A DNA stretch of 64,000 bases from an uncultured Clostridia bacterium (GTDB lineage Bacteria; Bacillota; Clostridia; Christensenellales; UBA1242), in assembly GCA_947632645.1 (NCBI GenBank), contig CANRQB010000001.1, forward strand, positions 1 to 64,000. Reading direction: 5' to 3'. Both the position numbers and the translations under genes were made by a program. Below the pieces are notes generated by a model. The model was not told the origin of the DNA and searched no databases. It saw only the letters and a list, made by a program, of their open reading frames with translations. Positions 1 through 64,000 of this stretch are shown here, piece after piece. Each line of letters opens with the position of its first letter. Position 1 is the stretch's first letter.

Positions 1-2
1 CC

Positions 3-1583
3 GATTTTGGTGGCGAGGTGGAGCGCGTGTTAAAAATGGTGGATGGCGTGTTGCTTGTGGTGGATGCTTTTGAGGGCCCAATGCCACAAACCCGCTTTGT
101 GCTAGAAAAGGCGCTTGCGCTTAATTTAAAGGTTATTATTGTTATAAATAAAATTGACCGCCCAGATGCTAGGTTAGATGTGGTGGCGGATGAAGTGCTA
201 GAACTTATGCTGGACCTTAACGCAACCGACGAGCAGTTAAACAGCCCAATTATATATTGTTCGGCACGCGAGGGCAGTTCTACCACCGACTATCACGTTA
301 AGGGCAAGGATATGACCGCGCTTTTTGAAGCCATAATTTCGCATATCGACCCACCAAAAGCCGAACTAAATAAGCCATTTCAAATGCTGGTGTCTTCTAC
401 CGAGCAAAACGATTATCTTGGCAAACTGGCTGTGGGCAAGGTGGAAACGGGCAAACTTAAACTTAACCAAACGGTGTGGGTTAAAAACTATTTTGATCAC
501 TCCAAGCGCATTATGGGCAAGGTGGTTAATATATTCAACTTTAACGGCCTAAAGCGCGACCCGATTGAAGAGGGCACGGCGGGCGACATAATTTGCCTTG
601 CCGGCATACCAGAGATTACAATCGGCGACACGGTTAGCGAAACGGATGAACTTGAGCCAATCCCATTTGTTAAGATTAGCGAGCCAAGTGTGGAGATGAC
701 CTTTATGGTTAACGATAGCCCATTCGCCGGGCGCGAAGGCAAGTACGTAACCAGCCGTCACATAAAGGATAGATTGTACAAAGAGGCGGTTAAAGATTTG
801 TCGCTTCAGGTGGCGGATGGCGACACTGCCGACCAGTTTAAAGTGCGCGGCCGTGGCGAAATGCACCTTAGCATTCTAATAGAAAATATGCGCCGCGATG
901 GCTACGAATTTCAGGTTAGCCGCCCACGCGTGCTGTTTAAGCAGATAGACGGGGTTAAGTGCGAGCCAATCGATAAGGTGGTTTTGGACGTGCCAGAAGA
1001 TTCGGTGGGCACTGTTATTCAATCCATGGGCGTTAAGCGCGGCGAACTGCTAGACATGAATCCGATTGGTAGCCGTATGCGTTTGCAATTTTTGGTGCCA
1101 AGCCGTGGTTTGTTTGGGTACAAATCGCAGTTGTTAACCGACACGCGCGGCGAGGGAGTTATCTCTAGTGTGTTTGACAGTTATCAGCCATACAAGGGCG
1201 CAATTGAGGGGCGTAACACTGGCTCGCTTATAAGTTACGAAACGGGCGAGGCAGTAACCTACGGTTTGTTTAACGCACAAGGGCGCGGCCGCTTGCTTGT
1301 ACGCCCGGGCGACCAAGTGTATTTAGGGCAAGTGGTTGGCATTAACCCAAAAATGGAGGATATTGTGGTTAACGTGTGCAAGAAAAAGCAACTTACCAAC
1401 ACCCGCAGTTCGGCTAGTGACGAGGCACTTAAACTTACTCCAGTGCAGGATATGAGTTTGGAACAAGCGTTAGAATTTATTGCCGATGACGAGTTGGTGG
1501 AAATCACTCCAAAATCTATCCGCATACGCAAAATGATTCTCGACCATCAACTCCGCGCCAAAAGCAAAAAGCCAGTTGTATAA
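3..1583 (+). CDS. typA: Translational GTPase TypA/BipA, 5'-truncated by window edge
   Basis: Frame open to the window start (DFGGEVERVLKMVDGVLLVVDAFEGPMPQTRFVL); NKIDRPDAR G4 motif; C-terminal BipA signature. The GTG at 18 is internal, not the real start. Confidence 0.95.
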   Translation, partial: DFGGEVERVLKMVDGVLLVVDAFEGPMPQTRFVLEKALALNLKVIIVINKIDRPDARLDVVADEVLELMLDLNATDEQLNSPIIYCSAREGSSTTDYHVKGKDMTALFEAIISHIDPPKAELNKPFQMLVSSTEQNDYLGKLAVGKVETGKLKLNQTVWVKNYFDHSKRIMGKVVNIFNFNGLKRDPIEEGTAGDIICLAGIPEITIGDTVSETDELEPIPFVKISEPSVEMTFMVNDSPFAGREGKYVTSRHIKDRLYKEAVKDLSLQVADGDTADQFKVRGRGEMHLSILIENMRRDGYEFQVSRPRVLFKQIDGVKCEPIDKVVLDVPEDSVGTVIQSMGVKRGELLDMNPIGSRMRLQFLVPSRGLFGYKSQLLTDTRGEGVISSVFDSYQPYKGAIEGRNTGSLISYETGEAVTYGLFNAQGRGRLLVRPGDQVYLGQVVGINPKMEDIVVNVCKKKQLTNTRSSASDEALKLTPVQDMSLEQALEFIADDELVEITPKSIRIRKMILDHQLRAKSKKPVV

Positions 1584-1778
1584 GGGTAATTTATAATTTT
1601 AATTAATTAATTTATTTTATTTTGTTTATTATTTAATTTTATTAATATTTTTATAACATTATTTATTTACTTTTTGCGGTGCAAAGTCACCAAAAAACAA
1701 GTGTAAAAAACCAAGATAAAATTAGATTAAAAAATAACAAAATTTAATAGAAATATATTAAAAAAATTATTAAATAAC

Positions 1779-2345
1779 CTTAATTACAATAATAATTAAA
1801 TCCATAAAAAATAACATAAATAAAATAATATAAAAAATAATCATAATTACAATAGTAATTAAAACAAAATCTATCATTATAAAAATTAACATTAAAATTA
1901 ATAAATATAAACAATCTTAATTACAATAGTAATTAAAACAAATTAATAAATATTTAATTATTAAATATCAAAAAACAACCAAATAGTATAGCCTTAATTA
2001 CAATAGTAATTAAAACAAATAAAATAGTGTAAATTAATTTTTATGCTATTTTTTAATATTTAAACAATATCTTAATAACTATAGTTATTACGGATTATTA
2101 ATAATTTTAGTTATAATGGGTGCGCTGTTATTTGACATAAAAAAAACATCTTCTATTATAGCGCAGATTATTGATGATGTCCTTAATTAAAATATTGCTT
2201 TAATAACTTTAGTTATAATGAAAGAGTGATATTAATATAATAATAAACATCTTAATAACTATAGTTATTATGGTATTTAAATAATTTATTTAAAAATGAT
2301 TATTTTATTTATTTTTTGGTTTTAATAACTATAGTTATAATGGAC
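1779..2345. repeat. Array of about 9 palindromic repeats; consensus (one orientation) GTTTTAATWACTATWGTWATWAWG
   Basis: Read directly: CTTAATTACAATAGTAATTAAAAC-like copies begin at about 1779, 1842, 1916, 1993; opposite-orientation TTAATAACTATAGTTATAATGG-like copies begin at about 2072, 2098, 2200, 2252, 2322. Confidence 0.85.
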
Positions 2346-2537
2346 ATATTTTAATTTATATTTTTTAGCATAATAATTTATTTTTAATAAATATTATTTT
2401 AAAATAAAATTATTTATTTTACATTTTATTTTTAAACTATTTTTATATAATTAACATTTTATTATTTTTAATTATTTTATATTTAATTTAAACAATTATT
2501 TTCACATTTTAATTTATTATTTTTAATATTTATATTA

Positions 2538-2572
2538 ATTTATTTGATTATATTTTAATTTTGTGATATAAT
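2538..2572 (+). promoter_or_regulatory. Sigma70-type promoter, predicted leaderless
   Basis: TTGATT-17-TATAAT (extended TGTGATATAAT); -10 at 2567-2572, then 6 nt, then ATG at 2579. Confidence 0.7.
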
Positions 2573-2578
2573 ATTTTT

Positions 2579-2842
2579 ATGTTAAGGGATAACAATAATT
2601 TTGATGTTCATAATTTTATACGTGTGGCAAAGCGCATAGCAATAACAGTTGTTTGTTGCATCCCGTTTTTGTTGGTGTTCAGTTTTCTTATGCGCAACAA
2701 GTTAACCGCATCGTGGGCATACATTTTAATTTATCTTGGAGTGTTTTTAATTGCCGTTGGCATAGAAGAGGTTATCGTTCGCCGCAAAGAAAAGGTTAAG
2801 GCAGAAAAAGAAAAACTAGGCAAACGCGATGTATTTAAATAA
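2579..2842 (+). CDS. Small membrane protein, function unknown
   Basis: 87-aa ORF with two predicted TM segments and a basic tail; promoter immediately upstream. Confidence 0.7.
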   Translation: MLRDNNNFDVHNFIRVAKRIAITVVCCIPFLLVFSFLMRNKLTASWAYILIYLGVFLIAVGIEEVIVRRKEKVKAEKEKLGKRDVFK

Positions 2843-2905
2843 AAATATTAAATATAATCCATCTCTTACACTTTGCCATGATGCTGAAATGTAAACATAT
2901 TATAT

Positions 2906-2933
2906 AGAACTGAATTTGTTTCGGTTCTTTTTT
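2906..2933 (+). terminator. Rho-independent terminator
   Basis: AGAACTGAA-loop-TTCGGTTCT followed by a T run. Confidence 0.65.
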
Positions 2934-3026
2934 AATAATAAATTTATAGTAAATTTATTTTGTGCCCGTTTTTAATTTACAAATTTTTTATTTTGTTGTA
3001 AAATGTTTTTATTATAAGGAGTTTTT

Positions 3027-4469
3027 ATGCCTAACAATAACGAACCTAAAAAACCTCGCATTTTGCCAAATAATCTAGAGGCCGAGCAAAGTTTACTGGG
3101 CTGCTTGTTTATTTCGCCCGATGTGTGTGCTGATATTTTTCCACTTTTAGAGAGTGCAGATTTTTATAGTTTGGCGCATCAAAAAATATATCAGGCCATG
3201 TACGATAACTACATTAAAGATGTGGCAGTGGACTATATAACGGTAAGTAACACGCTTGAAACAAAAGGCGAGTTAGAAGAAGTTGGGGGGCTTAACTACA
3301 TAACTGACTTAACCAACTATGTTGCCAGCACTGCCAACTATAAGGACTATTATCAAATTATAAAAAGCAACAGTGTGTTGCGCAAAATTATTGAGGTTAG
3401 CCAATCCACAATCAACAAAGCATTTGAAACGGGCGATGCCGAGCAAGTGCTTAATTTTGCCGAAGATGGTATATTCAAAATTTCGCAAGCCAAGCAAAAC
3501 AAGATGCTTCAGCACCTAAGTGTGGGTGTTAACGAAGCGGTGGATTTAATGGAGAAGGTTTCTTCTGACCCCAACTACAACTTGGGCATTAAGGTGGGCT
3601 TCCCAACCCTTGACCGCATAACCAACGGGTTTAAGCCGGGCGAACTTATTATTATCGCCGCCCGCCCAGGTATTGGCAAAACCACACTTGCAGTAAACTT
3701 TGCGGTTAACGCCGCGCTTAAATACAAAAAAACGGTGGCAATGTTCGACCTAGAAATGAGTACCCTTCAAGTTGCGCAGCGCTTTTTGTGCTCTACCGGC
3801 CGCGTGCCAATGGACTATGTTAAGGGTGGCACTAAGGACGATAACATTTGGGCAACGCTTTTAGAAACCAAAAAGATTTTGGAAGATAGCAATATTTATA
3901 TAGACGATACAACCTCAATCAAACCCGCCGACATTTTGTCGCGCTGCAGGCGCTTGAAAGCAAAATCTGGGCTGGATATGGTGATTATTGACTATCTGCA
4001 GCTTATGAAGGCAGAAAAGCAGACCAAGGACGGCAACCGCCAGCAAGAAGTGGCAGATTTAACCCGCAACATCAAACTTGCCGCGCGTGAGTTGGGTGTG
4101 CCAATACTGCTGCTTAGCCAGCTTAATCGTGAAAGTGAAAAGCGCAGCGATCACACTCCGCAACTTAGCGACCTTAGGGAAAGCGGCAGTATAGAGCAAG
4201 ATGCGGATATCGTTATGTTTATTTCTGACCAGGCAGTTGAAGGGCAAGAGCAATCGGGCGACGACGATGCGGTTGATTATAGTTTGGTTATTGCCAAGCA
4301 CCGCAACGGGCCACGCGGCACAATCCCTATTAAGTGGAAAAGCGAATTTACCCAATTTTACGAGCCAAATAAAGACAATCGCTACACCAAAAACACAGCC
4401 AAGGTGCAAGATAAGGCAGTGCTCACTCCGGCTGAGTCGGACGACATCAATGACGTGTTTAAGGATTAG
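3027..4469 (+). CDS. dnaB: Replicative DNA helicase DnaB
   Basis: LPNNLEAEQSLLG N-terminus; Walker A ARPGIGKTTLAVN; LSQLNRESEKR and DLRESGSIEQDADIV motifs; SD aaggag. Confidence 0.97.
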   Translation: MPNNNEPKKPRILPNNLEAEQSLLGCLFISPDVCADIFPLLESADFYSLAHQKIYQAMYDNYIKDVAVDYITVSNTLETKGELEEVGGLNYITDLTNYVASTANYKDYYQIIKSNSVLRKIIEVSQSTINKAFETGDAEQVLNFAEDGIFKISQAKQNKMLQHLSVGVNEAVDLMEKVSSDPNYNLGIKVGFPTLDRITNGFKPGELIIIAARPGIGKTTLAVNFAVNAALKYKKTVAMFDLEMSTLQVAQRFLCSTGRVPMDYVKGGTKDDNIWATLLETKKILEDSNIYIDDTTSIKPADILSRCRRLKAKSGLDMVIIDYLQLMKAEKQTKDGNRQQEVADLTRNIKLAARELGVPILLLSQLNRESEKRSDHTPQLSDLRESGSIEQDADIVMFISDQAVEGQEQSGDDDAVDYSLVIAKHRNGPRGTIPIKWKSEFTQFYEPNKDNRYTKNTAKVQDKAVLTPAESDDINDVFKD

Positions 4470-4500
4470 TTAATTTGTAAAAAATTTTATAGGAGTTAAT

Positions 4501-4920
4501 ATGATTATAGACGAAATTAAAAAGGACAATATTCAAGCGATGAAGGACCATGATGCTGTGGCGCGCGCTATCTATGGCGTGGTTATGAATAAGGTGCTGC
4601 TTAATAGCATCGAACTTAAAAAAGACGGCAAAGCGCAGACCGATAACGATGTGGTGCAAATCTTGCAAAAAACCATGAAAGAGCTTGTTGAGGAAAAAGA
4701 AAACTACATTAAGGTGGGCAACAAAACTGAAGCGGACAATATAGAAAAACAAAAAACCATATTAGAAAAATATATGCCCAAGATGCTAAGCGAAGCCGAA
4801 ATTAAGGCGATTATTGATACCTTGCCAGACAAAAGTTTGCCTAGCATAATGAAGCACTTTAAGGCCGAGTATGCGGGCAAAGTGGATATGGGTTTAGTTA
4901 ACAAAATTGCGCGTGGGTAA
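4501..4920 (+). CDS. yqeY: GatB/YqeY domain-containing protein
   Basis: 139 aa; YqeY-like pattern (DNDVVQILQKTMKELVEEKENY...EKYMPKMLSEAEI); SD ggag. Confidence 0.85.
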   Translation: MIIDEIKKDNIQAMKDHDAVARAIYGVVMNKVLLNSIELKKDGKAQTDNDVVQILQKTMKELVEEKENYIKVGNKTEADNIEKQKTILEKYMPKMLSEAEIKAIIDTLPDKSLPSIMKHFKAEYAGKVDMGLVNKIARG

Positions 4921-4964
4921 AACACAATTTTAATTTAAAAATACAAAACTAAAAAGGAGAAATT

Positions 4965-5561
4965 TTGGAACATTTAGTTAACACCAGCCATTTGGTGCAA
5001 GATAAGGCCTTTAAAAAACTTATTAAAAAACTTAAGGGCGAAAATATTAAAAAGATGATAGATGCGGGCAGCGGCAAAAACTCTGCCAGTATTTTGCTTA
5101 AATATTTTCCTACGGCCGAACTGGATGCAATAATCTATCCGGGGGATAATCGCAAAAAAAATCCGCTATCATCCACCATTGGCAGCGACCGAATTGACGT
5201 TATCGAACTGGATTTGTGTGCTTCGTGCATCCGCAAAAAATACGACCTTTGTGCTGCTATGTTAACACTGGGCGAGGCGCAAAATTTTGGATATCATTTT
5301 CAACTTTTGTTCCAACGCATAATGGATATCCGCGCAAAATATTTTGTGCTGATCGACATTTTGGAGGACCCAACTATAAACTATAAATATATGGACGCTT
5401 ATTTTAAAGAAAAGGGCTTTAAGGTGCTAGCCAAAAAGAAGTGCAAAAACCCATATCCTGAGCACTATCCAAAAGTTAAGTTCGACAAGTACAAACTAGA
5501 ATTTGATAGCAAGCACTATGTTGCTTATTTAATAAAAAATCTTAATATGTTTAATGTTTAA
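4965..5561 (+). CDS. Putative class I SAM-dependent methyltransferase-like protein (TTG start)
   Basis: 198-aa ORF preceded by aaaaaggagaaa; glycine-containing IDAGSGKNSASILLKYFP motif. Confidence 0.55.
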   Translation: MEHLVNTSHLVQDKAFKKLIKKLKGENIKKMIDAGSGKNSASILLKYFPTAELDAIIYPGDNRKKNPLSSTIGSDRIDVIELDLCASCIRKKYDLCAAMLTLGEAQNFGYHFQLLFQRIMDIRAKYFVLIDILEDPTINYKYMDAYFKEKGFKVLAKKKCKNPYPEHYPKVKFDKYKLEFDSKHYVAYLIKNLNMFNV

Positions 5562-5600
5562 AAGAAGTGAATTAAAATTTCACTTTTTTTAATTTGGGTA

Positions 5601-5629
5601 TTGACAAACGCCCAACTTGGTGGTATAAT
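5601..5629 (+). promoter_or_regulatory. Perfect consensus sigma70 promoter
   Basis: TTGACA (5601-5606), 17 nt, TATAAT (5624-5629). Confidence 0.9.
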
Positions 5630-5648
5630 CATATTAAAGAGGTGGGGT

Positions 5649-5717
5649 ATGAGTATAGTTTCGTTAATTGTGGCGGTTGGCTTTGTTTGGTTGTTTGTGC
5701 CAAAGCCAAAAAAATAA
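5649..5717 (+). CDS. 22-aa hydrophobic microprotein MSIVSLIVAVGFVWLFVPKPKK
   Basis: Read by hand (below ORF-track cutoff): consensus promoter, purine-rich RBS aaagaggtgggg, ORF, then strong terminator. Confidence 0.65.
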   Translation: MSIVSLIVAVGFVWLFVPKPKK

Positions 5718-5728
5718 TTTGTTAATGC

Positions 5729-5750
5729 GGTGCAGTTATGCACCTTTTTT
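5729..5750 (+). terminator. Rho-independent terminator
   Basis: GGTGCA-GTTA-TGCACC-TTTTTT. Confidence 0.9.
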
Positions 5751-5793
5751 ATTGCCCGCTATAATTTAAGTTGAAATAAATTGTAAATTTAGT

Positions 5794-5821
5794 TTGCAAA
5801 ATGTGTATTTTGTGATATAAT
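5794..5821 (+). promoter_or_regulatory. Extended -10 promoter upstream of metG
   Basis: TTGCAA-16-TATAAT, TGTGATATAAT extended -10; GTG of a 16-aa mini-ORF lies 6 nt after the -10. Confidence 0.6.
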
Positions 5822-6021
5822 ATCTTTGTGAAAAATTTTTATCGATTTAATTCCAAATATCTGATGTGCAAAATGTAAATTTTGTTTATGTTTTGCGCGC
5901 TACAATATTATAGAAAAATTTGTGCAAAACTTAAAAACGATTAAAAATTTTAAAAAATTAAATAAAAAACAATAAAATTTTATAAAAAACAATAAAAAAA
6001 ATTAAAAATTAGGAGATTTTC

Positions 6022-7593
6022 ATGAAAAATACATTTTATATAACCACACCAATTTACTATCCAAGCAACAAGATGACGCTTGGCAATTGCTACACCACAA
6101 TCTTGTGCGATAGTTTGGCACGTTTTAATAGATTAAGCGGCAAAGAGGTGTTTTATCTAACTGGCACGGACGAGCACGGGCAAAAAATTCAAAAGATAGC
6201 AAACGAGCAGGGGGTGGACGAACTTACCTATTTGCAACCCGTTATAGACGATACAAAAAATTTGTGGCAACTGCTGGATATCAGCTACGATAAATTTATC
6301 CGCACAACCGACGAAAGCCACGTTAAAACCGTGCAGCGCATTTTTAAAAAGTTGTACGACAATGGCTACATTTATAAATCCAAATATCAGGGGCTATATT
6401 GCACCCCATGCGAAAGTTTTTGGACGGAGGAACAACTTGTTAACGGCAACTGCCCAGATTGCGGCCGCCCGGTTGAGCCAATGGCTGAAGAAGCATACTT
6501 TTTTCGCCTAAGCGAATTTCAAGATAAAATTTTAAAGTTGTATCAAGACAATCCAAACTTTTTGCGCCCACAATCGCGCGTTAACGAAATGGTTAACAAC
6601 TTTATAAAGCCCGGGCTTAAAGATTTGTGTGTAAGCCGCACCTCAGTTAAGTGGGGTGTGCCTGTGGATTTTGACCCTAAACACACCATTTATGTTTGGA
6701 TAGACGCACTGCCAAACTATGTTTCCGCGCTTGGTTTTTTAAGTGAAAACGATAGTGCTTACAAAAAATTTTGGCCATGCGATGTGCATGTTGTGGGCAA
6801 AGAAATTGTGCGCTTTCATGCAATAATTTGGCCGGCAATTTTAATGGCGCTTGGCGAGCCACTGCCAAAGCAAATTTTTGGGCATGGCTGGCTGCTGTTT
6901 GGCAACGATAAACTTAGTAAATCCAAGGCGCTTGCCAACAAAGAGGTTATCGACCCACGCATCTTGGTAGCTCGCTACGGGGTGGATGCGGTTAGGATGT
7001 TTTTAATTAAAGAGATTATCTTTGGGCAAGATGGGCCATACAATCAAGAACTTTTCTTAAATAGTTTTAACACCAACCTATCAAACGAATATGGCAACTT
7101 GGTTAGCCGCACTTGTGGCATGGTGCAAAAATATTTGGGCGGTAGTTTAAATGCAGCCGAAAATTTAACCGAGCAGGATAATCAATTTAAACAGTACATT
7201 TTATCTTGCCGCAAACAAGTGTTCGATTTTATGGACGACATCAATCCAACCGGCGCAATCAACAAGATATTTGAAATGTTCTCGCGCTGCAACAAGTTTA
7301 TAGACGAAACCACTCCGTGGGTGCTTTATAAAGAGGGCAACACTGCACGAATTAACACCGTGCTGTGTCTAATTAGTGAGGCACTGCTTATTGCCAACAC
7401 TCTGCTTACCGCCTTTTTAACCGACAAGCCAAAAACCATCTACGCCAACTGGGGTTTAAAAGCACCAACTTCGTTTAACGATTATGCCGATTTTGGCTTT
7501 ATTAAAAATGGCACTTTAGTTACAAAAGGCGACAACCTATATCAGCGCCTAGATGTAGCAAAAGAAATGCAAGCGCTTTACGAACTGGCGTAA
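6022..7593 (+). CDS. metG: Methionyl-tRNA synthetase
   Basis: FYITTPIYYPS N-terminus; zinc knuckle CTPCESFWTEEQLVNGNCPDCGRPV; KLSKS motif; SD aggag. Confidence 0.97.
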   Translation: MKNTFYITTPIYYPSNKMTLGNCYTTILCDSLARFNRLSGKEVFYLTGTDEHGQKIQKIANEQGVDELTYLQPVIDDTKNLWQLLDISYDKFIRTTDESHVKTVQRIFKKLYDNGYIYKSKYQGLYCTPCESFWTEEQLVNGNCPDCGRPVEPMAEEAYFFRLSEFQDKILKLYQDNPNFLRPQSRVNEMVNNFIKPGLKDLCVSRTSVKWGVPVDFDPKHTIYVWIDALPNYVSALGFLSENDSAYKKFWPCDVHVVGKEIVRFHAIIWPAILMALGEPLPKQIFGHGWLLFGNDKLSKSKALANKEVIDPRILVARYGVDAVRMFLIKEIIFGQDGPYNQELFLNSFNTNLSNEYGNLVSRTCGMVQKYLGGSLNAAENLTEQDNQFKQYILSCRKQVFDFMDDINPTGAINKIFEMFSRCNKFIDETTPWVLYKEGNTARINTVLCLISEALLIANTLLTAFLTDKPKTIYANWGLKAPTSFNDYADFGFIKNGTLVTKGDNLYQRLDVAKEMQALYELA

Positions 7594-7612
7594 ATTTAAA
7601 ATAAGCAGATTT

Positions 7613-7649
7613 AAAAATGGGTAAACTAAAAATTTGCCCGTTTTTTAAT
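7613..7649 (+). terminator. Rho-independent terminator after metG
   Basis: GGGTAAA...TTTGCCC followed by T-rich stretch. Confidence 0.55.
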
Positions 7650-7657
7650 TTTTAATA

Positions 7658-7686
7658 TTGACAAATTTTTGGTTTTGTGATATATC
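7658..7686 (+). promoter_or_regulatory. Sigma70-type promoter
   Basis: TTGACA-17-TATATC (TGTGATATATC). Confidence 0.75.
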
Positions 7687-7703
7687 TTAATAAGGAGATT
7701 TTT

Positions 7704-8156
7704 ATGGGAACTATTGAAGAGGACAAAATGAACAATGCAAAAAAACATGCATATGAACTTTATGAATATATTTATTCTATCGATGTAATTAATAGGTTGA
7801 TAGAAAAATTTAACTGTGAAATTGATTATGACACTGCTGAGCAGTTGGCTGTTAAATTTGATAAAAAACAAAAAAAGAAATTTGCTCGTGCGGTCAAAAT
7901 TAATAAAATTCCGCTGATTAGAAGCATATATCACTTTATTATGGGTTTTAAGGCAGCATCGCTTAAGGACGGAGATATTGCGCATTTCTGCCTTGCCATG
8001 ATGGATGCTTTGGGTGTTGATAATTTAACAGTGGAAGACATTGATTCTGCGCTGAGAGATAAAGAAGTTTACAACCGCTATTTTAAAGACGATTTTGAGT
8101 TTTTGCAATTTAATAGCGGAGCGACTTTTGACGATACTAAAATGTTTAATATTTAA
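7704..8156 (+). CDS. Hypothetical protein (start corrected from 7677)
   Basis: The GTG at 7677 overlaps the promoter -10; ATG at 7704 has SD aaggag. Confidence 0.75.
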   Translation: MGTIEEDKMNNAKKHAYELYEYIYSIDVINRLIEKFNCEIDYDTAEQLAVKFDKKQKKKFARAVKINKIPLIRSIYHFIMGFKAASLKDGDIAHFCLAMMDALGVDNLTVEDIDSALRDKEVYNRYFKDDFEFLQFNSGATFDDTKMFNI

Positions 8157-8187
8157 CTTACAACCAAAAAATTATGTTAATTAAAAT

Positions 8188-8233
8188 AAAATGGGCAAAA
8201 TTCGTGCAAAAAATGCAGGTTTTGCCATTTTTT
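8188..8233 (+). terminator. Rho-independent terminator
   Basis: AAAATGGGCAAAA...TTTTGCCATTTTTT. Confidence 0.7.
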
Positions 8234-8300
8234 ATTGCGTTTTCTGCTTGGTGGCGGCAAGTTTTGTGTGATAAACTTAAATTGATTTTAGGGGGAAAAT

Positions 8301-8870
8301 ATGTACGATACGGACGATGTTAACAATTGGGTAGTTAATGCGGACAAACTAACGGAGTCGATAAAGCAGATTAACGATGCAAAAAATGGTGCGTGGCAAT
8401 ATCACGAGCATAAAAAGTTGGCGGGCGAGGATGCAAGCATTGCCTCGGCAATTTTAAACCGCAGCAACGAGTTGTTTTTTCTTATATACAAAAACGCAAA
8501 AAAGCACAACCAGGCATGGATAAAAATTAACGATCTGTCGGTGGAGGAGGGCGAAGGTGAACTTTCAAACGAGCAGCAAGCTAGTTACAATCTAAACCAA
8601 ACCATACTAGACACAAAAACCACCAGTTTAGCAGATAACGGGGTGGGCAGTTGGCTTATAACCGTGTACGATTTGGTTTCTGCTGCGATGGAGGACGAAA
8701 ATGACGAAAGCTATCAAAAGCTTTTGGAAGATAAAATTTTAACTAACCTTAGCGACACAGCCGCGCTTTTCGATTGCGAATTTGCACTAATTCAATCGGG
8801 CGAAAAACAAGAAACTAACCTTGTAAAAAAGGGCACAAATACACCACTTGTTAAACACCAAAAGGCATAA
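8301..8870 (+). CDS. Hypothetical protein
   Basis: 189-aa ORF, SD-like ggggg; no family recognised. Confidence 0.75.
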   Translation: MYDTDDVNNWVVNADKLTESIKQINDAKNGAWQYHEHKKLAGEDASIASAILNRSNELFFLIYKNAKKHNQAWIKINDLSVEEGEGELSNEQQASYNLNQTILDTKTTSLADNGVGSWLITVYDLVSAAMEDENDESYQKLLEDKILTNLSDTAALFDCEFALIQSGEKQETNLVKKGTNTPLVKHQKA

Positions 8871-8883
8871 TCGCCTTTTTTGT
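8862..8883 (+). terminator. Rho-independent terminator overlapping the stop codon
   Basis: AAAAGGC-ATAATC-GCCTTTTTT; the TAA stop is in the loop. Confidence 0.75.
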
Positions 8884-8898
8884 TTTGCAAAATATTAT

Positions 8899-8925
8899 AT
8901 TACTTTTTTTCGCGAAAAAAGTAAT
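8899..8925. repeat. Perfect inverted repeat ATTACTTTTTT-TCGCG-AAAAAAGTAAT
   Basis: Read directly, 11-bp arms. Confidence 0.85.
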
Positions 8926-9071
8926 CAAAAAAGCGCGTTAAAAAATTTTATTTTTATGCGTTTTTAGTTGCTTTAAAATTTGGTTTTTGGTAAAATATAT
9001 TATATATAAAATATATAATATATATTTTTTTATTTTTGGTTAGTTTAACCTAAAAATTTTAAAGGAGAAGT

Positions 9072-11021
9072 ATGACAGACGATTTAAAAGTTACAGGTAG
9101 TTATGGCGCCGAGGCCATCCAAGTGCTTGAGGGGCTAGAGCCAGTACGTAAGCGCCCCGGCATGTACATTGGCAGCACGGACGAGCGCGGGCTTCATCAT
9201 TTGGTTACCGAAATTGTGGATAACTCTATCGACGAGGCGCTGGCTGGCTATTGCAACGAAATTAGCGTTACCATTTTGGAGGATGGCTCGGTTAGCGTTA
9301 TAGATAACGGGCGTGGCATCCCAACCGGCATTCACGAAAAAGAGGGGATAAGCGCGGCCGAACTGGTGCTAACTAAACTTCACGCAGGTGGCAAGTTTGG
9401 CGGTGGCGGATACAAAATCTCGGGCGGTTTGCACGGGGTTGGTTTGAGTGTGGTTAACGCGCTTAGCGAAACGCTTACGCTGGATATTTTTCAAAACGGC
9501 AAGCACTATCACCAGGTGTACCATCGCGGTGTGCCAACTCTTCATCTGGAGGTGGTTGGCGATGCGGACAAAACCGGCACCCAAATCACTTTTAAACCGG
9601 ACTACGAAATTTTTCCGGTAACCGATTTTAACTACGATGTGCTAAAATCTCGTTTGCGCGAAATTGCCTTTCTAAACAAGGGGCTGATTATCAACCTAAA
9701 GGACGAGCGCGAGGGCAAACAGCAAGAAAATAAATATCAATTTATGGGCGGCATACGCGAATTTGTTAGCGATTTAACCGAAAACAAAAATTGCATTTTT
9801 GCCGAGCCAATCTACATCGATAAGGTGTATAAATACAAACGTAAGGACGAAAATGGCAACAGCGTGGATGCAACCACCGAAATTGAAATCAGTTTTCAAT
9901 ACACCGATAGTTATAACGAAAACATCCACACCTATTGCAACAACATCAACACGGAAGAAGGCGGCAAGCACCTAGACGGCTTTAAGGCAAGTTTGTTAAA
10001 GATAGTTAACGACTACGCGGTTAATAACAACATCATTAAGGAAAAGGACAAGTTTAGCGGCGAGGATACGCGCGAGGGCATAATTGCAGTGGTGTCGGTT
10101 AAGGTGGAAGAGCCACAATTTGAAGGCCAAACCAAAACCAAACTAGGCACGGAAGAAATCCGCGGATTCACCGCCAAAGCCATGGAAGAGGTGTTTAAGG
10201 ACTATCTAGAAGAGCATCCAAAAGAGAGTAAGGATTTAGTTAACAAATGCGCGGCAGGTAAGCGCGCGCGTGAAGCGGCAAGGAATGCGCGTGATGAAAC
10301 TAGACGCAAAAGTGCACTAGAGAACTCCACTTTGCCGGGTAAACTTGCCGATTGTTCTAGCCGAAATGCCAAAGATTGTGAAATATTTATTGTAGAAGGT
10401 GATTCGGCAGGCGGCACAGCAAAATCGGGCAGGGATAGGCGATTCCAAGCCATACTTCCACTGCGCGGCAAGATATTGAATGTAGAAAAAACCCGCTTAG
10501 CCCGTGCGCTAGAAAACGAAGAGATAAACGCCATGATAACCGCTTTTGGTTGTGGCATTCATGAAAATTGCGATACAAGCAAACTGCGTTATGATAAAAT
10601 TGTTATCATGACAGATGCCGATGTGGATGGCAGCCATATAGAAATTTTGATGCTTACCTTCCTATACCGATATATGCCAAAACTGGTGGAAGAAGGGCAT
10701 GTGTATGTTGCCCAACCACCACTATATAAAATAACACGCGGCAAGCAGACACTATACTTCTACACTGAGGAAGAAAAGGATCGCGCCGGCATAAACGAAA
10801 ACGATAAAAATGTTCAACGCTATAAAGGGCTTGGAGAGATGAACGCCGAACAACTTTGGGAAACAACTATGAACCCAGAAACTCGCACACTAAAACGCGT
10901 TACAATCAACGATTTGGTGGCGGTTAACGAAGTGTTTGAAATGCTTATGGGCGACAATCCAGAGATTAGGCGCGAATTTATCGAGCAAAATGCCAACCTA
11001 GTAGAAGATTTGGATGTGTAG
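9072..11021 (+). CDS. gyrB: DNA gyrase subunit B
   Basis: [56 protein letters not shown] aaaggag. Confidence 0.98.
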
Positions 11022-11036
11022 GCAAGGAGAAATTAG

Positions 11037-13595
11037 ATGAGTAATAAAACAGTTTTTGAAAAGATAGACAACACCCGCTATATCGACATCGATGTAGAGC
11101 ACGAGATGAAAAAATCGTTTATCGCCTATGCCATGGCGGTTAACGTTTCGCGCGCGATACCAGATGTTAGGGATGGCTTAAAACCAGTGCACAGGCGCAT
11201 ACTTTACAGCATGAACGAAACCGGCCTAACAAGCGACAAACCAACCAGAAAATGTGCAAAAATTGTGGGTGAAGTGTTAGGTAAATATCATCCGCATGGC
11301 GATAGTTCGGTGTACGATGCGCTGGTGCGTTTGGCGCAAGATTTCACAATTAATGAGCCGCTTGTGGATGGCCAAGGCAACTTTGGTAGTGTGGATGGCG
11401 ACCCGGCCGCTGCCTATCGTTACACTGAGGCAAGATTAAGCAAAATTGCGGGCGAACTATTGCGCGATATCGATAAAAACACGGTGGATTTTTACCCCAA
11501 CTTCGATAACAGCACACTTCAGCCAGTGGTTTTGCCAAGCAGATTTCCAAACCTACTTGTAAACGGTAGTGACGGCATTGCAGTGGGTATGGCAACCAAC
11601 ATTCCGCCACACAACCTAAATGAAGTTATCGATGCGGTTGTTGCCATGATAGACAACCCAAATATAACAATCGACGAGTTGATGGAGATTATCCCTGCAC
11701 CAGACTTCCCAACCGGGGCGGAGATTTTGGGCAACGCTGCGGTTAAAGAAGCTTATCGCACCGGGCATGGTGCGGTTATAATGCGCGCGAAAACCGACAT
11801 TGAAAGTTACGATGACGGCAAGCGCTGGCGCATTATTGCCACCGAAATCCCATATCAAGTTAACAAAGCGCGCCTTATTAAGCAGATTGCCGATTTGGTT
11901 AAGGATAAGCGCCTAGAGGGCATATCCGACATCCGCGACGAATCTGGCCGCGAGGGCATGCGCATAGTTATCGAGGTTAAAAAGGATGCAAACCCACATG
12001 TTGTGCTAAACCATTTGTTTAAAATGACGCAGTTGCAACTTAGTAGCGGCATCAACTTTTTGGCACTTGTAAATAAAGAGCCTAAAGTGCTTAACTTGCA
12101 AGAAATGATATACTACTATCTAGATTTCCAACGCGAAGTTGTAACTCGCCGCACCCAGTACGATCTAACCAAGGCAGAAGAGCGCGAGCATATTATCGCC
12201 GGCTTGGTGGTTGCGGTTAACAATATCGATGAGGTTATAAAGATCATTAAACAGAGTGCGGATAAAAACGTGGCACAAGCCAAATTGCAAGAGGTGTTCA
12301 ATCTTTCTGAGCGCCAAGCAAACGCAATTTTGGAGATGAAATTAAGCCGCCTAACCGGGCTGGAAGTTGAAAAACTTAAAGAAGAGTTAGCGGAACTAGA
12401 AATCACTATTGCCGACCTTAAAGCCATTTTGGCAGACCCACAAAAAATCAGCGATATAATAAAAACCGAACTGCTAGAAATTAAGGCGAAATATCCAACC
12501 CCACGCAAATCGCAGATTATTATGGACTACGACGACATCGACATTGGCGACCTTATTGCGCGGCATGAAGTTATTGTTTCGCTTACCAACGAGGGATACA
12601 TTAAGCGCTTGCCAGTTAGCGAATATAAATCGCAAAATAGGGGCGGGCGCGGTGTAAATTCGCACAAGACAAAAGAAGAAGATTTTGTTATAGATATGTA
12701 CGCGTTTAACAGCCACGACGATTTGATGTTCTTCTCCAACTATGGCAAAGTGTATGTGCTTAAGGCATACAACATCCCAGAAGCGGGCAGGCAAACCAAG
12801 GGTAGAGCGCTTATAAACTTGCTGCCACTAGAAGCGGAAGAAAAAATAAATACCATCCTTAAATTTGACCACAGCGAAGGCGCATCACTTATGCTTGCAA
12901 CCCGCCAGGGCATAATTAAAAAGACGCCGCTAACCGAGTACGAAAGCATACGCAAAAATGGTAAAATTGCTATAAAACTGCTAGAAGGCGACAGTTTGGT
13001 TAGTGCGGCAATTGTTAAGCCGGGCGACGAATTATTGCTTGCCAGCGATAACGGCAAATGCCTGCGCTTTAACGAAAACAATGTGCGCCCAATGGGCAGA
13101 ACATCGCACGGCGTGCGCAGCATGAAGATGGAAGCGGGCGAAAACCTTATCAATATGATTGTGCTTAATAAGGATATGGATTTGTTGACAGTCACCGAAA
13201 AGGGATACGCAAAGCGCAGCAATGTGGATGACTATCGTTTGCAATCGCGCCGCGGCAAAGGCATTAAGGCGGGTGTGTTCAACGATAAAACTGGCAAGGT
13301 GGTTTGTATGCGCCCAGTAACCAAGGATAACGATATATTGGCAATTTCGGGCGAAGGCGTTATGATACGCACGCACGCGGATAGTATAAATCTTGTTAGC
13401 CGCACCAGTTTGGGTGTAAGGTTGATGCGTGTTGCCGAAAACGATAAAGTGGTTAGTGTTGCCGTTGTGGATAGGCAAGAAGACGAGCCAACCGAGACCG
13501 AAGTTGGTGACGAAACAGCAAACCCAGTTGAAACACCGATTGAAAATGCGGCTGAAAACAACACCAACGCCGAACAAAACAACACAGAAGAATAA
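11037..13595 (+). CDS. gyrA: DNA gyrase subunit A
   Basis: [39 protein letters not shown] with AAAYRYTE active site; GyrA-box-like QNRGGRGV in the C-terminal beta-pinwheel; SD aaggag. Confidence 0.98.
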
Positions 13596-13599
13596 TTAT

Positions 13600-13761
13600 A
13601 AAGTTTTAGTAAAATAAATAGATAAAATTGCAAAAAAATTAAATAAAAATAAATTTATTTAAAACAAATAGCAAAAAAAATTTAAAATTTTCAAAAATTA
13701 ATAAATATTTTGTGAAAATATTAAAAAAATACGAAAAAAATCTATATTTTACTAAAACTTT
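13600..13761. repeat. 17-bp perfect inverted repeat (AAAGTTTTAGTAAAATA) flanking an about 130-bp AT-rich segment
   Basis: Copy after gyrA at about 13600-13616; reverse complement at about 13744-13761. Confidence 0.75.
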
Positions 13762-13872
13762 TAATTTTTATAAATATTTTTTAATAATTTTTATTTAATT
13801 TTTGAGCTTTTAATTTATTTATAAAAAAATAATTAAAATTCATAAAATAATGCGGGAAAAATATATTAAAAT

Positions 13873-14673
13873 ATGGTTAAATTTGCAAAAAAATTCCTAT
13901 TAATTGTGCTTATGTTGTTTACAACTATAACTTTTTGCGCATGCTCTACCACCCGTTTAGAAACCATTTTTAACGATGATGGCAGCATAGAGGAGCGGCT
14001 TTATGTTACGATAGATAAGGGTGCGGTGGGCGAAAATTTTATTGAAGTGCGAAACAATATAATCTCACTTGCCCAGCAAGAAGTGGAGCGTGAACGCAGC
14101 AAATTTTTGATTTATAATGTGGAATACGGGAACGACATTAAGCCTATCAAAACCGAGATTATCGATGACGAAAACTTTATGATTGGCTTATGGTTTGCCG
14201 ATTCGGATTGCTACAACGCATTTTACAATTTAGGGAGCAGCAACAAGGCGGAATATCAATATCAAAAACATTTTTTGTACACAAAAGTTTACAAGCAGGG
14301 GCTAACAATGCTAACGCACCCTAAGTTAGAGGAAGTGTACAATCGGGTGGAAGCAAAAATACTTAATATGTATCCCGAATTTTCTGGCATGGAAAAGCAA
14401 AACGAAATGCGCTATACTATGATTGCAGATCTGCGGCGGGAAAAATCCAATGCCGATATCGTGCAAAAAATTAATGGCAAGTACTATCACACTTGGGTGG
14501 TGGATATGGAAGATCAGCAGCCGATAGAAATTTACTATATTGTTGCCAACCGATCCAACTGGATTTTAATCTGCTTGGGCGTAGTCGTTGTGGTGTGCGC
14601 AATTCTGTGCGCAGTTGGCTTAAATATTTTAAACAAGCAAAAAAGGAAAAGTGATGAAAGTAAAAGTGCTTAA
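13873..14673 (+). CDS. Putative lipoprotein with C-terminal TM segment
   Basis: Signal peptide with lipobox-like FCAC; C-terminal hydrophobic helix followed by KQKRK. Confidence 0.75.
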   Translation: MVKFAKKFLLIVLMLFTTITFCACSTTRLETIFNDDGSIEERLYVTIDKGAVGENFIEVRNNIISLAQQEVERERSKFLIYNVEYGNDIKPIKTEIIDDENFMIGLWFADSDCYNAFYNLGSSNKAEYQYQKHFLYTKVYKQGLTMLTHPKLEEVYNRVEAKILNMYPEFSGMEKQNEMRYTMIADLRREKSNADIVQKINGKYYHTWVVDMEDQQPIEIYYIVANRSNWILICLGVVVVVCAILCAVGLNILNKQKRKSDESKSA

Positions 14674-14812
14674 AAAACTGCCAAAATCTAAAGGCAAAAA
14701 AGTGGTTGCAAAAAATAAAGTTGCGCCGGCAAATGTGAACAACGAGCGCGAAAAATATCTTAGATTTTATGATGATATTAAGATTGAGGGGAACGGGCGA
14801 AACGATTGGTGA
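14654..14812 (+). CDS. Small basic protein, 52 aa (MKVKVLKKLPKSKGKKVVAKNKVAPANVNNEREKYLRFYDDIKIEGNGRNDW)
   Basis: Read by hand; overlaps the 3' end of the previous ORF; preceded by aaaaggaaaa. Below ORF-track cutoff. Confidence 0.5.
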   Translation: MKVKVLKKLPKSKGKKVVAKNKVAPANVNNEREKYLRFYDDIKIEGNGRNDW

Positions 14813-14832
14813 AGTTGGCTAGTTGGGATTTG

Positions 14833-14993
14833 TTTAGGTGGGCATAAAGGATATTGCGTCTACACTTAGGTGCTAACGCAAGGCGTGTATCCACAATACC
14901 CTTTACACCCAATTGCACAATAACCCAATCAAACTGCACGTTTATGCTCCTCGTAAGTTATTTCAAGCGGGAAAAGTTTGAAAGTAAGGCAAG
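14833..14993 (+). repeat. Dispersed repeat element, copy C1
   Basis: TTTAGGTGGGCATAAAGGATATTGCGTCTACACTTAG...CAAGGCGTGTATCCACAAT.CCCTTTACACCCAA shared with C3; CTCCTCGTAAG...AGCGGG tail shared with C2 and C3. Confidence 0.9.
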
Positions 14994-15135
14994 TTGGCAT
15001 AGATGCTTCTCAAGGCGTGTATCTGCAACACCCCTTATACTCAAAGGCACCGTACACCAATCAAACTGCGCTTTGGAACTCCTCGTAAGCGGTTCCAAGT
15101 GGGTAAAATATTTTGTGCGTAAGGCAGGCGGGTAG
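14986..15135 (+). repeat. Dispersed repeat element, copy C2 (divergent, direct to C1)
   Basis: CAAGGCGTGTATC.GCAA, ATCAAACTGCGCTTTGG, CTCCTCGTAAGCGGTTCCAAGTGGGTAAAAT; about 132-135 bp offset from C1. Confidence 0.8.
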
Positions 15136-15176
15136 AAAAGGACAAACTGCGCTTTGGAAAACACTTCATTTTTAAC

Positions 15177-15207
15177 AAAAAAACTCATAAAGTTATGAGT
15201 TTTTTTA
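15177..15207. terminator. Bidirectional rho-independent terminator
   Basis: AAAAAAACTCATAA-AG-TTATGAGTTTTTTT. Confidence 0.85.
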
Positions 15208-15243
15208 ATAATTTATTTAAAAATTTGCAAATGTTTGTATAAA

Positions 15244-15804
15244 TTAATCTAGGTTTTTAAAATCTTTGCTGCGTTTTTCGTTTAGGTGGCTTAGCACTAT
15301 GTGGCCGGATTTTAGTGTGGCGGGCACATCTATAACGCGCTGGTTGCTGCTGCCTTTAAAGCGCAGGGTGATATCTTTAAGTTGATACTTAAATTCGCCG
15401 TCCACCAAAATGTCTATGTATTTTAAAAACTCGGGCGTGATATCTTTGTTGTAGGCGCGGCTTGGCTTTTGCAGTTCTTCATCCAGCAGATAGCCAGTAT
15501 AGCACCAAATGGTTTTGTTCGGATACAGTTCTTTAACCCGCTTAACAAACGGCAACAGCACTTGTTGATTTACAACTTCCATCGGCTCGCCACCCAGCAG
15601 TGTTAGGCCGTTTACATAGCCGGGCTTAAGTGCCTCGATAATTTTGTCTTCAACTTCGCGCGTGAAAGGTTTGCCATAGTTAAAATCCCAAGTTTCTGGG
15701 TTAAAACATTGTTGGCAGTGATGAGTGCACCCGCTAACAAACAGGCTAACGCGCACCCCTTCTCCATTTGCAATGTCGTAATATTTAATGTTACCATAAT
15801 TCAT
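15244..15804 (-). CDS. nrdG: Anaerobic ribonucleotide reductase activating protein
   Basis: Radical SAM cluster motif SGCTHHCQQCFN; GEGVRVSLFVSGC; TLLGGEPM. Confidence 0.95.
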   Translation of the reverse strand: MNYGNIKYYDIANGEGVRVSLFVSGCTHHCQQCFNPETWDFNYGKPFTREVEDKIIEALKPGYVNGLTLLGGEPMEVVNQQVLLPFVKRVKELYPNKTIWCYTGYLLDEELQKPSRAYNKDITPEFLKYIDILVDGEFKYQLKDITLRFKGSSNQRVIDVPATLKSGHIVLSHLNEKRSKDFKNLD

Positions 15805-15966
15805 AAGCCGCTCCTTTTAAGCAAACATGCTTGATTAATTTCTGTTTTTAAAATTTTAGTTAAGTTAGTAAAACTTTTTGACTATTTTGTAATTTTATTG
15901 TTTAAGTGCTAGTTGTTGAAATTTTAATTAAAAAGTTTAAAAAATATTAAAATTTTATGATTTTTT

Positions 15967-16038
15967 GATAAAATAAGGCAGGTTTGAATAATTTTTATTT
16001 AAAATTGATATCATTTTCAAACTTGCCTCACTTTATTT
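15967..16038. repeat. Imperfect inverted repeat between nrdD and nrdG
   Basis: AATAAGGCAGGTTTGAA ... TTCAAACTTGCC(TCACT)TTATT. Confidence 0.6.
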
Positions 16039-16069
16039 TTATTAATCTTTTTGCCTTATTCTTCTTGAA

Positions 16070-16221
16070 ATTGCTTTCATTTTACCCGCTTGAAACTTCT
16101 TACGAGGAGCCCCAAAACGCAGCATGATTAGAGCTTGGTGCACTTGGGTGTAAAGGGCATTGTGGATACACGCCTTGCGAAGCACTAAGTGTAGACGCAA
16201 TATCCTTTATGCCCACCTAAA
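16070..16221 (-). repeat. Dispersed repeat element, copy C3 (inverted relative to C1)
   Basis: Reverse complement nearly identical to C1 over about 85 bp and shares CTCCTCGTAAG...TTTCAAGCGGGTAAAAT. Confidence 0.9.
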
Positions 16222-16233
16222 CCACACTGTAAC

Positions 16234-18399
16234 TTACAAGTGCAATACTCTATCCCTTATTTCTTGCGTACGCCCTTGGTTCCAGAATTGGCTGCCGATG
16301 TAGCCGCAGGTGCGGCGCGCAACATTCATTTTGGTTTGGTCGGTGTTGCCGCAATTCGGGCACTTCCAAATTAAGATGCCGTCTTTATCCTCTTCAATTT
16401 GAATTTCGCCGTCGTAACCGCAAACATGGCAGTAGTCCGATTTGGTGTTAAGTTCGGCGTACATAATATTGTCGTAAATAAACTTAATAACTTGCATAAC
16501 GGCTTCCAAATTGTCTTGCATATTAGGCACTTCTACATAACTTATTGCGCCGCCAGTTGATAGTGCTTGGAATTGGCTTTCAAATTTAAGTTTATCAAAC
16601 GCATCGATAGGCTCGGTTACGTGGATGTGATAGCTGTTGGTTATATAGTTTTTGTCGGTTACGCCTGGGATTATGCCAAATCTGCGCTGCAATGCTTTGG
16701 CAAATTTATATGTGGTGCTCTCCAGTGGGGTGCCATAGATTGCAAAGCCGATATTGGTTTCCTTTTTCCAACGCGCGCAGGCATCGTTCATGTGCTTCAT
16801 AATTTCTAGTGCAAGTGGGGTTGCCTCTGGGTCGGTCATGGATTTGCCGGTTAGATATTTTACGCATTCGTACAAGCCAGCGTATCCAAGCGAGATAGAA
16901 GAGTAGCCGCCATACAGCAGTTTATCTATTTTTTCACCTGGTTTTAAGCGGGCAATTGCGCCGTGTTGCCACAAAATTGGAGCAACATCACTGGTTGTGC
17001 CCTTTAGGCGATTGTGCCTGCACATCAAAGCGTCAAAGCAAAGTTGCAAACGCTCGTCGAATATCTTCCAGAAGGTTTTCATGTCCCCGCCACTAGAAAG
17101 TGCAACGTCTGGCAGATTGATAGTTACCACACCTTGGTTAAAGCGGCCATAGAATTTGTAGTTGCCATTTTCGTCCTTCCAAGGGGCAAGGTTACTACGG
17201 CAACCCATAACAGGGAAGCAGTTGCCTTCTTTAAGCTCCTTCATTTTCTTTTCGCTGATATAGTCTGGCACCAAGCGTTTTGCAGTGCATTTTGCAGCCA
17301 GCTTGGTTAGGTAGTAGTATTTGCTGTCCTCATGGATATTATCCTCTTCCAAAACGTAGATAATTTTTGGGAAGGCAGGGGTGATGTACACGCCCTTTTC
17401 GTTTTTAACACCCTGGTAGCGCTGCTCCAAAGTTTCCTCGATAATCATGGCAAGGTCGTCTTTTTCACGCTGATTTTTTGCCTCGCCAAGATACAAGAAC
17501 TCGGTTAAGAAAGGCGCTTGGCCGTTGGTGGTCATAAGGGTGATTATTTGATATTGTATGGTTTGCACACCGCGATTTATCTCGTCGCGAACGCGCTTTT
17601 CTACAATGGTGTTAAGCACTTTTTCATCAACTGTGCCAGTGGCAAGTTTAAGTTCTTTTTCCACATCTTTGCGGATGCGTTGGCGGCTTACATCAACAAA
17701 TGGTGCAAGGTGAGCCATGCTTATACTTTGCCCGCCATACTGGTTGGATGCAACTTGCGCAACAATCTGGGTTGCAATGTTGCAAGCGGTGGAAAATGAA
17801 TGTGGACGATCTATCTTTGTGCCGGATATAACCGTGCCATTTTGTAGCATATCCTCTAGGTTAACTAGATCGCAGTTGTGCATGCGCTGTGCATAGTAGT
17901 CAGCATCGTGGAAGTGAATTATCCCTTCCTCGTGCGCTTTCCAAATATAATTAGGGAGAAGAATACGCTTGGTAAGGTCTTTGCTGACTTCGCCCGCCAT
18001 ATAGTCGCGCTGAACGCTGTTTACAACTGGGTTTTTGTTGCTGTTTTCCTGCTTGATGTCCTCATTGCGGCAATCGATAAGCGACAAAATCTGTTTATCA
18101 GTGGTGCTGGCTTGGCGTGCCAAGTTGTGCTCGTACCTATAAATGATGTAGTTATACAAAATAGTATAATTATTTTGTTTCATAATGGCTTGCTGCACCA
18201 TATCCTGAATTTCTTCCACACCAGCTGCGCGCCCAAGTGCTTCACACTCGCGCGTAACAGTGTCGGTTATAGTCCTAATCTGCGATTCGCTGAGTTGCAA
18301 ATTAGGATTGTCAGTGCTTTGATTAGCCCTGCTAACTGCAGAAAAAATTTTGTCTGCAACAAAAGGTACTTTAGTGCCATCACGTTTAATTACAATCAT
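16234..18399 (-). CDS. nrdD: Anaerobic (class III) ribonucleoside-triphosphate reductase
   Basis: N-terminal ATP-cone (VIKRDGTKVPF); C-terminal CHVCGY...CPNCG zinc site and RRTCGYIGSQFWNQGR glycyl-radical motif. Confidence 0.97.
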   Translation of the reverse strand: MIVIKRDGTKVPFVADKIFSAVSRANQSTDNPNLQLSESQIRTITDTVTRECEALGRAAGVEEIQDMVQQAIMKQNNYTILYNYIIYRYEHNLARQASTTDKQILSLIDCRNEDIKQENSNKNPVVNSVQRDYMAGEVSKDLTKRILLPNYIWKAHEEGIIHFHDADYYAQRMHNCDLVNLEDMLQNGTVISGTKIDRPHSFSTACNIATQIVAQVASNQYGGQSISMAHLAPFVDVSRQRIRKDVEKELKLATGTVDEKVLNTIVEKRVRDEINRGVQTIQYQIITLMTTNGQAPFLTEFLYLGEAKNQREKDDLAMIIEETLEQRYQGVKNEKGVYITPAFPKIIYVLEEDNIHEDSKYYYLTKLAAKCTAKRLVPDYISEKKMKELKEGNCFPVMGCRSNLAPWKDENGNYKFYGRFNQGVVTINLPDVALSSGGDMKTFWKIFDERLQLCFDALMCRHNRLKGTTSDVAPILWQHGAIARLKPGEKIDKLLYGGYSSISLGYAGLYECVKYLTGKSMTDPEATPLALEIMKHMNDACARWKKETNIGFAIYGTPLESTTYKFAKALQRRFGIIPGVTDKNYITNSYHIHVTEPIDAFDKLKFESQFQALSTGGAISYVEVPNMQDNLEAVMQVIKFIYDNIMYAELNTKSDYCHVCGYDGEIQIEEDKDGILIWKCPNCGNTDQTKMNVARRTCGYIGSQFWNQGRTQEIRDRVLHL

Positions 18400-18456
18400 G
18401 TTAATTTTCTCCTTTTAATTTGTGTATTTAATTCATTTTGTTCCTTTAGAAGTTAA

Positions 18457-18555
18457 TTTGAAAACAATTTTTTGTTTGTCAAATGATGTAGAATTCTGTC
18501 AATCTTAATTTTGTTAGGACTTAATCTCTTTACTCTTTTGGAACAAAATTTTGTT
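18457..18555. promoter_or_regulatory. Candidate operator region between nrdD and a Crp/Fnr regulator
   Basis: Perfect palindrome AACAAAATTTTGTT (18542-18555) and imperfect dyad TTTGAAAACA-n-TGTTTGTCAAA (18457-18483). Confidence 0.4.
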
Positions 18556-18587
18556 TGAATTATCTTATAAAATTGCGCTCGTTTTAT

Positions 18588-18616
18588 TTGACAATTCACG
18601 AACATTATACTATAAT
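18588..18616 (+). promoter_or_regulatory. Consensus sigma70 promoter
   Basis: TTGACA-17-TATAAT. Confidence 0.85.
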
Positions 18617-18659
18617 GATTGCAGAAAAAGTGTTGTTTTTACAACAAAAAGGGGAAAAT

Positions 18660-19343
18660 TTGGAACATTTTTTAGATTTAAAAGCCACAAAAATTTTTAA
18701 AGATTCGAGCGAACAAGATTGTCAAGCGATGATGTTTTGCTTTAAAACGAGGTTTAAAAATTTTAAGAAAAATGAATATATTGTCGAACAAGGAAAACCC
18801 ATACAAGATGTTGTGTTGATGGTTAAAGGATCGGCTAATGTGGAAAACTTGGATACGCTTGGAAATGTGTCAATTTTGATGCAGGTTAAAAAAGGGGACG
18901 TGTTTGGGTTGGAATCCGCTTTTGCGGGAGACATGGTGTATAAGGATAGTTTGCTTGCCAGTGAAAAATGCCTGGTGCTGTTTATGGATAGGTTTAGGTT
19001 AACTCGCCAGTGCGAAAACAGGTGTAAGCGGCACGACCAGGTTATTAAAAACCTTATGCAAGCGGTAGCAGAAACCAACAAAGAACTAATGGATAAACTT
19101 ATCCACATGTCGCAAAAGAGCACGCGGGATAAGCTGCTATCATATTTCAGCCTGATGAGCGAGCGCGCCAAATCCAGCTATTTTGAAATCCCGTTTAATG
19201 TAACCGAACTTGCCAACTATCTGTCTGTGGATAGAAGCGCCATGTCTAGCGAACTAAGCAAACTAAAAAAGGCGGGGATAATCGACTACGATAAAAAACA
19301 ATACCGCCTAATTAAGCACGGTAAAAAAGACGACATGTTTTAA
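18660..19343 (+). CDS. Crp/Fnr family transcriptional regulator (TTG start; ORF-track start 18555 lies upstream of the promoter)
   Basis: Cyclic-nucleotide-binding-like N-terminal half, CENRCKRHDQVI segment, C-terminal winged HTH (VTELANYLSVDRSAMSSELSKLKKAGII); SD aagggg before TTG. Confidence 0.85.
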   Translation: MEHFLDLKATKIFKDSSEQDCQAMMFCFKTRFKNFKKNEYIVEQGKPIQDVVLMVKGSANVENLDTLGNVSILMQVKKGDVFGLESAFAGDMVYKDSLLASEKCLVLFMDRFRLTRQCENRCKRHDQVIKNLMQAVAETNKELMDKLIHMSQKSTRDKLLSYFSLMSERAKSSYFEIPFNVTELANYLSVDRSAMSSELSKLKKAGIIDYDKKQYRLIKHGKKDDMF

Positions 19344-19457
19344 ATATTAGCCAAGTTGGATGTTTTTATGGGTTTTATAAAAATTTTAATGCAATATTAC
19401 AGGCAGATAAATTTTGCAAATATAGGATATATTATATAATATATATACTATAAATAA

Positions 19458-19480
19458 AAAAAGGGCGGTTGCCCTTTTTA
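19458..19480. terminator. Bidirectional terminator
   Basis: AAAAAGGGC-GGTT-GCCCTTTTT. Confidence 0.85.
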
Positions 19481-19485
19481 CTATA

Positions 19486-21087
19486 TTATAACTTTTTCTC
19501 ATTTTCAGAAGAATCAAAATAATTTTTTATCAATTCCTGCTCTTCTTCAGTAAATCCATTTAACATTGCCTGAGCAGCCGCTTCATCAAGTTCGGCCACA
19601 CTATTTATAAACAATTCTTTTATAAACTTTTTTATTGTTTTTTCAGCTTTTGTTCTATCTTTTGGTGGAAGTGCTTTTACAAATTTGTCTATATCCCTGG
19701 TTAGTGGATTAGAATATAATTCTATTAATTGTGCAGTAACTGATTTTGGTTCTTTAACTATTTCCTGATGAGGAGTTTCGCCCTCTTTATTGATAGGTTG
19801 GTTTTTTTCTTTTCTCCTAAATAGATTTATTAACTTCCGAAAAATTCCAGGGTTCTCTGACTTAGAGCTTTCGCCGGTTTGTTCAACTTTTTCCTCAGTC
19901 TTTTCGGCTGGTTTTTCAACTGGAGGTTCAACTGGGTCTTTGGCTAAAATTTTTAAAGGTTCTTCGGTTGTGTCTTCTAAAGCAGGTTTTTCTGTTGGCA
20001 AAGGAATCCCTGTTTGTTCTGGTGTTAAACCAAGGCCATTTGCTATATAAGAGGTTAAAGTTGCAATATAACCTTCGCGATTAGCGGCTTCTTGTTTGCT
20101 AGCGCTGATTGCCTCCTTAGCGTCGTCTTGTTTTTTATCTACTGCGTTTCTGAATTGTGACATTGTTTCTTTTAATTCTTGCGCTTCGGCTTCGGTTACA
20201 ATTTCGCCCGCTTCTATTTTTGCAACATATTCGTTTACCATTTCGTAGAATTTATATATTAGCAAAGCGGATTTTACAGTTTGATTTAAAACATGTTTAT
20301 CTTCTAGTTGATCTAGCGAAATTTCGCCGTTTATATATTTGTACATAGCGGTGCCAACAGCGGTTTCATCATCGCTTACATTATCTAAGATGTCTACATA
20401 TTGTTTTTGGCCGTTTAAGGTTACTCTGCCAAAACCATTTTTATAGCTTTGTGCATGGGTAAATTCTTGAGAAAGCTCTTTAGATAGGTTAATGTATTGC
20501 CAGCCAGAGCTGGAATATTTTCTGCACAAGCCATGATTATCTACAAAATCTTCCGCTACAGCAAATTGGTCTGACATACTGCCGTCAGGGAAGCGATATC
20601 TAAAGCCGCCCTTGTCTTTTTCTAGTTTAACGCGCCTTACGCCGCAGCAAGAATCGCCTGCCCAAGCATACTCTTCTTGGCTTAAATCGCCAGTTTGTGC
20701 GTTGCGGATGCGATATTTGCCGCCAATTTCGTGCACAACCGAGCTGCCTTCTTTAACATCGGATGCAAATTCATATGAACCACGCGATACTGGTGTGTTT
20801 CCATTTCTTTCGAAAGATACATAGTGATAAACACCGGCTTTATCTCTAACCACGCTTTGATTGTGACGATAATCACCAATGTAGGCATATCTTTCTGGCA
20901 ACTCTTTGTCGTTTACAACAAAATAGTAGCCATTTTTGTCCTGCTTTATTTCTACTCTTACATTAGAGTCATTTTTCGATTGTCCGCCAATAAAATGATA
21001 CAATACAGCATTTTCTTTAGCTACTTGGATAGTGGCATCGTTGGTGTTCTTTGGTGCGTTATTTGTTACTTTTTTATTCTTTCCCAT
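19486..21087 (-). CDS. WG-repeat-like protein with Pro/Glu-rich linker (start corrected to MGKNKK)
   Basis: Repeated aromatic/Gly segments (YAYIGDYRHNQSVVRDKAGVYHYVS; YAWAGDSCCGVRRVKLEKDKGGFRY); SD GGAG upstream of ATG at 21087. Confidence 0.55.
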   Translation of the reverse strand: MGKNKKVTNNAPKNTNDATIQVAKENAVLYHFIGGQSKNDSNVRVEIKQDKNGYYFVVNDKELPERYAYIGDYRHNQSVVRDKAGVYHYVSFERNGNTPVSRGSYEFASDVKEGSSVVHEIGGKYRIRNAQTGDLSQEEYAWAGDSCCGVRRVKLEKDKGGFRYRFPDGSMSDQFAVAEDFVDNHGLCRKYSSSGWQYINLSKELSQEFTHAQSYKNGFGRVTLNGQKQYVDILDNVSDDETAVGTAMYKYINGEISLDQLEDKHVLNQTVKSALLIYKFYEMVNEYVAKIEAGEIVTEAEAQELKETMSQFRNAVDKKQDDAKEAISASKQEAANREGYIATLTSYIANGLGLTPEQTGIPLPTEKPALEDTTEEPLKILAKDPVEPPVEKPAEKTEEKVEQTGESSKSENPGIFRKLINLFRRKEKNQPINKEGETPHQEIVKEPKSVTAQLIELYSNPLTRDIDKFVKALPPKDRTKAEKTIKKFIKELFINSVAELDEAAAQAMLNGFTEEEQELIKNYFDSSENEKKL

Positions 21088-21233
21088 AATTTTCTCCTTT
21101 ATAATATATTCAAAGTGTAACACACAATATTCAGTTTGTCAATACCCAATTTAAAAATTTTTTAAAAAATTTATAAACAACCAGATTTGTTGCGGCGATA
21201 ATGCGGTCTGGCAATAAAAAAACGCGCTAGGCG

Positions 21234-22079
21234 TTATTTTGCAAAGAAGAACACTGCCAAAAGTTCCGGCCCGGTGTGACAGCCGATAACTTGGGTTAGG
21301 TCGGTTACTATTGGTGTTACATTAAGTTCGGTTTTTATTTTTTCTGCCAATTTTAGGGCATCATCTTCGCATACAGCGTGATTGATAATTATCATTTTAT
21401 CATCACCAATTTTTTCGGTTAAAATTTTGTAAAGCTCTTTTATGGCAAGTTTTCTGGAAATAATTTTTTTATAAGGCACAAGTTGGCCAAGCTCGCTTAC
21501 GCGCAAAACCGGTTTAATTTTAAGCAGGTTGCCAATTACGCCAGAAATTTTGCTTAACCTTCCGCCGCGCACAAGATATTTTAGGTCTTGCACTATAAAA
21601 AAGGCAGAGGCTTTATCGCGTAGCGCGGTTATTTCGGCGGCAATTTCGTCTATATTTTTACCTGCATTTTTAAGTGCCAACGCGCGCATAACCAACAGCC
21701 CTTCGCCAGCCGCAGCGTTTAAACTATCAATAACAACTATTTTGTTTTTGCCTTTGTTTTTTGTGTTAAGCTCGTCCGCTACGCGCAACATGGTGGCAGT
21801 TGTTCCGCTTAGTGCGCTAGAAAAGCTTATATGTAAAATATCCTCGCCGCTTTTTAATAGCTCGCTTAGATACTCGGTGGCGGCAAATTCGTTAATCTGC
21901 GCGGTGGTTGGGGTTGCACCTGCCTCCATTTTTGAATAAAACTCTTTCGGCGGCAAATCTGCGCTTAGGTCGTTGTACACTTTGCCGTCCAGATTAATTT
22001 GCATAGGTATCATTTTGATATCAAATTTTTTATAATATTCCACTGGCAAATTAGCAGTGGAGTCGGTAGATAAAATCAT
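21234..22079 (-). CDS. DegV family fatty-acid-binding protein
   Basis: STDSTANLP N-terminus; HISFSSALSGT; LKYLVRGGRLSK; HTGPELLAVFF. Confidence 0.92.
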   Translation of the reverse strand: MILSTDSTANLPVEYYKKFDIKMIPMQINLDGKVYNDLSADLPPKEFYSKMEAGATPTTAQINEFAATEYLSELLKSGEDILHISFSSALSGTTATMLRVADELNTKNKGKNKIVVIDSLNAAAGEGLLVMRALALKNAGKNIDEIAAEITALRDKASAFFIVQDLKYLVRGGRLSKISGVIGNLLKIKPVLRVSELGQLVPYKKIISRKLAIKELYKILTEKIGDDKMIIINHAVCEDDALKLAEKIKTELNVTPIVTDLTQVIGCHTGPELLAVFFFAK

Positions 22080-23326
22080 AAATTCTCCTTTAATTTAAGT
22101 TTAACAACTGTTTCCACACTGGTTGTGTTTGGAAACATGTCAAAAGGTTGTACATCCTCTATTATATAATATTTTTCAATTTCGCGCAAATCTTTTGACA
22201 TGGAAATTGGGCTGCAACTTACGTAGATTAAATTTTTTACCCCAATAACCTTTTGCATAACCTGTTTGCCACAGCCGTGCTTGGCGGGGTCCAAAATTAG
22301 GGTATCGCACATCGATTGATTAAATTTTACTAAAAAATCGCCGCAAATATTTGTTAAATTTTGTATTTTATTGGCTTTTTTTAGATTTTCTGCCTCGTTA
22401 TGCGCAGATTTTTCTATTTCGATACCCACAACCTCGCTTGCTTTTTGGGCTGCTAAGGCAGATAAAAGCCCAACGCCGCTAAAACCATTTACAACTCGAG
22501 AGTTTGGCTTAATAAGGGATAAAACATGAGTGTATAGTTTGTTTTGTATATCCAAATTGGTTTGGTGGAACGAATTTATGCCCACGCTATATTTTATGCC
22601 AAAACTTTCGGTTTCTATTTGCTTTATGCCGTATAGGTGGGTTAGGTTGTTGGTTAAAACCACGCTATCCTTGCGCGTGTTTATAACCAGATACACGCCA
22701 ACTTTTTTAAAGGCATTTTTAAGTAATTGTATATATGGGGCAAGGGGTATGTGTTTAACACACACAACTGCCACCAAAACCTGATTATCAATAGAGCGCA
22801 CCACTAAATTTTTTATACCCGCAGGGGCATATTGCTTTATAAAATCATTAAACAAATTTAGTGCCAAATTAATGTTATTATCTACCAATTTGCACTCGGC
22901 AATCGGAACAATTTTGTTGCTGCCTTTTTTGTAAAATCCAATTAAAGAATTGCAGGCAAAACTGGCTTTATTTCGGTAGTTGAACTGGTTTTCTGCTGCA
23001 ATTGTTGGACTGACCAAAACATCTATTTTTGCTACTTTTTTAAGTGTTTTGCTAACAAGCAGCTGTTTAAACTTTAACTGCTCGCTATACGCCATGTGCA
23101 TAAGTTCACATCCGCCGCATTCGCTATACCCACATGGGGTATTCATCCGCATAGGGGAGGGGAGTATAACACTGTTTAATTTGGCTTGGGTGTAGTTTGG
23201 GTGCTCTTTTGTTATGTCCACATCCACTTGTTCGCCCATTAGTGCACCGGGCACAAGCACAATTTTGTTGTTTAGGCGGGCTACTCCTTCGCCAAACATT
23301 CCATAATCAAAAATGCTAACTTTCAT
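22076..23326 (-). CDS. 23S rRNA (uracil-C5)-methyltransferase, RlmD/TrmA family
   Basis: CGYSECGGCELMHM Fe-S motif; NSFHQTN; NGFSGVGLLSALAA; LDPAKHGCGKQV; YVSCSP. Confidence 0.9.
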   Translation of the reverse strand: MKVSIFDYGMFGEGVARLNNKIVLVPGALMGEQVDVDITKEHPNYTQAKLNSVILPSPMRMNTPCGYSECGGCELMHMAYSEQLKFKQLLVSKTLKKVAKIDVLVSPTIAAENQFNYRNKASFACNSLIGFYKKGSNKIVPIAECKLVDNNINLALNLFNDFIKQYAPAGIKNLVVRSIDNQVLVAVVCVKHIPLAPYIQLLKNAFKKVGVYLVINTRKDSVVLTNNLTHLYGIKQIETESFGIKYSVGINSFHQTNLDIQNKLYTHVLSLIKPNSRVVNGFSGVGLLSALAAQKASEVVGIEIEKSAHNEAENLKKANKIQNLTNICGDFLVKFNQSMCDTLILDPAKHGCGKQVMQKVIGVKNLIYVSCSPISMSKDLREIEKYYIIEDVQPFDMFPNTTSVETVVKLKLKENL

Positions 23327-23891
23327 AGCGCAGCACACCCTTAAGCCCAGTTTTAATAAGCTGAGATAAAAATCCATTAAGTTCGTCTAGCGAGCAGTTA
23401 AGTTCACCCATCAGCCAGTGCAAATAAACATCTATACCTCCGCCAACGATATAGCGCACCGCCATGGTAAATTTATCTATAGAAAACACGTATTGCATAA
23501 TTTTAAAGTTGTTAGATATCATTTTTACAACAGTGTTTTTTATATGCTCTATTAAATTATTGCTGTTGCTTGCCGAAATAACCAGCTTGTAATATTCCAC
23601 ATCCTTAAGCAAAATTTTGTTAAGTTCTGCCAAAATAAGCTCGGGATTTTGGCTTATATCGTACATTCTAAACGCATTTTCTAGTTTATTAAAGTTTGCG
23701 GACAAAGTGTCGGTAATATATCTAGATATATCTTCCATACACTTAAAATGCAAATAAAAAGTGCCGCGGTTAATTTCCGCATAGTTAACAAGATCGGTTA
23801 CGCTAAAATATTCCCCTTTGCTTAAAAGGGTTAGATATGCACGCGCAATCTTGTGTTTTGTGGCTAATCCATTTTTATACTCTTGCTTCAT
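23316..23891 (-). CDS. TetR/AcrR family transcriptional regulator
   Basis: N-terminal HTH FSVTDLVNYAEINRGTFYLHF. Confidence 0.8.
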   Translation of the reverse strand: MKQEYKNGLATKHKIARAYLTLLSKGEYFSVTDLVNYAEINRGTFYLHFKCMEDISRYITDTLSANFNKLENAFRMYDISQNPELILAELNKILLKDVEYYKLVISASNSNNLIEHIKNTVVKMISNNFKIMQYVFSIDKFTMAVRYIVGGGIDVYLHWLMGELNCSLDELNGFLSQLIKTGLKGVLRYES

Positions 23892-23897
23892 ATTAAT

Positions 23898-23926
23898 ATT
23901 TTAGCAACTATAAACATAAATGTCAA
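23898..23926 (-). promoter_or_regulatory. Sigma70-type promoter, predicted leaderless
   Basis: Minus strand TTGACA-17-TAAAAT, 6 nt, ATG. Confidence 0.8.
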
Positions 23927-24048
23927 CAACTGTTTATAATTTTATCAAAATTTTGCCAAAATCGCAATTATTTTTCAAAATATTTGGTTAAAACACACAA
24001 TTTTAATATAATTTATGTGTATTAAATGTGATTTAAAAGGAGTTTAGA

Positions 24049-24957
24049 TTGAAAAAAGTTGCATTAGTTATGGATAACTCGGCTGGGCTAACAGAAGAGG
24101 ATGTAAAAAAATTAAATGTGGCAAAAATTGTGCCTATTTCATTTATCGTTAACGAGCAGGAATACTACGAGGGTGTAAATATGAGCTACAGCCAGTTCTA
24201 TGAATTTTTGCGCGATAAAAAAACCAACGTAAGCACCAGCCAACCTAGTATCGAAATGGTTAAAGATGCCTGGCGTGAGGTGCTTAAAAAATATGATGAA
24301 ATTATTTATATAATTTTGTCTAGCGGCTTAAGCGAAAGCTGCAACACTGCGCAAAATGCCAGCCACGAGCCAGAGTTTGAAGGGCGAGTTTTTGTTGCAA
24401 ACAATCAAGCAGTGTCGTATTCCAACAAAGTGGCAGCGTACGCCGCCGCAGCGCTTATAAAACAGGGCAAATCCGCCAAAGAAATTAAGGATTATCTAGA
24501 AAAAACCAAAACGGAAAGCGGCATCTACATCGCGGTGGATACGCTTAGATATCTAAAAAAAGGTGGGCGTGTAACCCCAGCCGCAGCAGCAATTGGCACA
24601 CTGCTTAACATAAAACCAATATTGCAAATTCATGGCGGAAAATTGGACGCATATGCAAAGGTTATGTCTATGCGCCAGGCCAGAAGCAAAATGATTGCAG
24701 CCACCAAAAAAGAGATTGACGAGCGCTTTTCTGAAGAGGCAAAACAAGGGCTTGTTACAATCAGCATTGCACACTCCATGCCAGATTTAAACGCAAAAGA
24801 GTTAAAAGAGTTTGAGGCAGAGGTTAAACAGGCATTTAAGAATTATCCATTTTTTGTGTGCGATCCGTTGCCACTATTCATCGTTTGCCACACCGGACCA
24901 AACGCACTTGCTATGGGCTATAGTGTGGATAGAATCGGCGCAACCAAACTAAAATAG
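24049..24957 (+). CDS. DegV family protein (second copy)
   Basis: VMDNSAGLTEEDV; ILSSGLSESCNTAQ; LRYLKKGGRVTPAAAAIG; CHTGPNALAMGY; TTG start with SD aaggag. Confidence 0.9.
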   Translation: MKKVALVMDNSAGLTEEDVKKLNVAKIVPISFIVNEQEYYEGVNMSYSQFYEFLRDKKTNVSTSQPSIEMVKDAWREVLKKYDEIIYIILSSGLSESCNTAQNASHEPEFEGRVFVANNQAVSYSNKVAAYAAAALIKQGKSAKEIKDYLEKTKTESGIYIAVDTLRYLKKGGRVTPAAAAIGTLLNIKPILQIHGGKLDAYAKVMSMRQARSKMIAATKKEIDERFSEEAKQGLVTISIAHSMPDLNAKELKEFEAEVKQAFKNYPFFVCDPLPLFIVCHTGPNALAMGYSVDRIGATKLK

Positions 24958-24977
24958 AGCGATTTGCTCTTTTTTTA
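24956..24977 (+). terminator. Rho-independent terminator
   Basis: AGAGC-GATTT-GCTCTTTTTTT. Confidence 0.8.
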
Positions 24978-25059
24978 TGCAATTTTTCGTTTTTTTATAG
25001 TGTATAGATAAAAACCAAAATTGAACATTATTTAGCGCAAGTTTATAAAAACTTTATAA

Positions 25060-25090
25060 AAAAATCACAAGTTTGGCTTGTGGTTTTTTA
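25060..25090 (-). terminator. Rho-independent terminator for the YigZ/IMPACT-family gene
   Basis: AAAAATCACAAG-TTTGG-CTTGTGGTTTTTT. Confidence 0.7.
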
Positions 25091-25435
25091 TGTAAATAGG
25101 CTGCCGGCGGTTTTGGCATAGGCACGGCTAAGGCCACCCGCACCAAGTTTTATTCCGCAAAAATATCGCACCACAGCAATTAGTGTGTTGGTTAACTTTT
25201 TCATTTTTATAACGTTTAAAATTGGATATCCCGCTGTGCCGTTTGGCTCGCCGTCATCGCACGCTTTTTCGCGCACACACTCGCGACTATATACATAGGC
25301 ATAGCAAATGTGGGTGGCTTTTTTGTGCTGCTTTTTTAGTTCAGCCAAAATTTTATTTACATCATCCAAACTATAAAGTTCAAATTTATAGCCATAAAAT
25401 TTGGACTTATTTATTTCAATTAAACACTCTTCCAT
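25088..25435 (-). CDS. YigZ/IMPACT family protein, N-terminal domain only
   Basis: KKATHICYAYVYS...CDDGEPNGTAGYPILNVI...VVRYFCGIKLGAGGLSRAY; 115 aa. Confidence 0.85.
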   Translation of the reverse strand: MEECLIEINKSKFYGYKFELYSLDDVNKILAELKKQHKKATHICYAYVYSRECVREKACDDGEPNGTAGYPILNVIKMKKLTNTLIAVVRYFCGIKLGAGGLSRAYAKTAGSLFT

Positions 25436-25475
25436 GCAATAATTTTACCAAAAAATATAAAAATTGCAAAACATA

Positions 25476-25732
25476 TTTACTTTTCTATGCTAGGATTATC
25501 CTTACTTTTCTATGTTAGAAATTAAAACAATGGGCATTATTACAATAGTAATTAAAACACTTGTTACTATAGTAGTTAAAACAATCTGAATTAATAGTGT
25601 TTAAACTAATAATAATTCCGTTATAACTATAGTTATTAAAACGCCAATAGCATAATAACAATAAAAATTAAAACGATGGGCATTATTACAATAGTAATTA
25701 AAATTTTTATTATAACTATAGTTATTAAAAAA
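25476..25732. repeat. Tandem-like array of the palindromic repeat family (about 7 ATTAAAAC-ended units)
   Basis: Units end at about 25528, 25558, 25582, 25606, 25642, 25674, 25704, 25731 (intervals 24-36 bp); ATGGGCATTATTACAATAGTAATTAAAA occurs twice; TTACTTTTCTATG.TAG doublet at the left edge. Confidence 0.85.
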
Positions 25733-25752
25733 ATTGCCTAGGCAATTTTTAC
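25729..25752 (-). terminator. Terminator of radC-like gene, abutting the repeat array
   Basis: AAAATTGCCTAGGCAATTTT palindrome. Confidence 0.7.
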
Positions 25753-26567
25753 TTTTTTGGCTTTTCTGGTTTGTTAAACTCTTCTATCGCTTGCTGCTGC
25801 AAACGCAGGTTGGCACGTCGCAAGTTAGGGAACACTTGGCACAGATAATCCATCATTTTTGTAAGTTCGCCATGCTGATTAAACGAATAGTATTCGGTTT
25901 CGTTTAAAATTATGTGGTCGTACATCTTAACCTGAATCATGCAACATAAATTTAGGATATTTTGTGTGGTTATCAAATCGTCCGCGCTAGGAAAAACATT
26001 GCCGTTTGGATGAGTGTGATAGATTACTATGCTATCCACATTTTCGCCAGTTATTTTGCTTGTTATGTATGGCATATCCAGGGTTATGCTGCAATCGTCA
26101 TTACCCTCTATTGCAAAGCTACGAATAACTCGTTTTAGTTTGTTTAAAAGCACAAAGTATAGATATTCGCGCGAACGAACCTCAAAATTAGCTCTAAAAT
26201 AATCCACGCAATCTTGGGTGTGCCGTAGGGTGGAATTTCTATTTTCAAGTTTGCTGGACTTATACAATTCCACATAAGAGGGAAGGGTGGATAAAAACAA
26301 TGCAGTTTCCGCGCCCACGCCCTTAACTTTGCATAAATTTTCATAACTGGCATCTAGGATGTTGGCAAAATTTCCAAATTCGTTTAAAAGAGTATGCGCT
26401 AGGTGGTTTGTATCCTTTTGCGGTATGGTGTATGTAAGCAAAAGTTCTACTGCCTCGTGGGTAGAAAGTGATTTTAGCCCATTTTCTTTAACCTTGCTTT
26501 TTAACCGCTGCCTATGCCCAGTGTGAACATTCTCTTTTTTAATGATTTCGTTTGCTTTTTCTTTCAT
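25749..26567 (-). CDS. radC: RadC-family (JAB/MPN domain) protein
   Basis: HRQRLKSKVKENG...LLTYTIPQKDTN; IYHTHPNGNVFPSADD JAMM motif. Confidence 0.85.
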   Translation of the reverse strand: MKEKANEIIKKENVHTGHRQRLKSKVKENGLKSLSTHEAVELLLTYTIPQKDTNHLAHTLLNEFGNFANILDASYENLCKVKGVGAETALFLSTLPSYVELYKSSKLENRNSTLRHTQDCVDYFRANFEVRSREYLYFVLLNKLKRVIRSFAIEGNDDCSITLDMPYITSKITGENVDSIVIYHTHPNGNVFPSADDLITTQNILNLCCMIQVKMYDHIILNETEYYSFNQHGELTKMMDYLCQVFPNLRRANLRLQQQAIEEFNKPEKPKK

Positions 26568-26620
26568 TTTATATAAAATACCACAAATTTATAAAATTTT
26601 CAACAAATTTTTTAATAAAA

Positions 26621-28282
26621 TTACATTTCTTTTAAACTGTCAATGCAAATTAGGTTAAATCCTGCATCTAATGTGTCGCGCAGTGCGCGCACCAAATTTA
26701 CCTTTGCCTGAGTGGTGCTGTCGTTTCCATCCAACACACGGGTGTTAACATAAAATTTATTAAATAAGCTGCACAAATCCATTAGATAGTTGGTAAGCAC
26801 ACTGCTATCGCGCTTATTTAGTGCGGTTTCCACCACCGAAACAAAGTTATTTATTTGAATAACTAGGTTAAATGCCTCGCGATTGAAACAGCTGTAATCC
26901 GGTTTTGTGTTTGTGGTGTGCTTGCGCAAAATGCTTTCTAGCCGAGTGAAAGTGTACTGCATATAAGGTGCGGTTTCGCCATCAAAATTAAATGCCTTTT
27001 CCACATCAAACACGCAATCCTTAATTCGCTCCACTTTAAGTACGCTAAAGTTTAAAACCGCGCGCGCCACTTTTGCCACTACATCCTCTGGCTTTTCTAT
27101 CGTAAAGGTGCGGGTGGAAATAACTTCTTTGGCCTTGGCACGCACGTAGTCAATTAGGTCGATAAGCACGGCTTGTTTTCCGCGGCGCGAACTTATTTTG
27201 CCGTCTGGCAAACTAAAGCGGCCATATGGCACGTGCTCCATATTTTTGGCGTAATCAAAGCCACACAACTCTAGTGTTTTAAACACTTGGGCAAAATGTA
27301 GCGATTGTGCCACGTCGGTTACATACAAAAGTTTATCAAATTTATATTCGTTGTAACGTATCATGGCGGCCGCCAAATCGTGCGAGGCGTAGTTGGACGT
27401 GCCGTCCGATTTTTCCACCAACGCCACACCCAAATTGTAGGCAGACAAATCCACAATTTTTGCCCCTTCGCTTTCGGTTAAAAGGTGGTGGTCATTCAGC
27501 ACTTTTTTAACCTCGGGCGCAAATTGGCTAAAGTACATCTCGCCGCGATAGTCATCGAAGGTTAGGCCAAGGAAATTAAACATCTCGGTGGTCTCTTTTA
27601 TGGCAATTTTTATAATTTTTTCATATATTGGATAGATTTTTTTATCTTTTTCTTCAATTTTTTTAAACAAATCGCGCGCATACTGGCTAAGTTCGGGGTC
27701 GGTTTCCTCTGCTTGATTAAACTTTACATAATACTCTTGCAAGGCATCTATGCCGCGCTTTTCCACTTCGCCCATACTGCCCCATTTAATAAGTCCGCCA
27801 ATAATTTTGCCAAATGGGGTGCCAAAATCGCCGTAGAAATTTAGCCGTTTAACCGTGTATCCGCAAAAGGTGAACATGCGCGCCAAACTTTCGCCAATAA
27901 TGGCTGTTTTAAGGTGGCCGATGTGCAAAAATTTGGCAAGGTTTGGGCTGGCGTAGTCTATAAGCACAAGTTGATTTTTATTTTGTGGTTTTTCTATTTT
28001 AAAATCGGTTAAAATTTCGCTTGCAATATATGCACTATTTAAAAAAAAGTTTACATAGCCATTAACCGCTTCCACGCGCTCAATTTCGCTATTTAAGTTT
28101 ACTTTTGCCGCGATGTCGTTGGCAATTTGAACTGGGCTTAGGTGCAAAATTTTGGCAAAAGCAAAACATGGCATGCTGTAGTCGCCCTTATCTAGCGAGG
28201 CGGACATGGTTAAATAATCGCCAAAATTAACATCTGGGATAGAGTAGTTTATGTTTTTAACTATAAGGTTTTTAATATCCAA
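26621..28282 (-). CDS. argS: Arginyl-tRNA synthetase
   Basis: DYASPNLAKFLHIGHLKTAIIGESLARMF; KISSRRGKQAVLIDLID; C-terminal DALR domain. Confidence 0.95.
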   Translation of the reverse strand: MDIKNLIVKNINYSIPDVNFGDYLTMSASLDKGDYSMPCFAFAKILHLSPVQIANDIAAKVNLNSEIERVEAVNGYVNFFLNSAYIASEILTDFKIEKPQNKNQLVLIDYASPNLAKFLHIGHLKTAIIGESLARMFTFCGYTVKRLNFYGDFGTPFGKIIGGLIKWGSMGEVEKRGIDALQEYYVKFNQAEETDPELSQYARDLFKKIEEKDKKIYPIYEKIIKIAIKETTEMFNFLGLTFDDYRGEMYFSQFAPEVKKVLNDHHLLTESEGAKIVDLSAYNLGVALVEKSDGTSNYASHDLAAAMIRYNEYKFDKLLYVTDVAQSLHFAQVFKTLELCGFDYAKNMEHVPYGRFSLPDGKISSRRGKQAVLIDLIDYVRAKAKEVISTRTFTIEKPEDVVAKVARAVLNFSVLKVERIKDCVFDVEKAFNFDGETAPYMQYTFTRLESILRKHTTNTKPDYSCFNREAFNLVIQINNFVSVVETALNKRDSSVLTNYLMDLCSLFNKFYVNTRVLDGNDSTTQAKVNLVRALRDTLDAGFNLICIDSLKEM

Positions 28283-28402
28283 AATTTCTCCTTAATATTT
28301 TTTTATGTGGCTATGGGCTTAAACCAATAAGATAATTTTTTTAAAAATTTGCTTAATATAATAAATTTTAACATAAAAACAATATTTTTGCAACAAATTT
28401 TG

Positions 28403-29344
28403 CTATTTCAAACTATCTATTAGCGAATTTATTTCTGCTAAGCTGGTAAAACGCAAAATCTCCTGTTTAATTTGGCTGGCATTTTTGCTTGCGCGCACAT
28501 ACCACATAAGGTGTTTTTTAAAGTATGCCACCAGTGTTTTCTCGTTTCTAAAATAAGTTTTTAAAAGTGCCAGATGGGTTTTTATTGCATCAATCTTGCT
28601 ATAGGGTGGGGTGGTATCTTTAAGCGTACAAAAAATTTCGGGGTTGCCAAGTGCGGCGCGGCCAATCATAACACCCGCGCAACCTATTCTGCGCGCGTAT
28701 TCGGCGTCCGCTTTGGTTACAATATCGCCGCTCCAAAACACGGGGATTTTAACCGCATCAATCAGTTTTTTATAGGCGGATTTATCCACTTCGCCTGCGT
28801 AGCCCTGCTCGCGTGTGCGGGCATGTAGGGTTAAAAAACTTACCCCGCACTCTTCGCACATTTTAGCAAACTCTATGTAGTTTAAGTTGTTATTAATGCC
28901 CAGCCTAAACTTAACCGACACTGGCTTGTTGGCATTATTAACCACTGCGGAAATAACTTTTCGCGCATTGTCTAAATCGCTCATCATGGCGCAGCCGTCC
29001 TTATTTTTTACAATTTTAGGCGCGGGGCAACCGCAATTTATATCGATTACATCAAAATCTTTAAACAAATCGGATTTTAACACAGGCGCAACAATATCCG
29101 CTTCGTGCATGAAAATTTGGCAGCATTTGGTAGCACTGCTAATTTCTTTTAGCATCTTTTGGGTAAGCGCGCTTTTGTTATATATCGCCTTTAAACTTAT
29201 CATCTCGGTTACCACCATATCCGCGCCAAAATCAGCACAAATTTTTCTAAAGGCAAAATCGGTTACGCCAGCCATTGGGGCAAGCGCAACAATAAAGCGG
29301 TTGAACTTGATTTGGTTGTTTTTAATTTCGATTGCTGCTTTCAT
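28403..29344 (-). CDS. dus: tRNA-dihydrouridine synthase
   Basis: LAPMAGVTDFAFRKICADFGADMVVTEMIS; DINCGCPAPKIVKNKDGCAMM; HARTREQGY; IGRAALGNP. Confidence 0.93.
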   Translation of the reverse strand: MKAAIEIKNNQIKFNRFIVALAPMAGVTDFAFRKICADFGADMVVTEMISLKAIYNKSALTQKMLKEISSATKCCQIFMHEADIVAPVLKSDLFKDFDVIDINCGCPAPKIVKNKDGCAMMSDLDNARKVISAVVNNANKPVSVKFRLGINNNLNYIEFAKMCEECGVSFLTLHARTREQGYAGEVDKSAYKKLIDAVKIPVFWSGDIVTKADAEYARRIGCAGVMIGRAALGNPEIFCTLKDTTPPYSKIDAIKTHLALLKTYFRNEKTLVAYFKKHLMWYVRASKNASQIKQEILRFTSLAEINSLIDSLK

Positions 29345-29350
29345 GCAAAA

Positions 29351-29378
29351 ATTATATAAAAAATGTGCAAAATTTCAA
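29351..29378 (-). promoter_or_regulatory. Sigma70-type promoter, predicted leaderless
   Basis: Minus strand TTGAAA-16-TATAAT, 6 nt, ATG of dus. Confidence 0.6.
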
Positions 29379-29411
29379 AATATTTTTATATATTTTACAA
29401 AAAATAAGCGT

Positions 29412-30902
29412 ATGAAAACAAAAAGTTTGCTGTCAGGCGCAATTATGCTTACAATCGGCGGGGTACTAGCAAAAATTTTTAGTGCGCTGTATCGAATAGT
29501 TTTAACGCGAATTTTAGGGGTGGACGGCATTGGTTTATACCAACTGGTTTTTCCGCTTTATTCGCTGTGCGTGGTGTTATCTAGCGCGGGCATACCGCTT
29601 GCAATAAGCAAGGTTATAGCAAAAAATAAGGATGCAGATGGCGCTATTATAAAAAAGTGTTTATTACTTATAATTGGTGTGGCACTTTTGCTAAGCTTAG
29701 CACTTATACTATTTTGCAAACCACTAGCCAACCTGCAAGGGGACGGGGGCATATGGATTTGCTATGTTTTGCTAGCACCAAGTATAGTGGTAGTTGGTAT
29801 AGCAAGCGTTTTGCGCGGATATTTTCAGGGCAAACAATATTATACCCCTACCGCTATATCTAACATAACCGAACAACTAGCCAAATTTGTGGTGGGTGTG
29901 GGGGTATGTTCGGCACTAAGTAGATTAAGCCTAATGTGGTCCATTTGTGGCGCAATGATTGCTATTATTGTAAGCGAAGTTATAAGTTTAGGTGTGTTGC
30001 TAATTTATTTAAAAAAGTGCAAATTTAGTTTTAAAAGCACAAAAAAAGTGGCACTAAAGCCCATAATTAAGGATGTTCTGCCAATAACAATCACCAGTGC
30101 AATTATGCCCATTGCAACCTTTATAGATAGCTTAATTGTGGTAAATTTGCTATGCCTAAATTTTACGAAAGCACACAGCATATATCTGTATGGCTTATCC
30201 ACAGGCGCGGTTGGCAGTTTGGTGGGGTTGCCTACAATATTTTCGTTTGCGCTTTCTAGTGTAATTCTGCCTAACATAGTGGGACGAGTTGGCGCCAACA
30301 GCCAATATAAACTAAACTTTTTAATAAAGCTTGTACTGGCACTAACCTTGCCGTGCGTGCTACTATTTATTTTTGCCGGCAAACCAATACTAAAAATACT
30401 ATATGGCAATATAGATGGTGGGGGTATGATTATTGCAACAAATTTGCTTGCTATTTCCTCGCTTGGAATTATATTTTTGGCAATACAACAAATTTTATCC
30501 AGCGGCTTGCAGGCAGCAGAAAAACGCCGCGCCACAATTAAAAATTTGCTTTTAGCGGTGGTAATAAAATTTATTGTAGAAGTTGTGCTTATGCCAATAA
30601 AGCAAATTAACATTTATGCGCTAGCAATTGGCAATGTTGTGTGCTATTTTGTGGCGATGGTGCTTAATTTAGTTGATTTAAAGCCAGTGTACAAAATAGG
30701 TTTAAAGCCCGATTTTGTGGGCAAGTTATCGTTTGCCAACTTTGTTTTGGCGGCGGTTGTGCTTGTGTTTACTGCCTTTAGTTCGGGCTTAATTTATAGT
30801 TTGCTAGTAATAATTGTTGCGGTTTTAATTTACATTATTACACTATATTTAACAAATATTATTACAATAAAAGATATGGCATATTTTAAATATCGCGTTT
30901 AA
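29412..30902 (+). CDS. SpoVB/MATE-like polysaccharide flippase (start corrected from 28887)
   Basis: MKTKSLLSGAIMLTIGGVLAKIFSALYRIVLTRILGVDGIGLYQLVFPLY; many TM helices. Confidence 0.85.
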   Translation: MKTKSLLSGAIMLTIGGVLAKIFSALYRIVLTRILGVDGIGLYQLVFPLYSLCVVLSSAGIPLAISKVIAKNKDADGAIIKKCLLLIIGVALLLSLALILFCKPLANLQGDGGIWICYVLLAPSIVVVGIASVLRGYFQGKQYYTPTAISNITEQLAKFVVGVGVCSALSRLSLMWSICGAMIAIIVSEVISLGVLLIYLKKCKFSFKSTKKVALKPIIKDVLPITITSAIMPIATFIDSLIVVNLLCLNFTKAHSIYLYGLSTGAVGSLVGLPTIFSFALSSVILPNIVGRVGANSQYKLNFLIKLVLALTLPCVLLFIFAGKPILKILYGNIDGGGMIIATNLLAISSLGIIFLAIQQILSSGLQAAEKRRATIKNLLLAVVIKFIVEVVLMPIKQINIYALAIGNVVCYFVAMVLNLVDLKPVYKIGLKPDFVGKLSFANFVLAAVVLVFTAFSSGLIYSLLVIIVAVLIYIITLYLTNIITIKDMAYFKYRV

Positions 30903-30939
30903 ATTTGCTTTTATAGGCAAACATTTTAGCGGAGGAATT

Positions 30940-31221
30940 ATGAATAAAAATCAATTTGTAAACGAAGTGTACAGCAAAACAAAGCTTAGCAAAAAAGATT
31001 GTCGCCTGTGCCTGGATGCAATTTTGGCGGTTATAACCGATGCGCTGTCGTCTGGTGAGGCGGTTACACTTTCCAACTTTGGCAAGTTTAAAGTTAGCGA
31101 AACAAAAAGCAAGCCGATGTACAGTTTTAAAACGGGAAAAACTCAAATGTTTGCCGCCCGCCGCATACCAAGTTTTAAGGCGAGCGACAGTTTAAAGAAA
31201 AAAACCAGCGGTGGCTGGTAA
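30940..31221 (+). CDS. HU/IHF family DNA-binding protein
   Basis: MNKNQFVNEVYSKTKLSKKDCRLCLDAIL...VTLSNFGKFKV...RRIPSFKASDSLK; SD ggagg. Confidence 0.93.
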   Translation: MNKNQFVNEVYSKTKLSKKDCRLCLDAILAVITDALSSGEAVTLSNFGKFKVSETKSKPMYSFKTGKTQMFAARRIPSFKASDSLKKKTSGGW

Positions 31222-31239
31222 TTTTTTTGTTTTATGGTA

Positions 31240-31268
31240 TTGACATTATACAAAAAATATATTATAAT
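31240..31268 (+). promoter_or_regulatory. Consensus sigma70 promoter
   Basis: TTGACA-17-TATAAT. Confidence 0.85.
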
Positions 31269-31290
31269 ATATAACAATTACGGAGTTTAT

Positions 31291-31758
31291 ATGATAAATA
31301 CAACACAAAAAGGCGATATATTTGAAACAAGCGCAAAACATATAGCATTTGCAATAAATGCCGAAGGGATTAACGATGCCGGATTTGCTGGGCAGGTTGC
31401 AGCAAAATGGCCCGAACTAAAAAATTTGGGCAAACATAAAATTGGCGAGGTGCTATCCAAAAAAATTGGCGATGTAACCTACCATGCGCTGGTTTGCCAC
31501 TCGCTTAAAAATGGTTGGGGAGATAATCAAGCTGAGGTTATTTGCAACTGCTTTAATGCAATCCCGGTAGATAATAGCGAGCCAATTGCCAGCATTATGA
31601 TAGGCACAGGTTTTGTGGGCATGCTAAGCGGCGCAAACCCAAGGCAAATTGTGGTTGGCATGTGCAATTCGGATAAAAACATTGTACTGTATGGCTGCAC
31701 CTTAGAAGCAGTTGAAAGATGTTATGAAGAAGAAACCGGCAAGGGATTAAAAAGGTAA
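31291..31758 (+). CDS. Possible macro-domain-like protein (start corrected from 31234)
   Basis: GDIFETSAKHIAFAINAEGINDAGFAGQVAAKWPELKN resembles macro-domain N-termini; SD ggag before ATG 31291. Confidence 0.45.
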   Translation: MINTTQKGDIFETSAKHIAFAINAEGINDAGFAGQVAAKWPELKNLGKHKIGEVLSKKIGDVTYHALVCHSLKNGWGDNQAEVICNCFNAIPVDNSEPIASIMIGTGFVGMLSGANPRQIVVGMCNSDKNIVLYGCTLEAVERCYEEETGKGLKR

Positions 31759-31762
31759 ATTA

Positions 31763-31790
31763 AAAAAAGTAGATTTAAATCTACTTTTTT
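31763..31790. terminator. Bidirectional terminator
   Basis: AAAAAAGTAGATTTAAATCTACTTTTTT. Confidence 0.85.
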
Positions 31791-32221
31791 CGTTTATCTT
31801 TAAAAAATTTTTGAATTAGCACCTTGTTTTCGGCTTCGTACTGGCTTTCGTGCACGGCAGTGGTGGTGTGGTTTAGCGTGCTGTTTAATATGTTAAAGCG
31901 GGATATCCCGCCGCTTAGTTCGTCCTTAACCGCGTAGTGCACTTCTTTTATGCGCGCGTTAACAATCGCCCCCGCACACATTGGGCATGGCTCGAGCGTT
32001 ACATACATAACGCAATCATCCAGCCGCCACGATTTTAGTTTTCTGTTTGCCTTTTCAATTGCGCGTATCTCGGCATGATGGGTGGCAAGGTTATCCTTTT
32101 CCCGCGTGTTGTAAGCGGATGCAATAATTTTGTTATCTTTAACTATCACCGCGCCAATCGGCACTTCGCCCAAACAGGCGGCTGTGTAGCCTAGCGTGGT
32201 AGCCCTTTTCATAAAGTCCAT
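31781..32221 (-). CDS. tadA: tRNA-specific adenosine deaminase
   Basis: GEVPIGAVIV; HAEIRAI; TLEPCPMCAGAIVNARI. Confidence 0.95.
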   Translation of the reverse strand: MDFMKRATTLGYTAACLGEVPIGAVIVKDNKIIASAYNTREKDNLATHHAEIRAIEKANRKLKSWRLDDCVMYVTLEPCPMCAGAIVNARIKEVHYAVKDELSGGISRFNILNSTLNHTTTAVHESQYEAENKVLIQKFFKDKRKK

Positions 32222-33128
32222 AATTTACCCCTCTATCTAATTTTTGCACATTTGGGGATAAAAAGTCAATCCTATTTGTGTACTCTTTTGCAAGTTCCAG
32301 CGCTTTTAGTGGAATATCTTTGTTTCGCGCATAGATTTCGGGCAAAACATCTTCACCAAGTGGATGCGGCAAATCCTCACTGCCCACCTCAAAGGTGTAG
32401 GCAGGAATTTTTAGCGAATTTATGCACCAATCCTTATACCCACCCGAGCTATTTTCGGTAAACACAAGAGGATAGCCGGTTATGGCACTAAACTGCTCGC
32501 CAATAGCGCGGTCGCGCTCAAGATTTTGTTCGCTCATGCCCTCAAATCCCCAATAGATAATGTTGCCTTTGGTGTGATAGGATATGGTTATAAGCGGCTT
32601 GTTTTTAAGCGTAAAATTTATAAGCGCTTGCACTTCGCGCTCGCTTTCTGGGTAAAACCCAACAAAATCCTCGGTGGCTGGGCAAAACACATTTTGGCTG
32701 CCCGTACCCCAAAGTGCATTAAAGTTGGTGTTAAGGTCAACCAAATTTATGTTGGCTTTATACTGGCTAAAATCGCTGCTGCCGCCGTTGGCATCTAGTA
32801 GATAGTTTTTGGTTATTTGGCAAGGCACGTTATTAAGGCCATCCAGCACCAGCTCGGCGCCATCTGGATCTACTAAAAAAATAAAGTATATACCCCCACC
32901 CCGTACGGTATCGTTTAAAAATAAATTGCGTGCTTGCTCCACCATAAGCAGCGAGGTTATATATTCGCGCGCGTGTATGCCGCCCTGAATAACCACTTGC
33001 GGGCCAGAGTATTCGCCAACATGCGTGGCTAGCAGGTTTTTGCCTAAAACCGATTTGCCCGCATTAAAAAGTTCTAGCCCGTCTTCTTGCAGTGCAACAA
33101 TTTTTCCAATAAGTTCGCTATATGTCAT
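32139..33128 (-). CDS. M14-family zinc carboxypeptidase-like protein
   Basis: GGIHAREYITSLLMVEQ; FIFLVDPDGAELV; NLVDLNTNFNALWGTG; TISYHTKG; TFEVGSEDLPHP. Confidence 0.88.
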   Translation of the reverse strand: MTYSELIGKIVALQEDGLELFNAGKSVLGKNLLATHVGEYSGPQVVIQGGIHAREYITSLLMVEQARNLFLNDTVRGGGIYFIFLVDPDGAELVLDGLNNVPCQITKNYLLDANGGSSDFSQYKANINLVDLNTNFNALWGTGSQNVFCPATEDFVGFYPESEREVQALINFTLKNKPLITISYHTKGNIIYWGFEGMSEQNLERDRAIGEQFSAITGYPLVFTENSSGGYKDWCINSLKIPAYTFEVGSEDLPHPLGEDVLPEIYARNKDIPLKALELAKEYTNRIDFLSPNVQKLDRGVNYGLYEKGYHARLHSRLFGRSADWRGDS

Positions 33129-33190
33129 AATTCTCCTTATGTTTATTTATGTTTTGCGCGCTTTTTTGTTAAAAAAACAGCATTTGCGTG

Positions 33191-33841
33191 CTATTTTTTA
33201 ACCGAATTATAACTTATATCTATAAGTTCCATTAACTTTTCTAGCTTAATGCCCTTATTTAAAACCACCGTGTACCAGTGAATTTTGTTCATATGGTAGG
33301 CGGGGAAAATGTTTTTATTATCTATAATTTTTTCCACAAAAGTTGGCGGTGCTTTAAGGTTTATTATATCCACAACATAGTTTTTGTTCTTAACTAGTTT
33401 GTCCATATTAACATCCATAATAAGCGCAAACCATTTATCCGATTTTGGGTGTTTAAAGGTTAGGTAGTGGGGGTATTCGTCCCATGGGGCCTGGGGTATA
33501 ACATTATACCTTTCTTTTATATGGTTTACAACAGCGGATTTTATATTGATGTTATCTAAACAATTTTTAACAATTTCTGCCGCTAAATTTTCCACCTGTT
33601 TTCTAAGCGATGCAACAAAGGCGGTGTTTATGCTTAAAATATTTAGCATCTCGTACTGCTCGTTAAAATTGTTATCAATAAGATTAATGTTAAAATTTTG
33701 GCTATCTATTTCAATTTCGACAGTAAAATCGTCGTTTAGTGGTTTTTTTAACAAGAATTTGCCTTTAGTTAAATTAAACCCACACTTCTTAAGCTTTTGT
33801 TCGTTTAACTGGTTATCGTTAAAGTAAAAACTAAAATCCAT
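33191..33841 (-). CDS. MmcQ/YjbR family protein
   Basis: C-terminal half PWDEYPHYLTFKHPKSDKWFALIMD...NKIHWYTVVLN. Confidence 0.8.
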   Translation of the reverse strand: MDFSFYFNDNQLNEQKLKKCGFNLTKGKFLLKKPLNDDFTVEIEIDSQNFNINLIDNNFNEQYEMLNILSINTAFVASLRKQVENLAAEIVKNCLDNINIKSAVVNHIKERYNVIPQAPWDEYPHYLTFKHPKSDKWFALIMDVNMDKLVKNKNYVVDIINLKAPPTFVEKIIDNKNIFPAYHMNKIHWYTVVLNKGIKLEKLMELIDISYNSVKK

Positions 33842-33855
33842 ACTTTCTCCTTAGA

Positions 33856-34311
33856 TTACTTGTGGTAGGCGATGTTGTTGTTTATTGTAAATGCGCGGTA
33901 TAGCTGCTCTAAAAATATAACGCGCATAAGCTGGTGCGGAAAGGTTAGGTTAGAAAAACTTATCCGCTCGTCCGCCACATTTTTTATCTTTTCGCTAAGC
34001 CCATTGGATGCGCCAATAACAAAGGTTATTTCGCTTGTGGTGCTAGAAAGCGCCGATAATTTTTTTGCAAACTCTGGGCTAGATAACTGCGTGCCCAACA
34101 CATCCAAAACAATAACATACCCCTTTAGGTATGGGCTAATCTTTTTTGCGTCCTTTTCTAGGGCTAAATTTATGTTGGCGTTTATAGTTTCGTCCACTTC
34201 AACAATTTTAAGCGAACAAAACCTGGTTAACCGCTTGCTGTATTCGCCAACTGCGTCCTGCCAATATTTTTCCTTTAAACTGCCCACGCAAACCAGATTT
34301 ATCTTTATCAT
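33856..34311 (-). CDS. rlmH: 23S rRNA pseudouridine-1915 N3-methyltransferase
   Basis: MIKINLVCVGSLKEKYWQDAVGEYSKRL; FVIGASNGL; FPHQLMRVIFLEQLYRAFTI...YHK. Confidence 0.95.
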   Translation of the reverse strand: MIKINLVCVGSLKEKYWQDAVGEYSKRLTRFCSLKIVEVDETINANINLALEKDAKKISPYLKGYVIVLDVLGTQLSSPEFAKKLSALSSTTSEITFVIGASNGLSEKIKNVADERISFSNLTFPHQLMRVIFLEQLYRAFTINNNIAYHK

Positions 34312-35372
34312 AACACACCCCAAATAAAGCTAGAAATTGTTATAAGCCCGCCCAGCACAATGCTAGAAATTATAAATATGTTATCCACAAACCTAAATTT
34401 AAACTTTTGTTTTGTATCTACTATTGTCATTTTTTTTGCCTGCGACATAATGTAGTTGGTTTGCTTAACCCTTTGTGCCATTTCTTCAGGCTGCAAATTT
34501 TCAAAATTAAGGTGCTTTATAATGTTTATAACTTGCATTTTTGCGCGCTGTTTTTTAAGTTGATTTAACAGCACAAAATATAATCCAATAATTGCAGCCA
34601 TAAACATCAGCGAATAAAGCGCGTACAAAATTGGGTTAGAAATCAAAAAGTTTACAAATGTCTGATACATAACGGCAGGGCGCCATCCATAAACTATGCC
34701 GTACGCCATGTAGGTGCTTATTGCGTTGTTCATAAAGTGGATGATCATAGTTGGATATATGCTTTTGCTTACAAGAGCAACCATACCCATAAAAAATCCT
34801 AAAATTGCCGCGTAAAAGAATTGCTCGATGTTAAGGTGAATAAGCCCAAACAGCAAACTGGAAATATATAAACAATAGCGCGGATGGGCATATTTTTTGC
34901 CTGCATTAAGCATTATGCCGCGATGCAAAAACTCTTCACACAAGCCGGGCAGTGCGCAACTTAAAAGCAAATCTTTAAAAAACTCGCCATACTTCACCTT
35001 TGCCACAGCACCAACTGCGCTAGTAGTAAAGCCTATCGACTCGTACCCCAACATGGTTAACACACTGTGGAAAAAGTTTGCAACAAACGAGTTTAAAAAG
35101 TATAGCAAAAATCCCAAAACAACCGATATCAAAAGCATGTTTAAGCTTATTTTTTTAAAGCCAGTGTCGCGTAATGTCTGTTTTAAACTTTTGGATACAA
35201 AAATTGTGTATAGCAGCATTGGCACAGATAGCATGGTTACAATTTGTATAAGGGCGGTGGATATAAAATCATTTGCAAAAGCGCCCGAATACCCCAAAAC
35301 AAAACAACATGCAACCATAACAAGTGCAATAAAGTAAATTATATTAATTTTAAAAAAGTTTTTGCTTTCCAT
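34308..35372 (-). CDS. CPBP-family intramembrane metalloprotease (1 of 2)
   Basis: PGLCEEFLHRGIML; FGLIHLNIEQF; HFMNNA; start at MESKNFF with GGAG upstream. Confidence 0.85.
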   Translation of the reverse strand: MESKNFFKINIIYFIALVMVACCFVLGYSGAFANDFISTALIQIVTMLSVPMLLYTIFVSKSLKQTLRDTGFKKISLNMLLISVVLGFLLYFLNSFVANFFHSVLTMLGYESIGFTTSAVGAVAKVKYGEFFKDLLLSCALPGLCEEFLHRGIMLNAGKKYAHPRYCLYISSLLFGLIHLNIEQFFYAAILGFFMGMVALVSKSIYPTMIIHFMNNAISTYMAYGIVYGWRPAVMYQTFVNFLISNPILYALYSLMFMAAIIGLYFVLLNQLKKQRAKMQVINIIKHLNFENLQPEEMAQRVKQTNYIMSQAKKMTIVDTKQKFKFRFVDNIFIISSIVLGGLITISSFIWGVL

Positions 35373-35380
35373 GCTCTCCT

Positions 35381-36271
35381 TTAAGCGGTTGCAACCGAAA
35401 TTATCCAAAATACAACCATTATTGCAAATGAACCAATCACCCAATATTTATCTTTGCCAAAATTTTTGGTTTTGCTGCCTTTGTTTTTGTTAAAGGCAAA
35501 CCATAAAACAGCGGCCAAAAATGCTGCACACAAAACTATTGCAAGTATAATAAAGCTAAAATGATTGTAACTTAGCGGTATGTTTAAATAGTTTACAACT
35601 AGCGCCAAAAGGTTGTTTATAAAGTGCACCGCCATGGTATATATTATGTTGTTTTCCTTATACATTATGCCGCTAAGCAGCAAGCCAAACAGCATTGGAT
35701 ACACTAATTGATAGGGCGACATATGGAATATGGCAAAGCATAAACTGGTTAAAATTATGGATGCCGCCTTGCCATAGCCCTTAAATCCGCGCAAAATTAT
35801 GCCCCTAAACAAAAGCTCTTCCCCGATGGCGGGCAAAATTCCAAGCGAAAATATACCAATAATAAATTCTTCCAAATTGTTTATATCCACACCCTTAGCG
35901 TAAAATCCCCAGCGTATTAAAAGATTGTTTACGCAGGTGATAATAGGTGCCAAGCAGAAAAACGAAACCACGCCAACGGCAATATAAATTAGCATTTTTT
36001 TAATAGATGGCTTGGCAATAATTTTTTCTGAAGTGGGCTTGTTAAAGAAGATAAATATTCCTATAAAAATAAGTTCCATAATTATGGTTTGAATAAGAAT
36101 TGCCCACGCACTGCTTTCTATAAATACAGAAAACCACTCGCTGTTGCCCGAAATCATTTGATTTACCGACAAACCAATAAGGGTAAAAATTGCACCGGCA
36201 ATTTGGCAAAAAACAAAACCTAGCACAAATGCTAGCGAAGATTGTTTTGCACCCAGTTCTATTTTTCCCAT
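35381..36271 (-). CDS. CPBP-family intramembrane metalloprotease (2 of 2)
   Basis: PAIGEELLFRGIILRGF; FAIFHMSPYQL; HFINNLLALV; start MGKIELG. Confidence 0.87.
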   Translation of the reverse strand: MGKIELGAKQSSLAFVLGFVFCQIAGAIFTLIGLSVNQMISGNSEWFSVFIESSAWAILIQTIIMELIFIGIFIFFNKPTSEKIIAKPSIKKMLIYIAVGVVSFFCLAPIITCVNNLLIRWGFYAKGVDINNLEEFIIGIFSLGILPAIGEELLFRGIILRGFKGYGKAASIILTSLCFAIFHMSPYQLVYPMLFGLLLSGIMYKENNIIYTMAVHFINNLLALVVNYLNIPLSYNHFSFIILAIVLCAAFLAAVLWFAFNKNKGSKTKNFGKDKYWVIGSFAIMVVFWIISVATA

Positions 36272-36277
36272 AAAGTT

Positions 36278-36306
36278 ATTATACAAAATTTTTAATTATT
36301 AATCAA
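36278..36306 (-). promoter_or_regulatory. Sigma70-type promoter, predicted leaderless
   Basis: Minus strand TTGATT-17-TATAAT, 6 nt, ATG. Confidence 0.7.
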
Positions 36307-36369
36307 TTTAATACGGCAAGTTTTTTTGTTATTATTCATATATTTTAGTAAAAATAGTAATTTAATGGG

Positions 36370-36999
36370 GTGGATAATATGGAATATGGTGTGCTAAATG
36401 GCGCTATAGAGGACACTTTTATAAAAGATTTAAACATAGTAATAAAAAATTCTAAATTGGGCAAGGGGGTTAAGCTATACCCAAATGTCTGCTTAAAAGA
36501 GTGCGTTTTGGGCGATAATGTTTGCGTGGAGGAAAACAGTTATTTAACTAAGGCAAAAATAGGTGACTTTAGTGTTGTAACCTCTAGTTTTGTAGAGAAC
36601 TCGAGTGTGGGCAAAAATTGTACAGTAGGGCCGTTTGCACATATTAGGGATAATAGTGCGGTGGGCGATGGCTGCAGGGTGGGCAATTTTGTGGAAATTA
36701 AAAATTCGCTTATAGGCAATGACTGCAAAATGGCACACCTGGCGTACATAGGCGATGTTACAATGGGAAATAATTGCAATATCGGCTGTGGTGTGGTGTT
36801 TTGCAATTTTAATGGAAAAATAAAGCAGCGCTCGACGCTAAAGGATAATGTTTTTGTTGGCTCTAATGTTAATATCATCGCTCCGCTAACAATAGGCAAC
36901 GATGTGTTTATTGCAGCGGGTAGCACACTGGATAAAGATGTGCCAGATAATAATTTTGTTATTGCACGTGCAAGGCAAGAAAATAAATTAAAAAAATAA
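36370..36999 (+). CDS. Stand-alone left-handed beta-helix protein resembling the GlmU C-terminal acetyltransferase domain
   Basis: GPFAHIRDNSAVGDGCRVGNFVEIKNSLIGNDCKMAHLAYIGDVTMGNNCNIGCGVVFCNFNGKIKQRSTLKDNVFVGSNVNIIAPLTIGNDVFIAAGSTLDKDVPDNNFVIARARQ. Confidence 0.85.
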   Translation: MDNMEYGVLNGAIEDTFIKDLNIVIKNSKLGKGVKLYPNVCLKECVLGDNVCVEENSYLTKAKIGDFSVVTSSFVENSSVGKNCTVGPFAHIRDNSAVGDGCRVGNFVEIKNSLIGNDCKMAHLAYIGDVTMGNNCNIGCGVVFCNFNGKIKQRSTLKDNVFVGSNVNIIAPLTIGNDVFIAAGSTLDKDVPDNNFVIARARQENKLKK

Positions 37000-37259
37000 A
37001 AAAATCTATAAAAAATAAGCAAAAAACATTAATTTTTGCGTAATTTTTAAAAAAATTAATAAAAACCAATAAAAAATGCAAAAATAAACCAATAGAAAAT
37101 GCAAAATAATACTATAATACAGTTTTTATTTAAAATTTTTGATGTTGCGCTTTTAAAAATAAAATAAAATTTTAAAAAATAGTCAAAAAATAGTTAAAAA
37201 TGCGCAAAAAATTATAAATTTTTATTATTTTTTATTAAAATTAAAAAATAGGCGGCTGC

Positions 37260-37802
37260 CTATTTAGTAAATTTTTTATACTCGTTATATATTTGCTCGG
37301 CTATTTCATTTGGAGTTTTGTTGGTGGTGTTTATAACCAGATTGTAATTTTCACTATGCAAATTATCCACATTATACAATTCTTGATATCGAGTGTTTTC
37401 CATATCCCAGCGCTGCTTTAAATGCTGTATGGCGTCTGACAAATTTTTTACCTGTTCGCCTTGCCTATTGGCATTTAATAATCGTCGGCCAGCTTCTTGC
37501 CAATCCACATCTAAAAACACTTTAAAACTATCTGAAATAAAATGCCATGCAAGGCGACTATCCAAAATTAAATTTTCGTTTGCACGCGCCTTGCCAATTT
37601 CCACTATGGTTGCATCCACAATTTTATCTATTTGCTTAAGTTGACTAATAGAAAGCTTATTAAGGTTATTATAAGCAAGCTTTAAAGAGGCTTGGCGATA
37701 GATATTGCCGACCGATATGCGCTCAAACCCGTAATTGTCGCTTAAAATGCGGCTAACTTCACCCTTGCCGCTGCATGGTTTGCCCGTTATAGTTATTATC
37801 AT
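37260..37802 (-). CDS. Cytidylate kinase-like protein
   Basis: MIITITGKPCSGKGEVSRILSDNYGFERISVGNIYRQ; LDSRLAWHF; RRLLNANRQGE. Confidence 0.8.
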   Translation of the reverse strand: MIITITGKPCSGKGEVSRILSDNYGFERISVGNIYRQASLKLAYNNLNKLSISQLKQIDKIVDATIVEIGKARANENLILDSRLAWHFISDSFKVFLDVDWQEAGRRLLNANRQGEQVKNLSDAIQHLKQRWDMENTRYQELYNVDNLHSENYNLVINTTNKTPNEIAEQIYNEYKKFTK

Positions 37803-38014
37803 AAGCTAACCTCTATGTTGCCAAAATGATAGCTTATGTTCGCAGCGCTAGAAACTTTATCTTTAAGTTCTTCGAGTTGCTTTTCTTGCTTATCCAATTT
37901 GTTTTGCACCACGCGGTTGCTTATAATTAGTGCAATATTTACAGCCAAAAGTAAGGCAATAATGGCAATTGCAGCAAATATAAATAATTTAGCTTTTGTT
38001 GATAGATTTTTCAT
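37799..38014 (-). CDS. DivIC/FtsB-like septum formation protein (putative)
   Basis: 71 aa: one TM then coiled coil; placement after YabQ-like matches yabP-yabQ-divIC order known in Bacillus. Confidence 0.5.
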   Translation of the reverse strand: MKNLSTKAKLFIFAAIAIIALLLAVNIALIISNRVVQNKLDKQEKQLEELKDKVSSAANISYHFGNIEVSL

Positions 38015-38342
38015 GATTTTTTATCCTCTTGATGCAATTATACCATTTATTTTGCAAAAAAACAACTAAATTGCACAAAAGTTTTTTAATCCATAAAAAT
38101 CCAAGCAAAAAGGCAAGGGCTAGTGCAAGCGGAAATTTGCCAAAATTAAAAATATTTATTAAAAATATATAAAAAATGCAAAAAAATGCGCAAAAAATGC
38201 CATCAAATATGGTTTTTATAATATTTTTTTGATATTTTTTTAAAAATAACACGCAAAAAAATTGATATGCAATTCCACAGATTAAGCCAAAAAACAAAAA
38301 CACTAAAAAACAATTTAATTGGTTATTTGTAATAAAAATCAT
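37989..38342 (-). CDS. yabQ: YabQ-like spore cortex biosynthesis protein (putative)
   Basis: 117-aa multi-TM protein directly after a YabP-like gene. Confidence 0.6.
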   Translation of the reverse strand: MIFITNNQLNCFLVFLFFGLICGIAYQFFCVLFLKKYQKNIIKTIFDGIFCAFFCIFYIFLINIFNFGKFPLALALAFLLGFLWIKKLLCNLVVFLQNKWYNCIKRIKNHEKSINKS

Positions 38343-38602
38343 TTAAACAATTTCCTAAAAAATGGAATTTTTTCCGATTTATCCAAATATTTTATCGAGA
38401 TTATTTCGCCCGATATTTCCGCTTTTAAACTGTTGTTGTCTAGCGTTATTAACTCTAAATTTTTGCCAGTTACCATAATGCCACCCAAAACGGTGTCTAA
38501 CTGAATTAAATCGCTTTTTAGCGATATTATTTTATTTGTGCCGCCAACAACCAAATATTTTTTGTCGGTTAAGGTTATTATTTGACTTTTATTTTCTTCC
38601 AT
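38339..38602 (-). CDS. yabP: YabP-family sporulation protein
   Basis: 87 aa: LVVGGTNKIISLKSDLIQLDTVLGGIMVTGKNLELITLD...GEIISIKY. Confidence 0.72.
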   Translation of the reverse strand: MEENKSQIITLTDKKYLVVGGTNKIISLKSDLIQLDTVLGGIMVTGKNLELITLDNNSLKAEISGEIISIKYLDKSEKIPFFRKLFK

Positions 38603-38653
38603 AATTTATTATATAATTTTTTTTATTTTTTATGTTTTTTAATTAAAATTTAT

Positions 38654-38683
38654 TTGACAAATTATTGCAATTATATTTATAAT
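38654..38683 (+). promoter_or_regulatory. Sigma70-type promoter for the giant lipoprotein gene
   Basis: TTGACA-18-TATAAT. Confidence 0.6.
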
Positions 38684-38748
38684 ATAATTAAATAGCACAA
38701 AATTAAATATATTTTGCAATTTTGGTTAAAATTAAATTAAGGGGTAAT

Positions 38749-41700
38749 ATGAAAAAATTTAATACTATATTAATAGTGATTTTAGCACTATTTTGTGGTG
38801 TAATTTTTTCTGCATGTAAAAACAGCTATAAGTTTAATGTTAAATTTTATTTAGAAGATAGCCAAATTTCTCAACTAAATTTGTATATAGACGAAAATGA
38901 TACCACCGCTACCCAACATCTATCCGTAAAATTTTCGCACATAAAATCAAGTAAAATTGGGCCGATAGAAATTACAATAGATCAAATGGGTGTGGCTAGC
39001 ATAAGCACTCCGGTAAAATCGGGCACAACCTTTAATTTTGATGTAACCGCACTTGCCCCAACAAGCGATGCAAATTTAATTGTGCGCCACCTATCATCCA
39101 ACAAAACAGCGCAAATAAAGCTTAATATACAAAAGCGCTCGTCCAAAGTGGTTAATCTTAACAAAACCTACGTGGTGGAAATTCCAAGCGAGGGCGTAAA
39201 AACAAGCTATATAAACACAAAACAGCTATTAAATTATAACGGCACGGAAAGGGTGTATTTTGCACTTGCAAACAACTCTACACTTCCTGCGGGCATAACC
39301 CCTGTTTATGAGGAGGTGGAGGGCAAATCTGTAATCGCTGGTTTTAATGTGCCTAGCCAAACAGTTGCCACAAGCCAAGATAGCAGCGACGTTTTATTAA
39401 ACCCAGTGTTTTATATCCCAAATTATTATAACCAAACCCAAACCGATATGGTTATTCACCTAAAATTTTTAAACCTGCTTTCTAAGGATAAAATCAATTT
39501 ACAAATAAACAACAGCGCCCAAAACTACAAAAGTGACGCATATCAAACTTTGTACGAGCAAAACAAGCCAATAATGTTGCTTTATAACGACGAAAATTTT
39601 AAAACTATAACGGCAAAATTCAGTTTTAATGCAGCTCTAACGGACTATAATAAATATTATAAAGCGCCAACCCTGGTTGCAAACAACGGGCAAAATGCAA
39701 ATTCCTTTAGTTTGGCACCAGCGGGCGAGGATAACAGCTACAATATATCGGCACAAAGTGTGGCGGATGCAAGCGTTATAAATTTTGTGTTTAACCCTAA
39801 CGAACAATACGTGGGCGATATTGTGCCATTTAACACAGGCATACAGCTTTCTAGTTCTAAGCGCGCCACCGATGTTGAAGTTCGCATGGACGATAGCGCT
39901 GTAGCGGACGAAGATCTTAACTATATTAACATTTTTGATAAATATTATGACGCTTCTTATGGCGAAAAGCTGGGCGCAAAATTCAACTTTGTGCCACAAA
40001 ACGGCGCGATAGAAGAGTTTGATTTTATGCGCATAACTATCCCAATGGGTATGCTGTTTAACGAAAATAACATCTATTCGCAACACGAGTTTGATTTAAT
40101 CGGAAACGAAACATTTTCTGGATTAATAGAAAGCGATGATAGGTTGCAAACCAACAATAATCTATTGCAAATTTACCTTAAAAACCAACCAATGCGCTTT
40201 TATTTAGATTCATATCTTGGTAGGCTCGTATCCGAAGTGTACTCTAGGGACGATAACATATTTATTAAATACTGCAAAAACACCTCGGGCGGAAATGCAG
40301 ACACACTTAATATGTCGGTGGAAAATGTGTATAAATACATGGGCAGCAGTTACGATGCTGGCTATGCTTATTTTAATAACTCGTCCGCTATATCTAGCTG
40401 CAACATAACATTTAGCGCACAAGAAGGGGTGCAAAGTGTTATAATTAAAGCAGGGTTTTCGTCTAACGGGTTGGTAACTTTTTATGACGGCGATGTTAAT
40501 CAAATTAGTATTGCTCGTTCGGATGAACGCCAATATGCTTTAAAAATAAATTCGGTTTTGGGTGGTTTGGGTGCACCTATATTAAATACAAAGTTTAATG
40601 TTTCTATTTTACCTAAAAACGATCAAGACAATTTGGTAAAATTAAAAATTGGCGATAATGGGGAAGAAAAAACCCAGCTAGAGTATAACTACACAAGTGC
40701 ATCTGCTAGCGACACAAGGCAATTTTTATATCTAAGTTTAAGCGGTGCAGATTTGGGCTATTATAACCTAACCATTTCGCATGCCAATGGCTATACCTTA
40801 ACCATCCCGCTGTTTGTTTACGACGAGGTTAGCGCTTCTGACCTATCATATACGCTACAAACTACATCTGGGCTAGATTTTGCAAACGAGGACGAAAATT
40901 ACTTGGCGGATTATCTTGTGCCTGCCGACGAAAACAGAAAACTTGGCTTGTTTATAGAAAACAACAATAAACTAGGTTTAAAGTTAAATTTAGATCAAAC
41001 TAGCCAACCTTTCTATAGCTTCCAATTGGATTTTGGCATGGAATACTCTTCACACGAAGTGCCAACCACCAATCGGCAGGCAAGAGATTTTGTTACAACA
41101 CAAAACTTCAGCAATCAAGACATGCAAGATTATAACAGCGCGTTTGGCAATTTTATAACCTTTAAAACCAATGCCAATGGCGAGGCAGGGTATTTTGAAA
41201 ACGGCAAAAACTATGTTATTGCAACAATAAAAATAAAAAGAAATTTCAGCTTTGATAATATAATATCCAATCCAGTGGCACAAAGCGAATACACTCAACA
41301 AAAACAAATACGTTTTTATATCTACAAAAAATTTAACAAAAATTTATTAACTCTACAATTTAGCAATAGAGATATTTTCTTTAACGATTATCTAGCGTAT
41401 GGTTTGCAGGAACAATCCACAACCGATCTAACCTTATCGTACCAAGCCGATGCGGATATTTGGAATTATGTGGACGAGGTGGTTTGGTCGTGCGATAGAG
41501 AGGTCGAGCAGGGCACAAGCTATCAGTTAACCAACACAAACAACAACAGCATTCAAATACAATTTTTACAGCACACTCTAAATAACTATTTTACATTTAT
41601 CGCAACAATAACTCAATTTGGCGTAAGTTCTTCGGTTGCGTCATCCATCCAAGTAAAAACTCCTGTTGTAACAACAGATTTGTTGGTTGACGATGTAAGT

Positions 41701-44700
41701 TACGATTACAACGGCAACTTTTATATAGATATACAGGCGGGCAAATCGCTAACATTAGGTTATCAACTATCAGCAAATGGCCAAATAACCAATCCGGGCG
41801 TGTTTATATATGTTGTAAATCGCAGCTATAACACGGGCAGCACACAATACGAGGTTAGCTTAAATAGGGAAAGCGTATACATAGATGGCAATCGAATCAA
41901 TGCCATTTCAAGCGAGCAAAACCTTAGTTTAATTGTAGTGGCAAGCGATGTGCTGAGTGCCGATTTAGCGGGCAACTACGCTGATTTAAACCAAATTACA
42001 AGCAAATTTTTGAACCCTAATAACGAGGATATTAGTCCATACTTAAATGCCTACAAAATTATAGATTTGCACATAACCGACGGCAACAGCGAGCAAACAG
42101 CGTTTATTATAGATAGCGTGCAGGATTTTGAGGGTATTAACGATTATGCAAATCAAGAAAAATACTTTGTTTTGCTAAACAACTTAAACTTATCTAGCAT
42201 ATCTGCGCCAATAACACACTTTAAAGGGCATCTATTTAGTTTAAACGGATACAACTTTAGTTTGGCAGAACTTACCTTAAGTGCTAGCTTGCCATATCTG
42301 TTTGAAAGCATTTTAGAGGGTGCAAGTGTAAAAAACATTAATATACAAGCAAACTTTAACTACAACAATCTTAGCAATTTAAATCTTGGTGTAATAGCAG
42401 AAAATGCGGGCGAGCTAACCGATGTAACAATAAATTTTGCGGGCAGCGCCGTTTTAAATAGATCGGCAAATTTTGGTGCTCTTGTTGGCGAAAATAGGGG
42501 CACAATAACTTACACTTCGGCACGCACAGCAGCTAGCGGCAACATAAGTTTAAGCGGTGGCGGACAGGCAGTGTTTGGTGGCTTGGTTGGGCTTAACAGC
42601 GGCAGTGTTACTGGATATAAATATCAACCACAACAAAGCGAAAGTTATGTGGTGTTTGCCGATGGTTTATATAATGGTGCAACTGCAGATATTAGCATAA
42701 CCTCTAGCTTAAGCAACGCGGATAGCGCAGTTGGTGGCTTAGTGGGCAAAAACACAGGCAAAATTAATCAAGTGCTTGTGTGCGGCACAATAAACGCAAC
42801 AAATAATGTTGGTGGTATAATTGGCATAAATCAACTTAGTGAAAAATCTGCACAAATCACCTATAACCGAACATCAGAGGGCAACCATATATCCAACATC
42901 TCATTTGAGCCAAACGAGTTTGAAGTACAAAATGCAATCAGTCAAGTTATAATTGTTGGCAGCCAAAATGTTGGCGGTGTGGTAGGGCGCGATAGATTTG
43001 GTAGATATTATAATTGCGCGTATCAAATTTATCAGCCAAATAAGGTGGCAGTGTCGGGCAGCACAAATGTTGGTGGTTTTGCCGGGCAATCGGCAGATGG
43101 CTGGTTTAACTATTGCTATGTTTATAGCTATAGGTGGAACTATGCTAGCTTAAGCAATATTGGTAGCACTAGTGAAAACCCAGCCGACATAACTGGCGCA
43201 AATAATGTTGGCGGGCTAGTTGGACAGGGTAGTTCTAGTTGGAGTGAACCAGTGCCGGATATCGCTAACACAACCGCCGCCCTTATAATTGCAAACTGCA
43301 GCGTTAATGCCTATGTTGGCGCCTTGGATGCAAACACTTTAACCGCGGGCTTAATAAATATTCAAACCGATGCTAACCAGCAACACAGCGCTATAACAAA
43401 TGCTTACTTCCTAGGCAGATTGTCGGGTAAAATTGTTAGCGATAACCACAGTTTGGCGCTAACAAACATAGCAGATACAGCAAATTTACTTCCTTTTTAT
43501 GGCGATGTGTATTCTAAATACTTTAATCAATCAACCACTACTTCGGGCAACTATCCAACCGAATTTAATCCAGATACAGCCAGTGGCGATGTTTGGGACA
43601 TAGATAATAGCGGCGAAACTAATGATGGCAGAATTAATGGCGGCAATGCTTATTTAAAATTTAATGGCAAACCACTGTTTGAACTTGCACCAACCAGTGT
43701 AAGCGCATCCGCAATAGAAAAAGAAAATATATTTGGCGCATATAAGTTAGATGACCACACCATATATTTAAACTACTATAACTTTAACTTAGATGCCAAC
43801 GAGCCAAATTATCAAGACATTTATAACCGCTTGCAAGAGCAGTACAACACATATAACATATTAGAACTATTTAATTTAACCTGCTTGCCAAGCAACATAA
43901 AAGTGCTTCAACTAACCACAAACTCTACTGGCAACTGCATATATATTCAAAACGAAAAACTTATCGTTCGTGGGGTTGGCCAAGCACAAGTTACCTTTAC
44001 AAGTTTAATAAATCCAAACGCACAAGACAGCGTTAAAATTATTGTCGGCTATCCATTTGGCAATTCGTTTATGCTAAAAGAAAGCACAACTGCAATAGGC
44101 GAGCTGGAAAATTTTGGCGTGGGCAGAAACCAAACCAAAGAGGTTACTGTGTCTTTCAGCGGCAATTTGGGCTTAAGCGACCACAACAACAAAAAATATA
44201 GCTATCAAACTAACAGCGAGGTTAAATATATTGTGGTTGCAAGTTTAATTGAAGGCGCAACCGATAGCGAATTTGAAGATTTTGTTGCAAACAGTTTGTT
44301 TATTGGCGGCAAAAACCTTATTAAAGAGGGTGGCACATGGACTGCAAATGTTAGCAATTTAACCATAAATGTAAAAGCAGATTTTAAAGGGATAATTAAT
44401 ATTAAGGTGCAACCTTATATAGAAATTAGTTCTTATAATAAGCAAATAATCTATAGCACCACAAAACAATTTAATTTAACCACGCTTATTGGTGCCCGTG
44501 CCGTAGAGATGCAAACCAGAGGTGGTTGGGTGTATCCAAACACATCGCTAACCAAAGAAAATAGCTTTGAAGTGGATATCTTAACCGATTTTGCCTATAC
44601 GGAAGATCAACTGGATTTTGCGTTAGATAGCGAACTTAAAATATACATTTCCATCGATGGCGAACGCATAAATATAGGCAACATAAAGGATATAATCGAT

Positions 44701-47700
44701 TTTGAGCTGGATAGCTTGGGCAACAAACTTATTTCGTACGATGATAGTTTGCAAAAACAAACCATAAAATTTAAAATAAAATTTGCAAAATTCGAAGATA
44801 TTATAGCAGAGTACAATCTAGATAAATCTGCTGCACACATATTGCTATTTGAATTTGAAATAAACAATAAAATGGGTTGGGTGGCATTTAACCTTGCACC
44901 TCAACAAATATTTGATGTAAATTTAAGAAATTATGTTGTAGAAAATAACGAACTAGTGGAAAGCCCACTTTTATATCGTGGAAAATCGGGCGTGGTTATT
45001 ATAGATATGTATCCAAAAAATGGTTATTTTGACTTTTTGGAGATACGCGACATAACCCCAAATGCCGACACACTTATCCAATTTATTCAGGTAAATCACA
45101 ATTTGGTTAAAGACAACGTTAACATCGGCGACGATATAGAAACTGAGGATGGTCTGGGCATAGAGCTTAACAAAAATGCCTTTAATGCGGATGATAATAA
45201 AATTTATGCACTTACCCAAATATTAAATAATCAGTTAGAAATAGACCATCAAATAGAAGTGATTGCCTATGTTGGCAGCAGGGAAAATAAATTAAAAGTT
45301 GGCCGCAGTGTGCTAGAACTTACCATTAGGCTGCAACCTGAGTTAGAAGTGGATTATCTAAAACCAGACGGCTCTAAATATATTTCGGTAGACGAAAGCA
45401 AGCAGATGGATTCTAACGAAATTGCTTATGGCACTAATGTTGATTTTAGAACAATAACCCAATATGTGGATGGCTTGCGTGCCGAAATTAGTTTTACTAG
45501 CGACTATGGCTTGGGCGATGTTAATCAGTACTTTAATTTAGTTCAACTTAACAATGGCTATTTTAGGCTTAATAGCATCTTACGTGACGAGCGGCTTATA
45601 AATAAGGAAATAACCTTAAAATTTACTGGCGTGCGTGCAACCAACACGGGCGAGGAGATAACCACAGAAAGATCATTCAACTTAAAGATTGCAAGACTAA
45701 AGGTGTTTAATGTAAGCATACGCCAAAACAGCCATATGGTGGGCGATAGTTTAGAAGTGTATGGCAACTTTAACATTCCTATCGATTTAGAGTTCTATTT
45801 TGCGCCAACCGATGTTAGCTACTATATGTATCCAAACACCGAATTTAGGTTTAATAGCCAGTTTAACGACGATGGCGCTACATCACTTGTAAACATATTA
45901 AAAACGCTTAACGGGTTTAACGGCGACGAATTTGATGTGACAAGCATTTTAAGTTGGTACGGACAAAAGCAAGGAGAAACGGTTAAAGTTAACGAAGATG
46001 AGTTAATAGAAGGTGGCGAGTATGGTGTAGTTGTATCCAGAAGCGGAACAACTCCGCCACAAATAACAGTTAAATCCAACTACACTATAAGTTATTTGCA
46101 GCTTAAATTTAATTTGGTGGATGATAGCAATTACAACAAAATGGTGGCGGCTTTATCTGAGGAAGATAGCGTGGCCGAATTTGTTATTATTGCACGGCTA
46201 AACTTCCAGCGCATAACCCCTGTATTTGATGCAATACTAATTAAAAACAATGCCGATTTGCTAAACATGGCAGGTGCCGAAAGCCGATACATTTTGGGCT
46301 GCGATTTAACCTTTGACGAAAACAATCCATACACTCCGTTCGATTTGGATGTGGCTTCGTTTGACGGCAATGGGCATACAATTAATATTTCTGCCTTTAA
46401 TCTTTTAGACGGCAACACAATAAATGCTGGCTTGTTTACAAGCATATCTGCAACATCAGTTGTGCAAAATGTACAAGTGAATTATAACTTAGGCAAAATT
46501 TCAGTTGGGCGTCAACTATTCTCTACCGAAAGCGTGGCGCTTGGCAATCCAAATGGCAACTATGACGCTATCAATTTTGGCGGAATAGCGGTGCAAAACC
46601 ATGGCGTTATAACCAATTGCAAAGTGGTTGGCAGCACAATATTCAGCCAAGCAAACATCAATATAGCAGCAGTAATTAAACAAGATAACAAAAACATAAG
46701 TCCATTTAACATAGGCGGAGTGGCATACATCAACGATAGCAATGCCTTTATAACCAACACGATTAGCGAACTTAAAATTGCGGCAATGGCAAACACTGGT
46801 GCGCTGGTGCACACAAATAATGGCACAATAACCAGTTCGTACTACAATGCGATGGACGAGGCTGGGTTAATGTATATGTATCAAACCGAGCAAATAGATG
46901 ACGGCAGTGGCAACACAATAGCACTGGATGCAAACTCGGCTGGATTTGTGCTTAACAATAATGGCAGAATTGATATGTGCTATGTAATTTCGGGCAAAAC
47001 CACGTTTGATAATGGCAATATAGGCAACCTATCTGCCAATAACGATTTTGCTGGCTTTGTGTACAACAACAACAACGCTAGCATAACAAACTGCTACACA
47101 AATGTGGAATTAATGGGCAGAAGCGAAAGCCAATTTGCAGGGTTTGTTATCGATAACCGCAATGGCACAATACAAAATTGCTATAGTTATATAAATCAAG
47201 GTGAAAACCTAGATAGGCGCTATTTGGCATTTGTTCCAGCGGCCAACGACGGCGAGCTGATCAATTGCTACACAATAAGAAACAACGGCGCAAGGCCAGA
47301 GTACGATAGCAATAAAGTTACAACTATAAATAAAAACGAGCTGTATGGTTCGCAAGCGGATGCAAGCTTTGCAGGGTTTAGTTTTGGCGACCATAAGTCG
47401 GGCATCTGGCAAATGCAATTTAACGTGATTGCTTTGCCACAGCTATCCGCTACGCTAGAAACCATACCATTCACCCAGCAAGATGAACCAGACATACTAG
47501 AAACCGTTACTCACTATTATGGCTGGAAGGATATCGATCTTTACGAAGACGGCAGCAATGAAATTATTGTTAAAAACGATGGCAGCGAAAAAAACCCTTA
47601 TGTAATATACGACATACAAACCTGGAATGCCTATTTTGAATCAGATAACTATAAAAATGGCTATTATAGGTTGGTTGCAGATATTAACTTTAATGGAACT

Positions 47701-49626
47701 GCACCTTATACAAGCGGGGTAGAATTTTCTGGCAACATTCAGGGCAACGGGCTAACCATAAGCAACTTTGCGCTTAGCACCGAGCAGGATTTAAACTCTA
47801 TCGGTTTGTTTAGCGCCCTAAATGGCGAATATAACAACTACGATAACAACGCAATACGAAATCTAAACATAAAGGATGTTAGCATCTCGGCAATAAAAAC
47901 CCAGTCGGTGGGTGTGCTTGCCGGTGTTATATCCAACTACAAACTATACAACATCACACTAGATAGCACACAAATTTTGCTAGGTGAAAATGTGGTTGGT
48001 GGCTTAAGTGGCATCATCTCCAACCGATTTGATATCGAGCATATTTCGTCCAACATAAGTGCGCATAATGACTTTGCTGTTAAGCCGGGCAACTACGAGG
48101 TTTACACTTCTAGAATAAATGGACTAACACAAAATTTAAACAGAGTATACTATGCGGGCAGCGTGGCAGGTATTGTGGATGCAATTCCTGTTGGCACTAC
48201 GTTTGATATAACCAGTCGCAACACCACGGACGGCTATTCTATAAGGGATATATCCGTTGCGGGCGATATAACCCTTATATCCAACACGGTAGGTGGGGCG
48301 TTTGGCTTAATTAACGAATACACCAACCTAACCGATGTTATAGTAAATTTAACTGAGGGCACAGGTAAACTGGCTGGCTATCAATATAGCGCGGGTGTGG
48401 TTGGTGAAAATCGCGGCGTTATAAAGGGCGCAACCTTTGAAAGTGCAAACGACCAAGTGTTTAACTCGGCGCGCGCAACGGCAGCCGGATTGGTCGGCTT
48501 AAATTTGGGTTACATTAAAAATGCTTCAACCAAATTTAACGCAATACGAACCAATTTTGAAAACAACAACTACCGCAATGTAAACACCATTCTTGCTGGC
48601 TTGGTTGGCAGAAATGCAGAAGGGTATATTGTGGATTCTAGCTTTGACGGAAAAATTATTTCGGCTTGGAGCAACCCTAACGAGGTTACTGCCGGCATAA
48701 TTGGCACGGATTACACGCTAAGCAGTTTTGTTGGCGAAAACGAAAATCAACAGGTAAACAACAGCGTGTTTAGCCCATACTCCAAGTTTACATATAACGA
48801 TCCAGACACAACGCTAAATAGCCATATAATAAATGTTAGTGTATCAAAAAATGCAGTGGATTTCTGGTTGGATAATTTAAATTACATCTATGATGTTAAA
48901 AGTGTCAGCGAACAAAATCCATTTGAAATAAAAACTGGCAGAGTGCTTGCTGCAGGAATTGGCTTAAAATTAACAAACGATAGCTATCCATCATATAGCG
49001 ACAATAACTATAACTTTGGTTTTGATTCTAACTACAACTTTGTTATGAATGCTACTTTAGAAGTTACAATGCCGCAATTTGGTGCGCTTCAAAACATTAC
49101 AATGTATAACGACGAAGTGTGCTCTACCCCTTATGCAAACATATTTAACTACACAACTAAGGATAACAAGGTGTACATCCTAAATGCGCTGGGTAGTTAT
49201 GTGCTTAGCTTTGACTATTTTGAAGCCAATAGCTACACCTGCGAGATGATGATTTTAGCAAACAATCTAGACATCAAGAAAATTTCAATTAAGGCAGTGG
49301 TTGAAAACACCGAAACACAAGTGCAAGAAACTAAAGATGTAATCATTTATAAAATTGCTACGACTTTGGTTAGCACTAGCGATTGGACATTTGTAATCTA
49401 TTCTAACTTATCCGAATATAAAGGTGCAAGTTATCAAACGAGTGTGGATTTGTTCTTTGTTGGCAGCATTACAGACGAAAATATTTCGGGTGCAACAATA
49501 AATAAAAATCAATCTTCAGGCACAACATACGTGTTTGATGAACAAAAAGGAGAAGACCCTAATATAACTTCTAACATAACAATCACTACCACTTCGGGCA
49601 CTATTATTAACTTTAGATTTATGTAA
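38749..49626 (+). CDS. Giant (about 3625 aa) GLUG-motif surface lipoprotein
   Basis: SD aagggg before MKKFNTILIVILALFCGVIFSAC (lipobox); repeated GLUG-type segments (FGGLVGLNSGSV, VGGLVGKNTGKI, VGGIIGIN, VGGVVGRD, AGLVGRNAEGYI); BIG2-like stretch (YIQNEKLIVRGVGQAQVTFTS). Confidence 0.9.
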   Translation: MKKFNTILIVILALFCGVIFSACKNSYKFNVKFYLEDSQISQLNLYIDENDTTATQHLSVKFSHIKSSKIGPIEITIDQMGVASISTPVKSGTTFNFDVTALAPTSDANLIVRHLSSNKTAQIKLNIQKRSSKVVNLNKTYVVEIPSEGVKTSYINTKQLLNYNGTERVYFALANNSTLPAGITPVYEEVEGKSVIAGFNVPSQTVATSQDSSDVLLNPVFYIPNYYNQTQTDMVIHLKFLNLLSKDKINLQINNSAQNYKSDAYQTLYEQNKPIMLLYNDENFKTITAKFSFNAALTDYNKYYKAPTLVANNGQNANSFSLAPAGEDNSYNISAQSVADASVINFVFNPNEQYVGDIVPFNTGIQLSSSKRATDVEVRMDDSAVADEDLNYINIFDKYYDASYGEKLGAKFNFVPQNGAIEEFDFMRITIPMGMLFNENNIYSQHEFDLIGNETFSGLIESDDRLQTNNNLLQIYLKNQPMRFYLDSYLGRLVSEVYSRDDNIFIKYCKNTSGGNADTLNMSVENVYKYMGSSYDAGYAYFNNSSAISSCNITFSAQEGVQSVIIKAGFSSNGLVTFYDGDVNQISIARSDERQYALKINSVLGGLGAPILNTKFNVSILPKNDQDNLVKLKIGDNGEEKTQLEYNYTSASASDTRQFLYLSLSGADLGYYNLTISHANGYTLTIPLFVYDEVSASDLSYTLQTTSGLDFANEDENYLADYLVPADENRKLGLFIENNNKLGLKLNLDQTSQPFYSFQLDFGMEYSSHEVPTTNRQARDFVTTQNFSNQDMQDYNSAFGNFITFKTNANGEAGYFENGKNYVIATIKIKRNFSFDNIISNPVAQSEYTQQKQIRFYIYKKFNKNLLTLQFSNRDIFFNDYLAYGLQEQSTTDLTLSYQADADIWNYVDEVVWSCDREVEQGTSYQLTNTNNNSIQIQFLQHTLNNYFTFIATITQFGVSSSVASSIQVKTPVVTTDLLVDDVSYDYNGNFYIDIQAGKSLTLGYQLSANGQITNPGVFIYVVNRSYNTGSTQYEVSLNRESVYIDGNRINAISSEQNLSLIVVASDVLSADLAGNYADLNQITSKFLNPNNEDISPYLNAYKIIDLHITDGNSEQTAFIIDSVQDFEGINDYANQEKYFVLLNNLNLSSISAPITHFKGHLFSLNGYNFSLAELTLSASLPYLFESILEGASVKNINIQANFNYNNLSNLNLGVIAENAGELTDVTINFAGSAVLNRSANFGALVGENRGTITYTSARTAASGNISLSGGGQAVFGGLVGLNSGSVTGYKYQPQQSESYVVFADGLYNGATADISITSSLSNADSAVGGLVGKNTGKINQVLVCGTINATNNVGGIIGINQLSEKSAQITYNRTSEGNHISNISFEPNEFEVQNAISQVIIVGSQNVGGVVGRDRFGRYYNCAYQIYQPNKVAVSGSTNVGGFAGQSADGWFNYCYVYSYRWNYASLSNIGSTSENPADITGANNVGGLVGQGSSSWSEPVPDIANTTAALIIANCSVNAYVGALDANTLTAGLINIQTDANQQHSAITNAYFLGRLSGKIVSDNHSLALTNIADTANLLPFYGDVYSKYFNQSTTTSGNYPTEFNPDTASGDVWDIDNSGETNDGRINGGNAYLKFNGKPLFELAPTSVSASAIEKENIFGAYKLDDHTIYLNYYNFNLDANEPNYQDIYNRLQEQYNTYNILELFNLTCLPSNIKVLQLTTNSTGNCIYIQNEKLIVRGVGQAQVTFTSLINPNAQDSVKIIVGYPFGNSFMLKESTTAIGELENFGVGRNQTKEVTVSFSGNLGLSDHNNKKYSYQTNSEVKYIVVASLIEGATDSEFEDFVANSLFIGGKNLIKEGGTWTANVSNLTINVKADFKGIINIKVQPYIEISSYNKQIIYSTTKQFNLTTLIGARAVEMQTRGGWVYPNTSLTKENSFEVDILTDFAYTEDQLDFALDSELKIYISIDGERINIGNIKDIIDFELDSLGNKLISYDDSLQKQTIKFKIKFAKFEDIIAEYNLDKSAAHILLFEFEINNKMGWVAFNLAPQQIFDVNLRNYVVENNELVESPLLYRGKSGVVIIDMYPKNGYFDFLEIRDITPNADTLIQFIQVNHNLVKDNVNIGDDIETEDGLGIELNKNAFNADDNKIYALTQILNNQLEIDHQIEVIAYVGSRENKLKVGRSVLELTIRLQPELEVDYLKPDGSKYISVDESKQMDSNEIAYGTNVDFRTITQYVDGLRAEISFTSDYGLGDVNQYFNLVQLNNGYFRLNSILRDERLINKEITLKFTGVRATNTGEEITTERSFNLKIARLKVFNVSIRQNSHMVGDSLEVYGNFNIPIDLEFYFAPTDVSYYMYPNTEFRFNSQFNDDGATSLVNILKTLNGFNGDEFDVTSILSWYGQKQGETVKVNEDELIEGGEYGVVVSRSGTTPPQITVKSNYTISYLQLKFNLVDDSNYNKMVAALSEEDSVAEFVIIARLNFQRITPVFDAILIKNNADLLNMAGAESRYILGCDLTFDENNPYTPFDLDVASFDGNGHTINISAFNLLDGNTINAGLFTSISATSVVQNVQVNYNLGKISVGRQLFSTESVALGNPNGNYDAINFGGIAVQNHGVITNCKVVGSTIFSQANINIAAVIKQDNKNISPFNIGGVAYINDSNAFITNTISELKIAAMANTGALVHTNNGTITSSYYNAMDEAGLMYMYQTEQIDDGSGNTIALDANSAGFVLNNNGRIDMCYVISGKTTFDNGNIGNLSANNDFAGFVYNNNNASITNCYTNVELMGRSESQFAGFVIDNRNGTIQNCYSYINQGENLDRRYLAFVPAANDGELINCYTIRNNGARPEYDSNKVTTINKNELYGSQADASFAGFSFGDHKSGIWQMQFNVIALPQLSATLETIPFTQQDEPDILETVTHYYGWKDIDLYEDGSNEIIVKNDGSEKNPYVIYDIQTWNAYFESDNYKNGYYRLVADINFNGTAPYTSGVEFSGNIQGNGLTISNFALSTEQDLNSIGLFSALNGEYNNYDNNAIRNLNIKDVSISAIKTQSVGVLAGVISNYKLYNITLDSTQILLGENVVGGLSGIISNRFDIEHISSNISAHNDFAVKPGNYEVYTSRINGLTQNLNRVYYAGSVAGIVDAIPVGTTFDITSRNTTDGYSIRDISVAGDITLISNTVGGAFGLINEYTNLTDVIVNLTEGTGKLAGYQYSAGVVGENRGVIKGATFESANDQVFNSARATAAGLVGLNLGYIKNASTKFNAIRTNFENNNYRNVNTILAGLVGRNAEGYIVDSSFDGKIISAWSNPNEVTAGIIGTDYTLSSFVGENENQQVNNSVFSPYSKFTYNDPDTTLNSHIINVSVSKNAVDFWLDNLNYIYDVKSVSEQNPFEIKTGRVLAAGIGLKLTNDSYPSYSDNNYNFGFDSNYNFVMNATLEVTMPQFGALQNITMYNDEVCSTPYANIFNYTTKDNKVYILNALGSYVLSFDYFEANSYTCEMMILANNLDIKKISIKAVVENTETQVQETKDVIIYKIATTLVSTSDWTFVIYSNLSEYKGASYQTSVDLFFVGSITDENISGATINKNQSSGTTYVFDEQKGEDPNITSNITITTTSGTIINFRFM

Positions 49627-49652
49627 AGGCAGGCCATATGGCTTGCTTTTTC
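49625..49652 (+). terminator. Rho-independent terminator
   Basis: AAAGGCAGGCC-ATAT-GGCTTGCTTTTT. Confidence 0.75.
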
Positions 49653-49680
49653 TTGACAAAAATTTTAACTGTGATATAAT
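49653..49680 (+). promoter_or_regulatory. Sigma70-type promoter, predicted leaderless
   Basis: TTGACA-16-TATAAT (TGTGATATAAT), 6 nt, ATG of queH. Confidence 0.8.
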
Positions 49681-49686
49681 ATAGGC

Positions 49687-50262
49687 ATGCAAAACTACAA
49701 CTCAATCTTTCATCAGCAGATTAACGGGCTTAAGGGTAAGCCCAAACTTTTGCTGCATGTGTGTTGTGCACCATGTTCTAGCGGGGTTATTAATAGGTTG
49801 GTTGATCATTTTGATATAACATATCTATATTACAATCCAAATATCTATCCGCTAAGCGAGTTCGAGTTAAGGAAACAGCAGTTTGATAAACTTGGCATAA
49901 AGGTGGTGGATTTGGGCTACAATCACGATGAATATCTAAAAAATGTGTCGGGCTTAGAACAGGCAAAAGAGGGCGGTGCGCGCTGCCAAAACTGCATAGA
50001 AATGCGCCTTAGACAATCGTTTATATATGCAAAACAACACGGATACGATTATGTGTCCACCACGCTTACAATCAGCCCGCATAAGGATTGCGAATTTATA
50101 AACCAAACGGGCAAAAAATTGCAAGAGGAGTATGGCGTTAACTATCTGTTTGCCGATTTTAAAAAAGAAAACGGATTTTTGCTTAGCACCCTAAACAGCA
50201 AAAAAGCGGGAATGTATAGGCAAACCTATTGCGGATGCGAATTTTCACTGCCTAAGCAATAG
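49687..50262 (+). CDS. queH: Epoxyqueuosine reductase QueH
   Basis: LLHVCCAPCSSGVINRL; YYNPNIYPLSEFELRK; GARCQNCIEMRLRQS; TTLTISPHKD; YRQTYCGCEFS. Confidence 0.93.
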   Translation: MQNYNSIFHQQINGLKGKPKLLLHVCCAPCSSGVINRLVDHFDITYLYYNPNIYPLSEFELRKQQFDKLGIKVVDLGYNHDEYLKNVSGLEQAKEGGARCQNCIEMRLRQSFIYAKQHGYDYVSTTLTISPHKDCEFINQTGKKLQEEYGVNYLFADFKKENGFLLSTLNSKKAGMYRQTYCGCEFSLPKQ

Positions 50263-50307
50263 GCTTGTTTTTTTAACTAAAAATTTGCAAAAAAAATATA
50301 TAAATAT

Positions 50308-51345
50308 ATGCAAAACAAAATAGTGTTAAATGCAAATAATCTTATATATAATTTAAATTTAATAAAGCAGCAAAATCCATCTAGTTTGGTGTGCGCTATG
50401 GTTAAGGCAAACGCGTACGGACATGGGCTTAAGCAGGTTGTGTCTGTACTGAGTGGGCGGGTGGATTTTTTTGGTGTGGCAAATTCGTACGAGGCCAAAC
50501 TGGTAAAAAAATATACCGATACTAAAATATTAATTGTAGGCGCGCTAGATTATATTGGTGACGAGTTTTCTTACACCTGTTTTGATGTAGACGACGTTAA
50601 AAAACTAGCCAGTTTAAACAAAAACATAAACATCCACCTAAAGGTTAACACGGGCATGAATAGGTATGGATTTAAAACTATTAAATCGTTTAAAACTGCA
50701 CTGGAAATAATAAAAAACAGTGCGCTTAACTTGCAAGGGGTGTTCACTCACTTTGCCACTAGCGATAGCTATGTTAAAAACCAATATCTGCAGTTTAAAA
50801 AGTTTATGCGCGCAGCAAAAAGTTATGGTTTTAATCCCATTTTTCATGCGGACAACAGCGCGGTTAATTTAAAATTTAACCACAATTTAAACATGGTTAG
50901 GGTGGGCTTTAGTTTGTATGGGCTTGCTCCGCCAAACAAGCCGGTGTTTAATTTGCTTGCGCGCGTGCAGCAAATAAATAGCGTAAAAAAGGGTGAGCTG
51001 GTGGGTTACGATAGGCGCTTTACTGCAAGCAAACCTACCAATATAGCAGTGATAAGCTTAGGCTATGCCGACGGGTTAGATTTAAAATATATCGGCATGG
51101 ATATAAACATAAAGAACAGCCCATGCAAAATTGTTAATATCTGTATGGATTGCTGCATGTTGGATATAGGCAATTTAAAACTAAAAAAGGGCAGCTTAAT
51201 ATCCATAATAGGAAAAGCCAACCCAATAATCAACTATTCAAATTATATAAATACCAGCCCATATCAGGTTGCTTGCCATTTTGGTTGGGCACGTGCAAAT
51301 AGGCTACTCTCGCCCGTTGCCACGCACCATAAAAATCATAAGTAG
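50308..51345 (+). CDS. alr: Alanine racemase
   Basis: AMVKANAYGHGL PLP-lysine motif; LKVNTGMNRYGF; HADNSAVNL; VRVGFSLYG; VGYDRRFTA; DCCMLDIG. Confidence 0.94.
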   Translation: MQNKIVLNANNLIYNLNLIKQQNPSSLVCAMVKANAYGHGLKQVVSVLSGRVDFFGVANSYEAKLVKKYTDTKILIVGALDYIGDEFSYTCFDVDDVKKLASLNKNINIHLKVNTGMNRYGFKTIKSFKTALEIIKNSALNLQGVFTHFATSDSYVKNQYLQFKKFMRAAKSYGFNPIFHADNSAVNLKFNHNLNMVRVGFSLYGLAPPNKPVFNLLARVQQINSVKKGELVGYDRRFTASKPTNIAVISLGYADGLDLKYIGMDINIKNSPCKIVNICMDCCMLDIGNLKLKKGSLISIIGKANPIINYSNYINTSPYQVACHFGWARANRLLSPVATHHKNHK

Positions 51346-52032
51346 CATTCTAATTAGCGACAAAACACTGGTTAAAAGTGCGGCAACATATGTCCACGCA
51401 GCGGCGGATAAAACCTTTTTTGCAGCGGCCGCTTCATCCACATCCATTTCTCCTGTGGCAAGCAGCATTTTGTAGGCGCGCTTGCTGGCGTTTAACTCGA
51501 TAGGTAGGGTTATTAAGCAAAACAATATATTAAGCGAATACAGCCCAAGCCCAATATAAACTAGCCAATCGGCTGCGGTGTTGGCGTAAATCATTTCCAA
51601 AATTAAACCAATTAAAATTGTTGGCCAAACAAAATACCCAACAAAGTTAATTAGTGGCACCAAAATGTTTCTTAGTTTAATAAGCCCATAGCCGGTTTTG
51701 TGTTGGATAACATGTCCAATTTCGTGCGCGGTTACCCCAACGGCAGAAATTGTGCTTTGCTCGTACACACTGTCGGATAAACTTATTGTGTTGGTTTGCG
51801 GATTAAAATTATCTGTTAGCTCGCCCTTTATGTGCGTTATTTTTACATCGCTATAGCCCGCGCCGTCTAGCATATATCGCGCAACATTTTTTGCCGTTAA
51901 GCCATGCTTTGTTTGCACCTTGCTATATTCATTAAAAGTGGTGTACACTTTGGTTTGCGCCCAAATACCCAAAATAATACCGGGCAACATAACAAAACCT
52001 AAAATCCAATAAATGGTGTAAATTCCAAACAT
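51304..52032 (-). CDS. YugP-like zinc metallopeptidase
   Basis: VGVTAHEIGHVIQHKTGY; N-terminal and later TM helices; SD ggag. Confidence 0.88.
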   Translation of the reverse strand: MFGIYTIYWILGFVMLPGIILGIWAQTKVYTTFNEYSKVQTKHGLTAKNVARYMLDGAGYSDVKITHIKGELTDNFNPQTNTISLSDSVYEQSTISAVGVTAHEIGHVIQHKTGYGLIKLRNILVPLINFVGYFVWPTILIGLILEMIYANTAADWLVYIGLGLYSLNILFCLITLPIELNASKRAYKMLLATGEMDVDEAAAAKKVLSAAAWTYVAALLTSVLSLIRMLLMIFMVRGNGRE

Positions 52033-52336
52033 AAATTCTCCTATATTTATTTTATTTTAAATAATTAAAATTATCCTATAAATATATAATAGCAAAAATA
52101 TTAAAAAAAGTCAATAATTTAAATTAATATTAAAATAAATTTTTTATATTACAAAATAAAATAGCAATAAATGTATATAAATACTAAAAAATAGGTTTTT
52201 TAATTAATTTATTATATTTTAGGTTTATAAAATTAAAATATTTTTAAAAAATATTAAAAAAATGTTAAAAAATATTAGTATTTAATATTTATTTGTGTTA
52301 TAATAAAATTAATAAATTATTTATTAAGGGGTTTTT

Positions 52337-54673
52337 ATGAATAATTTTATTTTCACCTTTTTTGATAGCATAAGCAGCTACATAAGTTTTAATCAAATTT
52401 TGTTTATAACTTTGGGCTTGTTTTTGTTTACTATGTTTGTGGTTATAATCACCACCTCTCGCAGTTACGAGGCAAAGCTTATCAAATCGATAAACCGATT
52501 TAACAACTATTTCAGCAACAACCCTCAACTTACCGAAGATAACCTGCTGCAATTTAACAAGATGATGAAAAGCTCTAGGGTGCCTCGCCTAATTTGCAAG
52601 CAATGGCAACAATTTGTGCTATATCGCGAGGGCAAAGCAAGCAGCTATCTTTCATACGAAATCTGCGTTAACAATCCACTTAAAAACAGCTCGTACAAAC
52701 GCGATGTTAAGGTTATGAATTTGGTTAGCTATCTAATTGCATTTTTGTCGTTTATAGTAAATGTCTTTTGCGCTTACGAGCTAGATGTTGTAACTATGTT
52801 CCAGTTTATATTCTTAGGCCCAGTTATTGTGCTTATATTAAACTGGCTTGTAAGTGTAATATTAACAATAAAGTATAACGCAATTGTAAACGATGTAAAC
52901 CAAACATTTGCCTTTTTCCAAGTTAATATAGATAAGGCCACGCAAACCATTCCAGAGTATGTGGATTACGAAGTGTTGTTTGAAAAATCCGAAATTAAAC
53001 GTGGCATACCAATTTTGTACGCGTATCTTCAAAAGCGTGCAGAGGACGAAAAGCGTGAGTTAGAGCGTGCTAGGCTTAAAAATGTAGAGCACGAAAAATT
53101 TAACTTTGACGAAGCGGGTGTGGAATCCAGCTTGGTGCTAGAGCGTGCCATGCAAGAGGCAGAAAATTATATTGCCGAGCGTAAAAAGTACATGGAGGAC
53201 ACCTCGCAGGTTAACAACGAAATTAATCAGGAAGATTTAAACTATCGCGAAATTACCAAAGAGTATCAACGTCAAATGCAGGTTAGTAAAGAAAGCTTTA
53301 ACAACTTTAAAGATCAGCTAAGCGAAGCATCCTCTACAATCGAAGCAAACTACCTTAAAAAGCAACAACAACAAGAGTTGGATCGTCAGCGCAATTTGGA
53401 GCGTGACTACGATGCAGCAACCGAGCGTCATAAAAAGGCAATCGAAAGCCTACAGCAGGAGTTAAGCGAACTGGAAAAAAGCATAAATGCTTCCCGCTCG
53501 GCACTGGAAAAAGCCATGATGAGCGAGTTTGCAACTTATGGCAGCAAGGTGTACGATGCAGCACATAAACTGGCAACCTATCGCGAGCAAGAAAAGGTTA
53601 CCGATCTTAAAAAAGAAATTAAGCAGTTAGAAGAAAAGATTGTGCTACTAAATCAAAACAAACCAACCGATGCAGATGACGGAAGTGCTACTGTAGATCA
53701 AAATTTAATTTGGCCAACAGTAGAGGACGAGCAAATAGAATCTGCCAAGCAAGAGGAAGAGGTTACCAAACAACCAACCGAGCCAATAGTGGATAAGCCA
53801 GCCGAGCCAGTGGTACAGCCAGTTGGTGAGGCACAAAAGGTAGAACCGCTAGAGGAAGATGATAGCGATGACTGGGATTTTGAGTTTGACGACGACGAAG
53901 ACAATACCGAGCCACAACAAGAGCAAGTGGAAAATGATGCGCCAAATGCTTTAGAGGCAGGCATAACCTTTAATTATTTGGATGAGGCCCCAACTTCTAA
54001 TTCAACTTATACTCCAGCGCAAGAGCAACCAGTTGAACAACCAGTCGAAGAGGTTGAGCAGTCAGCCGAACAAGTTAACGAGCAGCCAGTCGAAGAGGTT
54101 GAGCAGTCAGCCGAACAAGCAATTGAGCAGACAACAGAAGAGGTTAAGCAAGAGCCAACCGAAGTTAAGCCAAGGAAAAAGGCAGGGCGGCCAAGAAAAG
54201 AGGTTTCTCCAGACGAACTAAATAAGCCAAAACGCCCACGCGGCAGGCCCAAAAAAGAAGTTGACGAGGCAGAGCTAGAAAAACCAAAACGTCCACGTGG
54301 CAGGCCTAAAAAACAAGAAGTGGTAAGCGAGCCAGCCAATACTGTGGCAAAGCGTGGCAGGCCCAAAAAGGAAGAGGCAGTAAGCGAACTAACAACCGAG
54401 CAGGCCGCACCGGCTAAAAAACGTGGTAGACCAAGAAAGGTTATAATAATAGAAGAAGAGACACCAGCCGAAGCACCTAAAAAACGCGGCCGGCCAAGAA
54501 AGATAGTTGTGCGCGAAATACCAAAAGATAGCACAATTTTGCCACCATCTATAACCGATATAGACGAATATTTAAAGGCAATAGATAACCAAATTGCCGA
54601 GGAAAATTTAAAAATAGAGCAGTCACAAAAAGAGTTGGAAAAAAATTCAACCATTAGGCGCAGAAAAAAATAA
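52337..54673 (+). CDS. Membrane-anchored coiled-coil protein with C-terminal AT-hook-like motifs
   Basis: N-terminal TM segments, about 300-aa charged coiled coil, acidic/EQPVEEVEQ-repeat region, then six GRP-core motifs (AGRPRK, RPRGRPKK x2, KRGRPKK, KKRGRPRK x2). Confidence 0.85.
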   Translation: MNNFIFTFFDSISSYISFNQILFITLGLFLFTMFVVIITTSRSYEAKLIKSINRFNNYFSNNPQLTEDNLLQFNKMMKSSRVPRLICKQWQQFVLYREGKASSYLSYEICVNNPLKNSSYKRDVKVMNLVSYLIAFLSFIVNVFCAYELDVVTMFQFIFLGPVIVLILNWLVSVILTIKYNAIVNDVNQTFAFFQVNIDKATQTIPEYVDYEVLFEKSEIKRGIPILYAYLQKRAEDEKRELERARLKNVEHEKFNFDEAGVESSLVLERAMQEAENYIAERKKYMEDTSQVNNEINQEDLNYREITKEYQRQMQVSKESFNNFKDQLSEASSTIEANYLKKQQQQELDRQRNLERDYDAATERHKKAIESLQQELSELEKSINASRSALEKAMMSEFATYGSKVYDAAHKLATYREQEKVTDLKKEIKQLEEKIVLLNQNKPTDADDGSATVDQNLIWPTVEDEQIESAKQEEEVTKQPTEPIVDKPAEPVVQPVGEAQKVEPLEEDDSDDWDFEFDDDEDNTEPQQEQVENDAPNALEAGITFNYLDEAPTSNSTYTPAQEQPVEQPVEEVEQSAEQVNEQPVEEVEQSAEQAIEQTTEEVKQEPTEVKPRKKAGRPRKEVSPDELNKPKRPRGRPKKEVDEAELEKPKRPRGRPKKQEVVSEPANTVAKRGRPKKEEAVSELTTEQAAPAKKRGRPRKVIIIEEETPAEAPKKRGRPRKIVVREIPKDSTILPPSITDIDEYLKAIDNQIAEENLKIEQSQKELEKNSTIRRRKK
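54041..54119 (+). repeat. In-frame 45-bp direct repeat (34 identical bp per copy)
   Basis: CCAGTCGAAGAGGTTGAGCAGTCAGCCGAACAAG at 54041 and 54086. Confidence 0.9.
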
Positions 54674-54696
54674 AGGAAGGGCAGCCTTCCTTTTTT
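54672..54696. terminator. Rho-independent terminator
   Basis: AAAGGAAGG-GCAG-CCTTCCTTTTTT. Confidence 0.85.
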
Positions 54697-54714
54697 AATT
54701 GTTAAAGTGATGTG

Positions 54715-55248
54715 CTAAATTACAAATTTTTTAATTTCTGCATTATTAAAATTCCAGCCACGGATGTTTTTATAATCTTTATCGTTACCACAAATTAAAT
54801 CCGCTAGTATAGATGCGGTTGCGTTGTGCGTAACAACAAGCACCGCATTATAGTTTTGTGTTTTTAGCTGTTGCAAAAATTTTTTGCACCTTAGTTTAAG
54901 CTCCTCAAAGTTTTCCATGCCGCAAGCTTTGCTTCTTTGTGCGCGAAGTTTTTGCTCCTCTAAGGTAAAACTATCCTTGTGGCGGCCGGCAAAAATACCC
55001 TGATCTATTTCGGTTAGCAAGTTGTTTTTTATAACTTTTTTATTGCTAACATTCATAATATTTGCAGTTTGCACCGCGCGAAATACTGGCGAGCAGATTA
55101 TAACATCAATAGGGGTGTTTTTAAATTGTTGTGCCTTTAAATACACTTCTTGTTTGCCACGCAAAGAAAGCCGATTTTGATTTCTGCCCTGGGTTATTCC
55201 TTTTTCGTTCCAAACGGTGGTGCCATGTCGCATAATGTAAACTATCAT
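54715..55248 (-). CDS. Histidine phosphatase (phosphoglycerate-mutase-like) family protein
   Basis: MIVYIMRHGTTVWNEKGITQGRNQNRLS; EIDQGIFAGR; VLVVTHNATA. Confidence 0.9.
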   Translation of the reverse strand: MIVYIMRHGTTVWNEKGITQGRNQNRLSLRGKQEVYLKAQQFKNTPIDVIICSPVFRAVQTANIMNVSNKKVIKNNLLTEIDQGIFAGRHKDSFTLEEQKLRAQRSKACGMENFEELKLRCKKFLQQLKTQNYNAVLVVTHNATASILADLICGNDKDYKNIRGWNFNNAEIKKFVI

Positions 55249-55255
55249 TTTGCCT

Positions 55256-55459
55256 CTACGAATTTAAAGCTTTTAACAGTGCTTTACAATCTATATCATG
55301 CACTTCGCACGCTTCTTCCAGCGTTTCCATCTGGCTTGCTGGGCAACCAAAACAATGGAAGCCAAAACTAAAAAATATTTCTGCTGCATCTTCACGCGCA
55401 TTTAAAATATCTATTATAATATCTGTTTTTTTAAAGTTATATTTCTTTTTAGTAGCCAT
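55256..55459 (-). CDS. DUF1858-type redox disulfide domain protein
   Basis: 67 aa: IIDILNAREDAAEIFFSFGFHCFGCPASQMETLEEACEVHDID; SD GGAG. Confidence 0.8.
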   Translation of the reverse strand: MATKKKYNFKKTDIIIDILNAREDAAEIFFSFGFHCFGCPASQMETLEEACEVHDIDCKALLKALNS

Positions 55460-55581
55460 AAATCTCCTTTAATAGTGCCCATTAGGTAGGCACAAACTAA
55501 ATTATCTTTAGTAATTATATTATAGCACAAATTTAAAATAAATCAATTATTTTTAAATAATTTAAAAAAATCGTTTATTAT

Positions 55582-55610
55582 TTGACATTATTTCAAAAAC
55601 TAGATATACT
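55582..55610 (+). promoter_or_regulatory. Sigma70-type promoter, predicted leaderless
   Basis: TTGACA-17-TATACT, 6 nt, ATG at 55617. Confidence 0.75.
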
Positions 55611-55616
55611 AATATT

Positions 55617-57839
55617 ATGTCAAAAACGCTTAGAAACAAGTTTTATTTGTTTTTATATTTTGTAATAGGCTCCATAATTTTGGAGTTTGTTAATTTTGTT
55701 ATATTAGATTTTGGCTTTTTTCCACAATATTTTTTGTACGATTTATCTATAGTGGCTGTAATTGCAATGATTGCATTTATTTTGCCGCACTATACAGCGC
55801 AATATATAGCTTCTACAATAATGCTGGGTGTGCATGCAGTGCTTATTTATGCCAACTATTCACTATACAATATATACACTGGCGATTTGCTTTCGTTTGA
55901 CCTTTTCACCTTGCTAAAGGAGGCAGGCGCAGCAATGACTACAAGTTTTGTATATTTTTCTATAGTCTTTCAAATAGTGTTGGTGTTTTTGTTTATAGCT
56001 ATAGTTGGCTTTTTAATTTTAAAATTTTGCCTTAAGGATAAATATAGTTTAAAAAATCAATTTTCTATTGCAACAGTGTTTACCTTTTTGGGCGTTCAGC
56101 TACTTTCGCTATCTGTGTGCGGTGCATATAGGGCAAAATTAAAGCCAAGCAGCTACAACAACAATATGCAGGATTATGTTTTTTCGGATTCGTTTTACAT
56201 GCACACCGACATTATTAAGGAAAATAGTTTTAAAAAATACGGTACTTACGGCTTTTACTTAAACATGATATTTAACACCAATCACAACCAAAACAAGGCA
56301 GTAAAAAGGGCAGCGTTAGATTATTTTAATAAAGGGGCAACCTACTCTAGCAGCGATGTTTTTGGTGTGGATAGGGGCAATAATGTTATTGTTATTATGA
56401 TGGAATCACTAGAGTGGTTTGCCTTTGAAAATGGCAATTATAATTATCCGGTTAGCGAATTTTCAGACGAGCTAACACCAAACATATATAGCTTAATTGC
56501 TGGCAGCAATAGCGAGCCAAACACGCCAGAGGATAAAAGGGCAATTGTTGCAAATCACTTTTTTGCGAAATCAAAAACCAATATATCAGAAGGGTATGGC
56601 ATTATAGGCAACTATCCAGTTGGGCAAAATTTATATAGCCTGATACAAAACGAACCAGACGAGGCATTTGGCTACACCCTTCCAAACATATTAAAACAAC
56701 AGGGATATGTAACAAACTATGTGCACTCCAACACACTCTCCTTTTACGATAGGGATAAAACTCATAAACACTTGGGCTTTGATAATTTGGTGGGTAAAGA
56801 AAGTATTTTAGACGAAGATGGCAAACAAAAATATGAAGATTTGGCATTCTATCACTGGATTAATGAAGAAACTTTTGTTTCCGAGGCGATGGATGGCATA
56901 GTGCCAAAACAGGCAAATGAAGTAGAGTTTGGGGATGATAAGCAAAAATTTTTTACCTATTATCTAAATGTATCTTCGCATGGCAACTATTACGATAACG
57001 CCAATAACCAAGACCAACTTAAATATAAAAATTATATCAAATATGGCAAAAATTGCGTGCTTGATGAGGATGGATATTACATTTTGGATCCGCTTTTAGA
57101 GGACACTCCAGCCAGTGAACTTTACACGGAATGGTACTCAAATGTGCTTAAAAATTATGGCAGTTTAGAAGATGACAAATATGTGGCAAACGATTTAACC
57201 AACCAAATTGTAAACTATATGTGCGGGGCAAAAGGGCTAGATGCCGCAATTGGGGTTATTATAAAACAGCTTAAGGATTATCAAATTTTGGATGATACCA
57301 CGCTGGTTTTGTATGCCGACCACTATGCGTATTATGATAGTTTAAGCAACAAAATAAAAAGTATATCGCTAACCGAAAGCGATAGGAGTGTAGAACTTAC
57401 TACAATTCCATTTATACTTTCTAGCCCAGGGCTTAAAAACATGAATACAGTGCCATATGTTTCGCATGGGCAGGGCTATGACTATATAGATAAATTTTGT
57501 TCGGCATACGATATAATTCCAACTGTGCTAGATTTACTTGGCATTCCATTTAACACAAGGCTGTATTTGGGTAACTCGCTGTTTAATCCAGAGCGCACAA
57601 CCTATAAAGCCTTAGTGGGCGATCATGAAGAGGTGCACACCATGAACGTGTACTATTCTAACATTGGCGGGCTTTATTGCCAAGATGTATTCACATCTAA
57701 TTTAAAGGATTACATCGCACAAAACAAAATAAGCCAGCAAACACTGTTGGAATTTATAAACCGTGTTACAGATAAGGTTGTTAATGTATTTTATCTAGAC
57801 ATTTTAAACAACAATAATCTATTCCCTTTGTTAACATAA
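55617..57839 (+). CDS. LtaS-like sulfatase/phosphoglycerol transferase family protein
   Basis: N-terminal multi-TM region; VIVIMMESLEWFAF; ISEGYGIIGNYP; LVLYADHYAYYD; YDIIPTVLDLLG. Confidence 0.88.
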   Translation: MSKTLRNKFYLFLYFVIGSIILEFVNFVILDFGFFPQYFLYDLSIVAVIAMIAFILPHYTAQYIASTIMLGVHAVLIYANYSLYNIYTGDLLSFDLFTLLKEAGAAMTTSFVYFSIVFQIVLVFLFIAIVGFLILKFCLKDKYSLKNQFSIATVFTFLGVQLLSLSVCGAYRAKLKPSSYNNNMQDYVFSDSFYMHTDIIKENSFKKYGTYGFYLNMIFNTNHNQNKAVKRAALDYFNKGATYSSSDVFGVDRGNNVIVIMMESLEWFAFENGNYNYPVSEFSDELTPNIYSLIAGSNSEPNTPEDKRAIVANHFFAKSKTNISEGYGIIGNYPVGQNLYSLIQNEPDEAFGYTLPNILKQQGYVTNYVHSNTLSFYDRDKTHKHLGFDNLVGKESILDEDGKQKYEDLAFYHWINEETFVSEAMDGIVPKQANEVEFGDDKQKFFTYYLNVSSHGNYYDNANNQDQLKYKNYIKYGKNCVLDEDGYYILDPLLEDTPASELYTEWYSNVLKNYGSLEDDKYVANDLTNQIVNYMCGAKGLDAAIGVIIKQLKDYQILDDTTLVLYADHYAYYDSLSNKIKSISLTESDRSVELTTIPFILSSPGLKNMNTVPYVSHGQGYDYIDKFCSAYDIIPTVLDLLGIPFNTRLYLGNSLFNPERTTYKALVGDHEEVHTMNVYYSNIGGLYCQDVFTSNLKDYIAQNKISQQTLLEFINRVTDKVVNVFYLDILNNNNLFPLLT

Positions 57840-57866
57840 AAAGCGCATTTTAGGTGCGTTTTTTTG
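57837..57866 (+). terminator. Rho-independent terminator
   Basis: AAAAAGCGCA-loop-TGCGTTTTTTT. Confidence 0.7.
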
Positions 57867-57979
57867 TTGCTTATATTAATTTTTGGTGATATAATTATTT
57901 AAATAGACATATTTTGTTTTTTGTGTTGTTCAATTTTGTGTTTTGCCGCTATATAATTTAGGTGTAAAGGAGGTAGAAC

Positions 57980-58333
57980 ATGAATACAGATAAAATTTAT
58001 GCCGAACATATTGCAAACGAATATGCTCCAAAGGACACAACAAAGGTTAAGCAACTTAAAAAATTGGACAACAAAGCCAAACTGCCATCCACAATTTTTG
58101 CCTACACATTTGGTATAATTAGTGCGCTTGTGTTGGGTGTTGGCATGTGCCTGGCGATGAAAGTTATTGGCTCGTCTGTTGCTACTATGGTTGTTGGCAT
58201 TATTGTTGGTGTGCTTGGCATTGCTGGATGCGCGGTTAACTATTTTATCTACAAAAAAATGCGCGAACACGGCAAGGCAAAATATGGCTCGGATATTATG
58301 CAACTGGCAAAAGAAATTAGCGAAGAAGAATAG
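57980..58333 (+). CDS. Small membrane protein, function unknown
   Basis: 117 aa, two TM segments; SD aaggaggt. Confidence 0.8.
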   Translation: MNTDKIYAEHIANEYAPKDTTKVKQLKKLDNKAKLPSTIFAYTFGIISALVLGVGMCLAMKVIGSSVATMVVGIIVGVLGIAGCAVNYFIYKKMREHGKAKYGSDIMQLAKEISEEE

Positions 58334-58349
58334 TAAAGGAGAAAGTGCT

Positions 58350-58973
58350 ATGAATAAATCGGAAAGCAAATACTACAACACCTCACTTTTGATGAATCAG
58401 GCACTTATTGAATTATTAAACAAAAAGGAATACGAGTTTTTAACAATAAAAGAAATTTGCAAAAAGGCGGGGGTTAATCGCTCCACCTTTTATTTACATT
58501 ACGACAATATTGACGACCTGTTACAAGAAACCATCGAAAATTTAAACAAAGAATTCAACTCTTGTTTTAATAATGAGGATAAGGATTTACAGGGTAAAAT
58601 AAGCGGCAAACAAAAAGAGGATTTAATTTTAATCACTCCAAAATATTTAATGCCATATCTTAGCCATGTTAAACAGCATAAACTGGTGTATCAGGTGTCG
58701 GCAAAACACCCAGCGCTTATGAAATCTATAGAAAAATATGGTTATTTGCAAAACAAAGTGCTGTATCCTATATTTGATATTTTTAAAATTAATAAAGACG
58801 AGCAAAAATACCTTTCTGCCTATTATATCTCGGGTGTTTATGCAATTGTAAACGAGTGGATTAAGGGCGGCTGTAAGGATAGCGAAGATATGATTTGTGA
58901 TCTTATTATAAAATGCGTGCGACCTATTGAGGAGAGGGATGAGCTTAAAAGAGCGGATAAACAAGATAAATAA
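58350..58973 (+). CDS. TetR family transcriptional regulator (start corrected from 58167)
   Basis: HTH YEFLTIKEICKKAGVNRSTFYLHYDNIDDLL; SD aaaggag before ATG 58350. Confidence 0.85.
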   Translation: MNKSESKYYNTSLLMNQALIELLNKKEYEFLTIKEICKKAGVNRSTFYLHYDNIDDLLQETIENLNKEFNSCFNNEDKDLQGKISGKQKEDLILITPKYLMPYLSHVKQHKLVYQVSAKHPALMKSIEKYGYLQNKVLYPIFDIFKINKDEQKYLSAYYISGVYAIVNEWIKGGCKDSEDMICDLIIKCVRPIEERDELKRADKQDK

Positions 58974-59595
58974 CTTTAAGTATAAAACGGTGTTTATGCT
59001 TGTTTTTTCGCTTGCCATAAATTTTGGGTTTATTGGGTATAATGCATATTTGGGGTTTAGGTTTTCCGATGCGTTTGCAATTGGTATATCGGTTTATTAT
59101 TTTGTGCTGTTTTGGGTTAAGCTTGCTACGCTTATTGTGGAAAATAGTGTGGCAAATAAAGATGACGATATTAAGTATAAAAAACGGGTTACAAACTATA
59201 AAATTTCATCAATTTTTGTGTTTTTTATCGATTTTTGCCTAATTGCGCCCATAATTTTAATGGTGGTTAGGCCAAAAGATGTTAAATTTGGGCTTATACC
59301 CGCAATAGCCATGGCAACCTATTGCGTTTATAAAATTGTTATGGCGATAATAAACTATAGGCTCGCAAAAAAATCCAACAACCCAACCACTGTTTTATTA
59401 AAGGAAATAGATATTATTGGCGCAATTGTTTCAGTTTTAAACCTGCAACACACATTAATTATGGTTAACGGCGGCATGACAAAAAGTATGCAAACACTAT
59501 CGCTAATAACCAGCATTGGATTTATTGTGCTAATAATTGTGTTTTCAATACTATCATTTATAAAAAACAAAAACTATTTTAAAAATAGTTTGTAA
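58939..59595 (+). CDS. Membrane protein, function unknown
   Basis: About 218 aa with multiple TM segments; overlaps the TetR gene 3' end. Confidence 0.75.
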   Translation: MSLKERINKINNFKYKTVFMLVFSLAINFGFIGYNAYLGFRFSDAFAIGISVYYFVLFWVKLATLIVENSVANKDDDIKYKKRVTNYKISSIFVFFIDFCLIAPIILMVVRPKDVKFGLIPAIAMATYCVYKIVMAIINYRLAKKSNNPTTVLLKEIDIIGAIVSVLNLQHTLIMVNGGMTKSMQTLSLITSIGFIVLIIVFSILSFIKNKNYFKNSL

Positions 59596-59626
59596 TTTGC
59601 TGAATTTTAACAAAAAAACCAAATTG

Positions 59627-59662
59627 ATTTCCAATTTGCATTTAAGATTGGAAATTTTTTAT
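59627..59662 (+). terminator. Rho-independent terminator
   Basis: TTTCCAAT...ATTGGAAATTTTTT. Confidence 0.6.
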
Positions 59663-59668
59663 TTTAGC

Positions 59669-59725
59669 AAAGTTCCCATGCGTAGATAAACACAATTTAA
59701 ATACTTTACCCGCTGCAGTGCGTCA
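59669..59725 (+). repeat. Repeat island, module P
   Basis: AGTTCCCATGCGTAGATAAACACAATTTAAATACTTTACCCGCTGCAGT; aligns to module Q. Confidence 0.8.
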
Positions 59726-59790
59726 CAAACTGCACATTTGCTAAATTTATTTGGCAAGCAAATAAATTGTAAGCCTATGCTTGCTTGTTC
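59726..59790 (+). repeat. Repeat island, module X with hairpin AATTTATTT-GGCAAGC-AAATAAATT
   Basis: Aligns to the reverse complement of module Y at 60360-60425. Confidence 0.85.
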
Positions 59791-59839
59791 CTTTTACACT
59801 TCGAAAATTTTAAATTTTCTTGTGTATTTTATAGGCCTA

Positions 59840-59893
59840 CGAAGTGCCCAAGCGTAGAGATGCACAATTCAAAACTTTGCCCACTGCAGTTCT
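59840..59893 (+). repeat. Repeat island, module Q
   Basis: AAGTGCCCAAGCGTAGAGATGCACAATTCAAAACTTTGCCCACTGCAGT. Confidence 0.8.
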
Positions 59894-59975
59894 CTAGCGC
59901 AGGAAAACACAATTCAGGAAAGGATTTATCAAGGGAAACCAGTAGGTGTCCCTTGATAGCACGGGCAACCGCCCA
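59887..59975 (+). ncRNA. Repeat island, module S: candidate structured element
   Basis: TATCAAGGGA-AACCAGTAGGTG-TCCCTTGATA hairpin (59927-59958), aligned to module R with compensatory changes. Transcription not shown. Confidence 0.5.
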
Positions 59976-59979
59976 ATAA

Positions 59980-60008
59980 TGAAAAAAGCGATTTTTCATC
60001 GCTTTTGA
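59980..60008 (-). terminator. Terminator downstream of tRNA-Asn
   Basis: Minus strand AAAAGCGATGAAAAATCGCTTTTTT. Confidence 0.75.
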
Positions 60009-60032
60009 TAAAAAAGGGCGCGTTGCCCGCGC

Positions 60033-60107
60033 TGGCGCCCCGAGTAGGGCTCGAACCTACAACCTATCGGTTAACAGCCGAGTGCTCCACCATTGAGCTA
60101 TCGAGGC
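60033..60107 (-). tRNA. tRNA-Asn (GTT), CCA encoded
   Basis: Cloverleaf read by hand: acceptor GCCTCGA/TCGGGGC, D-stem GCTC/GAGC, anticodon loop CTGTTAA, T-arm GTAGG-TTCGAGC-CCTAC, discriminator G then CCA. Confidence 0.96.
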
Positions 60108-60277
60108 ATTGCGTTATGATTATACTATAATATTTTTTTAATGTCAACAATTTTTTAAAAATTTTTTTAACTTTTTTATTTAATATATCCTTATATAATA
60201 TATTATATATAAAATGTATTATATATTAAAGTATTAAAGAGTGATTATAAGAGCATAATTCAAAAAATTTACTTACG

Positions 60278-60365
60278 GCAGTTCCCCTGCGCAGGAAGTC
60301 ACATTTCAGGAAAAGAAGTCATGAAGGAAAACCAGCTGGTGTTCCTTCATAGAGAAGGAGCAAAC
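60278..60365 (+). ncRNA. Repeat island, module R: candidate structured element
   Basis: ATGAAGGAA-AACCAGCTGGTG-TTCCTTCAT hairpin (60321-60350), covarying with module S. Confidence 0.5.
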
Positions 60366-60425
60366 AAACTTCAGGCTTACAATTAATTTGCTTGCAAATT
60401 AATTTAGCTAAAGTGCAGTTTGCTC
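60360..60425 (-). repeat. Repeat island, module Y (inverted copy of X), overlapping the recD2 stop codon
   Basis: Minus strand CAAACTGCACTTTAGCTAAATTAATTTGCAAGCAAATTAATTGTAAGCC. Confidence 0.85.
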
Positions 60426-62627
60426 CGAAAATTCGTCTATAAGGAAATTCTTAAGTAGGGTGTAGCGCTTGGCGGTGTAGTTGTTGTGGATCATGCGGGC
60501 GAGCATTTGTTTGCTGCCAACTAGCACAACTGCTTTTTTTGCACGCGTTATGGCGGTGTATAATAGGTTGCGGGTTATAATAATTGGTGCGCCCGGCACA
60601 AGCGGAATAACCACGCAATCGAACTCGCTGCCTTGGCTTTTGTGTATGGTTATGGCGTAGGCAAGCGTAATTTGGCTAAGTTCGCTGGCTGGATAACGGC
60701 ATTCTTTGCCGTCATCAAACAGCACGGTTACATCGTGCGTGTCCGGCTCGATGCGGGTTATATAGCCAATATCGCCATTAAACACCCCGTCGCCAACCGA
60801 TGTGCTGCCATCCGCTTCGTACTTTGTGTAGCTCATTTGATAGTTGTTAACAATTTGCATAACCTTATCGCCAACGTGATATTTGCAAAAATCGCTTGAT
60901 AGTTCAATCCCGCTAAAATGCGGATTTATGGTTAGTTGCAGCCTACTATTTAAATTATCTATCCCACATGGGCCGGCCTTCATGGGCGCCAGTACTTGTA
61001 TCTCTTTAGGCTGATATCCAAAATATTTTGGCAGGCGGCTAGTCACCAGTTCAACAATGGTTTCGCTGTTTTGCTCCATATTGTTGCCCGAAATAAAGAA
61101 AAAGTCGCTGCTTTTGTTATCTATAATTGGCATTTTGCCGCTGTTAATCAAATGGGCATTGGTTATAATCAAACTGTTTTCACCCTGACGATATATGCTT
61201 TTTAGATGTGTGGTTGGTATGCGCCCGCAATCGATTAAATCGCGCAGCACGTTGCCCGCACCAACACTTGGCAGTTGGTCCTTATCGCCAACCAAAATAA
61301 GTTGGGTGGTGGATCTAAGCGCTTTTAAAAGGTGATAGAATAGCGAAACATCCACCATACTCATTTCGTCCACAATCACCACATCGGCATCAAGTGGATT
61401 GTCTTCGTTTCGATGGAAATATGCCGAATCTTCCCCAGTCATTTCTAGTGCGCGGTGTATGGTTTTGGCTTCCATACCACATGCTTCTGTCATGCGTTTG
61501 CTTGCCCGACCGGTTGGTGCGCACAAAAGCACTTTTTTATGCTGTTCTTTGTTCATCTCCAAAATGCAGCGCACAATTGTAGTTTTGCCCGTGCCTGGCC
61601 CGCCAGTTATAATGGATACGCCCTTGGTTAGCGCGGTTTGCACTGCATCGGTTTGCTCACCGTTAAGTATAATTTTATGCAGTCGCTGATAAAAATTTAC
61701 CCCGTCTAAAAAATTGTAGCCGCTATTAAACTGATTAAAGCTAAGTTTATATAACTTTTGGCTTATATATCGCTCTTGAAAATAAAACTTGGTAAGCACG
61801 CAAATATCCGTGCCTTTGTATGAAAAACTCCTTATAAGCCCTTCTATATTTAAAAAATCTATGCAATTTTCTATCAAATGGCGCTCGCCCTCGTCAAATT
61901 GCAAAATTTCCATGCAGCTAGAAATTAAATTTTCTTTTGGCAAAAAGGTGTGCCCCTCGCGCTCGCTTGCCAGTTTAAGCGTGTACACAAGCCCGGCCTT
62001 AATCCTATTTTCACCAAACACATCTATGCCCAGTTTAAGTGCCATTTTGTCCGCAGTTAAAAAGCCCACGCCGTCTATATCCTCCACCAGTTTGTATGGG
62101 TTGGATTTTACCTGCTCGATGGTTTTTTCCTGATAGGCATTGTACACCTTTATCGCCATATTGGTGGAAATATTGTGCGATTGCAAAAACATAATGGCGG
62201 CCTGCATCTGCTTCATATCGTTGTATGCGTTGGAAATTTCTATCGCTTTCTGCCGCGAAATGCCGCGTATTTTGCTAAGCTTAACTGGATTAAATTCTAG
62301 TATGGTTAAAGTGTCCGTGCCAAACTCGTTAACAATTTTTTTTGCGGTGGCGGGGCCAATGCCGTAGATTAGCCCGCTGGATAGATACCTTTCTATAGCG
62401 GGTAGGGTGGTGGGCTCGATAATGTGTGCCTCATTCACCTTAAACTGCTCGCCAAAGCGTTTGTTAACCACAAATTCGCCAGTAAGTTCCAGCGTTTGCC
62501 CTTCAAACACTTCGCTTAATGTGCCAACAGCGGTTATTTTTTTGTTGTCGCATGACAAATTAATAACGGAGTATCCGTTTTCGCTATTTCTAAATATTGT
62601 GTTAATAACGCTGCCAACAATTTTCAT
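60408..62627 (-). CDS. recD2: RecD2-family ATP-dependent DNA helicase (start corrected from 62849)
   Basis: MKIVGSVINTIFRNSENGYSVINL; helix-hairpin-helix region; Walker A ITGGPGTGKTTIVRCIL; VDEMSMVD; LVGDKDQLPSVGAGNVLRD; YAITIHKSQGSEFD. Confidence 0.93.
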   Translation of the reverse strand: MKIVGSVINTIFRNSENGYSVINLSCDNKKITAVGTLSEVFEGQTLELTGEFVVNKRFGEQFKVNEAHIIEPTTLPAIERYLSSGLIYGIGPATAKKIVNEFGTDTLTILEFNPVKLSKIRGISRQKAIEISNAYNDMKQMQAAIMFLQSHNISTNMAIKVYNAYQEKTIEQVKSNPYKLVEDIDGVGFLTADKMALKLGIDVFGENRIKAGLVYTLKLASEREGHTFLPKENLISSCMEILQFDEGERHLIENCIDFLNIEGLIRSFSYKGTDICVLTKFYFQERYISQKLYKLSFNQFNSGYNFLDGVNFYQRLHKIILNGEQTDAVQTALTKGVSIITGGPGTGKTTIVRCILEMNKEQHKKVLLCAPTGRASKRMTEACGMEAKTIHRALEMTGEDSAYFHRNEDNPLDADVVIVDEMSMVDVSLFYHLLKALRSTTQLILVGDKDQLPSVGAGNVLRDLIDCGRIPTTHLKSIYRQGENSLIITNAHLINSGKMPIIDNKSSDFFFISGNNMEQNSETIVELVTSRLPKYFGYQPKEIQVLAPMKAGPCGIDNLNSRLQLTINPHFSGIELSSDFCKYHVGDKVMQIVNNYQMSYTKYEADGSTSVGDGVFNGDIGYITRIEPDTHDVTVLFDDGKECRYPASELSQITLAYAITIHKSQGSEFDCVVIPLVPGAPIIITRNLLYTAITRAKKAVVLVGSKQMLARMIHNNYTAKRYTLLKNFLIDEFSEQTAL

Positions 62628-62633
62628 CACTAA

Positions 62634-62662
62634 ATTATACCTAATAAAAAAAATTTTTGCAA
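62634..62662 (-). promoter_or_regulatory. Sigma70-type promoter, predicted leaderless
   Basis: Minus strand TTGCAA-17-TATAAT, 6 nt, ATG of recD2. Confidence 0.7.
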
Positions 62663-62948
62663 GCAAATCGGTTGTTAATATATTTGGCAATATAATAAAA
62701 AAATTGTAATATATTATTATATATCGGCTTACTATCCGCTTGCAAGCCAAGCTAACGGCAAATTTTTGCCCCGTAGCCCACATAAAAAGACCCAATTTTT
62801 TGGTAAGGCAATCGGGTTTAAAATTTTTCGCCCAAGGCAAAAAGGTCAAAAATTTTTACAAAAAGCTAAAAATGCGCCCTAAATTGCAATTTTTTTAACT
62901 TTTTTGGCACAAAATAAAGAATTTTTTAAAAATTTTTTAAAAACACTA

Positions 62949-62976
62949 TTGACAAATTTGCAAAATGGGTTATAAT
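62949..62976 (+). promoter_or_regulatory. Consensus sigma70 promoter
   Basis: TTGACA-16-TATAAT. Confidence 0.85.
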
Positions 62977-63000
62977 AGCAATATATAAAGGGGAGATAAT

Positions 63001-64000
63001 ATGAAAAAGTTCTTAATTTTCCTTGTTGCAATCGTGGTTGTGGTGTGCTTAGGCGCTACTACATACTATTTCTTGCGCAATGATGAAGTTATTAAATTGG
63101 CAAAATACTCTTTGCAAATAAACAAAGAGGATTCATTTTCACTTCGCGGCAAAGATTATAAAGGTTTGGGCCTAACCGTAACCAGAAAAAACCGCAACAC
63201 CAAATATGGCTACGAAGTTTACCAAATTGTAGATGGCAAAAAGGTTAAAGCTGATGATTGCATTATTTACAATAGCGCATCGGATACATATTTGGCTAAA
63301 AAGGGTGGCAAATATATCTTTACAATAACCACCACTAACAAAAAATATAAAGAAATTGATGTAAACGTAACCATAGGTGACGGTAACGAAATTCCTTATT
63401 TCATTCGCACAGCACAAGAACTTAACAAATATCTTGGCGAAATGGAAATTGACGGCACTGGCGCAGTAAACTCCAATGCATCACTTTTAAACGATGTCAC
63501 TTTGGGGGCAGATTTTGTAAGCCTACCAAAATATGATGGCTATTTTAACGGCAACGGCTATGCTATCAATGGGCTAGATCTTACTGGCGAAAGCGCAAAT
63601 GCTGGTTTGTTCACCGAGCTTACTGGTGAAGTGTACAACCTAACTATAAACACTCCAAAAATTAATGGCTCGTTTGCCAACGCTGGTGCGCTTGCTGGCA
63701 CAATCAGCGACGATGCAGTTGTGTCTGGCGTGCAAGTTAAACAACCAACAATTGTAAACACCAACGATAATGGTGTAACTGGTGGTTTGGCAGGCACAAT
63801 TAAAGATGATGCTTTAATTGCAGTTTCCTACACCGACAAAGCAAACATAACTGTAAATTCAGCTTCGGCCGTTGCAACTTTGGCAGAAACAAGCAAAACT
63901 GTTGGTGGCTTGGTTGGTGTTAACGATAAGGCAGACATCAAAGCAAGCTATGCAAAAGCAGTAACAATTAACGCAACTGATGCAACCGTTGGTGGCTTGG
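63001..64000 (+). CDS. GLUG-motif surface protein, 3'-truncated by window end (not in ORF track)
   Basis: SD aaaggggag; MKKFLIFLVAIVVVVCLGATTYYFLRND...; YFNGNGYAINGLDLTGESANAGLFTEL; VGGLVGVND; open to base 64000. Confidence 0.9.
   Translation, partial: MKKFLIFLVAIVVVVCLGATTYYFLRNDEVIKLAKYSLQINKEDSFSLRGKDYKGLGLTVTRKNRNTKYGYEVYQIVDGKKVKADDCIIYNSASDTYLAKKGGKYIFTITTTNKKYKEIDVNVTIGDGNEIPYFIRTAQELNKYLGEMEIDGTGAVNSNASLLNDVTLGADFVSLPKYDGYFNGNGYAINGLDLTGESANAGLFTELTGEVYNLTINTPKINGSFANAGALAGTISDDAVVSGVQVKQPTIVNTNDNGVTGGLAGTIKDDALIAVSYTDKANITVNSASAVATLAETSKTVGGLVGVNDKADIKASYAKAVTINATDATVGGL

Follow-up and report, generated by a model that had tools for sequence, protein, structure and literature searches.

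AT-hooks recognize short AT tracts and are known from eukaryotic HMGA-type tails and from CarD of Myxococcus; AT-hook-like peptides can bind RNA as well. How bacteria attach their chromosomes to the membrane has long been asked, and to our knowledge few integral-membrane chromosome tethers are known in them. No bacterial AT-hook tether with a membrane anchor came up in a literature search, although this does not prove that none exists. The xenogeneic silencers Lsr2, H-NS and MvaT (PMC4466236) read the minor groove of AT-rich DNA in bacteria, but these are soluble proteins of other folds with no membrane part. In Trypanosoma, the AT-hook/SPKK protein TAC53 is the presumed DNA-side end of the tripartite attachment complex (PMC13108849), which is alike in idea to the case described here, being a membrane-linked genome attachment. 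That complex is eukaryotic, multi-protein and unrelated, whereas here a single protein would span from membrane to DNA.

On the membrane side, the closest described proteins are the TolQ/ExbB/MotA stators (PF01618) and ZorA, which is a pentamer. In ZorA of the Zorya system, the stator fold has three TM helices; a cytoplasmic domain separates TM1 from TM2, and a long cytoplasmic helical extension follows TM3 (PDB 8qyd, 8qyy, 8qyk and 8qyh; PMC11890865), and in both ZorAB and MotAB a conserved Ser/Thr ring faces the aspartate of the partner protein (PMC11890865). The protein described below appears to share these three features with ZorA, and with the TolQ/ExbB/MotA stators a predicted topology (N-out/C-in, with a large cytoplasmic loop) and the overall fold. 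Unlike ZorA, it has no detected ZorB-like partner and no conserved Ser/Thr ring, it carries an AT-hook tail, and its gene has conserved neighbours and is not part of a defence island; unlike TolQ/ExbB/MotA, it gives no PF01618 match, and the TolR/ExbD/MotB family was undetected in the genomes of its family. Like other AT-hook proteins (PF02178), it has several GRP cores with basic flanks in its tail, but its hooks belong to a protein with an integral-membrane anchor, from a Clostridia lineage with small genomes.

The window analysed here is a stretch of 64,000 nt from an 885 kb assembly, 88.5% complete, of the Candidatus Onthoplasma group, small-genome gut bacteria whose genus NCBI places in Christensenellales; the relatives identified by sequence are Candidatus Onthoplasma species and Clostridia MAGs. 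From the domain order, fold resemblance, predicted C-in topology and hook retention computed for one of its proteins, we infer DNA binding, oligomerization and tethering, and the best explanation is probably a constitutive chromosome-to-membrane tether. If this is true, a family of gut bacteria with small genomes would keep a one-protein tether whose DNA-binding tail is exchangeable and whose anchor has a fold in common with ion-motor proteins.

Organization of the gene and its product

An earlier note on this DNA had described a 778-aa reading frame for a protein with N-terminal TM helices, a long coiled coil, an acidic Pro/Glu linker and six AT-hook-like motifs. The ORF was found at the position given there, with an ATG start and an RBS-like sequence (Table 1), and the six quoted motifs were exact, namely AGRPRK once, RGRPKK three times and RGRPRK twice. 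The acidic linker was also present and is rich in Gln in addition to Pro and Glu. TM helices are indeed located at the N-terminus, but there are three of them and not just the stretch quoted, TM1 having been missed; the coiled coil is likewise present and is modelled as an antiparallel hairpin. The stator-like ZorA/TolQ fold, the addA neighbourhood and the conserved C-terminal segment had not been mentioned. In the structure model, TM3 forms one continuous helix from residue 151 to approximately residue 202. ORFs that run antisense to the hook tail (215 aa at 54007–54654) were rejected as genes and represent mirror images of the repeats.

Table 1. Features of the AT-hook gene and its product, in window coordinates
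Feature	Position	Strand	Basis or remark
RBS-like AAGGGG, 5 nt 5' of ATG	52326..52331	+	Sequence
Whole gene, membrane-anchored AT-hook protein, 778 aa	52337..54673	+	ATG start
N-terminal membrane domain, residues 1–226, ZorA/TolQ/ExbB-like fold (predicted)	52337..53014	+	AlphaFold2, Foldseek, hhalign
TM1, residues 18–41	52388..52459	+	Model and topology analysis
Basic loop, predicted cytoplasmic, residues 42–118	52460..52690	+	W90 invariant; P83 and S102 near-invariant
TM2, residues 119–145	52691..52771	+	Model and topology analysis
TM3 and its predicted cytoplasmic helical continuation, residues 151–202	52787..52942	+	P162 in 55/58
Antiparallel coiled-coil hairpin, residues 262–330 against 334–439	53120..53653	+	AlphaFold2 model of residues 1–440, pLDDT 85.5
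Acidic Pro/Glu/Gln linker	53669..54166	+	Partly a 45-bp tandem repeat
AT-hook 1, KKAGRPRK	54176..54202	+	
AT-hook 2, RPRGRPKK	54233..54259	+	
AT-hook 3, RPRGRPKK	54290..54316	+	
AT-hook 4, AKRGRPKK	54347..54373	+	
AT-hook 5, KKRGRPRK	54416..54442	+	
AT-hook 6, KKRGRPRK	54479..54505	+	
Conserved C-terminal helix-like segment, approximately 30 residues (740–770), after the hooks	54554..54646	+	Genus consensus DIDaYLKEIDdQIAkEnAKiEeskKeLEKn
Terminator-like hairpin, gene end	54672..54693	+	Well placed, yet an equal number is expected by chance in the region

AT-hooks in the C-terminal tail

The six GRP[RK]K hooks lie within residues 614–723, with GRP at residues 617, 636, 655, 674, 697 and 718, a spacing of approximately 19 residues. 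The Pfam AT_hook model (PF02178) matched four stretches with 30 bits against a curated cut-off of 17.4 (E=3e-7). GRP[RK] was observed six times in the tail, compared with a mean of 0.017 in composition-preserving shuffles, and none of 300 shuffles reached six. The codon pattern GGNMGNCCNARRAAR, corresponding to GRP[KR]K, gave six matches in the 884,927-base assembly and none in the reversed-pattern control; since the window gene contains six in-frame copies, it is the only clear AT-hook gene of the assembly.

Binding of the tail to the AT-rich palindrome arrays of the window in particular, as suggested earlier, is unsupported, because AT-hooks read short AT tracts, which are ubiquitous in a genome of such composition (the window is approximately 62% AT). 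AT-rich tandem arrays with a palindromic unit of the type TAATTAC..GTAATTA are located at 1903–2039 and 25516–25703 and are perhaps the arrays that were meant; no link between these two arrays and the AT-hook gene was found.

Fold and topology of the membrane domain

The AlphaFold2 model of residues 1–226, built from 48 sequences, had a mean pLDDT of 93.5 and a pTM of 0.82. In a Foldseek search against PDB, ranks 1–4 were all ZorA (TM-score by query 0.56–0.58, E 6e-3 to 1e-2, probability 1.00). Most of the next hits were TolQ/ExbB chains, many of them within the top 20; with a longer model, ZorA was again first and TolQ next. In hhalign, the profile of the N-domain matched ZorA-like proteins from the same order over 182 columns (probability 92%, P=6.3e-7). 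For the reversed profile the probability was 0.2%, and among 30 block-shuffled profiles the top score was 26.4, against 50.4 for the real one. Because of this profile–profile match and the failure of the reversed and shuffled controls, alongside the Foldseek results, the predicted MotA/TolQ/ExbB (ZorA-like) fold of the N-domain is a good assignment, though a remote one.

The Pfam, NCBIfam and PHROGs libraries miss the anchor fold. Domain searches of residues 1–440 with Pfam and NCBIfam returned coiled-coil matches and low-scoring noise only, PHROGs gave no match, a sequence search of PDB gave coiled coils only, and the BFVD viral fold library returned nothing significant. An HMM of the N-domain had no match in a small set of order-level MotA and ZorA-like loci, and the profile–profile comparison alone succeeded.

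ZorA as the top structural match, with its long cytoplasmic rods (PMC11890865), would suit a working ZorAB-like ion-driven motor with an undetected partner, moving the coiled-coil rods and bound DNA for defence or chromosome movement. However, PF01618 (MotA_ExbB) matched neither the window protein nor anything in 54 family genomes (0/54), and the partner families were also undetected, MotB_plug (PF13677) in 0/54 and ExbD (PF02472) in 0/36, under conditions in which positive controls in model genomes were detected; a highly diverged partner could escape this search. In addition, no column of TM2 or TM3 exceeded approximately 62% Ser/Thr among 58 sequences, and within the membrane TM3 had P162 as its sole near-invariant residue. 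Most family genomes also have the gene, and its neighbours are conserved, whereas a defence system would be expected to be patchy. With no partner family found and no conserved Ser/Thr ring, we rejected both a working member of the motor family and a Zorya system, which would have ZorB plus ZorC/D or ZorE beside ZorA, the neighbours here being housekeeping genes, with addA in other genera, and MotB_plug not being detected; an ion-driven motor is thus very unlikely. The anchor appears to be a protein of the TolQ/ExbB/ZorA fold, or a near structural relative of that fold, that lacks a motor function.

Over 58 homologues, the mean number of Lys and Arg residues was 0.9 before TM1, 13.0 in the 42–118 loop and 0.3 in the segment that joins TM2 to TM3. 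Beyond residue 200 there was no hydrophobic segment. This positive-inside pattern predicts an N-out/C-in topology, so that everything after TM3, including the hooks, would be cytoplasmic. The C-terminus, whose location outside the cell the earlier note had regarded as incompatible with its proposal, is accordingly predicted to lie inside.

Conservation of the hooks and of the anchor

Residues 1–444 matched 80 of 149 relatives, nearly all of the same family, and 12 family genomes gave no match. Every genus orthologue with a complete C-terminus (28/28) carries hooks, 3–11 in number with a median spacing of 19 residues. Mean identity to the window protein within the genus was 53% for the N-domain, 70% for the coiled coil and 35% for the tail, and the hook Arg codons of the window gene differ (CGG, AGG and AGA). 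The divergence of the tail and the variation of these codons suggest that the peptide motif is kept, and not merely a DNA repeat. The DNA of the acidic linker and hook region is repetitive, with periods of 45 bp and 57 bp, and this could reflect a low-complexity tail without specific function, grown by repeat slippage. Such an origin is hardly credible, given that codon use differs among the hooks and that hooks persist in all 28 genus orthologues and in 57 rows that make up roughly a single clade.

Outside this set, 40 further complete family orthologues were compared, some of them tool-assigned to the genus but more distant: 15 have at least three hooks, one has a single hook and 24 have none. 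Hookless sister genera retain the remainder of the protein. In a tree of residues 1–440 (85 sequences), the 57 hook-bearing rows fell into two sister groups together with two hookless rows. This distribution of hooks requires only two changes of state, compared with a mean of 20.9 for shuffled labels, on a tree made by a quick method, with some long branches, in which hook gain and hook loss are not distinguishable. The earlier proposal of a membrane-to-nucleoid tether from the combination of TM helices and AT-hooks, with a survey of orthologues for their co-conservation, is therefore supported in part: the predicted C-in topology and the genus-wide hooks agree with it, but co-conservation does not extend to the whole family. 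Orthologues that keep the N-terminus but lack GRP motifs, which the earlier note had named as counter-evidence, do occur outside the genus, so that this objection applies in part.

The N-domain was detected in 142 of 396 genomes of the order, the family itself counted, and outside the family the tails examined were acidic or short and GRP was absent. Since hooks are absent from 24 of the 40 family orthologues and from the tails examined outside the family, the anchor probably predates the hooks, which seem to have been added in one lineage and strongly retained there. Among the 24 hookless orthologues, a clustered basic segment beyond shuffles (p<=0.05) was found in 12 and not in the other 12; in view of the latter 12 and of the acidic or short tails elsewhere, DNA binding would not be a universal role of the anchor. 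Among the 12 with such a segment, one tail (L096) is of the AKKSSTKKAPAKKTTAKKAPAKK type (H1-like, Lys-rich, KKA/STKK class) and gave a sub-threshold HC2 histone H1-like match (E=1.2e-4), and two others (L074 and L077) contain an RRNRGRKP segment.

This variety of tail types among relatives (H1-like Lys-rich, RNRGRKP, and some without), and the general knowledge that AT-hook-like peptides can also bind RNA, are consistent with GRP repeats that form a generic polybasic segment and bind RNA, ribosomes, anionic lipid or teichoic acid precursors instead of the chromosome. We regard this as unlikely, as in the 57 hook-clade rows the GRP cores stay exact although the linkers drift, and a simple polycation would have no need of that. 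A broader evolutionary reading is possible but is put forward with some doubt: a motorless ZorA/TolQ-like ring may have become a multi-arm membrane–chromosome cable in a whole Christensenellales family, the DNA-gripping end having changed over time, with AT-hooks in one large clade (57 rows sampled, with no clear loss) and H1-like Lys-rich or RGR-type tails in sister genera.

Several further observations were made on the relatives. A distant short family relative of 414 aa (L101, G054), which has no coiled coil, ends in two RGRGRP motifs, possibly an independent gain of AT-hooks. Acidic Tyr/Gly/Asp tandem repeats (e.g. YDENGGYYDAQGYYRYKDGSYYDPLGNYYDSNG) occur in the linker of five hookless orthologues (L067, L082, L092, L093 and L098). 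In other families of the order (L159–L178), the same N-terminal membrane domain is present, and many of the proteins have, close to the C-terminus, a short helical segment of the PHLVDYVLTMNLSRSMKIKVA kind; these proteins are a widespread, unnamed membrane family of the order.

Proposed mechanism of tethering

In a constitutive chromosome-to-membrane tether, the N-domain would be a three-helix membrane module with a stator fold, in which motor function was lost or never present, and it would probably oligomerize in the membrane by analogy with the pentameric ZorA. TM3 would continue as a long helix into the cytoplasm, and the coiled-coil hairpin and flexible acidic linker that follow would serve as a spacer. 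The six hooks, approximately 19 residues apart, would bind AT-rich DNA in its minor groove with high avidity and low specificity. AT-rich targets would be available nearly everywhere in an AT-rich genome, and the grip of the hooks would keep the nucleoid near the membrane. This reading also draws support from the clustered basic segments of 12 hookless orthologues, from the two RGRGRP motifs of the short relative L101 and from the addA gene next to the orthologues of other genera. Points on the other side are the 12 hookless orthologues with no such segment, the lack of an adjacent addA in Onthoplasma and Foldseek E-values of only approximately 6e-3.

Gene neighbourhood and chromosome machinery

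In the window, the neighbouring genes encode QueH, alanine racemase, Zn_peptidase_2, a histidine phosphatase, DUF1858 and an LTA-synthase-like sulfatase, and much of this arrangement is kept in the genus. In 35 of 37 loci of other, more distant genera (L062–L098), the orthologue is immediately preceded on its own strand by an addA-like gene, identified as a UvrD helicase plus a PD-(D/E)XK match, with a median gap of 108 bp. A Band-7-like gene is found near the orthologue in approximately 15 loci of other genera. The immediate proximity of addA would be expected of a membrane recruiter of DNA repair, which docks AddAB or broken chromosome ends and uses its basic tail mainly to hold DNA for recombination. 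In Onthoplasma, however, no addA was found near the gene, which lies instead close to the alanine racemase, Zn_peptidase_2 and sulfatase genes, and conservation of neighbours need not imply a common function; a repair recruiter is therefore quite improbable.

The genus keeps ordinary ParB and HU, so that a tether of the proposed kind would be an addition to them and not a substitute. ParB was not found in the window's own 88.5% complete assembly, but nearly all relatives have one, and its absence there is probably an assembly gap. An HU-type gene (PF00216) is located in the window at 30940–31203 (+), and a second HU gene lies on another contig. The window also contains a very large ORF at 38722–49626 (+), of 3634 aa when read from TTG, with GLUG-like repeats. 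Translation probably begins at the ATG of MKKFNTILIVILALFCGVIFSAC, which has a lipoprotein-type signal, and the product is probably a giant surface lipoprotein.
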